38,351 nucleotides of DNA from Ignavibacteriales bacterium (lineage in GTDB: Bacteria; Bacteroidota; Ignavibacteria; Ignavibacteriales; SURF-24). Location of the stretch: positions 1 to 38,351 of the forward strand of contig JAPLFH010000014.1 of the NCBI GenBank assembly GCA_026390815.1, read 5' to 3'. The stretch's first letter is position 1; each line of letters starts with the position of its first letter. The notes under the pieces are model-generated. The model ran no database searches. It was not told the origin of the DNA and saw only the letters and a program-made list of their open reading frames with translations. Both the position numbers and the translations under genes were made by a program. This document shows, piece by piece, positions 1 to 38,351 of the stretch.

Positions 1-122
1 GATTAATCAAGTGTATAAATCATAAAAAAATTAAAGCGGGTTCTGAAAGCTTTTTAAAAAACATAATTTATCTATTAAAATATTATTTCTCTTTTTGTCT
101 TAATTAACTTTATTGAAAAATA

Positions 123-243
123 GAGTTGTGCAACAGACTCGACAAAGGCAGGCTCGTTCAGAATGACATATTCGAGTTCTGCAACAGACTCGACAAAGGC
201 AGGCCTGCTCAGAATGACATATTCGAGTTGTACAACAGACTCA
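123..243. repeat. 51-bp tandem repeat, two full copies and a partial third
   Basis: Units begin at 123, 174 and 225, each opening with GAGTT(G/C)T(G/A)CAACAGACTC; copies one and two differ at only a few positions and both contain CAGAATGACATATTC. The third stops after about 19 bases, next to the end of the M28 peptidase gene (stop at 248). The words GTTNTGCAACAG and TCAGAATGACA also occur in the inverted-repeat elements near 28.6 and 33.5 kb, so this is probably a local array of a dispersed non-coding repeat. Bases 1-122 are AT-rich and show nothing else. Confidence 0.8.
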
Positions 244-247
244 GGTT

Positions 248-1828
248 TTATTTAAACAAAACCATCGTTTTTACAGCGTTAAAAGCTTGCCCATTCTCTG
301 TTCTATAAGAAATCCTATAAATATATATTCCACTCGATAAAGCTAAAGTTTGGTTATTATTAAATTCAACTTCATATTCACCCGTAGGTTTTAACTCATC
401 AACCAGATTTACAATAAACTTACCCAAACAATTAAAAAGCGAAAGTTTTACATACCCGCTGCTTTTTAATGAGTATTTAATTTTTGTTGATGGATTAAAT
501 GGATTAGGATAGTTTTGCGCTAACAATAAGTATTCTGGCTGGTGTGTAATCTTAATCTTTTTTTCGGCTAACATTTTCTCTGTACCATCAAAATCGATTT
601 CAATTAAACGATAGATATATGTAGTACCTGGTTGAGTTTTAATATCAGTATAAAAGTAATTTTTAGAAATATTAGTTGTGCCATCTGCAATTATTTCTTT
701 AACAACAAACTTTTCATTTGTTAAACAGTTTTCTTTTTCAATAACAAATCTTGCTACATTTAACTGGCTGGCTGTTTCCCATTCAATTAAAACTCCATTA
801 TCAACTTCAAAAAAACTACAGCTTGTTAATTCAACCGGAACAACTAATGTATCTTTTATTACCCTGCTAAAGTACGCCATCGCAGCAATTGCGCCTTTAG
901 ATGTCTGAAAATAATATGCAGTATCAATAAATTCCAATAAATCAGTTCTTTTGTGATAGTGAGAAGACATATTTCGTTCAAACATTCCAGTAATAATATA
1001 GCCGGCATCAGCAAAAGAAATATAATCACTTCCCCAGGCAAAACTAATTTCGGGAGTAAGGTTTGTATAATTTGTAATGAAAGATGCTAAAGTATCTGTA
1101 TAAGCAGCAGAAGTAACATTATTAGAACTCGGAATGTTATCTTCATCTCTTTCACAATAAATAGATTTGTTGTTAAAAGCTTTATCACTGCCAATCATAT
1201 CTAAATTCATCATAAGAATAATATTTAAGTTCTTGGGAACCACATAGTTTTGCACCCATCTTTCCGAACCAATTAATCCTTGTTCTTCAGCAGCAAAAAA
1301 TATAAACTTAATTGTATAACCAAACTGGTAGTACTTAAAAATTCTTGCTGCCTCCAAAATTGTTGAAACTCCGGTACCATTGTCATCAGCGCCCGGAGAA
1401 TTTGAAATGTCAGGTGAGGTTGAATCATAATGCCCGCCAATAACAATAATTTTTTCCGGATTACTTATGCCTTGAATTGTTGCAATTACATTTGAAAGGA
1501 TTCTACCGGAATAATTAAACTCAAATGTTACCGGTGAATAGCCGTAAGAAACTAATTGTTGGATTAGGTAGTTCTTTGCTGATTGAATTGAATCGCTTAG
1601 CGAATGTCTTGTTTTAAAAGATTGTAATTTGGTTATTTCATTTACTAAATTACTCTTCGAAATTTGATTAATTAAATTTTGGATGAAAGGATCACTTGAA
1701 ATATTGACTTCATTTCGATCCTTTTGAAAAACAATCCTATCAGTTTTTGTTTTATCCGTTGATTTTTGTGAGTATGAATTGAAAAACAAAACTAAAAGGA
1801 GAATTAAAATTCCAGATATTGCTTTCAT
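248..1828 (-). CDS. Secreted M28-family aminopeptidase with T9SS sorting domain
   Basis: A 526-aa predicted zinc metallopeptidase that would cleave N-terminal residues from peptides outside the cell. A signal peptide (residues 1-20, ending near SYSQ) is followed by an M28 domain with the expected metal ligands: H133 in GGHYDS, D148 in GADDN, the acidic pair E181-E182 in FFAAEEQG, D210 in MNLDMIG and a late His near 292 in HYHKRTD. The C-terminal 90 residues are a T9SS type A sorting domain starting at QNYPNPFNPST. The ATG at 1828 faces the glycosyltransferase start at 1845, leaving 16 bp between divergent genes. Family assignment is firm; the physiological substrate is unknown. Confidence 0.93.
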   Translation of the reverse strand: MKAISGILILLLVLFFNSYSQKSTDKTKTDRIVFQKDRNEVNISSDPFIQNLINQISKSNLVNEITKLQSFKTRHSLSDSIQSAKNYLIQQLVSYGYSPVTFEFNYSGRILSNVIATIQGISNPEKIIVIGGHYDSTSPDISNSPGADDNGTGVSTILEAARIFKYYQFGYTIKFIFFAAEEQGLIGSERWVQNYVVPKNLNIILMMNLDMIGSDKAFNNKSIYCERDEDNIPSSNNVTSAAYTDTLASFITNYTNLTPEISFAWGSDYISFADAGYIITGMFERNMSSHYHKRTDLLEFIDTAYYFQTSKGAIAAMAYFSRVIKDTLVVPVELTSCSFFEVDNGVLIEWETASQLNVARFVIEKENCLTNEKFVVKEIIADGTTNISKNYFYTDIKTQPGTTYIYRLIEIDFDGTEKMLAEKKIKITHQPEYLLLAQNYPNPFNPSTKIKYSLKSSGYVKLSLFNCLGKFIVNLVDELKPTGEYEVEFNNNQTLALSSGIYIYRISYRTENGQAFNAVKTMVLFK

Positions 1829-1844
1829 TTAATCTTATAGTTTG

Positions 1845-2930
1845 ATGATAATTATTCTAATACTTTCAATAACATTATTTATTGTAAGCAATCTCTTAAT
1901 TGCTTTTTCGCTTTTCTTTATATTGCAAAATAGTAATAACCTACAGCATAATAAAATAAAATTTTCAATTGTAATTTCTGCAAAAAATGAAGAAGAAAAC
2001 ATCGTTCGATTAATTCATTCACTTTCAGAATTAGATTATCCTCAAAATCAATTTGAAGTAATTATTTTAGATGATAATTCCACAGACAAAACTTTCCAAA
2101 TCGTTACTGAAACGATCAAGAGCAAAACTAATTTTTCTCTTTTTTCTGCAAATAATAAATCGTTACCTGGAAAGAAAGGTGCATTAACAATTGGAATTCA
2201 AAATGCAAAAAATCCTTTTATAATGATAACTGATGCGGATTGTGTTGTTGAAAAGCAATGGTTAAGTTCATTTGCAACAAAGTTTGAAGTAGGATATGAT
2301 TTTGTTTTGGGTGGTATAAATTTTTACCAAAGCAAATCGATGGTTAATAATATTTCTTGTTTTGAAAAGCTAAGAACATCCATTCTTACTTTTGGATTTG
2401 CCGGTTTGGGTTTGCCATATTCAGCCGGAGGTGCAAGTTTTGGATTCAGAAAGAACGCTTTCAACAAAATTAACGGGTACCAAAATACAACCGAAACATT
2501 AAGTGGAGATGATGATTTGCTTATCCGTGAAGCTGTAAAGAATAAGCTGAAGATTGGAACTGTTACTAACAGAAAAGCTTTTGTTCATTCTTCTACAAAA
2601 GATAATTTCAAAGATTATTTTAATCAAAAAGCAAGACACACAACTACATCCAACTTTTATTTATGGCGACACAAATTTATTCTTGCGTTATGGCATTTTA
2701 TGAATTTGCTTTTTCTCTTTTCACCTTTTCTTGCTTTTGTTGATTGGAGCTACATTATATTTTTTCTTGTAAAACTTATCATTGATGAAATTACTGTAAT
2801 TTCGTTCGCAGATAAGTTTGGCTATAAATTCAAGCCTTACCAAATATTTTATTTACAAATTGAATATGAAATATTTCTAATCTTTCATTACCTGAACGCA
2901 ACGTTTAAAAAGAAGATTGAATGGAAGTAA
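1845..2930 (+). CDS. Membrane-anchored family 2 glycosyltransferase
   Basis: A 361-aa protein predicted to transfer sugar from a nucleotide donor at the cytoplasmic face of the inner membrane. A hydrophobic segment at residues 1-28 precedes a GT-A fold: SIVISAKNEEEN nucleotide-binding strand, DDNSTDKT, the metal-binding DxD-like TDADC, the acceptor-site GDDDL and a QKARHTTTS element resembling the Q-x-x-R-W motif of processive GT2 enzymes. Two or three membrane segments follow in the last 100 residues. The frame could open at TTG 1842, but ATG at 1845 is taken as the start. It has no co-directional neighbour, so its product (glycolipid or polysaccharide) cannot be read from context. Confidence 0.88.
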   Translation: MIIILILSITLFIVSNLLIAFSLFFILQNSNNLQHNKIKFSIVISAKNEEENIVRLIHSLSELDYPQNQFEVIILDDNSTDKTFQIVTETIKSKTNFSLFSANNKSLPGKKGALTIGIQNAKNPFIMITDADCVVEKQWLSSFATKFEVGYDFVLGGINFYQSKSMVNNISCFEKLRTSILTFGFAGLGLPYSAGGASFGFRKNAFNKINGYQNTTETLSGDDDLLIREAVKNKLKIGTVTNRKAFVHSSTKDNFKDYFNQKARHTTTSNFYLWRHKFILALWHFMNLLFLFSPFLAFVDWSYIIFFLVKLIIDEITVISFADKFGYKFKPYQIFYLQIEYEIFLIFHYLNATFKKKIEWK

Positions 2931-2968
2931 ACGTTCATTCCAACCATTCAAAATTTATCTTATCCCGG

Positions 2969-5437
2969 TTATTCCTGAAGTAAAGTAAATTTATAACCTT
3001 TCTTCTTCAAGTCAGTAATCAAATTATCCAGCTTATTATAAAATTTATCTTCTCGCCTGGCATCCGTTCCAATATGCGTTAATAATATAAATCCATTCAA
3101 ACCATCTACATTATTCTTTTCATAATCTAAAATACGATTGTAAATTTCATCGCTGCTTTTATAGCCTGGCATATCCGGCGTCGTATAATCAGCATTGGAA
3201 GAAGTGCCGGGAGAAAAATTAATTAACTGAATTCCAATTTCTTTACACCAATCACTTATCTTTTGGTTATACCATTCATATGGCGGGATAAAGAAAAAAG
3301 CATCCTTCTTTTTGATTTTGAATTTCTCCATCTCAGCATAATTTGCCTTCAGATCAGAAATAAACTCATCCCGTGTAACTAAAAGGGAATCTCTTTTTTC
3401 CCAGGGCGCATAAAGAAGATGCTTATCGGAATGTGCACCTAAATAATGTCCATCGTTTTTAAGATTATAAATTAATGATGCAAGTTCTGGTTTTCGATAA
3501 AAATCACCTGTAAAAAAGAAATGAGCTTTGATTTTATGTTTCTTTAAAACTCGTCTTATAACACTACCACCTTCAGCAAAATCTCCACCAGTAAATAAAA
3601 GATGAATTTCTTTTTTACTTCGGTCTGTTCGTATAATTCCACCTTGATCAAATTGATAAATCTTTTTTACTAAAGATTTTTCACCTTCACCCTGAAGAGC
3701 TGAAAGGTAATAAGTTAAGCTTGCAGTTCCATCCATCGTTGGTTCATTCGTAGAATAATCTCCATAATCATCATGATAAACCATTCTACCCGGCTGCACA
3801 TCTGCATATTCATCTGGTGAGGCAAGTTTTAATCCTTCCAATTTATTAAAGATTGTTGAGTAAACTGGTCCATCAATTAATCCGCCATCAATTCTTCTTT
3901 TAGTAATTATTTGTATAGATGAATGCGGATCGTCCGGATAATCACCATCTTCTGGTAATCCAATTATCATACTTGTACCCCAGGGATTGCAGCCAAAAAG
4001 CCAATCGCGTAATGCAGCTTCCATCTCCTGATATTTGGAATCACCGGTAATTTCATAATATAATTTAGACTGAGTAAGCATTGCTGCAACTAAATTATTG
4101 GAACACCAGATGAAAGGAATTCCAATTAAAAAAGGATTTGTCTTCCCTTTCTGGTAAACATTTTCAATTCCTTTTTTAAAATATTCTGTAAAAGTTTTGG
4201 AAATTTTTTTATTATTGTCTTTACCAAGGAAGTAGTGCCCAAGATTCAAAAAAGGATACCACTGATAATGGCTGGCGGTATCAGCTCCCATCCAGAGTGT
4301 AACAGGTTCCTTATTTCCATACTTTTGTGCTTCATCAATATATTTTTTATCACCGGAAATTTGATATAGCTGGGAGGCAGCTAATTCCATATCATCAACA
4401 TAATTATCTTCTTCATAAAAATAAGGTGATTTGCATGGAGCAGTCTGACAAACACCGGGATATTTCTTTCCAAGATTGTAAGCATCAATTGATTTTTTCC
4501 TGATCATTTCAGAAAACTCCGGATAATATTTTCTTATTACCTGCGAACCAAGAGCAAATGCAGATGCAAATTTCCCAGCGGTAGAGGCTACACCATCAGC
4601 ACGATTTTTATATTTGAAAACACCTTGTGGTTTTCCTGAACAAAAGTATACCGGGCGTTCTGTATTTTTTCCATAGCTTGCTTTATCGTTTATTGGAAGT
4701 CTGAAACCGACATGATCTCTGTCGTCTGCAAGTTGATTGAACATCAAATCAGCCGATGGATTCATTTTAACTAACCAATCCAAACCCCACTTTGCCTGAT
4801 CAACAATATCTGGTATTCCATTTAAACCAGGGTTTCCATCTTTATCAAAATCATCTTTGAAAGAAGAAGGATTTTGCTGATATGCAAACAACATTTGGAA
4901 AACTGCGTTTGCTGATGTTGTAACATATTGAAGATAATCAGTCGCGTCATGCCATCCACCAAAAACATTTATATGTGTTGAATCAAGGGTAGGATGATAG
5001 ATTATGAAACCATCCTGAGTGTGGCAGGAATCTTTTAAGAATGGGTTATATCCGCTTTGTTGCTGACGCATATATCTAAGCAAAAAATCTGCTGTTCCAT
5101 TATAAACATCATTTGCTATCCTAAAAATCGGAGACTTAAATTCACCTATCTGAATGTAGTAGGCACCAGTTTTCTGGAATTCTGAAAAATCCAATCTTGA
5201 TGATGAAATAAAATTTCCGTATATGCCAAATGATTTTACCTTTTCTCCTTTCCAAATAGTTTCACCAGTTAAAGCATCACATAATTCAAAAAAGGAAGGT
5301 TGAGTATTTTCCTTACTGAGGAATACAGCAACTTTGATTGATTTTTCCAAATACCCTAATTGATTAACTCTTATCCAGCTTTTTTGTGCAAAGATAATTG
5401 TAATTAATACAAACCAGAGGATAAATGATTTTTTCAT
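2969..5437 (-). CDS. Secreted GH9 glycosidase fused to a NodB/CE4-like polysaccharide deacetylase domain
   Basis: An 822-aa two-enzyme protein. After a signal peptide (1-17) comes a CelD-type N-terminal Ig-like domain (about 20-108, opening WIRVNQLGYL). The GH9 (alpha/alpha)6 catalytic domain spans about 110-590: GGWHDATDY gives the usual base/metal Asp pair (D164, D167), and DYSTNE gives the expected proton-donor Glu near the domain end. About 600-820 is a NodB-homology domain with HSDKH as metal motif 2 and LLTHIG as the terminal His motif. Its first motif reads FTGGD instead of TFDDG and its third reads IPPYEW, so deacetylase activity is uncertain. Predicted role is extracellular beta-glucan or chitin-type polysaccharide breakdown. 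No T9SS tail is seen. It converges with the glycosyltransferase gene. Confidence 0.9.
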   Translation of the reverse strand: MKKSFILWFVLITIIFAQKSWIRVNQLGYLEKSIKVAVFLSKENTQPSFFELCDALTGETIWKGEKVKSFGIYGNFISSSRLDFSEFQKTGAYYIQIGEFKSPIFRIANDVYNGTADFLLRYMRQQQSGYNPFLKDSCHTQDGFIIYHPTLDSTHINVFGGWHDATDYLQYVTTSANAVFQMLFAYQQNPSSFKDDFDKDGNPGLNGIPDIVDQAKWGLDWLVKMNPSADLMFNQLADDRDHVGFRLPINDKASYGKNTERPVYFCSGKPQGVFKYKNRADGVASTAGKFASAFALGSQVIRKYYPEFSEMIRKKSIDAYNLGKKYPGVCQTAPCKSPYFYEEDNYVDDMELAASQLYQISGDKKYIDEAQKYGNKEPVTLWMGADTASHYQWYPFLNLGHYFLGKDNNKKISKTFTEYFKKGIENVYQKGKTNPFLIGIPFIWCSNNLVAAMLTQSKLYYEITGDSKYQEMEAALRDWLFGCNPWGTSMIIGLPEDGDYPDDPHSSIQIITKRRIDGGLIDGPVYSTIFNKLEGLKLASPDEYADVQPGRMVYHDDYGDYSTNEPTMDGTASLTYYLSALQGEGEKSLVKKIYQFDQGGIIRTDRSKKEIHLLFTGGDFAEGGSVIRRVLKKHKIKAHFFFTGDFYRKPELASLIYNLKNDGHYLGAHSDKHLLYAPWEKRDSLLVTRDEFISDLKANYAEMEKFKIKKKDAFFFIPPYEWYNQKISDWCKEIGIQLINFSPGTSSNADYTTPDMPGYKSSDEIYNRILDYEKNNVDGLNGFILLTHIGTDARREDKFYNKLDNLITDLKKKGYKFTLLQE

Positions 5438-5526
5438 GATTTTTCCAAATAATAAATTTGTACTCTTGTGGAAAATAATGAAAAATGAAATCAGATATAA
5501 ATTATTAAAGAAAATTCTTGAGAAAA

Positions 5527-6867
5527 TTATAAATGAATTTTTTTCTTGCTTCTTACATTAAATCTAATATTTAAAAGAAAAGCAGAAGCAACCAAACCTA
5601 AAATATAACCCGACCAAATTCCCTGGATACCAAATTGAAATTTGAAAGCTAAAATATATCCTGCAGGAATCATGATGATCCAGTAAGCAATAAAAGTAAT
5701 TGCTGTTGGAATTTTCACATCGGTTAATCCTCTTAAAATTCCAAGTCCAACAGCTTGAGAACCATCAAATATTTGAAAGAATGCAGCTATAACCAGGAGA
5801 GTTGCAGTAACGGAAATTACTTCATTATCACTAATGTAAATTGTTGGAAGAGCATTCCTGAATACAATAAAAATCAAAGCAAATAATGCCATCATAGAAA
5901 TCACCAAAATCAAAGCAGCAAAACCGGATCGTCTTGTTTCTGTAATATTTCCTGCACCTACAGCATTACCAACACGAATTGCACCGGCAGCAGAAATTCC
6001 TGTAGCTGCCATATAAGTTATAGAAGCAAGACTCATTGCTATTTGATGTGCAGCTAAAGCCTTAGTCCCTAACCAACCAATCATTATTGCAGAAAAAGAA
6101 AAAGCTCCGACTTCAAAAAAATATTGAAAACCACTTGGCAAACCAAGTTTTAAAATTTTCTTTATTAATTGAAAATCTAAAAAGCGAATACGTAATGATA
6201 AATTATAATCACGAAATTTTTTTGAATTGAAAACGTATATAATAATTGCAACTGCCATAAAAATACGGTTAATCAAGTTAGAGATTCCGGAACCAGCAAG
6301 TTCAAGCCGGGGAAAACCAAGATTACCATATATTAATAACCAATTTACAAAACCATTAACAAGATTAGCAATGATTGTTATAATCATTGCGGGATACATT
6401 ACAGAAAAACCTTCAATGAATTGCCTGAATGTTTGAAAGACCATAAGCGGAAGCATTGACAATCCCACAATCTTAAGAAAAATAATTGCTTGTTCAGAAA
6501 CATCTTTGGGTTGATTCATATATTTAATCAAATCTGCACCAAATATTATTAATAATGTTAATAATATTCCAATAACTACATTTACTACTAACCCTTGTCT
6601 TAAAATATTACTGCAATCATTTTCTTTTCCAGCACCATTGGAAATTGCGACTAAGGGAGAAATTGCAAATGTAACTCCTAATCCAATTACAAATACTAGG
6701 AAAAATAAACCATTAGCAATTGCCGAGGCGGCTAATGGAACAGCTCCAATTTTACCCACCATAAAACTATCCACTACACCCATCATTACATGCCCAAGCT
6801 GCCCAATAACTACAGGGTATGCTAACGAAATAGTATTTTTAATATGTTGTTTGTAAGAAAGAATCAT
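5527..6867 (-). CDS. MATE-family multidrug/cation antiporter
   Basis: A 446-aa inner-membrane protein with about 12 hydrophobic segments in two similar halves, the size and pattern of MATE exporters such as NorM. The N-terminal segment AYPVVIGQLGHVMMGVVDSF is typical of the family, with a matching region near residue 240 (LGLPSGFQYFFEVGAFSFSA). It is expected to export organic cations or drugs in exchange for Na+ or H+. The ATG at 6867 lies about 55 bases downstream of a stem and U-run (see 6922-7006), so transcription may be attenuated before the gene. Substrate cannot be deduced. Confidence 0.93.
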   Translation of the reverse strand: MILSYKQHIKNTISLAYPVVIGQLGHVMMGVVDSFMVGKIGAVPLAASAIANGLFFLVFVIGLGVTFAISPLVAISNGAGKENDCSNILRQGLVVNVVIGILLTLLIIFGADLIKYMNQPKDVSEQAIIFLKIVGLSMLPLMVFQTFRQFIEGFSVMYPAMIITIIANLVNGFVNWLLIYGNLGFPRLELAGSGISNLINRIFMAVAIIIYVFNSKKFRDYNLSLRIRFLDFQLIKKILKLGLPSGFQYFFEVGAFSFSAIMIGWLGTKALAAHQIAMSLASITYMAATGISAAGAIRVGNAVGAGNITETRRSGFAALILVISMMALFALIFIVFRNALPTIYISDNEVISVTATLLVIAAFFQIFDGSQAVGLGILRGLTDVKIPTAITFIAYWIIMIPAGYILAFKFQFGIQGIWSGYILGLVASAFLLNIRFNVRSKKKIHL

Positions 6868-6921
6868 AATGATTTAAAATAAACTGAGATGAGAATTATA
6901 CCAAGAAGAAAAATATTTAAA

Positions 6922-7006
6922 ATAAAAAACCCCACCAGAGCTGAGCGAATCATCATAAATGATGATTAACCTTCTGATGGGGCTGAGGGGTCGCCATGAA
7001 AATGGC
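6922..7006 (-). promoter_or_regulatory. Structured leader ending in a terminator-like stem, upstream of the MATE gene
   Basis: Read on the minus strand, a GCCAT/ATGGC hairpin (7006-6993, TTTC loop) is followed by CCCCTCAG and then a long stem: CCCCATCAG (6982-6974) pairs with CTGGTGGGG (6938-6930), enclosing an 8-bp hairpin AATCATCA/TGATGATT (6967-6948). The outer stem runs straight into TTTTTT, the form of an intrinsic terminator. It is too far (about 180 bp) from the response-regulator stop at 7188 and too elaborate to be only that gene's terminator, so an attenuator or riboswitch-like element for the MATE gene is possible. It does not match the TPP consensus, and I recognise no named class. 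Confidence 0.5.
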
Positions 7007-7187
7007 ATGTAAAAATTATTTAATTTTCAATTATAGCAAACTATTCATATTAAATATCAATTTCATTACTTACTCTCTATACTCTTGCTTACATGTACAA
7101 TATATTGTTTTAAAAAATATTTTCAACATATTATCGATAAGCGGAACATAAATGAGATAAGCGGTCTTTATATTATCCAGTTCTCAG

Positions 7188-8000
7188 TTATATATATCTT
7201 TCTTTAAATTTTGTACTGAATCTTCGACTCATTATTATCGGTTTGGAATAATCGCTTATAAAAACTTTATAAACCCGGTTTGCGCTTTTTTCAAATTTAT
7301 CTACGTATTCAAGATTAATAATTGTTGATCGATGGATTCTAACAAAATATTTTTCAGGTAGCAAAGTTTCCCATTCCTTCATCGGTCTTTTTACAATATA
7401 CTTCGTATTATCGTTTGCAAAAATACGTGAATAATCCCCAACTGCAGAAATTAATTTGATCGACTTAATCTTAATTAATCTTTGTTTGTCATCGATATTT
7501 ATTAAAATATTGTCATCAAGAAATAACTTTTCCTTTTTCTGTTCATCTAAATTTTCAGATGATTCACTAATTGAGGTATTATAGGATTTTGAATTTCTTG
7601 AATCTGAAACGGGTTTAAATTTTCTAAACGTTTCTGCTCTTAACAATCTGGCAGATACGGCATTCAATAACTCCGATTTGGTAAATGGTTTGGTAATATA
7701 ATCATCTGCACCTTTTTCCATTCCAAGTCGATGAAAGGATCTCCCCATTTTTGAAGATAAAAAGATAAAAGGAATGGCTGCAAGTTTTTCACTTTTTTGT
7801 AATTCTTCAAGAACTTTAAATCCATCCATGTCCTTTAGAATTATATTACAAATTATTAAATCTGGTTTTCCATTTTTAGCAGATTGTAACCCAAGTTTAC
7901 CATTTGAGGCACTTAAAGGATTATATTCGACTCCCTTTAAAATTTTTTCAATATAATATAACGTTTCATCATCATCTTCAATTACCAGAATGTTATGCAT
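7188..8000 (-). CDS. LytTR-type response regulator with a non-canonical receiver (phospho-Asp replaced by Asn)
   Basis: A 270-aa predicted transcription regulator. Residues 1-120 form a CheY-like receiver with the acidic pocket (IEDDD), the conserved Lys in YITKPF and a Ser for the switch Thr/Ser in FIFLSS. The phosphoacceptor position, normally Asp in PDLIICD, is Asn (N52; codon AAT, checked on the nucleotide sequence). Residues about 165-265 are a LytTR DNA-binding domain (IKSIKLISAVGDYSRIF, FVRIHRSTIINLEYV). No sensor kinase is adjacent. It is either activated without phosphorylation or controlled by another input. The ATG at 8000 has an AAAGGAAAAG purine stretch upstream. Confidence 0.92.
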   Translation of the reverse strand: MHNILVIEDDDETLYYIEKILKGVEYNPLSASNGKLGLQSAKNGKPDLIICNIILKDMDGFKVLEELQKSEKLAAIPFIFLSSKMGRSFHRLGMEKGADDYITKPFTKSELLNAVSARLLRAETFRKFKPVSDSRNSKSYNTSISESSENLDEQKKEKLFLDDNILINIDDKQRLIKIKSIKLISAVGDYSRIFANDNTKYIVKRPMKEWETLLPEKYFVRIHRSTIINLEYVDKFEKSANRVYKVFISDYSKPIIMSRRFSTKFKERYI

Positions 8001-8155
8001 TACTTTTCCTTTCTATTTCAATTTGTGATCAGCAAATTATCAAAATACATTTGGGTTATTTTAATAATAAATAGAAAGAATTCTAATTTGTCAATGGAAA
8101 TTAGGATTATAACAAGAAATGCTGGATTGATGTGATTAAATACAAATAAAAGTAT

Positions 8156-8196
8156 GCTGGATATTAGATTTATTAGATAAAATTAAAATATCCAGC
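8156..8196 (-). terminator. Probable terminator of the DUF4139 gene
   Basis: Perfect 10-bp inverted repeat GCTGGATATT / AATATCCAGC separated by 21 AT-rich bases, just downstream of the stop at 8227 on the minus strand. The U-run after it is weak (ATACTTTTA), so termination efficiency is uncertain. Confidence 0.45.
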
Positions 8197-8226
8197 TAAA
8201 AGATTAAAAAGAAAAAATAAAAGAAA

Positions 8227-9609
8227 TTAGTAATTGTATCTTACCTTAAATTTCAAAACAGTCTCGTCATTCTTTTTAACCGGAACTTTGAAAACAATAT
8301 TCTGAGAATCCTTTTTCTGATATTCCAATGATGAATTTAATATTTCCCAGTAAAATCCCAAATATCTTTCAACTTCAACAACAATATCTTCCTTTTTTCT
8401 ATTCTTTAATTTTATTTCGTATGATTGTTCGCTAACTCGATCAGATATTTTTTTATTTTCGGTTTGTATTTCTTCTGCAACAATATCAAAAGCATCTCCA
8501 ATTTTTAGTTTCACTTTTTCATCGCGCGAAGTATGATCGATCATATCTTCACCTATAAACTCAATTGATTTATCATCAGATTTAAATACTCTAACTTTCC
8601 CTTTCGGCATCGGCATTCCAAGATTATTGTTTTCTTTATTTTCAAATTCAACAATAACAGCTATTTTCCGATTTGCATCCTGATCACCATAATAATTATA
8701 ATTAACTCCACTACGATAAAGGAATTTTTTTGTAACATTAACATTTGATGCTTCAAAGAGAGAAATTTGTTTTGTTTCGTTATTAGCCAAGGTAGTTGGT
8801 CGTTGTAAATTATAAATATGATATTCAAAGAATTCTTTTTCAGCGAACTGCGAAGTAGATTGAGCTCCAGCATCTTTGTACATCCGGACTGCTTCCATCA
8901 TTGGTTCTTGTCTTTGGCGGATTAAATTTACATCGCCCGCTACAAGTTTTAAAGTAGCATTATCATAGGTTGCACCGGAATTATTTTCCAAACTAACCCA
9001 GGAGTTAAGATCGAGTTTTGTATCGTTTTCATTCAGAACAGCTACATACTCGGCATGCCAATTTAATCCACCAGTTTGATAAGAAATTTCCACATCCTGT
9101 TTTTTTGATGAAGGTGCATTTACCAACCAGACTAATGTTGGTTTAGTTATTAAACCTTCCGGAAGTGCTTCAACAGAAAACCGATATTTGCCTGTATTCG
9201 GCAGCATCAACAAACCACCTTCTTTTTTCTGAAGAACCAATTGCCCTCCATAATTAGAAAGAAGTTTTCCGGAAATCATTTCACCAGTCTCACCAATTAG
9301 TGAAATATCTTTATCAATATATTTTTGAAGAATCTTGTCGAAGTTAACAAGATCGTACTTGTAATTTTGTTCAATAACTTCTCCATCCAGTTTAATATGA
9401 ACACTGGTTGGATCAATCTGCTGAGCAACATCTCTTATTTCAATTTCGGATTTTCCTGATTTTATGTCCAGGTTCCGGACATCTTTCACAATTCCAAGAT
9501 TTGAATTATAGACTGTAACTGCAAGAGATTTCCTGTTAGCTTCCTGAGCGATAGAAATTCCGGATATAATAAAAAAAGAAACTATCGCTAAGAATATTTG
9601 TCTTTTCAT
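8227..9609 (-). CDS. Secreted DUF4139-domain protein
   Basis: A 460-aa exported protein with a signal peptide (MKRQIFLAIVSFF..., cleavage near SIAQ). The central and C-terminal region shows the DUF4139 pattern: GLNWHAEYVAVL, then LDLNSWVSLENNSG and NATLKLVAGDVN, with beta-rich sequence to the end (KVPVKKNDETVLKFKVRYNY). DUF4139 proteins are exported beta-sandwich proteins of unknown biochemical role; some relatives are called mucoidy inhibitor-like. An in-frame ATG lies at 9615, but AGGAG directly abuts it, whereas the ATG at 9609 has a normal 6-nt spacing, so 9609 is chosen. Likely a separate transcription unit ending at the 8156-8196 hairpin. Confidence 0.85.
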   Translation of the reverse strand: MKRQIFLAIVSFFIISGISIAQEANRKSLAVTVYNSNLGIVKDVRNLDIKSGKSEIEIRDVAQQIDPTSVHIKLDGEVIEQNYKYDLVNFDKILQKYIDKDISLIGETGEMISGKLLSNYGGQLVLQKKEGGLLMLPNTGKYRFSVEALPEGLITKPTLVWLVNAPSSKKQDVEISYQTGGLNWHAEYVAVLNENDTKLDLNSWVSLENNSGATYDNATLKLVAGDVNLIRQRQEPMMEAVRMYKDAGAQSTSQFAEKEFFEYHIYNLQRPTTLANNETKQISLFEASNVNVTKKFLYRSGVNYNYYGDQDANRKIAVIVEFENKENNNLGMPMPKGKVRVFKSDDKSIEFIGEDMIDHTSRDEKVKLKIGDAFDIVAEEIQTENKKISDRVSEQSYEIKLKNRKKEDIVVEVERYLGFYWEILNSSLEYQKKDSQNIVFKVPVKKNDETVLKFKVRYNY

Positions 9610-9722
9610 AATCATCTCCTAATATTTTGTAAACAAAATTTTCAGAAAGAACTGTTACTAGTTTGTTTAACTATTACAATTGCAATTTTGTTTCTATTCT
9701 TTTTGAACAATTGCATAACAAA

Positions 9723-10052
9723 TCAATCCACAATAAATAACTTTGCACCCGTTTTTGTATATGAGCGATGAGAGCTTAAGTTATTAGCAACCTGGTAACT
9801 TTGTCCAGGTAAAAGTGTAATTTTCTTTCCATCTGTAAGTTCAGTAATAAGCTCACCTTCCAGCACAAGTAATACATGTCCGCGGCTGCACCAATGATCA
9901 GCCAGATATCCTTTTGAGTATTCAACCATTCTTACGCGGATATTTCCCTGTTCAAATGTTCTCCAATAAGCAATACCAGTCTCGCCGGGATGCTCAGTTT
10001 TATCAACAACAGCCCAATCAACTAAAGTAAAAGGAACATTTTGAATTTCCAT
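9723..10052 (-). CDS. Small DHCW-motif cupin protein
   Basis: A 109-aa cytosolic single-domain cupin. The family's DHxCW-type stretch appears as LADHWCSRGH, followed by the cupin core VLEGELITELTDG and the second strand LLPGQSYQVAN...HRSYTKTG. The function of these small cupins is not established; they may bind metal or a small ligand. It ends 107 bp before the DUF4139 start and begins 50 bp after the MFS stop, so co-transcription with the MFS gene is plausible but unproven. Confidence 0.85.
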   Translation of the reverse strand: MEIQNVPFTLVDWAVVDKTEHPGETGIAYWRTFEQGNIRVRMVEYSKGYLADHWCSRGHVLLVLEGELITELTDGKKITLLPGQSYQVANNLSSHRSYTKTGAKLFIVD

Positions 10053-10102
10053 TTCAATTTTTCCTAAATCAATTTATCATTCTACAAAAATTAATTTTAT
10101 AA

Positions 10103-11413
10103 TTAATGACCACTTGGAATAATTATTCCAGGATCTCCGGTTTTCTTAGTACTATCTTTAACTAATAACCAAAGGATTGCAGAAATTGCTAAACTTATTC
10201 CACTGATAATAAAGATGATATTTTTATCAACCATATTTTGTATTACAATTCCAAGCGCCAAACTCGCAATCAATTGAGGAATAACAACAGAAAGATTAAA
10301 AATACCCATGAAGAAACCCATCCTGCTTTTATCAACTTTTTCGGACATTATAGCAAAGGGTAAGCTAACAACAGCTGCCCAGCCAACTCCACAAACTGCC
10401 ATAAGAATATAAAGTGACAAAGCTGACTTACCAAAAAATACAATTCCAAAATAACCTAATGCCATAATTGCCACACAACTAAGATGAGTTTTTACTCTGC
10501 CGATTTTTTCTGTAATTGGTTCTAGAACAAGCGCTGGAAGAATAAATCCAACTGCGTTGAGAATTAAGAAGGAAATTGAAATTACCTGCCCGATTTGATT
10601 TTCAATATCCGGTGATAATTTCTGCTGCATATCTTGAACAAAAAATATTTTTTGTGTTATGTAAGCAATGATATAAACGAACATAGTTTGAATTCCAACC
10701 CAGGAAAAACCATGCGCCAGGTACAAACGAATTAATTGTCCCCATTGAGTTGCAGGTTTTTTTTCTTCAACATTCGATTCTGTTTTTTCTTCAACGTTTA
10801 ATTCCCTACTTTCGCTAATAAAGAATAATGGAAAGATTGAGCATACAAAAACAATAGCAACACCAATATAAATTAAAGCGTAGTTTCCAATAACTGCACC
10901 AATAAAATAAGCACCAACACCAAAAAATCCAGAGATAGTTTGCATCCAGGTATAACCTTTGGTTCTTGGAACACCATCAGGTGTAACATCAGCAATAATT
11001 GACCTGGTTGGATTAAAGCTAATATTTATTGCCAGATCCAGGGTTAATGCAACTACCAATGCAACTACTATTAAACTACCAATACCAAGGAAATTTGCTA
11101 CTCTATCAATATTTGGAAGAGCAAGAAGCATAAGAGCGGCAAGTGTTCCACCAATAATTATAAATGGTCTGCGTCTTCCACCCCAAAACCAAACTTTATC
11201 GCTAATCAAACCAATTATTGGCTGACCAAGTATTCCAGCTAATGGTCCTGCCGCCCAAACAAACCCGATTTCATGGATATCAAGATTGTATTTTGTTTTT
11301 AAGATCCAGCTTAGCGCAGAAATTTGGATACATAAAGCAAATCCCATAGCAGTTGCAGGTAAACTAAGAATAGCATAAAAAGAATTTGTTAATTTTTTTT
11401 GGATTAGGAGCAT
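10103..11413 (-). CDS. MFS transporter, SLC45/sucrose-symporter-like
   Basis: A 436-aa inner-membrane carrier with about 12 hydrophobic segments. Signatures of the SLC45/GPH-like sugar carriers are present: WAAGPLAGILGQPIIGLISD in TM2, the loop WGGRRRPFIIIGG, and FNPTRSIIADVTP before TM5. Expected substrate is a disaccharide or other sugar taken up with protons. The frame opens at TTG 11425, but GAGGAAAG sits between it and the ATG at 11413, so the ATG (MLLIQKKLTN) is the likely start. A short cytoplasmic loop rich in Glu/Lys divides the two halves. The downstream cupin gene may be co-transcribed. Confidence 0.88.
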   Translation of the reverse strand: MLLIQKKLTNSFYAILSLPATAMGFALCIQISALSWILKTKYNLDIHEIGFVWAAGPLAGILGQPIIGLISDKVWFWGGRRRPFIIIGGTLAALMLLALPNIDRVANFLGIGSLIVVALVVALTLDLAINISFNPTRSIIADVTPDGVPRTKGYTWMQTISGFFGVGAYFIGAVIGNYALIYIGVAIVFVCSIFPLFFISESRELNVEEKTESNVEEKKPATQWGQLIRLYLAHGFSWVGIQTMFVYIIAYITQKIFFVQDMQQKLSPDIENQIGQVISISFLILNAVGFILPALVLEPITEKIGRVKTHLSCVAIMALGYFGIVFFGKSALSLYILMAVCGVGWAAVVSLPFAIMSEKVDKSRMGFFMGIFNLSVVIPQLIASLALGIVIQNMVDKNIIFIISGISLAISAILWLLVKDSTKKTGDPGIIIPSGH

Positions 11414-11610
11414 AACTTTCCTCAATTTATTTACCGCTCAATTTAATATATTTCTGGCAATCTATCATTAAAAATTTAGGGTTGAATTAAATTAAGAGTG
11501 AGGATTAATTGTTTAGTGATTACAATAACAGGTAGGAAAAGCAAATTTAAATGTACCCGCATCTTATTTTCATATCTATTTACCCAACCAACAAATTTCA
11601 TTCTTCTAAA

Positions 11611-11638
11611 AAAAGGCAGAGCTATTAACTCCGCCTTT
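11611..11638 (-). terminator. Terminator of the C25 protease gene
   Basis: On the minus strand AAAGGCGGAG / CTCTGCCTTT form a 10-bp stem (one mismatch) with a 7-nt loop, followed by a run of T residues, 40 bases after the stop at 11680. The plus-strand side also has a T-rich tail after an AT pair, so it could act in both directions. The remaining bases between 11414 and 11680 hold no credible gene. Confidence 0.75.
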
Positions 11639-11679
11639 ATAATTTTTTTAATCCGTGTCAATTAGTGTAATTCGTGGCT

Positions 11680-14600
11680 TTATTTCATCATTATCAACTT
11701 TGCAGATTTTTCAAACGTCTTTCCATCCATCAGTGATTTAGCTACAAGACGGTAAAGATAAATTCCGCTTGAAACCTGCTCTCCTGAACTATTTCTTCCA
11801 TCCCATACAACTTCTTTATAACCTGCTGTGAAATTACCTGAAACTAAAGTCTTAATTTCTCTTCCCATCAAATCGTAAATCTTCAATTCTACATTTGAAA
11901 CTTTTGGAAGAGCATATTTTAGTGTTGTACTTGGATTAAAAGGATTAGGAAAGTTTCCGAGAAGATTATATTCATTTGGTATTTCTGATTTAGTCAAATC
12001 AGGTTTTTCAACGTTTCTGGACCTGGGTTGATTATTATTAAGATCAGGCAATGAATTCAATTCATCAAGAGCCAATTGATAATCTAACGAATTGTCTGTA
12101 TTGTTTTTTATTATCTCGTTTAAATAAAATTTACCTTTAGCAATATCCTGTACAGAGTACATATATAGAAATGCTTTCTGAAATAATAAATTATTGTTTT
12201 GTTCTCTTGATAATTTTAGATCTGTCACTTTTTCCAGGCAATTTAGTGCAGCGTCATTATTGTTTACTTTTTGAAAAATTAATGATAATCCTGAAAGTAG
12301 TTCATATCTTACGTTATTACTCAATTCAGAGTTTAATAAAATTTCAACTTCATTTATACTACTTTTATTGTCCAAATAGAAATCGATATTTTTTAAGAAA
12401 AGTACTGCTGCCATATTTCCAAACGCGCTAAATTTTTCTTTCACCAGGTATTCTTTTAGAATCCCGGAAGCTTTACTATAATTATTATAAATCATTTCAT
12501 AATTTGCCTGCTGAATAGCAAGCGGAATATTTAATGTGCTGTCATAATCAAAAGAAGGCACAAAGGTGCTCATTTTTAGTAAGGGATTCGGATCAGAAGT
12601 TAAATAGTAGCTCGTATTTACTGTGCCATTTATATCGCCTGTTTGAGGACCGTTAGCATTTCCCCAATAATTACGGCAGGCTAATATTGTATTAGAAGAA
12701 GTATTATCAACCTCATAACCTGTGTTTCCGAATATTGAATTATTTCCACCGGAATTAGCTGGTACATTACCAATATTGGGATTGGAAGAAACAGTAATTA
12801 CTATTCCTTTATTTCCGTTCGACCTGATAATATTATTACCTCCAAAAGAATAAGTTGGGTTAGTATACATATTTGGACTTGCTGAACCGTAACAAGCTAA
12901 TCCGTAATTAGTATTGCTATTCAAAGTATTATGGTTTAAAATAGGATTACTGGAATACCATAGTGTTGAACCTACATTGTTGCCTGTTATTGTATTATAA
13001 GTAAGCGTTGGCGATGAATTATATAAATATATTCCATAGCTTGTATTGCCGGTTATTGTATTATGAGAAAAATTACTTGCAGTCCAGCTTTGCGAATAAC
13101 TATTAGTTACTTTAATTCCATATTCATTATTACTGATTGTACAATACTGGATTGTAGGAGTTGCTGAAGTTATCTGAACTCCATTAGAACAATTTGACAT
13201 TGTGCAATTGTCAACTGTTCCTGCGCCTTGATTAAAATAAATTCCATTAAGTGCATTAGAAATATCTGAATATGAAATATTAGCAGTGCCACCGCTGTTT
13301 ACAGTTATTCCATTATTATTATTAGCTATAAAATTTAGAGTTACTCTGCTTGAAGATGTTCCGTTAGCTGCTAAAGTGCCATTTACAGTTAGTGCAGCTC
13401 CATTCGTAAACCGAAGATTAGCGCCTGCTGAAACTGTAAGTGTTACTCCAGATGCAACTGTTATATTTTCAGAAATTGTATTGTTACCCGACATTGTAAG
13501 GTTTTCTGTAATTGTATAACCAGTTGGAAAAAGATTTAATGCCGGATCTCCATAAAGATTGTATTGACGTCTATATTGAAGATGATCGTTGTATGGACTT
13601 GGGCTCAATCTTAGTTTCATCTCCATCACTGCCTCACCCATAACGTGTGAAAGATGATTATACTCTGCTTCAATAACATACTGATCCACTAGTCCAAAAG
13701 AACCTGTATTACTATCTCTTGAAGAAGCTATTATACCAATCGCGCCCTTGTTAGCAAAGTTAGCAACCACCTCAGCAACACAATCCCCTGAAGTATGATC
13801 CAAATGACCTGCATCGCAGCAATTGAAAATCATAAATGAATATAGACTATTATTTAATTTAGTATTAACGCTGCCGGTATCAATTCCATCACAACAATTT
13901 CCTCCGTTTAAATAAAAAATTCTTCTGCCGCAGCCCTCATTTGGATTTAATGCATTCCATCCGCCATGGTCTTCATAAACGAAGGTATGAATACCACTGT
14001 TTAACTTAGTATAGAGCCAATAATTTAAATCAGCAGCTCCACATACTTGTGAACATCCATTATTAGTATTATACTGAGTCCAAGTATATCTCCACCCTCT
14101 GATTGGATTTGCTTCAGTTACTAAAGTAGCAGCACTATAATCATAAGCACGATAAGCATAGCTTTTAGAAATTGTTGGTGGTACTATATTGGTCATATCC
14201 CTCATTTTAGGATCGGCAGTGCTAAAAAATTCTGGTGCAGAGGAAACGAACGTACAGTTATTATTCCAGTTACCAGCTGAGTTTGCTTCATAGTTTGTAA
14301 TTTTACTTACAACATTACTCAATTCTGTTTCGTTTCCTACTGATATTCTTCCATACATAACATCCTGATCATTATCAATAGTACCTCCTGTTGAGGTGAG
14401 GCAAGCATAGTAATAATCGCCACCTTGTTCAAGTGAGGTATAATAATAAGGTGGGGTATTGGGTGGATAGGCGGCAGGTAACATTACCGTTGTATTTAGA
14501 TCATCAAGTGCATCACCTACGAGACAAATATAACCTAAATGCCCATTACCTGTGTTGTTGGCTTTTCCATTAAGATATACATCTTGAATAAAATCGCGTA

Positions 14601-15642
14601 TGCTTATGTATCTTGTTGTGCTTGTAGAAGGATATTTAATATGACCTGGTGTATCTTCAAAATCATAAATATCATTGTTAGTTCCCGCTGCGTCAACCTG
14701 ACAAATAACAACATCATAGCTGTTATGATCTCTCCGCCAATTGGCAAGTGTTGTTAAGTAACTACTGTTAAACAGGCTGGAGTGCGTAATTATCAGATAA
14801 TCAACTGGTATTGCTAAAGAACCAACTAAAGTAGAAAGGTTAGTTACTCTTGTAACACTTCCTGAAGTAACACTTGCAGGCGTGTTTTTATTTAAGCCAA
14901 TATTAGAAATAATTTCGTTTACTTCTTTTCCTGTTGATGAGGCACTTAACCCGCTTAATTCATAATTCAAAGCTGCATGGTGCATCATATTTCGGAATAT
15001 GCCAAGTTCTTTATTAACTGCGGAGGTTGGATTAGTAAAAGAAACGCTGATATAAAAGTTTGTGAAAACTTTTATAGCTTTGCCTACCGGATTAAATTGT
15101 ACAGGATAAATTGCAATTCGTGCAACCTTTTGATCACGGCAATAACCGGTCTCAATTATCTCACCATATTTTCCCGGGAAATCTGAAGATGAAGAATAAA
15201 CTGTTTTATCCTCATCAAATATTTCTTCCTGAAAGTCGCTGCCATCCTGCCATTTCTTTTTTTCATATCTTGGTGCTGGAACTATATTATAATTTTTAAA
15301 TTCCTTTTGGTCAGAAGGTATAACAGAAATTGAAATATCATTACAATCCGGAATAGCAATCAGCTTCGTAATCATTGGCACCTGAGGAGAACCTTCTTTG
15401 GAAATTACTTCGCCCTCAGGAAATGATAAGGATTGGTATGTTATTTTTTCTAATTTTCTATCTGAAACTGAGATGCCATTAATCTGAACTGTAAAAGATA
15501 CATTATTGTTGTTCGATGTAGTTAAGTTCACTGAAGGTGCTGATCTTTCCTGTTTATAAAATGGTATCCATTTCTCCTGCGCAGAAATCTGTAATGCTAT
15601 TACACAAAGGAGGAAGGATATTATAAATATATTCTTAAACAT
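11680..15642 (-). CDS. Giant secreted C25 (gingipain-like) cysteine protease with beta-helix and T9SS domain
   Basis: A 1320-aa exported protein. Signal peptide 1-21; residues about 25-200 resemble the gingipain propeptide (IPFYKQERSAPS...SFPEGEV); about 270-730 form the C25 catalytic region with candidate catalytic His H559 (YEDHGGW) and Cys C608/C609 (IFNCCDAGH). Residues about 740-1050 are a right-handed parallel beta-helix with PbH1-type repeats (GVTLTVSAGANLRF, then many short Asn-rich turns). A helical, TPR-like stretch follows (about 1080-1220). The last 85 residues are a T9SS sorting domain (GNFPNPFNPSTTL). Expected to be secreted by T9SS and anchored or released at the cell surface. 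ATG 15642 is preceded by GGAG. Autoprocessing and substrate are unknown. Confidence 0.9.
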   Translation of the reverse strand: MFKNIFIISFLLCVIALQISAQEKWIPFYKQERSAPSVNLTTSNNNNVSFTVQINGISVSDRKLEKITYQSLSFPEGEVISKEGSPQVPMITKLIAIPDCNDISISVIPSDQKEFKNYNIVPAPRYEKKKWQDGSDFQEEIFDEDKTVYSSSSDFPGKYGEIIETGYCRDQKVARIAIYPVQFNPVGKAIKVFTNFYISVSFTNPTSAVNKELGIFRNMMHHAALNYELSGLSASSTGKEVNEIISNIGLNKNTPASVTSGSVTRVTNLSTLVGSLAIPVDYLIITHSSLFNSSYLTTLANWRRDHNSYDVVICQVDAAGTNNDIYDFEDTPGHIKYPSTSTTRYISIRDFIQDVYLNGKANNTGNGHLGYICLVGDALDDLNTTVMLPAAYPPNTPPYYYTSLEQGGDYYYACLTSTGGTIDNDQDVMYGRISVGNETELSNVVSKITNYEANSAGNWNNNCTFVSSAPEFFSTADPKMRDMTNIVPPTISKSYAYRAYDYSAATLVTEANPIRGWRYTWTQYNTNNGCSQVCGAADLNYWLYTKLNSGIHTFVYEDHGGWNALNPNEGCGRRIFYLNGGNCCDGIDTGSVNTKLNNSLYSFMIFNCCDAGHLDHTSGDCVAEVVANFANKGAIGIIASSRDSNTGSFGLVDQYVIEAEYNHLSHVMGEAVMEMKLRLSPSPYNDHLQYRRQYNLYGDPALNLFPTGYTITENLTMSGNNTISENITVASGVTLTVSAGANLRFTNGAALTVNGTLAANGTSSSRVTLNFIANNNNGITVNSGGTANISYSDISNALNGIYFNQGAGTVDNCTMSNCSNGVQITSATPTIQYCTISNNEYGIKVTNSYSQSWTASNFSHNTITGNTSYGIYLYNSSPTLTYNTITGNNVGSTLWYSSNPILNHNTLNSNTNYGLACYGSASPNMYTNPTYSFGGNNIIRSNGNKGIVITVSSNPNIGNVPANSGGNNSIFGNTGYEVDNTSSNTILACRNYWGNANGPQTGDINGTVNTSYYLTSDPNPLLKMSTFVPSFDYDSTLNIPLAIQQANYEMIYNNYSKASGILKEYLVKEKFSAFGNMAAVLFLKNIDFYLDNKSSINEVEILLNSELSNNVRYELLSGLSLIFQKVNNNDAALNCLEKVTDLKLSREQNNNLLFQKAFLYMYSVQDIAKGKFYLNEIIKNNTDNSLDYQLALDELNSLPDLNNNQPRSRNVEKPDLTKSEIPNEYNLLGNFPNPFNPSTTLKYALPKVSNVELKIYDLMGREIKTLVSGNFTAGYKEVVWDGRNSSGEQVSSGIYLYRLVAKSLMDGKTFEKSAKLIMMK

Positions 15643-15704
15643 TTTTATATCTCCATAAATTTTTTATTTGCAATTATTTTATTTTCTTTGTAGTTATAAA
15701 AACA

Positions 15705-15810
15705 GAAAGCCCCGATACCAGAGGATATTATTGGCAAAGCCCAATTGTCCTGGTATAATAAAGGAGCCAAACCGCCGGGAGTAGGAGCCTGCAAAGTTCG
15801 CTTCCGGCGG
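15705..15810 (-). promoter_or_regulatory. Two-hairpin structured leader upstream of the C25 protease gene
   Basis: On the minus strand, stem CCGCCGG/CCGGCGG (15810-15772) encloses AAG..., GAACTTTGC and GCTCCTACTC. It is followed by a second stem ATACCAG/CTGGTAT (15756-15715) with an inner ATTGG/CCAAT hairpin. The element is GC-rich against AT-rich flanks and lies about 60 bases ahead of the start at 15642. No terminator-like U-run is convincing (GGGGCTTTCTGTTTTT follows). It could be a leader control element, an mRNA-stabilising structure or the 3' end of the upstream gene. I recognise no known riboswitch class. Confidence 0.4.
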
Positions 15811-15888
15811 AATTTATTTACTATGGGGGAATACTGCTCTTAAATAACATTGGAATTTTTTCCTTACAAAACGTTGATATTAATTGCA

Positions 15889-18120
15889 CTATCGGATCAA
15901 GATCATTTTCTTTGTTGAAGTCAATTCCCCTGCCTGAAGTACATAAAAATAAACCCCGCTTGATAGTCCATCGGCATTGTAATTAAACGAATATTTACCT
16001 TCTTTTTGAAATTTATTAACTAACATTGCTATTTCTCTTCCCAACACATCATATATTTTCAGTTTAACATCGCTGGGTTCTGATAACTGATAGTTAATTA
16101 CCGTTGTTGGATTAAATGGATTAGGAAAATTCTGATAAAGTTCTATGTTCTTTGGTACAGCGTTATTTTCTTTTTCTTTTACATAAACAATCCCTCCGCC
16201 ATCCGTTGTTTTAAATATTCCATCATATCCTACTGCATAGCAAATGTTTTCATTTACTGAAAAAATACTTGCTATTCCAACCGTGTTAGGTGCATTCTGT
16301 TCAAACCAGGTTTTGCCTCCATCTGTAGTTTTAATCATTTGGGATTCCCATAACGAACCAAAATTTTTTGCTCCGCCTGCCCATCCAATGTTTTCATTAA
16401 TAAAAGAGATTGAGCTATATTCTGCCCTTGGTACATTTGTACAAAGAGTCCAACTATCCCCTCCATCTATTGTTTTGTAAATATATTTGTTCCAGTAGTA
16501 TGTAATAGGATCATGACCTACTCCCGCTGCCCATCCTATATCCGCATTGATAAAATAAAAAGAGTTTACAGAGAAAGTGGAATCAATGCATACAGATTTC
16601 CAATTTTTCCCACCATCAATAGTTTTGAAAATATTGTACCCACCATATAAGTTCCCCCAGCCAACATCTTTATTTATGAACTGTAGATTTTGTGTAGGTA
16701 TATTCTTATCAGTTGTTATATTTTTCCATGTATTTCCTTTATCTGTAGTTTTTAATAAACTAAGACCTGAAGCAATCCATCCCACCGAGTTATTTATAAA
16801 AAATATTGAATTGAATGCATATAAAGTATCAAATATTTGTTTTTGCCAATTTTGTCCCCCATCTGTTGAAAGTAATATTATTGCATTTTTTACTCTTGTA
16901 GGGATATATTCAAGATCAAGTACAGAACCTACTGCAAAAACATTTTGGTTATCAATTGCACAAACAGAAGATAAAATTAAGCTATCATTCTGATTTTGTT
17001 TATTCCAATTTGCACCTCCATTCTCTGTGTGTAAAATTACCCCACTATCGCCAACAGCCCAGCCATTGCTCTCATCAACAAAATAAATAGATCTGAAATC
17101 ATATTTTTTCTCTCTTTGGGTAATCCAGTTTTCACCTGCGTTAGTAGTTTTATAAATCATTCCATCTACACCAACACTCCAGCCAGTTCCTTCTTCTTCA
17201 AAATTATGTTTAGCAAATCTTATTTTTAATAAAGCATTATTTGTAATAATTTCAGTCCAACTTTCACCGCCATCAGTTGTTCCCAATATAAATCCCTCAC
17301 CTGCTATCCATCCGTTAAGTGAATCAGTAAAACACACGGAATACTCTGTACCACCTACACTATCATGTTGCCAGGTATTACCTCCGTCTTTAGTTTTTAA
17401 AAACACACCTGCGTTGCCAACTATAAAACCACTGTTCTTATCAATAATACAAATGTCGTTTAAATCGCTAAATATTTTTGGCCTAATAACATTTTCATCC
17501 CACTGCCACGTTTTTCCGCAGTCTGTTGTCTTATAAATTTGGTTGCCATAATACCCTGAACCTACAATAAAACCATTTTGTTTATCTGTAAATGTTATTG
17601 CCAACAATCTAAATACATCTAAGTAACCTCCAATATAATCGTTCATATTACGTATATCCCAGCTGCTGCCCCCATCTGTAGTTCTTAGTACTATTCCATC
17701 CTCACCAACAACAAAGCCTGTATCAGCATCTACAAAATAAACGGCATTAAGTGGTAAGGTATTTCCCGTCTCTAATTCTTCCCATTTTTTTCCACCATCA
17801 GTTGTTTTTAGTAAAACATTTTTTTCCATCCACCATATACCTCCGCAAGCCCAGCCATTTAATGTGTCGGTAAAGTGAACACTGTATAAATCTATGTCTG
17901 TTCCGCCAGCGTGGTGCTGAACATCCCAGTTTTTTCCGCCATCGTATGTTTTTATTACTGTTCCCAAATCTCCAACTGCAATTGCTTTGGCAGAATCAAA
18001 AATAAAAATATCATTAAGTGTATTTCCTTGTGGTTTTGGGTACTGCCAGAACCAGCCTTGCTGTGCTGATACTTGTTCAAATAGCAGGATGATAATTAAA
18101 AATAAAAATCTCTTATTCAT
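15889..18120 (-). CDS. Secreted YCF48/BNR-repeat beta-propeller protein with T9SS domain
   Basis: A 743-aa exported protein: signal peptide 1-19 (ending VSAQ), then about 14 repeats of the form (K/R)TTDGGKxW spaced 40-50 residues apart, alternating with GWAVG-type strands. This is the YCF48/photosystem-II-stability-factor-like (BNR/sialidase Asp-box) pattern, folding into beta-propellers. The C-terminal 90 residues are a T9SS sorting domain (QNFPNPFNPTT). No catalytic residues of sialidases are evident. In Ignavibacteria and Bacteroidetes such proteins are abundant surface proteins of unknown role. One repeat ends KTTDCGKTW, a Gly-to-Cys variation. Antisense open frames in this region are by-products of the repeats. 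Confidence 0.9.
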   Translation of the reverse strand: MNKRFLFLIIILLFEQVSAQQGWFWQYPKPQGNTLNDIFIFDSAKAIAVGDLGTVIKTYDGGKNWDVQHHAGGTDIDLYSVHFTDTLNGWACGGIWWMEKNVLLKTTDGGKKWEELETGNTLPLNAVYFVDADTGFVVGEDGIVLRTTDGGSSWDIRNMNDYIGGYLDVFRLLAITFTDKQNGFIVGSGYYGNQIYKTTDCGKTWQWDENVIRPKIFSDLNDICIIDKNSGFIVGNAGVFLKTKDGGNTWQHDSVGGTEYSVCFTDSLNGWIAGEGFILGTTDGGESWTEIITNNALLKIRFAKHNFEEEGTGWSVGVDGMIYKTTNAGENWITQREKKYDFRSIYFVDESNGWAVGDSGVILHTENGGANWNKQNQNDSLILSSVCAIDNQNVFAVGSVLDLEYIPTRVKNAIILLSTDGGQNWQKQIFDTLYAFNSIFFINNSVGWIASGLSLLKTTDKGNTWKNITTDKNIPTQNLQFINKDVGWGNLYGGYNIFKTIDGGKNWKSVCIDSTFSVNSFYFINADIGWAAGVGHDPITYYWNKYIYKTIDGGDSWTLCTNVPRAEYSSISFINENIGWAGGAKNFGSLWESQMIKTTDGGKTWFEQNAPNTVGIASIFSVNENICYAVGYDGIFKTTDGGGIVYVKEKENNAVPKNIELYQNFPNPFNPTTVINYQLSEPSDVKLKIYDVLGREIAMLVNKFQKEGKYSFNYNADGLSSGVYFYVLQAGELTSTKKMILIR

Positions 18121-18151
18121 TTCTTTTTTCCTTTTACTGGATGATTTAGTT

Positions 18152-18170
18152 TATACTTTTAAAAAGTATA
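18152..18170. promoter_or_regulatory. 19-bp perfect palindrome upstream of the YCF48 gene
   Basis: TATACTTTT-A-AAAAGTATA, centred about 40 bp upstream of the ATG at 18120. It could be an operator for a dimeric regulator or a hairpin in the mRNA leader. Position and symmetry are the only evidence. Confidence 0.3.
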
Positions 18171-18205
18171 AAACATAACCCGGGCGAGCCGGAATCAAGC
18201 ATTTA

Positions 18206-18243
18206 AGAATCGGTGAATCGACGAAACTGGGATCTCCGATTCT
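18206..18243 (-). promoter_or_regulatory. Hairpin in the leader of the YCF48 gene
   Basis: Inverted repeat AGAATCGG / CCGATTCT (8 bp) with a 22-base spacer, next to a CCGG-GCGA-GCCGG stem at 18180-18192. It lies between the FN3-like gene and the YCF48 gene, so it could belong to either transcript. Confidence 0.3.
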
Positions 18244-18336
18244 GCAATTTTAAGAATATTCATTACTCAAATTCTTTTTCCATTTTGCAATGAATTTAAG
18301 AACTAACGACATAACATCACAGCACTAATTTTAAAC

Positions 18337-18369
18337 AACCTTCAAAGTAATTTGCAACCCTTGAAGGTT
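18337..18369 (-). terminator. Possible terminator of the coiled-coil/FN3-like gene
   Basis: AACCTTCAA / TTGAAGGTT, a 9-bp stem with a 15-base loop 13 bp after the stop at 18382 on the minus strand, followed by GTTTAAAATT. The U-run is weak. Confidence 0.45.
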
Positions 18370-18381
18370 TCTTAATATCAA

Positions 18382-18996
18382 CTACTGCACCCTGCTCACT
18401 GCTTCGCTCCAGGGTCCTTCGCCTTTAGTATTTACCGGGCGTACTTTATAAAAATATCTTACTCCTTTCTTTATTTCGTCATCAACAAAACTAATTTTCT
18501 TTGTTGTCTTAAACAAACTCATTACCGGTATTAAATCAGTCTTTGCAGCATCGGGGCTTTCCCCTTTGTACCATTCGTACATTTCAGCATCAGCATCTTT
18601 TACTGTTGTAAGAATAAATCCTTCTCCGTCAGTATCATCTTCAATTGTTACGGTTAGTTTTACAGTTGGGGCTTGTTTCTTTTTGTATTCTTTCTTTGTC
18701 TCAATTCCGTATTCGGCAAGTTTTTCCGGTTCTTCAGTGTGGAAAGCAATTGCATAGTTCTCAATTTTTTCAGCATACTTTGTCGCATCTGTTTCAAGCG
18801 TTCTTGCCTCTGCTTGTTTTTCCGCAAGTAGCTGTTTTGTATCATCAACTTCTTTCTCTTTTACGGTAAGCTGATCGATTTTTAACTGGATTGCTTCAGG
18901 GGTTATTTCGTGGTCTGCCCATTTAGCCGGGTTTTTAATTATCCCGTTTTTAAGGGAAACCAATTGATCAACTAACTCTCTTAAATACTTTACCAT
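18382..18996 (-). CDS. Cytosolic protein with N-terminal coiled coil and C-terminal fibronectin type III-like domain
   Basis: A 204-aa protein without signal peptide. Residues about 40-95 are strongly heptad-like and charged (QLTVKEKEVDDTKQLLAEKQ...), predicting a coiled coil. Residues about 110-204 look like an FN3 domain: KLTVTIEDDTDGEGFILTT, then YEWYKGESP and the closing strand RYFYKVRPVNTKGEGPWSE. The start has a perfect AGGAGG spaced 7 bases from ATG 18996, so it is well expressed in principle. Function unknown; similar small FN3-like cytosolic proteins occur in Bacteroidota, but I cannot name a family role. Confidence 0.7.
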   Translation of the reverse strand: MVKYLRELVDQLVSLKNGIIKNPAKWADHEITPEAIQLKIDQLTVKEKEVDDTKQLLAEKQAEARTLETDATKYAEKIENYAIAFHTEEPEKLAEYGIETKKEYKKKQAPTVKLTVTIEDDTDGEGFILTTVKDADAEMYEWYKGESPDAAKTDLIPVMSLFKTTKKISFVDDEIKKGVRYFYKVRPVNTKGEGPWSEAVSRVQ

Positions 18997-19096
18997 TTCA
19001 GCCTCCTTTTGTTATTAGAATTTATTCTTTTATTTGATTGTGAACCTTATTTTTGAATTAAATTCCACTATTTTTTCCATAAATAGCAGAATAAAA

Positions 19097-19348
19097 AACA
19101 TTTATTCATAAAGAAAAAACATTCCTTTAAAAACAATTAACATTTCTTTGGCTGTCATTAACATTTATTTGAGTACAAAAAACATTTCTTCGGCTGTTGT
19201 TAACATTTGTATAGTTATCATCAACATTTGTTGGGCAGAAGTTAACATTCCTTCTGAGACAAAAAACATTTCTTTCGGAACTGTTTACATTAGTTCGGCT
19301 GTTGTTAACATTTGTTTTGGAACAAATAACATTTGTTTGGGAATAAAT
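19097..19348. repeat. 21-bp minisatellite, 12 tandem units
   Basis: Twelve consecutive units of exactly 21 bp, nearly all opening with AACATT; boundaries fall at 19097, 19118, 19139 and so on to 19328. The first seven bases (AACATTT) are highly conserved and the other 14 vary (for example CTTTGGCTGTCATT, CTTCGGCTGTTGTT, GTTTGGGAATAAAT). Because 21 is a multiple of three, open frames exist on both strands with a 7-residue period (NVNNSRT-like on minus, NISSAVV-like on plus), but no start signal supports either. Confidence 0.85.
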
Positions 19349-19352
19349 ATCT

Positions 19353-19378
19353 TTTTCCCCGGGGGGAAAATCTTTTTT
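19353..19378 (+). repeat. TTTTCCCC-GG-GGGGAAAA palindrome with T-run
   Basis: A perfect 8-bp inverted repeat immediately after the minisatellite, followed by TC and seven T residues. It would form a short GC-rich stem with a U-run on the plus strand, so it could act as an intrinsic terminator, although no plus-strand gene precedes it. Confidence 0.4.
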
Positions 19379-20274
19379 TATTGGGTAATTTCTGTGTTTA
19401 GAAAGGTACTGCAAAACTAAAGCTGCATATAAAAATGCTGTTGAATTTTCTGAGCATAGAAATGCACAATCCAAATCTGTTTTGGCTAACAAATAATTAT
19501 GATTGGAATAAAACAAAAATAAATTTCCCCGCAGCATTGGTATTTTTTACCTTGCTAAAAAAATATTATTACTGCTTTAGCTTAAGTAGCTATAAGGAAA
19601 TTTCCTGTCAACAGACAAGCATTGATGAAAGAAATAAATGTTTGCCATAAAAAACCCCTTGCCTTTATTAAAATCATTTAAGAGCACGAACAATTTATAT
19701 TAAACTACAAATCAGCTAAGTAAATTATTAAGGACTATAACTCTAATGACTTTATCACCGTTGATAGTATAATAAAAAGAAAAACTGATTCCAAATGTTT
19801 TTACAAAAAACATAGCTGAACAAAACCGAATAACTATTCAATTGAATGTTAACTTGAATAAGGAATAAATATGAAAAACCATTTGCATCAAAAAATAACA
19901 TTGAGCTTCTCAAAGTCCAGTTACATCAACCACAATAGGAAATGGTTTATGATTTTTTAAAAGAATGAGTTTGCAACTGAAGGAGGATGAACACGCTAAC
20001 TACTAAAACAATTTGCCCCTTTGTTTTCTTTGAAAGACTGATTACTAAAATCATTACTAAAATTAACAACTATCAATTCTTATAGGAAAAGTCCGTTTGC
20101 AAAAAAACAATAAAATTTCTTTCTTTATAAAACTAAATCAGTATTTTTCATAAGTTTTAAATAAATAATTTTTCAACTTTATTGGGATATATCAAAAAAA
20201 ATTTATATAAATGTACTTGGTTTCTTGATTTTTTTTCTATTTAAGAATAAGTTTACACTCTCATTAAAGGAAAT

Positions 20275-20733
20275 ATGCCCGAAAACATCGAAGAAAAAAA
20301 TATAACTGTTAATCGTAAGGCGAGCCACGAGTTCTTTATTATCAACACCTATGAAGCAGGAATTGTACTTCAAGGAACCGAAGTTAAATCGATTAGACAG
20401 GGAAAGATAAATCTTCTTGATAGTTATGGAACAGTGCGTAATGGTGAAGTCTGGTTGATCAATTGCCATATCAGTAGCTACGATCAGGGAAATATTAACA
20501 ACCACGATCCGTTAAGAGAAAGAAAGTTACTTCTAAAAAGAAATGAAATCAGAAAGCTGATTGGAAAGGTAAAAGAAAAAGGATTAACGCTTGTACCATT
20601 AAGAGTGTTTATAAGGAAAGGTTTAGTTAAAATTGAATTGGCTGTTGGAAAAGGCAAGAAGGTTCACGATAAACGAGAGGATATTGCTAAAAGAGATTTT
20701 AACAGAGAACAGGAAAGAAGAATTAAATATTAG
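20275..20733 (+). CDS. smpB: SsrA-binding protein SmpB
   Basis: A 152-aa protein that binds tmRNA and carries it to stalled ribosomes for trans-translation. The sequence follows the family end to end: [10 protein letters not shown], then [20 protein letters not shown] (OB-fold RNA-binding core), HISSYDQGN, and the C-terminal tail [20 protein letters not shown] followed by [10 protein letters not shown]. The basic C-terminal tail that enters the decoding centre is present. It leads a plus-strand cluster with tyrS (55 bp gap). Start ATG 20275 fits the usual family N-terminus. Confidence 0.97.
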
Positions 20734-20788
20734 AACTGTGCAATCGGAACCAGTTTAAAACAAATAAATGTTATTAGAAAGAAATTAG

Positions 20789-22021
20789 ATGACTGAAAAA
20801 ATTCAATTCGCTTCAATTAACGAACAGATGGACTTAATCAAAAGAGGTGCATCTGAAATTATTCCTGAAGAAGAGCTACTTAAAAAGTTAGAGCGAAGTA
20901 TAAAAGAAAATAAACCGCTTAAAATAAAGCTCGGCTGCGATCCCACACGCCCGGATTTACATATTGGTCACTCTGTAGTATTGCGAAAGTTGGCGCAATT
21001 CCAGCAGCTTGGTCATCAGGCTATTTTAATTATTGGCGATTTTACAGGAATGATTGGCGATCCATCCGGTAGAAATGTAACCCGTCCATCACTTACGTTG
21101 GAAGAAACAAAAGTAAATGGTATTTCTTATTTTGAACAGGCTTCAAAAATTTTAATAAAGGAAAAGACAAAAATAGTTTACAATTCCGAGTGGCTAAGTA
21201 AAATGTCATTCGAAGATGTAATCAAACTTTCATCTAAATATACTGTTGCAAGAATGCTGGAGCGCGATGATTTTACGAAAAGATATAAAGCTAATGAACC
21301 AATAAGCATGCACGAACTGCTCTATCCTCTTGCCCAGGCAATGGATTCCGTTGCTATTGAATCTGATGTTGAATTAGGCGGCACCGATCAGAAATTTAAT
21401 CTGCTTGTTGGTCGGGATATCCAACGCGAATTTGGGATTGAGCCGCAAGTAATCCTAACAATGCCTTTACTTGTCGGAACTGATGGTGTTGAAAAGATGA
21501 GTAAATCCTATGGAAATTATATTGGAATAAATGATGAGCCGAAAGATATTTATGGTAAAACACTTTCTATTGCCGATAGTTTGATTTATACTTATTTCGA
21601 ATTGGCTACTAATGTTTCCAGCGATTATCTGTTGGAGATTAAGAATTTTTTAAGTGATGAAAAGAATAATCCTAGAGATATAAAAAGAAAATTGGCAAGA
21701 ACTTTGGTTACAATGTACTACAATGCCAAAGCTGCTGAAAATGCTGAAAAAGAGTTTGATAATATCTTCATCAATAAAGGACTTCCAGATGAAATTGAGG
21801 AATTTCAGTTTAATGAAGAAGTTAAGGATATTGCAATACTTGATTTAATAGTAAAAGTTAATTTTGCTCCTTCCAAGCAAGAAGCCAGAAGATTGGTACA
21901 GCAAGGCGGAGTTACAATCGATGGAGAAAAAGTAATTGATATAAATTCCATTATAAAATTGGACAAAGAAAAAATATTGAAAGTTGGCAAGCGAAAATTT
22001 GCAAAAATAATTATTAACTAA
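20789..22021 (+). CDS. tyrS: Tyrosine--tRNA ligase
   Basis: A 410-aa class I aminoacyl-tRNA synthetase that charges tRNA-Tyr with tyrosine. HIGH is seen literally at residues 58-61 ([12 protein letters not shown]) and KMSKS at 236-240. [14 protein letters not shown] and the tyrosine-binding region [21 protein letters not shown] are intact. The C-terminal 60 residues form an S4 RNA-binding domain ([18 protein letters not shown]...). The length and insert pattern match the longer bacterial TyrS type (TyrZ-like). It is followed after 16 bp by the arginine decarboxylase gene, so they are probably co-transcribed. Confidence 0.97.
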
Positions 22022-22037
22022 AAAAGGAGATGATAAA

Positions 22038-22583
22038 TTGTATGTTCCATCAAAAATATTCTTTACAAAAGGGGTAGGTCGGCATAGAGCTTACCTCCAG
22101 TCTTTCGAGTTAGCCTTACGCAACGCCGGCATTGAAAAATGCAACCTTGTAAGCGTTAGTAGTATTTATCCAGCAGGATGTAAAAGAATTACAAAAGAAG
22201 AAGGATTAAAAGAACTTCAGGCAGGACAAATAACTTTTTGCGTGATGGCAAGAAATTCCACCAACGAACCAAACCGTTTAATTGCTGCATCGATTGGTGT
22301 AGCTATACCAGCAGATGCAAATCAATATGGTTATTTATCAGAACATCATCCATTTGGTGAAACTGAAAAAGTTGCCGGAGATTATGCTGAAGATTTAGCA
22401 GCTCAAATGCTTGCAACAACTTTAGGAATCGAATTCAATCCTGATACAGGTTGGGATGAAAGAGAACAAGTATTTAAAATGTCTGGTAAAATTGTTAGAA
22501 CATTTAACATAACTCAATCTGCCGAAGGTGAAAAGACTGGACTTTGGACTACAGTTATCGCTTGCGCAATATTATTACCTTAA
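22038..22583 (+). CDS. pdaD: Pyruvoyl-dependent arginine decarboxylase
   Basis: A 181-aa proenzyme that converts arginine to agmatine, a polyamine precursor. It self-cleaves at a serine pair to make the pyruvoyl cofactor: the sequence [14 protein letters not shown] places the expected cut between S41 and S42. The large-subunit motifs [21 protein letters not shown] and YGYLSEHH...[12 protein letters not shown] are conserved. The start is TTG at 22038, supported by GGAG 9 bases upstream; the nearby ATGs at 22030 and 22042 are out of frame. It closes the smpB-tyrS-pdaD cluster, ahead of a terminator. Confidence 0.94.
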
Positions 22584-22599
22584 AAAAATTATTCATCAA

Positions 22600-22634
22600 A
22601 GGCTGTTCATTTTGGACAGCCTATTTTTATTTAT
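22600..22634 (+). terminator. Intrinsic terminator of the smpB-tyrS-pdaD cluster
   Basis: AGGCTGTTC / GGACAGCCT, a 9-bp stem (one G-T pair) with loop ATTTT, followed by ATTTTTATTTAT, 16 bp after the pdaD stop. It also separates the cluster from the converging GH2 gene. Confidence 0.85.
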
Positions 22635-22647
22635 CCAATAAAGATTT

Positions 22648-24444
22648 TTACTTCCCTTTCTCAATTTCCATATAATATTTTTGAAGAACGTAAAACGCTT
22701 TCTTTTTATTTCCTCGTTCAGATATCAATCCTTTTCTGTTCCAGAAATCCTGTATGCCTGGTAAGTGCCTCCGTGGAGATCTGAAATCCATTAATATCCA
22801 TGGACTAACACCTCGTAAAAAAGAAATTCCTTTCAACATTTTAATCTGGCTAAGATAAATACTTTCCTGGTACTCTTCAGTCCATCGTGTTTTTTCATAA
22901 CCATGATTATTATACAAAGCATCTCCACCGAACTCACTAATTATAAATGGTTTATTAAACTCCGATTTCCATTTCATTAAAACTGCATCTTCAGGTTTAC
23001 CCCAGTACCAGCCGATATATTCGTTAACTCCAATTACATCAAGATAATTGCTTAAAGGATCATCAATTATTATTGTATTTTTTTCTGAGTGTGTTTCTGT
23101 TGCAGCAGTTATTAATCTTGTGGAATCAATTTGTCTTGCTTCATTTATCAATCCTGTTAAAAATTTTAATCGTGCTTCACCTTTTGGAGTTTCATTTGCA
23201 ACAGACCAGAGAATTATAGCAGCCCTGTTTTTATCTCTTGTAATCATTTCATTTAATTGATTGCTTGCATTATTGTATGTATTTGAATCGCTCCACATAA
23301 TTGTCCAATAGACAGGAATTTCTGCCCAAACCATCATTCCCATTTTATCTGCTTCACGAATCATATTTTCATTATGAGGATAATGTGCGAGCCGGACATA
23401 ATTGCATCCGAGTTCTTTAGCCCAGGATAACAGAGTTACAGCATCTTCTTTTGAAAATGCTCTTCCTGATCTATACGGAGCTTCTTCGTGAATGGATATA
23501 CCGCATAGAAATATTGGTTTGCCATTTAAGAAAATATCTTCGCCTTTTGTTTCTATAGATCTGAATCCAATTTTATCTACAACTGTATCCTTTGCAGAAA
23601 TAATTTTTACATTATACAGAAATGGATTTTCCGGTGACCATAATTTTAAATTTGTAATAAAATTAAAAGATGCATATCCATTTTTATCTGAATGAATTTT
23701 TTGTTTAATACCGGCATCTTCAATTTGTATATTTATTTCCTGTTCTTTTTCAAGTCCATCAATTCTAATCCAGCCGCTTACTTCATTTAAAGAACCTTTT
23801 TTAAGTTGAATGAAATAATCTTTGATAAAAGTTACAGGTACCTCTACCAACTTAACATCTCGGGTTATACCGCCATAATTCCACCAATCCGTATTAAGTG
23901 TTGGAACCCCTTCCCTCTTTCTTTTATTATCAACTTTAACAATGATAAAATTTTCATTGCTTGCCAATTCATCTGTAATTTCAAAATTAAAAGGAGTAAA
24001 TCCACCTTCGTGCTCACCAACTTTTTTGCCATTTACATAAACAACCGCATCATAGTTTACCGCACCAAAATAAATGAATACTCGTTTATCATATTGCTTG
24101 TTGTATTGAAAAGATTTTTTGTACCAGATTGTACCTTCATACAAGAACAGTTTTTCCATCTGAGTGTTCCAATCACCCGGCACATTCAACTGCTCCGATT
24201 TATCAAAATCATATTCTATTAGTTCGCTCTTATCTTTTGGTTTTCTATTTTCAAAATAACCGTCCTCTCTTGGCTGGTAGCGGTAATTGTAATACCCGTT
24301 TTCATATGGATCGATAATTATATTCCACTTGCCATTTAAGCTAATATTTTTTCTGCCATCAATATTTGTAATTAAATTATTTTCCGTTACAGCATTACCC
24401 GTTATAAAGCTTATAATGAAAAAAAGGAATGTTATACTTTTCAT
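22648..24444 (-). CDS. Secreted GH2-family glycosidase (beta-glucuronidase/beta-galactosidase-like)
   Basis: A 598-aa retaining glycosidase with the full GH2 layout: signal peptide (1-18), jelly-roll sugar-binding domain (about 30-215; SLNGKWNI, YFGAVNYDAVVYVNGK, EGGFTPFNFEI), Ig-like middle domain (about 215-305) and a TIM barrel (about 305-595). The acid/base Glu is E418 in WSVANETPKG and the nucleophile is E504 in IISEFGGDA. The short length and the NTDWWNYGGITRDV stretch resemble beta-glucuronidases more than LacZ; exact substrate is not decidable. It is divergently placed against the 1036-aa C39-like protein gene. Confidence 0.92.
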   Translation of the reverse strand: MKSITFLFFIISFITGNAVTENNLITNIDGRKNISLNGKWNIIIDPYENGYYNYRYQPREDGYFENRKPKDKSELIEYDFDKSEQLNVPGDWNTQMEKLFLYEGTIWYKKSFQYNKQYDKRVFIYFGAVNYDAVVYVNGKKVGEHEGGFTPFNFEITDELASNENFIIVKVDNKRKREGVPTLNTDWWNYGGITRDVKLVEVPVTFIKDYFIQLKKGSLNEVSGWIRIDGLEKEQEINIQIEDAGIKQKIHSDKNGYASFNFITNLKLWSPENPFLYNVKIISAKDTVVDKIGFRSIETKGEDIFLNGKPIFLCGISIHEEAPYRSGRAFSKEDAVTLLSWAKELGCNYVRLAHYPHNENMIREADKMGMMVWAEIPVYWTIMWSDSNTYNNASNQLNEMITRDKNRAAIILWSVANETPKGEARLKFLTGLINEARQIDSTRLITAATETHSEKNTIIIDDPLSNYLDVIGVNEYIGWYWGKPEDAVLMKWKSEFNKPFIISEFGGDALYNNHGYEKTRWTEEYQESIYLSQIKMLKGISFLRGVSPWILMDFRSPRRHLPGIQDFWNRKGLISERGNKKKAFYVLQKYYMEIEKGK

Positions 24445-24581
24445 TTATAAATCCTAAATGTTGTTTTTGATTTACATATGGTTTAGAAATCCTAAGTTAT
24501 AGCAAAATAATTACGGGGAATATAACAAATTCAATATTAAGATTAGTTAATTGTCAAGTAATATTTTCGCTTAAAATTTGA

Positions 24582-24613
24582 TTTGTTTCATAGTATAGTC
24601 ATCCTTAAATTTC
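24582..24613 (+). promoter_or_regulatory. Candidate Bacteroidota-type promoter for the C39/propeller gene
   Basis: TTTG (24582-24585) and TAAATTTC (24606-24613), 20 bases apart, match the Bacteroidota -33 TTTG and -7 TAnnTTTG consensus except for the last base, 47 bp before the start at 24661. Position and sequence are the only support. Confidence 0.3.
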
Positions 24614-24660
24614 GCCTGAATAAATCTGATACTTTATAAATACAACCTGGATAAATCCTA

Positions 24661-27600
24661 ATGAAATTTTTGAATACCATCCTTATTCTTTTTTTAGTTT
24701 CTTCATTTAGCATATTTGCTCAAACTGATAAAAAAACAATATTGCCAGAAGGATATTTAGTCAATCCCATTCAAACTGCTTACGGTATTTTGGCAACTAA
24801 CGAAAATGAATCTTCTTTATACTTAATCAACAGCGGAATAGAAGAATTAATCAGCGCTCCAGGATGCGGCAGATATATTCAATTGAATAAGGAAGGAAAT
24901 AAAATTGGATTCAAATTAATCAATCCAGAGAACGGTCTGCAATCACCAGCAATATATAATCTTGCTGAAAGAAAAGTAGAAAGAATTATAGATGAAGTTG
25001 AAAATGCCGGGCAGGTATCATTTGCTCAGGATGGAAAAATTGCATTCACTGTTGATAAGCAACTTTTCATAAAAGATGGCACTGCTTTACACAAATATAA
25101 TTTAGGAGTTTATTCCAACAGAACTCCAATTTCCCCGGATGGAAATAGAATTATTTTCAAAGATGAAGATGATCAGTTATGGATCTTTGATTTAATATCC
25201 GGAAGTAAATTGAAAATTACAGATTCAATAAATGGTTATGGAAATGCTTCCTGGTCACCTGATGGAAAGTTTATTGTTTACACAACAACAGGTACGAATA
25301 TTTTATCCTATGATGTAAATAAAAGAGTTAACTATTCTATTGCTGAAGGTGAAAATCCTGCCTGGTCTCCTGATGGTAAATCAATTGTGTTTCATAGAAA
25401 GGAAATAGATTTTAATCAAGTTAAAATTTTAAACTCGGATATTTATGTTTCAAACGCTGATGGAAGCACAATTAACCAGGTTACAAACACTCCTGATGAA
25501 ATTGAATTGGATCCTAAATTTTCTTCTGACGCAAAAAATATAATTTATCAGAATTACTCTGGAAGAGAGATTAAAAAATTGAATGTTGAGAGCACACTTC
25601 AAAAAAGTGCAATCAAATCCAATATTATTTTTAAAAGTACTGAACCTATTATTCCTAAATTTTATGATATAAAAAAAAATGATAATCAAACAGCGCAATT
25701 AGATTCAATAACTAACTGGGTGCATATCCACCAGGTATGGGATACGCGGGATAATGGTCAATGGCATTCGCAGGGTGAAGGATATGTTTGCTGCGGTGCC
25801 ACAACAGCCATGGAAGTATTGGCTTCGTATGGAATATTGAAACCATGGCCATTTACTACTTACGGACACAATTCAAATTTTGGCAAATATATTTCAGAAC
25901 CGTACAACTACAACGGAGTAACATATAATAATTTTAATGGTTGGCCTTCTGGTGCGCATGGTTTTCTTTGGAATGGAAGCGGCTCACCATATTCAAACAC
26001 AATAAATTATTTACGCAATCATGGAATTACAAATACGAAACGAATAGAAAATGTTTACTGGAGTAATGTAACTGACGAAATAAATCAGGGATTTCCAATT
26101 ATAATTTGTACAACTTCATTAACTGCGGCGCACATTGTCCTGGTTATTGGAAAATATGGAAGTGCGCATACAGTTGTTGCAAATGATCCTTACGGCGATA
26201 AAAATGCTGGCAGTTATGGACAGATTAATAATGGTGAAAAAGCATTGTACGATTGGTCCGATGCAAATACCGGCAGATATAAAATTACTCCTGTTGCCTG
26301 GGCAATAACTGCAAGGTATACTCCAAATGCAACTCCTGAAGTGTTATCATTTTCCCCTTCCAGTTTAACAGACAGCGTAAAAATTTACTCTTCTGTTGTT
26401 ATTAATTTTACAACTCAGATGAATAAACCTACAGTTGAAAATGCATTCTCTATTATTCCAAATGTAACAGGAACATTTACATGGAGCGATTATGATCTTA
26501 CTCTTACTTTTAAACCCGATGTTCCACTAAGTATCGGAACAATCTATACAGTTAAGATAGATACTTCTGCAAAAAACATCTGGAATAAATCATTAAATGG
26601 TGAATTTGTTTTTGAGTTCGTTACAAAAAGCAGGGATCGATTAAGAGCAGTTCAAATTTATCCAAATTTTAATCAACAGGAGATTAGTCCTTCAGTTCAG
26701 TTCAACATTACCTTTGATGCAACAGTAAATTTGAATGCGCTTGCAAACAATGTATTTTGCTACAAAAGTAATGGCGATAAAATATCATTAGCAAATGTAA
26801 AAGTTAAAGCGATGAATGGAAAAACATATGTTTCATTTGATAGCAAAACTCCACTTGAATACAATACCGATTACAAATTATTTCTCTATGGAAAAATTGT
26901 TGATACAGATGGATATTTAATGAAAGATACAATCCAGGTTAATTTTAAAACAGAAGTACAGCAGCAGGTTGCTGGAACCATCTTAGACAATTTGGAAAGT
27001 ATTGGGCTGTGGAATAATCCATCTTTTAGCGGAAGCACAACCGGTGTAGATACTTTAGTTTCTAAATTTTCAATTTCCACTTCAAGAAAATTTAATAATC
27101 TTAATTCAGGTAAGATTACTTATTCATTCACCCAGAATGCTGGCGGCGTTTGCCGTGTTTATGATGCTGCAAAACCAGTTATTGGTTCCGCTGCTGATAA
27201 TACATTTGGTATTTGGATTTATGGGGATTTAAGTTTTAACCTGTTGGAATATTGGTTTTACGATAATGCGAACCAAAACAAAACTGTTTTTGTAGATACT
27301 TTAAATTGGACCGGTTGGAAATTTAAGAAAGTTCTTGTTTCTCAAATTGAAGGTAATGGAGATAAGCAATTCCACAGTGTTGTAATTAAACAAAATGAAA
27401 ATGGGAAAAAGACTGGTGAAATATATTTAGACGACGTTCAACTGATTTCTGCAACCCCGGTTGTGGATAATAATGATTTTCACTCTCCATCTGATTATAC
27501 TTTATATCAGAATTATCCAAATCCATTCAATCCATCAACTACAATAAGATATACTTTACCATTTGAAAGTCAGGTTAAATTAATTGTTTACAATGCTATC

Positions 27601-27771
27601 GGAGAAGCAATTAGAGAATTAGTAAACACTATCCAGCAAGCTGGGTGGTACAAAGTTGAGTTCAGTGGATCGGATTTATCGTCCGGAATATACTTTTATA
27701 CAATCAAAGCAAATTCAATTGAAGGTAACAGGAATTTTAATGAATCAAAAAAACTTTTATTCTTAAAATAA
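24661..27771 (+). CDS. Secreted multidomain protein: TolB-like propeller, C39-like cysteine protease, Ig-like domains, T9SS tail
   Basis: A 1036-aa exported protein. Signal peptide 1-20; residues about 25-330 carry PD40/TolB-type blades (SWSPDGKFIVYTT, AWSPDGKSIVFHR). Residues about 345-555 form a papain-like C39_2 domain with candidate catalytic Cys C377/C378 (GYVCCGATTAMEVLAS), His H491 (AAHIVLVIGKYG) and Asp D509 (VVANDPYGD). Two Big_5-like Ig domains follow (about 560-660 and 665-765), then a galactose-binding-like region and a T9SS sorting domain (QNYPNPFNPST). Such C39 domains cleave peptides in extracellular or cell-wall settings; whether this copy processes itself or another protein is unknown. 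Confidence 0.88.
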   Translation: MKFLNTILILFLVSSFSIFAQTDKKTILPEGYLVNPIQTAYGILATNENESSLYLINSGIEELISAPGCGRYIQLNKEGNKIGFKLINPENGLQSPAIYNLAERKVERIIDEVENAGQVSFAQDGKIAFTVDKQLFIKDGTALHKYNLGVYSNRTPISPDGNRIIFKDEDDQLWIFDLISGSKLKITDSINGYGNASWSPDGKFIVYTTTGTNILSYDVNKRVNYSIAEGENPAWSPDGKSIVFHRKEIDFNQVKILNSDIYVSNADGSTINQVTNTPDEIELDPKFSSDAKNIIYQNYSGREIKKLNVESTLQKSAIKSNIIFKSTEPIIPKFYDIKKNDNQTAQLDSITNWVHIHQVWDTRDNGQWHSQGEGYVCCGATTAMEVLASYGILKPWPFTTYGHNSNFGKYISEPYNYNGVTYNNFNGWPSGAHGFLWNGSGSPYSNTINYLRNHGITNTKRIENVYWSNVTDEINQGFPIIICTTSLTAAHIVLVIGKYGSAHTVVANDPYGDKNAGSYGQINNGEKALYDWSDANTGRYKITPVAWAITARYTPNATPEVLSFSPSSLTDSVKIYSSVVINFTTQMNKPTVENAFSIIPNVTGTFTWSDYDLTLTFKPDVPLSIGTIYTVKIDTSAKNIWNKSLNGEFVFEFVTKSRDRLRAVQIYPNFNQQEISPSVQFNITFDATVNLNALANNVFCYKSNGDKISLANVKVKAMNGKTYVSFDSKTPLEYNTDYKLFLYGKIVDTDGYLMKDTIQVNFKTEVQQQVAGTILDNLESIGLWNNPSFSGSTTGVDTLVSKFSISTSRKFNNLNSGKITYSFTQNAGGVCRVYDAAKPVIGSAADNTFGIWIYGDLSFNLLEYWFYDNANQNKTVFVDTLNWTGWKFKKVLVSQIEGNGDKQFHSVVIKQNENGKKTGEIYLDDVQLISATPVVDNNDFHSPSDYTLYQNYPNPFNPSTTIRYTLPFESQVKLIVYNAIGEAIRELVNTIQQAGWYKVEFSGSDLSSGIYFYTIKANSIEGNRNFNESKKLLFLK

Positions 27772-27802
27772 TTTTTAATGGAAAAATTATAAGTGTTATT
27801 AC

Positions 27803-27833
27803 CCCTTAAGCTTTGCTCTTAAGGGTTTTTTTT
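27803..27833 (+). terminator. Intrinsic terminator after the C39/propeller gene
   Basis: Perfect 8-bp stem CCCTTAAG / CTTAAGGG with a 7-base loop and eight T residues, 31 bp after the stop. Confidence 0.92.
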
Positions 27834-28028
27834 ACTACCCGGTTAATCCCAACCCTATTTACCATATTTATATTCGGAATGCTTACTTTGATTTCCCGCA
27901 TCTTGATTTTAAATTAATTTTTAGCAATGTTGTAGAAGATAAAACCCTAATAAATATTATCTGTTAATATCTGTTAGTAAACCAGATTTGCATTAATGAA
28001 TCATTAACAAATTATAAGGAGTTCTTTT

Positions 28029-28340
28029 ATGACAGTTACAACAAAATTTCCAGAAATGACTGGAACTGCACTTTTAAAAGGTTATGTTGATAGCGGTGTA
28101 GACTTAGTAGGATTTGATTATGGTAACGGAAACTTAAACTCTCATATAGAGTTTGAACCAGGTTCGGCTCCAGGTGATTTTAATTATGCGGTTGTACTAC
28201 CAGCTAATGCAACTGATTTCAGGGTTAGAGCTAAAGCGCAAGTATATGGCTCTGGTTGGGTCTATGGGGCAGCTTGTACAATACCTACAACACCAAACAG
28301 CAAGTTTGGTGGTGGCGGAAAAACACTTATTTTACAATAG
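28029..28340 (+). CDS. Orphan 103-aa beta-rich protein
   Basis: Family not recognised. The protein has no signal peptide or membrane segment and is rich in Gly, aromatic and beta-forming residues (GYVDSGVDLVGFDYGNG, FRVRAKAQVYGSGWVYGA), ending GGGGKTLILQ. It is a convincing gene: AAGGAG lies 9 bases before the ATG, and a strong terminator follows 33 bp after the stop. The fold may be a small beta-sandwich of FN3-like type, but this is a guess. It sits alone between the C39/propeller terminator and the start of the accessory island. Confidence 0.75.
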   Translation: MTVTTKFPEMTGTALLKGYVDSGVDLVGFDYGNGNLNSHIEFEPGSAPGDFNYAVVLPANATDFRVRAKAQVYGSGWVYGAACTIPTTPNSKFGGGGKTLILQ

Positions 28341-28373
28341 AAATTATAACTGCCATTAATATTTTGAATTCTA

Positions 28374-28415
28374 AAAGCCGGCTAAGGAAACTGAACCGGC
28401 TTTATTATTTTTATT
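28374..28415 (+). terminator. Intrinsic terminator of the 103-aa protein gene
   Basis: Perfect 8-bp stem AAAGCCGG / CCGGCTTT with a 14-base loop, followed by ATTATTTTTATTTT, 33 bp after the stop at 28340. Confidence 0.88.
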
Positions 28416-28480
28416 TTGATAGTTATGTCATTCATTAATCACAGATCATATTTTTAAATTCGTTTTAGACTTGCTTAGAC

Positions 28481-28560
28481 TTAACATTCTGGTTCTGATT
28501 CTTTGTTTATAATGATATGAAAGAGCTTGATAACTACCATTGGTGGTTTCCAAAAGATAT
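28481..28560 (-). repeat. Leader repeat copy E (degenerate, MITE-interrupted)
   Basis: On the minus strand GGAAACCACCAATGG (28554-28540) and the micro-ORF start ATGGTAGTTATCAAGCTC match copies A and B, but the reading frame ends early (MVVIKLFHIIINKESEPEC). The tail GAATCAGAA resembles the first codons of rhuM, as if the middle was deleted. The part further upstream (28697-28720, GTACAATAGTCC) continues the repeat beyond the MITE inserted at 28561-28696. Confidence 0.55.
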
Positions 28561-28696
28561 TTACTAACTCATCTAACGCAAAGAATTGTAATTGTCATAT
28601 TGAGCAGAGCGAAATATCTCAAAATAGTTTGAAATCGAGGTGTCGAGATTCTTCACTCTATTCAGAATGACAATTTTGCGTAAGGTGACTTACTAA
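28561..28696. mobile_element. MITE (122 bp) with 7-bp target-site duplication
   Basis: Body 28568-28689 flanked by identical TTACTAA (28561-28567 and 28690-28696). Terminal inverted repeats: left CTCATCTAACGCAAA, right (reverse complement) GTCACCTTACGCAAA. Inside, ATTGTCAT...GAAATATCTC and its inverted partner GAGATTCTTC...ATGACAAT form a long imperfect hairpin. Leader copy B shows the same site uninterrupted (one TTAGTAA on the minus strand), confirming insertion. It encodes nothing; it would be mobilised by a full transposase elsewhere, possibly the element at the right edge, which ends in the same sequence. Confidence 0.85.
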
Positions 28697-28748
28697 GTAC
28701 AATAGTCCAGGAATTGTCCACACCTTCAGTAACTTTAACATAGAACTT

Positions 28749-29603
28749 CTATTTCTTATTTATCTTTTCTTGAGTTTTCATTGGTGGTAAAAAATTTTCA
28801 CCGGTAATTATACTTTTACCGGTTTTTTGTTCCAAAGCTCTTCTTGCATCCTTTGCAATTTTCCCACCTTTTTTTGCGGGAATTTTATTCTTCTCAAATC
28901 CTTCGGTATTTTCAATCTCTGCAATTTGCCTTGTAGAAAGTTCAGCCAAAGCAGTAAATATTAATTCAGCTTCGTTCATATGATCGCGTAAGTTTTGTGT
29001 TTTTAATCCTTTTAAAGTTTTGTGTTCTTTTACAGTTAGATCACTCCATTCTTTATGAATAATACTTGTAAGAATCGCAAAATCATCTTCCTTTTTAACT
29101 CCGTGATTATTCCAATAATCAGTAAGCTTATTGCGTGTTTCCTGCCCCATCATTCTTTGCTGGATCCACTTTTCACTTCTGCCTTGTTTCTGCCAGTATT
29201 CTCGGGAGCGGTTTAATGCTTTTTCAGGATTATTCATTTCCTCCATTCTTTCATAGCCAACTTTAGCAAGCCATAACTTAATTGGCTCTGCTTTTTTACT
29301 TGGTACAGATTGAACAAGGCGGAGAATAGTTTCTACATCAGCTACATCAGTATTTCGCATTTTTCCATCTTGTGCTATCATTTTCAACTGGTGACAATTT
29401 GTCACCACTTCACTTCCTTCGACTTTTAATCTTTCACTTAGCTTATTCCAGTATTTTCTCGCAACTTGAAAATCTCTTTGATCAGTAAGTGCGGCAACAA
29501 TATCAATAACAGAAAAATACCAAATTTCTTTATCCTCATCATAATGGCGGCGGATTTTGAAAGTCTCAAAAACTGCTAATGATTTTTCTTTATCTTTTTC
29601 CAA
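28749..29603 (-). CDS. Bro-N domain phage-antirepressor-like protein (copy 1)
   Basis: A 284-aa protein. Residues about 10-110 resemble a Bro-N DNA-binding domain (IWYFSVIDIVAALTDQRD, then YWNKLSERLK and the VADVETILRLVQSVPS stretch). A conserved KLWLAKVGYERMEE and a C-terminal block GGKIAKDARRALEQKTGK are shared with copy 2 (33688-34524). Members act as phage antirepressors or DinD-like damage-inducible factors. The start is TTG 29603, chosen because AGGAGG lies 5 bases upstream. It overlaps the end of a 23-codon rhuM-start remnant, and the leader repeat lies directly upstream. Confidence 0.85.
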   Translation of the reverse strand: MEKDKEKSLAVFETFKIRRHYDEDKEIWYFSVIDIVAALTDQRDFQVARKYWNKLSERLKVEGSEVVTNCHQLKMIAQDGKMRNTDVADVETILRLVQSVPSKKAEPIKLWLAKVGYERMEEMNNPEKALNRSREYWQKQGRSEKWIQQRMMGQETRNKLTDYWNNHGVKKEDDFAILTSIIHKEWSDLTVKEHKTLKGLKTQNLRDHMNEAELIFTALAELSTRQIAEIENTEGFEKNKIPAKKGGKIAKDARRALEQKTGKSIITGENFLPPMKTQEKINKK

Positions 29604-29664
29604 TGTAACCTCCTATCAGGCAACTAAAAAATATTATTTCTGATTTATTCTGATTCTCTTCCAT
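29593..29664 (-). pseudogene. rhuM 5' remnant (23 codons) before Bro-N copy 1
   Basis: ATG 29664 starts MEENQNKSEII, identical to the first 11 residues of the full RhuM (30788), then diverges (FFSCLIGGYIGKR, stop). It overlaps the TTG start of Bro-N copy 1 by 11 bases and contains that gene's AGGAGG, so it may still act as a translated leader for the antirepressor. Confidence 0.7.
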
Positions 29665-29740
29665 ATTTATAATTCTAATTGGTGGTTTTCGAAAGTTAAT
29701 TACTATGTATATAAGTAAAGGAATAGTATTCGGTTTCCAG
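29665..29740 (-). repeat. Leader repeat copy D (micro-ORF deleted)
   Basis: On the minus strand ACTTATATACATAGTAATTAAC, then CGAAAACCACCAATTAG and AATTATAAAT lead into ATG 29664. Compared with copies A and B, the micro-ORF (about 115 bp) is missing: ACCACCAAT joins directly to TTAGAATTATAAAT. Confidence 0.6.
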
Positions 29741-29765
29741 GAAATAACAAGTTAGTGGTTTATTA

Positions 29766-30788
29766 TTATTTATTCTTTTTTAATTTTTTAATAACAATAA
29801 GTTTTTTTACTGCCTTATCAAAATCACTTTCATAATTGCGATCTTGTACAATTATAAATTTATCATATTCTTCTTCAGCAAGTTTAACAGCAATTTCATG
29901 CCTTATTTTGCCGCCATCATCTAAAATATCGTATTCATTGAACTTTAGAAATGCATCCAGTTTATTAATCCAGTCGTGCATCTTCATTTGTATTTGACGG
30001 GAAGCCTGGTTTTCAGCATAATCCAGATACATTGATACAATACGTTCAAGTTCTTTAATTTCTTTTTCATTCAAATAATTTTTAGCAATAATAACGTCGC
30101 TTTTAAGAATCATGCTTTTAGGAGCATTTTTCCATGTTTGTAAACCCATTTGTGGTTTAGATGAATCGGCTCTTTCGGCAATCAACTGAGCTGCTGTTTT
30201 ACCTGTTACAGCCCAATGAAGTTTATTTTGAACTGTCTTAAAAAATTTATTGGTAATTTCAGCATCTTTGTTGTAATCGATGCTGCATTGCTGGTAGATA
30301 TCAGTAATCTTTTGATAGAACCTTCTCTCACTTGCACGAATTGCACGAATGCGTTCTAAAAGTTCGTCAAAATAATCTTTGCCGAAGCGTTTACCTTGTT
30401 TTAAGCGTTCATCGTCTAGAACAAAACCTTTAATTAGATATTCTCTTAACCGTTGCGTTGCCCAAATGCGGAATTTTGTACCATGAAGTGACTTTATTCG
30501 GTATCCTATTGAAATAATAACATCCAAATTATAATAAGCAGTATCATACTTTTTTCCGTCGGATGCAGTTGTTCGGAAATTCCGAACAACTGAATTTTCA
30601 TCCAGCTCCCCTTCTTCAAAAACGTTTTTTAGGTGTCCGCTAACTGTAGATTTTGCTTTTTGAAACAATTCACAAATTTGCGCTTGGGCTAGCCAAACAG
30701 TTTCATCTTCCAAACGGACTTCTATCTTTGTTTGTCCGTTTTCTGTCTGATATAATATTATTTCTGATTTATTCTGATTCTCTTCCAT
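29766..30788 (-). CDS. rhuM: RhuM-family protein (full length)
   Basis: A 340-aa protein of the Virulence_RhuM family, first described from Salmonella pathogenicity island 3 and common beside restriction and phage genes. A short N-terminal strand pair (EIILYQTENGQTKIEVRLED) is followed by a helix-turn-helix-like segment (WLAQAQICELFQKAKSTVSGHL), the family core YYNLDVIISIGYRIKSLHGTKF and RIWATQRLREYLIKGFVLDD, then helical C-terminal sequence. It probably binds DNA, but its biochemical role is not established. It is the only complete copy here; three truncated copies of its 5' end exist at 29664, 33358 and 34865. Leader copy A precedes it. Confidence 0.92.
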   Translation of the reverse strand: MEENQNKSEIILYQTENGQTKIEVRLEDETVWLAQAQICELFQKAKSTVSGHLKNVFEEGELDENSVVRNFRTTASDGKKYDTAYYNLDVIISIGYRIKSLHGTKFRIWATQRLREYLIKGFVLDDERLKQGKRFGKDYFDELLERIRAIRASERRFYQKITDIYQQCSIDYNKDAEITNKFFKTVQNKLHWAVTGKTAAQLIAERADSSKPQMGLQTWKNAPKSMILKSDVIIAKNYLNEKEIKELERIVSMYLDYAENQASRQIQMKMHDWINKLDAFLKFNEYDILDDGGKIRHEIAVKLAEEEYDKFIIVQDRNYESDFDKAVKKLIVIKKLKKNK

Positions 30789-30976
30789 ATTTATAATTCT
30801 AAATTGTTTTTATTTTTTAAGGAATTTACTTGCTAATAATTTTTTCTATTGTAACTAATTTACCTTCAAATTCTGTCACTTTGCTTTTAGCGATATGAAT
30901 GGGTTTGATGACTGCCATTGGTAGTTTCAGAAAGTTATTTGCTATTTAATAAGTCGAGGAGTGGTCCTCGACTGCC
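30789..30976 (-). repeat. Leader repeat copy A (upstream of full rhuM)
   Basis: On the minus strand: palindrome GTCGAGGA-CCAC-TCCTCGAC (30973-30954), CTTATTAAATAG, CTACCAATGG, the 30-codon micro-ORF, then GGAATTATAAAT-like sequence up to ATG 30788. It shares most bases with copy B (34866-35060), including long identical blocks such as TTTGAAGGTAAATTAGTTAC. The restriction-endonuclease remnant stops exactly where this copy begins. Confidence 0.75.
30826..30918 (-). CDS. Conserved micro-ORF in leader A (30 codons)
   Basis: Starts MAVIKPIHIA and ends FEGKLVTIEKIISK, stop. The second copy (leader B) keeps the same frame with mostly conservative differences (K12 region Ser/Asn, a synonymous GTG/GTA), suggesting it was translated in the past. 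The product is basic and short, unrecognised, and may be a leader peptide for rhuM, 37 bp downstream, or a remnant of a longer protein. Confidence 0.35.
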   Translation of the reverse strand: MAVIKPIHIAKSKVTEFEGKLVTIEKIISK

Positions 30977-31309
30977 AGGAAACTGGCAAAAGAAAAATCT
31001 TCTGTTCTCTCTTTCTTCTTTATTATTCCAATGCTCTAATAATCTTCTTGTTATTCCGGAAACACCTGGATAACCCTCTTCTCTCCACTTCTTTACTCTT
31101 GGTCTTATCTCATTTACCAGAGGTATTGGAACAAATACACCCGGATCATCAAAACCATGGGATTCTGATGCAATTACATATCCGGCAGGTCTCCTTTTAT
31201 CTTCAACCAATTCAAAGAATCTTGACTCCCTATCGTACCGCCAATATCTTTTTGGTTCTTCAAAGGGAGAATTTATTATAAGCTGGTTTATTTTGTCTGT
31301 TAGTTTCAT
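30935..31309 (-). pseudogene. N-terminal remnant of a BPTD_3080-like restriction endonuclease/helicase
   Basis: 124 codons. Residues 1-110 match, from memory, the start of the large BPTD_3080-family restriction endonucleases (NSPFEEPKRYWRYDRESRFF, RRPAGYVIAS, DDPGVFVPIPLVNEIRPRVK, GITRRLLEHW, NRRFFFCQ), which continue for about 900 more residues with DEAD/DEAH helicase motifs. Here the sequence breaks after FFFCQ into leader-repeat DNA read as FPGSRGPLLDLLNSK. No helicase or nuclease motif remains, so it should be inactive. A second, 16-codon remnant of the same start is at 32864. Confidence 0.8.
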
Positions 31310-31441
31310 TTAGGTTTATTTTGTAATGATGCGATTATGATGCAATTGAAATCGCAAGTGACAATCTCAATCGCTGAGTAATCGCCAAGTAAAAATTTCA
31401 ATCGAAACAATTAATTTTATCCTTATTTCTTTTCCAGCCAA

Positions 31442-32791
31442 TTATCGGTCGATTCGGTCGATTATTGGTCGATTACTTGCAATAATATATTTTGTACCTC
31501 GTCCTTTTGTACCATAACTAGTTATATATTTTTTTTCAACCAGTAATTGTAATTCTTCAACTGCAGTGGTTTTTCCAACATTATTTATCTTTCTATAAAT
31601 AGAATTTGTTATTTCACCATTTTCTTTTATAAATAAAATAGCTTTGATTTGCCTATCATTAAGCCCATTCTTTTTTAATTCTTCTTCGGAAATCAAATCC
31701 ATAAAAACAGTAACAAGAAATCCACCATCAACTTCTTTCATCTCGGGTTCCGGCAGTTCAGCTTCATTACATGCATTTATTATTTTTAGTGTTCCTCTTC
31801 CCCATGCATCTATATAGCCGCCTTTAAAACAAACATCTGCAATAATAGGATTTCGGGGACGTGAGGGATGCTGCCGCTTTAATGCCTCAAATGATAATCC
31901 CTCCGGTAATGTTCCTTTGTTCCAGAAACTGATCTTATCATCATATACGCGTAATTGAATTGTTGAACCGGAATAGTTTTTATGAACCAGCGCATTAAGC
32001 AGCATTTCTCGAAGTGCAGCTACAGGATATTCTCCTTTTTCAATTCTCTGTAGTCCCTCAAAGCCAATAGCCCTGGTTAAGAATTTTCTATCTAATTGTA
32101 ATGGAACTTCTTTAAGCAGATGAAGCAGGTTTCCTTCTTCCACTTCCTGGAATTTCAGTTCGTCATCAGATTTTCCAAAGCGGCCAATTTTAACCGAGAT
32201 ATTTGGATAAAACTTTCCGGGATCTTTTCCAAAAAGAATAATAGCTGCACGCTTTAGCTTTGTGCCTTCGGCAAGCCTTAACTTCTCCAGCAGTTCAGGT
32301 ATATTCAGATCATCTGAAGAAGGAAGCCTGCCAGCTCTTCCTGCATCAGATAAATATTTTTTAATGCTGTTTTCATCAATATCACTAAATGCAGCTCTAT
32401 CTTCAATAACATCATCCCATGTTTTACCGGATTTTTTTAAAAGAAAATCGGTAAGAGAATTTCCTGTTAGCTCTTTTGTTGTACTTCCTGATCTTATGTA
32501 GTATCGTCCTCTTAATGAAATAGCAACCGAATATGGCTGAACATCTATTTCAATAAAGCATTTAGAATTTTCTTTGATGAGGTTTACTTCGGCAGTAATC
32601 CCAAGCAAGTTTTTGATCTTATTTGGCAGCTCTTCCATCAATCTATTATCATCAGCAACATTAATACAATTACCATTGTTATCTTTACCGATAAAAAGTT
32701 TTCCACCTTTTGAATTGGCAAATGCACAAATGGTTTTTAAGTTGTCATCGTGCCAGCTTGTTTTGTATTCTATGTTCTGTTGTTCAGGCAT
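31442..32791 (-). CDS. AlbA_2/Schlafen-type ATP-binding protein with winged-helix tail
   Basis: A 449-aa predicted regulator or defence protein of the RecG-like COG2865 group. Residues 1-125 are an AlbA_2/Schlafen domain (EYKTSWHDDNLKTICAFANS, GGKLFIGKDNNG, GRYYIRSGSTTKEL). Residues about 245-365 are a GHKL-type ATPase module (LREMLLNALVHKNY, GGYIDAWGRGTLKI). A C-terminal winged helix follows (LNDRQIKAILFIKENGEITN...VGKTTAVEELQLL). Such genes often accompany restriction systems. ATG 32791 lies 1 bp after the stop of a 23-codon restriction-enzyme start remnant, implying translation from the same leader. The end of the gene carries a short GGTCGATT repeat. Confidence 0.88.
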   Translation of the reverse strand: MPEQQNIEYKTSWHDDNLKTICAFANSKGGKLFIGKDNNGNCINVADDNRLMEELPNKIKNLLGITAEVNLIKENSKCFIEIDVQPYSVAISLRGRYYIRSGSTTKELTGNSLTDFLLKKSGKTWDDVIEDRAAFSDIDENSIKKYLSDAGRAGRLPSSDDLNIPELLEKLRLAEGTKLKRAAIILFGKDPGKFYPNISVKIGRFGKSDDELKFQEVEEGNLLHLLKEVPLQLDRKFLTRAIGFEGLQRIEKGEYPVAALREMLLNALVHKNYSGSTIQLRVYDDKISFWNKGTLPEGLSFEALKRQHPSRPRNPIIADVCFKGGYIDAWGRGTLKIINACNEAELPEPEMKEVDGGFLVTVFMDLISEEELKKNGLNDRQIKAILFIKENGEITNSIYRKINNVGKTTAVEELQLLVEKKYITSYGTKGRGTKYIIASNRPIIDRIDR

Positions 32792-32792
32792 A

Positions 32793-32864
32793 TTAACTAT
32801 GTTTCACTTCTACTGTAAATGGAGAATTGATTATTAGCTGGTTTAGTTTGTCGGTGAATTTCAT
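32793..32864 (-). pseudogene. Second restriction-endonuclease start remnant (16 homologous codons)
   Basis: ATG 32864 encodes MKFTDKLNQLIINSPF, 13 of 16 residues the same as the remnant at 31309, followed by TVEVKHS and a stop, one base before the AlbA_2 gene start. So the AlbA_2 gene is flanked on both sides by the 5' end of the same restriction gene. Confidence 0.75.
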
Positions 32865-32884
32865 TTTCATTAATTGAATATGTC

Positions 32885-33358
32885 TCATTTTGTATATCCC
32901 CATTCTGATTCTAATCTTTTTATTGAATAGTCAGAAAGGATTAAAAGTGCTCTCAAATTTGCATCCTCATATTGCAATTGTTGTATACAACAAAAAAATA
33001 GGCCAATGCAATAATGAAAGCTTTTAGGTTCAATCAATAAATCACAAGCTAAATATCGAATATATTTTGTTATAGAAAAACATCTATTTATAGGAATGTT
33101 ATAATCGAGGGTTTCATCAAGTCTAAATTCAGATTCAGAATATGGGCTTCTCCTTATTTTTTTATAAATATCCTCCATTATATAATCAAATGGTAAACAA
33201 CTAGACCATATTGATGTTTCAAGCAAGGCATAATCTAATGAAGAATGAGCTATACTTGAATTACCCCAATCAATAAAATGTGCAACTTTTCCTGAATCAA
33301 TTTGAATGTTTTCTGTCTGATATAATATTATTTCTGATTTATTCTGGTTCGTTTCCAT
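32885..33358 (-). pseudogene. Chimeric ORF: RhuM N-terminus fused to an unrelated C-terminal half
   Basis: 157 codons from ATG 33358 (an in-frame ATG at 33364 exists, but the homologous starts begin METNQNKSE/MEENQNKSE). Residues 1-17 (METNQNKSEIILYQTEN) are RhuM; the rest is different: SGKVAHFIDWGNSSIAHSSLDYALLE resembles the IDxG region of kinase-fold phosphotransferase-like domains, with helical sequence to the end. The preceding N-lobe and the HGD...N catalytic segment that such a domain needs are absent, so this is the 3' half of another gene joined in frame to a rhuM start. Whether it is expressed is unknown. Confidence 0.65.
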
Positions 33359-33400
33359 ATTCATAATTTCAAAATGTTTTTATTTCTTAAGGAATTTGCT
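33300..33400 (-). repeat. Leader repeat copy C (rhuM start without micro-ORF)
   Basis: The rhuM start block (CAGAATAAATCAGAAATAAT-type sequence on minus) and the first 35 bases upstream, including AAGAAATAAAAACATTTTG and TTAAGAAATAAAAAC-like sequence, resemble copy A, then similarity fades at about 33400. The micro-ORF is missing. Confidence 0.5.
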
Positions 33401-33449
33401 TGAATATAATATTTTCTTTTTTCAGTCTTTCAGCGCTTATCCTGTTTGC

Positions 33450-33578
33450 TTCAGTAGGCTGTTGCAATAAGCCAAATTATATCGTGTTGGTCGGAGTCGA
33501 ACTACGAAAATAACGCAAAATCATCCCTCGACTTCGCTCGGGATGAGTGATTAACAAGTTATGCAACAGCCTGTTCAG
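33450..33578. mobile_element. Second MITE-like element (119 bp) with 5-bp flanking repeat
   Basis: Body 33455-33573 flanked by TTCAG on both sides (33450-33454, 33574-33578). Terminal inverted repeats: TAGGCTGTTGCAATAA and, on the other strand, CAGGCTGTTGCATAAC. The interior carries ATCCCTCGACTTCGCTCGGGAT, a form of the dispersed repeat seen at 123-243. Different TIR and target length from the 28.6-kb MITE, so a separate family. Confidence 0.7.
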
Positions 33579-33687
33579 GCAAGCGGAAATCCAAAAAACT
33601 TTATTAATACAATATATTCCCACTCCTGTCACCGCAGGCAGGTTTGTGGGAAAGACAACTGGACAATATTAGTTTATTAGACCGGAC

Positions 33688-34524
33688 TCATTTAGTTAAT
33701 CTTCTTTTTTTATTCTCCTGAAGTGCCAGATAATTTTCTTTGGTTACAACTTTCTTTCCTGTTTCTTTTTCTAATGCTTCGCGTGCATCTCCGGCTATTT
33801 TACCTCCTTTTTTTGCAGTCGCCTTGTTTTCCGGAAATCCTTGTGAGTTTTGCTTTCTTGCAATTTCTGTTGTTGATGCTTCACCAAGCATACTAAAAAT
33901 CAATTCAAGATCAGTCATATGATCTCTTAAATTCTCATTTCTTTTTTGTAAACCTTTGTAGTTTTTGTACTCATAAGGCGTTAAACCAAATGTTGCTTTG
34001 CTTATTTCAGAAGTTAAAATAGAAAATTCCAATTGCTCTTTTATTCCACGTTTTTTCCATTCATCGGTAAGTTCATCTCGAACAGCAATTCCACGCACTC
34101 TTTTTTCTATCCATGTATCGCTGTACCCTTTAGCTTTATATATTTCTCTCACACGTTGAGATGCAAGTTCAGGATTTTCAATTTCTTCTAATCTCTCATA
34201 ACCAACTTTTGCAAGCCATCTTTTGAACGGTTCTGCTTTGGGTGAAGGAATAGATTGAATAATTCTGAATAAACCTTCTACATCCGAACAATCAGATTCA
34301 TAATATTTACCATCTGATGATTCTAATTTCAGTTGTCGACAAATTGTCGACAAGTCAATCCCTTGTTCCTTTTCCCTTTTTTTTAACCGATACCAGTAGT
34401 CTCTTGGTTTAATACTATCTGCTAATACCTCTACAACATCTACTACGGAAAAATACCATATCTGTTCTTCTTCATTCCAGACCGAACGAATTTTCTTTGA
34501 TTCAAATAATTTTATTGCGCTCAT
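33688..34524 (-). CDS. Bro-N domain phage-antirepressor-like protein (copy 2)
   Basis: A 278-aa paralogue of the protein at 28749-29603, aligning end to end: IWYFSVVDVVEVLADS, DVEGLFRIIQSIPSPKAEPF, RWLAKVGYERLEEIENPELA, LRDHMTDLELIFSMLGEAST, and GGKIAGDAREALEKETGKKV. Predicted antirepressor/DinD-like role as for copy 1. ATG 34524 overlaps the TGA of the truncated rhuM (ATGA), so translation is probably coupled. MITE-like DNA lies downstream at 33450-33578. Confidence 0.87.
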   Translation of the reverse strand: MSAIKLFESKKIRSVWNEEEQIWYFSVVDVVEVLADSIKPRDYWYRLKKREKEQGIDLSTICRQLKLESSDGKYYESDCSDVEGLFRIIQSIPSPKAEPFKRWLAKVGYERLEEIENPELASQRVREIYKAKGYSDTWIEKRVRGIAVRDELTDEWKKRGIKEQLEFSILTSEISKATFGLTPYEYKNYKGLQKRNENLRDHMTDLELIFSMLGEASTTEIARKQNSQGFPENKATAKKGGKIAGDAREALEKETGKKVVTKENYLALQENKKRRLTK

Positions 34525-34865
34525 GTTTCCCTTAAAATGTTCTGATACGACTTAAATGAACTTCGATTTTCAGGTTCTGAAATTATAACATCAAGATTAT
34601 AATAATCTATAACTCGCGAAACTGAACGATCTTTTTCAATTTGAACTGTTCGGAAATTCCGAACAGTTGATTCTTTAGGAAGCTCTCCTTCTTCAAAGAT
34701 ATTTTTAATATGTTCGCTTATTGTTGATTTTGCTTTTTGAAACAATTCTGCTAACTGGTTCAGCGTTAGCCAGACAGTTTCATCTTCCAAACGAACTTCA
34801 ATCTTTGTTTGCCCGTCTTCTGTCTGATATAGTATTAATTCTGATTTATTCTGATTCTCTTCCAT
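34521..34865 (-). pseudogene. rhuM: Truncated rhuM (N-terminal 114 codons), coupled to Bro-N copy 2
   Basis: Residues 1-96 are colinear with full-length RhuM (MEENQNKSELILYQTEDGQ, then WLTLNQLAELFQKAKSTISE and the YYNLDVIIS end), after which the sequence changes to EPENRSSFKSYQNILRET and stops. About two thirds of the protein is missing. The stop overlaps the ATG of Bro-N copy 2 by 4 bases. The retained helix-turn-helix half could still bind DNA, so a functional short form cannot be ruled out. Confidence 0.75.
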
Positions 34866-35060
34866 ATTTATAATTCTAAATTGTTTTTAAGGAACTTACT
34901 TGATAATAATTTATTCTATTGTAACTAATTTACCTTCAAATTCTGTTACTTTGTTTTTAGCGATATGAAAGAGTTTGATATATGCCATTGGTGGTTTCCA
35001 AAATTTATTTACTAAGTAAATAAGCTGCGGAATGATCCTCGACTTCCTAAAAAAAAGGCC
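34866..35060 (-). repeat. Leader repeat copy B (upstream of truncated rhuM)
   Basis: The most complete uninterrupted copy: GGAAGTCGAGGATCATTCC, CTTATTTACTTAGTAAATAA, GGAAACCACCAATGG, the micro-ORF, and the AATTATAAAT block before ATG 34865. It keeps the intact TTAGTAA target that is duplicated around the MITE in copy E. Confidence 0.75.
34911..34988 (-). CDS. Conserved micro-ORF in leader B (25 codons)
   Basis: Starts MAYIKLFHIAKNKV and ends TEFEGKLVTIE, stop; same frame as the 30-codon version in leader A but ending five codons earlier. See 30826-30918. Coding status is uncertain. Confidence 0.3.
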   Translation of the reverse strand: MAYIKLFHIAKNKVTEFEGKLVTIE

Positions 35061-35078
35061 TATATAATGCCGAAGGGA

Positions 35079-35342
35079 TTATAAAACTTTACCCGCAATT
35101 GAGATTAACAATGAAACGAACTGATCTACACTTTTAACAGCTTGTGCTTTTTCTTCATTGCTCTTTGTTGCATCTTTAACAATGTCTATCAATTTTGCTA
35201 AATTTTCTTTATCCAATTTTGCAGGAGCTATTTTATTTATCTCTTCTTCTGTAAGATTAGTATGACTGGTTATTTCACCAGCAAGCTGCTGATCTGTTTT
35301 CTGCCTGGCTTCTTCAATAATTTCCTTTATAGATTTTGACAT
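35079..35342 (-). CDS. Small helical protein, downstream partner of the lipoprotein
   Basis: An 87-aa protein, family not recognised, with amphipathic helices (MSKSIKEIIEEARQKTDQQL, EEEINKIAPAKLDKENLAKL) and a more hydrophobic C-terminus (FVSLLISIAGKVL). It starts 1 bp after the lipoprotein stop (TAA-T-ATG), so the pair is one operon. The spacing to leader copy B is only about 20 bp, with no clear terminator except a short AAAAAAAAGGCC block. Confidence 0.7.
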   Translation of the reverse strand: MSKSIKEIIEEARQKTDQQLAGEITSHTNLTEEEINKIAPAKLDKENLAKLIDIVKDATKSNEEKAQAVKSVDQFVSLLISIAGKVL

Positions 35343-35343
35343 A

Positions 35344-35970
35344 TTATTTAGTTCCTTCTATTATAGGTTTTATTTCTTCCAAAAGAGAAGTTCCTTTCTC
35401 ACTTACATCCCCTGCTTTTAATAAATAGTTATTAAAAACCCGATCCATTTCCATAAAATCTATGCCTGTTGTTTTACTTGTATTCTGCAATAATTGATTT
35501 GCTGCTTCCTGAACATCAGTAACGGATTTTAAAAGAGAAGTAATCTGATTGCTGGCATTTAATAACAGCATTTGATCCTGAGATATTCTTTCCCAAAGTA
35601 CTATCCTTACCTTTTCCAGTTCAGTTTGCATGGAATCACGTTTATCTATTATGGTATTTAAAATAGAATTCATTACCTCATCATTTATTTCTTTTATTCC
35701 TTCCGCTTCAAGCCCCTTTCTAACATTGCCAACAAATGTTGGGATGTACTTTGTCTTTATAAATTCATCTATTTTTTCCTTTTTAAGATTCAAATAAGAA
35801 TCATACAGGTTTTGATATGCTGTTTGCTGTGCCTGGATTCCTTTGCTAACTGTAGCGCTTAGATCAATTGCTTCTTTAGGAACATGGGCGCAGTTAGTTA
35901 AAAAGAAAAAATTAAGCAAAATTAATAATAGAAATAAAAGATATTTAAAATGAAATACTTTGCTAATCAT
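35344..35970 (-). CDS. Putative lipoprotein with helical body
   Basis: A 208-aa predicted lipoprotein: hydrophobic leader 8-24 and lipobox LTNC with Cys27, then largely helical, charged sequence (YDSYLNLKKEKIDEFIKT..., ASNQITSLLKSVTDVQEAANQLL) suggesting a coiled-coil or helical bundle anchored to the membrane. No known domain recognised. Operon with the 87-aa gene. The gap of 120 bp to gajB (35971-36090) is AT-rich and may hold its promoter. Confidence 0.75.
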   Translation of the reverse strand: MISKVFHFKYLLFLLLILLNFFFLTNCAHVPKEAIDLSATVSKGIQAQQTAYQNLYDSYLNLKKEKIDEFIKTKYIPTFVGNVRKGLEAEGIKEINDEVMNSILNTIIDKRDSMQTELEKVRIVLWERISQDQMLLLNASNQITSLLKSVTDVQEAANQLLQNTSKTTGIDFMEMDRVFNNYLLKAGDVSEKGTSLLEEIKPIIEGTK

Positions 35971-36090
35971 AATTACTCTAAAATATTCTAAATTTTGTAG
36001 AGGATATTTTTAATTAAATATTCCCTACCACAATAATTCATTTATCAATTTTTTGTAACATCATTTACCGATATTTCTTGGTCTTTTATT

Positions 36091-37530
36091 TTAATACTTA
36101 GGTGATAAAGTTGTTGAGTCAGTAAAAATAATTAGCCTCTTACAAGCTCTAGTAAGTGCAACATATAAATTTTTAGGGCATTTAAATTTTTGCGCATTTA
36201 AAATAGCGACTGTATCAAACTCTAGACCTTTTGTTAACAATGTAGTACCTATACATTTACCATATATTTTTCTTCCAATTCTTCGAGTTGTATTTCGTAA
36301 TAATTTCATCGCTTCAAATACACATATGTTTTTTGTTTCTGCAATTTCTAACGATTCAGTAAGAGAATTAAATAATTCCTTACGGAAACATTTGATACCT
36401 GCCAATTTTTTTATTTCATTTAAAGTAACTGATAACACATGGAAATTAAAATTTATTTTAAGTTGTTCAAATAGATCTTTAACTGGTACAATAGCTATTT
36501 GATCTTCTTTCTTTTTTTTCCTTATTAATCCTTTTTTATTAAACCAAGTATTGGTGCCTGAAAAAAATTCTGATAAAATATCTTTAATGTTTTGTTCAAT
36601 ATTATTTTGTTTCAAGTCGTCCATTTTTTTAGCAATTTTATAAAAATCTTTATCATCAATTGCTTCAAGCAAAATAAAACAGTTATTAAAACTATTATTA
36701 ATATTTACCCTGCTTTTAATATTACTATTTTCTGGATGAATTAATAAAACACTTTTTTCCTTTAATAATCCCCATACCTTTTTATTGGAGTTTTTTTTAT
36801 TATCATAAATATCTTCTTCTTCACATGGCACTATTTCTATAGAAGATAAATAATCACCTAAATTAATACGCTCTTTTTTTTCTATTTTATCTCTGATATC
36901 TTTTAAGGAATTTCCTAAGGCTTCATTATTTCCTTCCTTTTTCCAGCGATATGGTACCTCAAGTTTAAAAATATTATTAATAAAATCTCCCATTTCATCA
37001 GGGTTACTAGTATCCACAGTATCGTTAAACTTAAAAATCCCTTGAAGATAATCCCCAACGATATGTGTTTGTAAAATATCAGATAAGGCTAAAATAAATT
37101 CGTGTTGTTTTTTTGTGCAGTCTTGATATTCGTCAACAAAAAGACCTGAATAAGTTAATTTAATAATATCGGCAATTGGTTTTATATTAACTAACTCTGC
37201 TGCCTTCTCATATAAGATTGTATAATATAGTTTATTGTTATCTTGTTCAGGAATATCATTGCCACAATAAAAAGCATTTACATATTTTTGTGCATAGCTA
37301 GCAATAGTTTCAACATTATATTTCCTACTCGAAATATTAATTTTTTTAATTTTCTCTTTAATTGAAGCAACGCCTGCATGCGTATGTGTTAGTATTAATT
37401 GTTTACCAATAGTATAATTATCATTAAGACACTCAGCTATTGTATGTGTTTTTCCATAACCTGCTGGAGCAATTAGAAAACTTTTTGGGTTCGAAACAAA
37501 TCCTTTATAATCAAATTGATTATCATCCAT
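36091..37530 (-). CDS. gajB: UvrD-family helicase, GajB-like (Gabija defence)
   Basis: A 479-aa superfamily 1 helicase. Motif I is APAGYGKTHT (K27), motif II GLFVDEYQDC, motif III GDYLQGIFKF, motif V TKGLEFDTVAIL, motif VI YVALTRACKRLI. The small size, without UvrD accessory domains, fits GajB, which works with the nuclease GajA in the Gabija antiphage system. The frame could start at ATG 37554, but the ATG at 37530 gives the typical overlap ATGGATGA with the upstream gajA stop, so 37530 is chosen. The helicase itself looks intact; its partner is not. Confidence 0.87.
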   Translation of the reverse strand: MDDNQFDYKGFVSNPKSFLIAPAGYGKTHTIAECLNDNYTIGKQLILTHTHAGVASIKEKIKKINISSRKYNVETIASYAQKYVNAFYCGNDIPEQDNNKLYYTILYEKAAELVNIKPIADIIKLTYSGLFVDEYQDCTKKQHEFILALSDILQTHIVGDYLQGIFKFNDTVDTSNPDEMGDFINNIFKLEVPYRWKKEGNNEALGNSLKDIRDKIEKKERINLGDYLSSIEIVPCEEEDIYDNKKNSNKKVWGLLKEKSVLLIHPENSNIKSRVNINNSFNNCFILLEAIDDKDFYKIAKKMDDLKQNNIEQNIKDILSEFFSGTNTWFNKKGLIRKKKKEDQIAIVPVKDLFEQLKINFNFHVLSVTLNEIKKLAGIKCFRKELFNSLTESLEIAETKNICVFEAMKLLRNTTRRIGRKIYGKCIGTTLLTKGLEFDTVAILNAQKFKCPKNLYVALTRACKRLIIFTDSTTLSPKY

Positions 37531-38218
37531 TATCAATCCAATTTGATAATTCATTCAGTTTTTGTTTTAACTCATTATCTTCTAGTTCTGAATAATGATC
37601 AAAAATTAAGTCTCCAAGGGCTTCCCCCTTTGTAATATTTTTATACCAGCCATTTTCACCAGAAGCAATTTCACCTATTTTATCTCTTAAATATTCTTCA
37701 TTATCCTTTTCGTCAAAACAATTATTTGAAAAGCACTCTTTACAAGTATGTGAATCATATTTATTGCATACTGATTTCCATAAATCTTTTGTAGAAGTAT
37801 TCTTTCTTAATCTAGCTGCTAATTCAACACTTTCTTTAATCACTTTTATAGGTAAGTATTTATAAATAGCTTTTTCCAAGCAAAGTTTATTACTCCAATC
37901 TATTATCTTTATATCTTGTAATCTTATGCTTTCCTTTTGTTTATTTATTCCATCATTATCAGAATCACAGAATAAACAAACTTGATACTTTGATTTATTA
38001 TAGCCTTCGCAATATGATATTAAATTTGAACCTGTTCCATCCGCAAATGCTACACCCAAATATGTTGCGCTTTTTTTACCATTTTTTAACCTAAAATTAT
38101 TTATTGCTCTACAAATACCTACTTCTGTTGCGCCTTCACACACAATTACTTTTTGAGCAAAGAAAGCTACTGGATTATTTCTTAGACTTCCTTGTAATTC
38201 TGCATTGAATATTATTAA
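37523..38218 (-). pseudogene. gajA: Truncated gajA: OLD-family TOPRIM domain only
   Basis: The open frame reads from the break near 38218 to TGA at 37523; the first possible start is GTG 38143 but coding sequence continues upstream (FNAELQGSLRNNP, VAFFAQKVIVCEGATEVG). CEGATEV is the TOPRIM glutamate motif and FCDSDNDG the DxD motif. The N-terminal ATPase half (Walker A/B) is missing within this window. At 38218 the sequence changes to a mobile-element end, with a stop in frame at 38225. So the protein should lack the ATPase that gates the GajA nuclease. The missing half may lie beyond the window on the far side of the insertion. Confidence 0.82.
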
Positions 38219-38351
38219 CTCACCTTACGCAACCCGATGCGTATAGTTATATTTTTTAGAATTTCATAGCGAAAGAAACTTTGAGATTTTCCAGTTGATT
38301 AAAAGCTGCACGATTTGCAGTAAGATACAATTTAGCTCGCAATGCTGTTGG
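38219..38351 (-). mobile_element. Right end of a probable insertion sequence in gajA
   Basis: From 38219 inward the plus strand reads CTCACCTTACGCAACCC, matching the MITE ends at 28.6 kb (13 bases identical to TCACCTTACGCAA). The flanking TTATTAA at 38212-38218 has the same TTANTAA form as the MITE target duplication. The element continues past the window edge. A CGCA-ACCCGA-TGCG hairpin lies just inside the end. Confidence 0.6.
38256..38351 (-). CDS. Partial CDS: C-terminal 31 residues, possibly the element's transposase
   Basis: Open to the window edge, ending with TAA at 38258-38256. The visible protein is PTALRAKLYLTANRAAF then NQLENLKVSFAMKF. It stops 24 bp from the element end, where a transposase gene usually ends, but I recognise no transposase signature in this tail. 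The assignment rests on position only. Confidence 0.4.
   Translation of the reverse strand, partial: PTALRAKLYLTANRAAFNQLENLKVSFAMKF

What the first reader, a model, noticed from the sequence alone, without database searches (positions are those of the whole stretch)
37523..38351. Gabija system with gajA cut by a mobile element
gajB looks complete, but gajA retains only the TOPRIM half, and the break at 38218/38219 coincides with a terminal repeat also found on the 28.6-kb MITE, beside a TTATTAA candidate target. The pair is therefore likely inactive, unless the ATPase half is expressed separately on the other side of the insertion.
Basis: partly seen in the sequence, partly recalled or inferred. 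Interest (0 to 1): 0.6.

Follow-up and report, generated by a model that had tools for sequence, protein, structure and literature searches.

The report
Phage-defence gene cut by insertion sequence
A common bacterial anti-phage system (Gabija) has had its nuclease gene split in two by a multi-copy "jumping" insertion sequence, almost certainly switching it off; this is an ordinary case of gene disruption and not a new kind of system.

Summary
The finding is confirmed and mostly well interpreted. Window 37523-38218 (-) is the TOPRIM half of a Gabija GajA (about residues 341-570), followed by a complete gajB. Homology to GajA runs up to a 7-bp TTATTAA (38212-38218) and stops at 38218/38219. From there to the contig end is the right end of a 1,188-bp insertion sequence with an IS701-type (NCBIfam NF049921) DDE transposase. 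The genome has 13 right and 12 left ends of it; 23 of these 25 sit at contig ends, so the repeat broke the assembly here. In relatives GajA runs on for more than 300 residues across this point (76 of 81). The TSD is 7 bp of the TTANTAA type, seen at other insertions of the IS whose two flanks rejoin into one reading frame. The GajA ATPase half is nowhere in the assembly: it lies on an unbinned contig or was lost by IS recombination. A GajA reduced to its TOPRIM half is published as inactive, so the system is probably dead. The 28.6-kb MITE has related ends and the same TSD type but is a different element.

The parts
36091..37530 (-). gajB, complete (479 aa; an upstream in-frame ATG at 37554 gives 487 aa)
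   Evidence: PADLOC GajB 6-469/471, E 6.6e-126; about 50% identical over residues 6-477 to GajB of relatives; 8-bp overlap with gajA as in G050
37523..38218 (-). gajA 3' part: TOPRIM half (229 codons plus the L-I codons inside the TSD); stop codon at 37523-37525
   Evidence: PADLOC GajA 349-568/570; OLD-like_TOPRIM; all 22 columns conserved in at least 90% of 75 relatives are kept, including E26 and D83/D85; homology reaches the L-I residues coded by the TSD
38212..38218 (.). TTATTAA, target-site duplication copy of the insertion
   Evidence: TTANTAA-type 7-bp duplications at other copies of this IS and at MITEs
38219..38351 (-). right end of the insertion sequence, with the last 31 codons of its transposase (38259-38351); cut by the contig end
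   Evidence: 12 further copies of this end in the genome; transposase C-terminus 100% identical to the C18 copy
28568..28689 (.). 122-bp MITE with ends related to the IS, flanked by TTACTAA at 28561-28567 and 28690-28696; a separate insertion

Best explanation
A canonical two-gene Gabija operon (gajA-gajB) was hit by a multi-copy 1.19-kb IS701-type insertion sequence. It inserted into a TTATTAA/TTAATAA target at about codon 341 of gajA, between the ATPase and TOPRIM domains, and duplicated 7 bp. The transposase reads in the same direction as gajA, towards gajB. The TOPRIM half and gajB remain intact but lack the ATPase/oligomerization half, and the TOPRIM half has no suitable start codon of its own. 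The system is therefore most likely inactive, and recently so, because the remnant is undecayed. Shown: GajA and GajB identity, the exact IS boundary, the element and its transposase, the 7-bp TSD rule, and absence of the ATPase half from the assembly. Inferred: that an IS insertion cut gajA at this site (only one of the two junctions is seen), and loss of function. Whether the ATPase half still lies beyond the IS is left open (see first rival, which is a variant of this explanation).
For: Profiles. Repeat ends at contig ends. Complete IS and transposase NF049921 E 4.5e-97. TSD families and restored frames at other sites (C27L+C30R, C31L+C27R, C18L+C13R). GajA continuous in 76 of 81 relatives; junction alignment through the TSD codons. 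Undecayed remnant, 22/22 conserved columns. Isolated BcGajA TOPRIM (348-578) has no endonuclease activity: PMC8136825. GajA tetramer and main GajA-GajB contacts lie in the ATPase half: PMC10781630.
Against: The partner left end with the ATPase half was not found, so the second TSD copy at this site is unseen. None of the five left ends with the right TSD encodes GajA. Reported DRs for the IS701 family are 4 bp (PMC2266710), whereas this element gives 7.
Confidence: 0.9

Rival explanations
1. Variant of the best explanation: the ATPase half is no longer on the other side. Recombination between two IS copies, or an IS-adjacent deletion, removed it, and C14 is now joined through the IS to an unrelated locus such as C5, C35 or C37.
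For: No ATPase half in a 99.96%-complete assembly. Some IS ends have no TSD partner (C56 and C18 right ends), and the assembled C18 copy has different 7-bp sequences on its two sides.
Against: There is at least one more right end than left ends (13 against 12), so a left-end contig is missing from the bin and could carry the ATPase half.
Confidence: 0.4
2. The two halves of GajA are expressed separately and still form a working nuclease.
For: The cut falls at the boundary between the ATPase and TOPRIM domains; both remaining parts are undecayed.
Against: The first in-frame start in the remnant (GTG, 38143) lies inside the conserved CEGATE motif. Predicted promoters are no more than chance and none reads out of the IS. 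The isolated TOPRIM half of BcGajA is inactive. No separate ATPase half in the genome.
Confidence: 0.04
3. Pure assembly artefact: the IS end was wrongly joined to an intact gajA.
For: Metagenome-type assembly with contigs ending in the repeat; C18 may hold a misjoin.
Against: The junction has the exact IS boundary and the 7-bp TSD motif seen at the other insertions, and no intact gajA or ATPase half exists elsewhere in the assembly.
Confidence: 0.03

Closest known systems
Gabija (GajA + GajB), Bacillus cereus VD045 type
   Same: Gene order gajA-gajB, OLD-type TOPRIM with the conserved E and DxD, UvrD-like GajB
   Different: GajA lacks the N-terminal ATPase/dimerization half (about 341 residues), cut by an IS
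IS701-family insertion sequences (NCBIfam NF049921)
   Same: About 1.2 kb, single DDE transposase of 361 aa, short inverted ends
   Different: 7-bp TTANTAA-type target duplications, against 4 bp tabulated for IS701 in PMC2266710
IS-related MITEs (here the 122-bp element at 28568-28689)
   Same: Similar ends and 7-bp TTANTAA-type duplications
   Different: No coding capacity; 3 of the 18 terminal bases differ; not the element that cut gajA

Membership tests
Gabija | GajA with OLD-type TOPRIM domain, conserved E and DxD | tested here: met
Gabija | GajA with N-terminal ATPase domain joined to the TOPRIM | tested here: not met
   cut at 38218/38219; ATPase half absent from the assembly. Filed as a broken Gabija locus, not a working one.
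Gabija | Adjacent UvrD-like helicase GajB, complete | tested here: met
Gabija | Phage protection | not testable with these tools
   needs experiment
IS701-family insertion sequence | Transposase of the family | tested here: met
   NF049921, 325 bits against a cut-off of 250, on the C18 copy; C14 shows its last 31 codons
IS701-family insertion sequence | Inverted terminal repeats and several dispersed copies | tested here: met
   CTCACCTTACGCAA at both ends; 13 right and 12 left ends
IS701-family insertion sequence | 4-bp direct repeats (PMC2266710) | tested here: not met
   7-bp duplications match between left and right ends and at MITEs; the name here rests on the transposase model alone, so 'IS701-type' is meant, not strict membership
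IS701-family insertion sequence | Second end and TSD copy at this very site | tested here: inconclusive
   contig ends inside the IS; partner not identified

The most novel reading that the evidence does not exclude
The IS acts as a reversible switch or domain splitter: precise excision restores gajA in part of the population, or the two GajA halves are made separately and assemble with GajB.
Probability: 0.05. Interest if true: 0.45.

Novelty: new member of a known kind. Interest (0 to 1): 0.13.

Why it matters
It is a clean example of a defence system recently disabled by an active IS. A profile-based defence finder could count this locus as Gabija although it is broken. It also shows how an IS expansion fragments an assembly exactly at the genes it disrupts. 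It opens no new question about Gabija itself.

Tried and rejected
Direct search for the ATPase half by the PADLOC profile, by a relative's protein and by a 12-sequence profile found only weak Walker-type matches of at most 26 bits in the own genome, while the last scored 598 bits in relative G050; G050's own sequence is a row of that profile, so that control shows the search works but overstates its reach. Single-protein scans for close relatives in genome contigs and viral contigs found nothing; the IS end was not found in viral contigs. phmmer of the TOPRIM half against PDB sequences found nothing at E 0.001, so family assignment rests on profiles. A natural start of gajA at this point was rejected. 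An outward promoter from the IS: no support. Literature searches for a Gabija locus cut by an IS and for a 7-bp TSD in IS701 gave no direct precedent in the held library.

Full report
Observation. The window is a complete contig (G000:C14, 38,351 bases) of a 59-contig, 4.52-Mb genome, so the sequence ends inside the feature. On the minus strand, 37523-38218 encodes the C-terminal part of GajA: PADLOC GajA profile positions 349-568 of 570 at E 5.7e-52 and Pfam OLD-like_TOPRIM. gajB follows: PADLOC GajB 6-469 of 471 at E 6.6e-126, about 50% identical to GajB of relatives over residues 6-477 of 479. The start at 37530 gives the same 8-bp overlap with gajA as in the related genome G050.

The break. 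Bases 38219-38351 are one end of a dispersed repeat. The genome carries 13 copies of this right end (CTCACCTTACGCAACCCGATGCG...) and 12 copies of a left end (CTCACCTTACGCAAAG...), nearly all lying within about 150 bases of a contig end. That is what a short-read assembler does at an unresolved repeat (inference). One complete copy lies on C18 (1,188 bp) with a 361-aa transposase, NCBIfam NF049921 IS701 family at 325 bits against a cut-off of 250. The last 31 codons of that transposase are at 38259-38351 in the window, 100% identical. The IS end in the window is therefore certain.

Target duplication. The seven bases before each IS end are TTANTAA-like. Left and right ends fall into matching classes, including unusual ones: TTAAATA (C38 left with C35 right) and TTACTAA (C18 left with C13 right). 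At three sites, joining the flanks with one TSD copy gives one open frame across the junction: C27L+C30R (410 codons), C31L+C27R (539 codons) and C18L+C13R (852 codons). Other combinations within one TSD class also stay open, so the frame alone does not prove a pair; the chosen pairs were preferred because the protein sequence continues sensibly across the junction (read by eye). This supports the rule independently of gajA. Two MITEs, including the one in the window at 28568-28689, are flanked by identical 7-bp repeats TTACTAA and TTGATAA.

gajA is cut, not naturally short. Of 81 loci encoding relatives, 76 extend at least 300 residues upstream of the point of the cut; two of the other five run off their contig. 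The alignment of relatives continues through the residues L-I coded by the TSD itself. The remnant keeps all 22 positions that are conserved in at least 90% of 75 relatives, so the insertion looks recent.

The missing half. Neither the PADLOC GajA profile, nor the ATPase half of the G050 GajA, nor a 12-sequence profile of the ATPase half finds it in the assembly. The last scores 598 bits in G050 (whose sequence is in the profile) against 17.5 bits for the best own-genome match. Five left ends carry the fitting duplication TTAATAA (C5, C27, C31, C35, C37). C27 and C31 are best paired with C30 and C27, and the flanks of C5, C35 and C37 do not encode GajA. There is one more right end than left ends, so at least one left-end contig is missing. 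The ATPase half therefore lies on a contig that was not binned, or it was removed by recombination between IS copies, for which the unmatched ends of C18 and C56 give some support.

Function. GajA needs its ATPase half: the isolated TOPRIM part of B. cereus GajA (residues 348-578), nearly the same fragment as here, had no endonuclease activity (PMC8136825). The tetramer interfaces and the main GajA-GajB contacts lie in the ATPase half (PMC10781630). In the remnant the first start codon (GTG 38143) is inside the catalytic CEGATE motif, and promoter-like sites are at chance level with none reading out of the IS. The locus is most likely inactive.

Comparison and novelty. This is a broken member of a known defence system and one more copy of a known kind of IS. 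The only departure is the 7-bp TTANTAA-type duplication, against 4 bp tabulated for IS701 elements in PMC2266710; subgroups described since then were not compared. Interest is low.

Noticed in passing
G000:C18:70154-71341 (L041): The only fully assembled IS copy has different 7-bp sequences on its sides (TTACTAA / TGATTAA); its left flank fits, by TSD and by an 852-codon joined frame, the right end on C13. Either recombination between IS copies or a misjoin.
   Followed up: partly
G000 C27/C30, C31/C27, C13/C18 contig ends: The same IS also cuts other genes, including an HI0933-like flavoprotein, a secretion-tail protein and a PAS-type protein (all three named by eye, not by a profile search): a recent IS expansion.
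   Followed up: partly
28749-34865: Beside the Gabija locus lie two BRO-N genes (PADLOC PDC-S13), a full RhuM gene (PDC-S05), a RhuM gene cut at 114 aa (34521-34865), a short ORF 32885-33364 that begins with RhuM-like residues, and a Schlafen AlbA_2 gene: a partly decayed candidate defence island.
   Followed up: partly
28568-28689 and L043:1504-1613: MITEs of about 110-122 bp with IS-like ends and 7-bp duplications, possibly moved by this IS or a relative.
   Followed up: partly
genome-wide IS ends: The IS701-type element makes 7-bp TTANTAA-type duplications, unlike the 4 bp tabulated for the family.
   Followed up: partly
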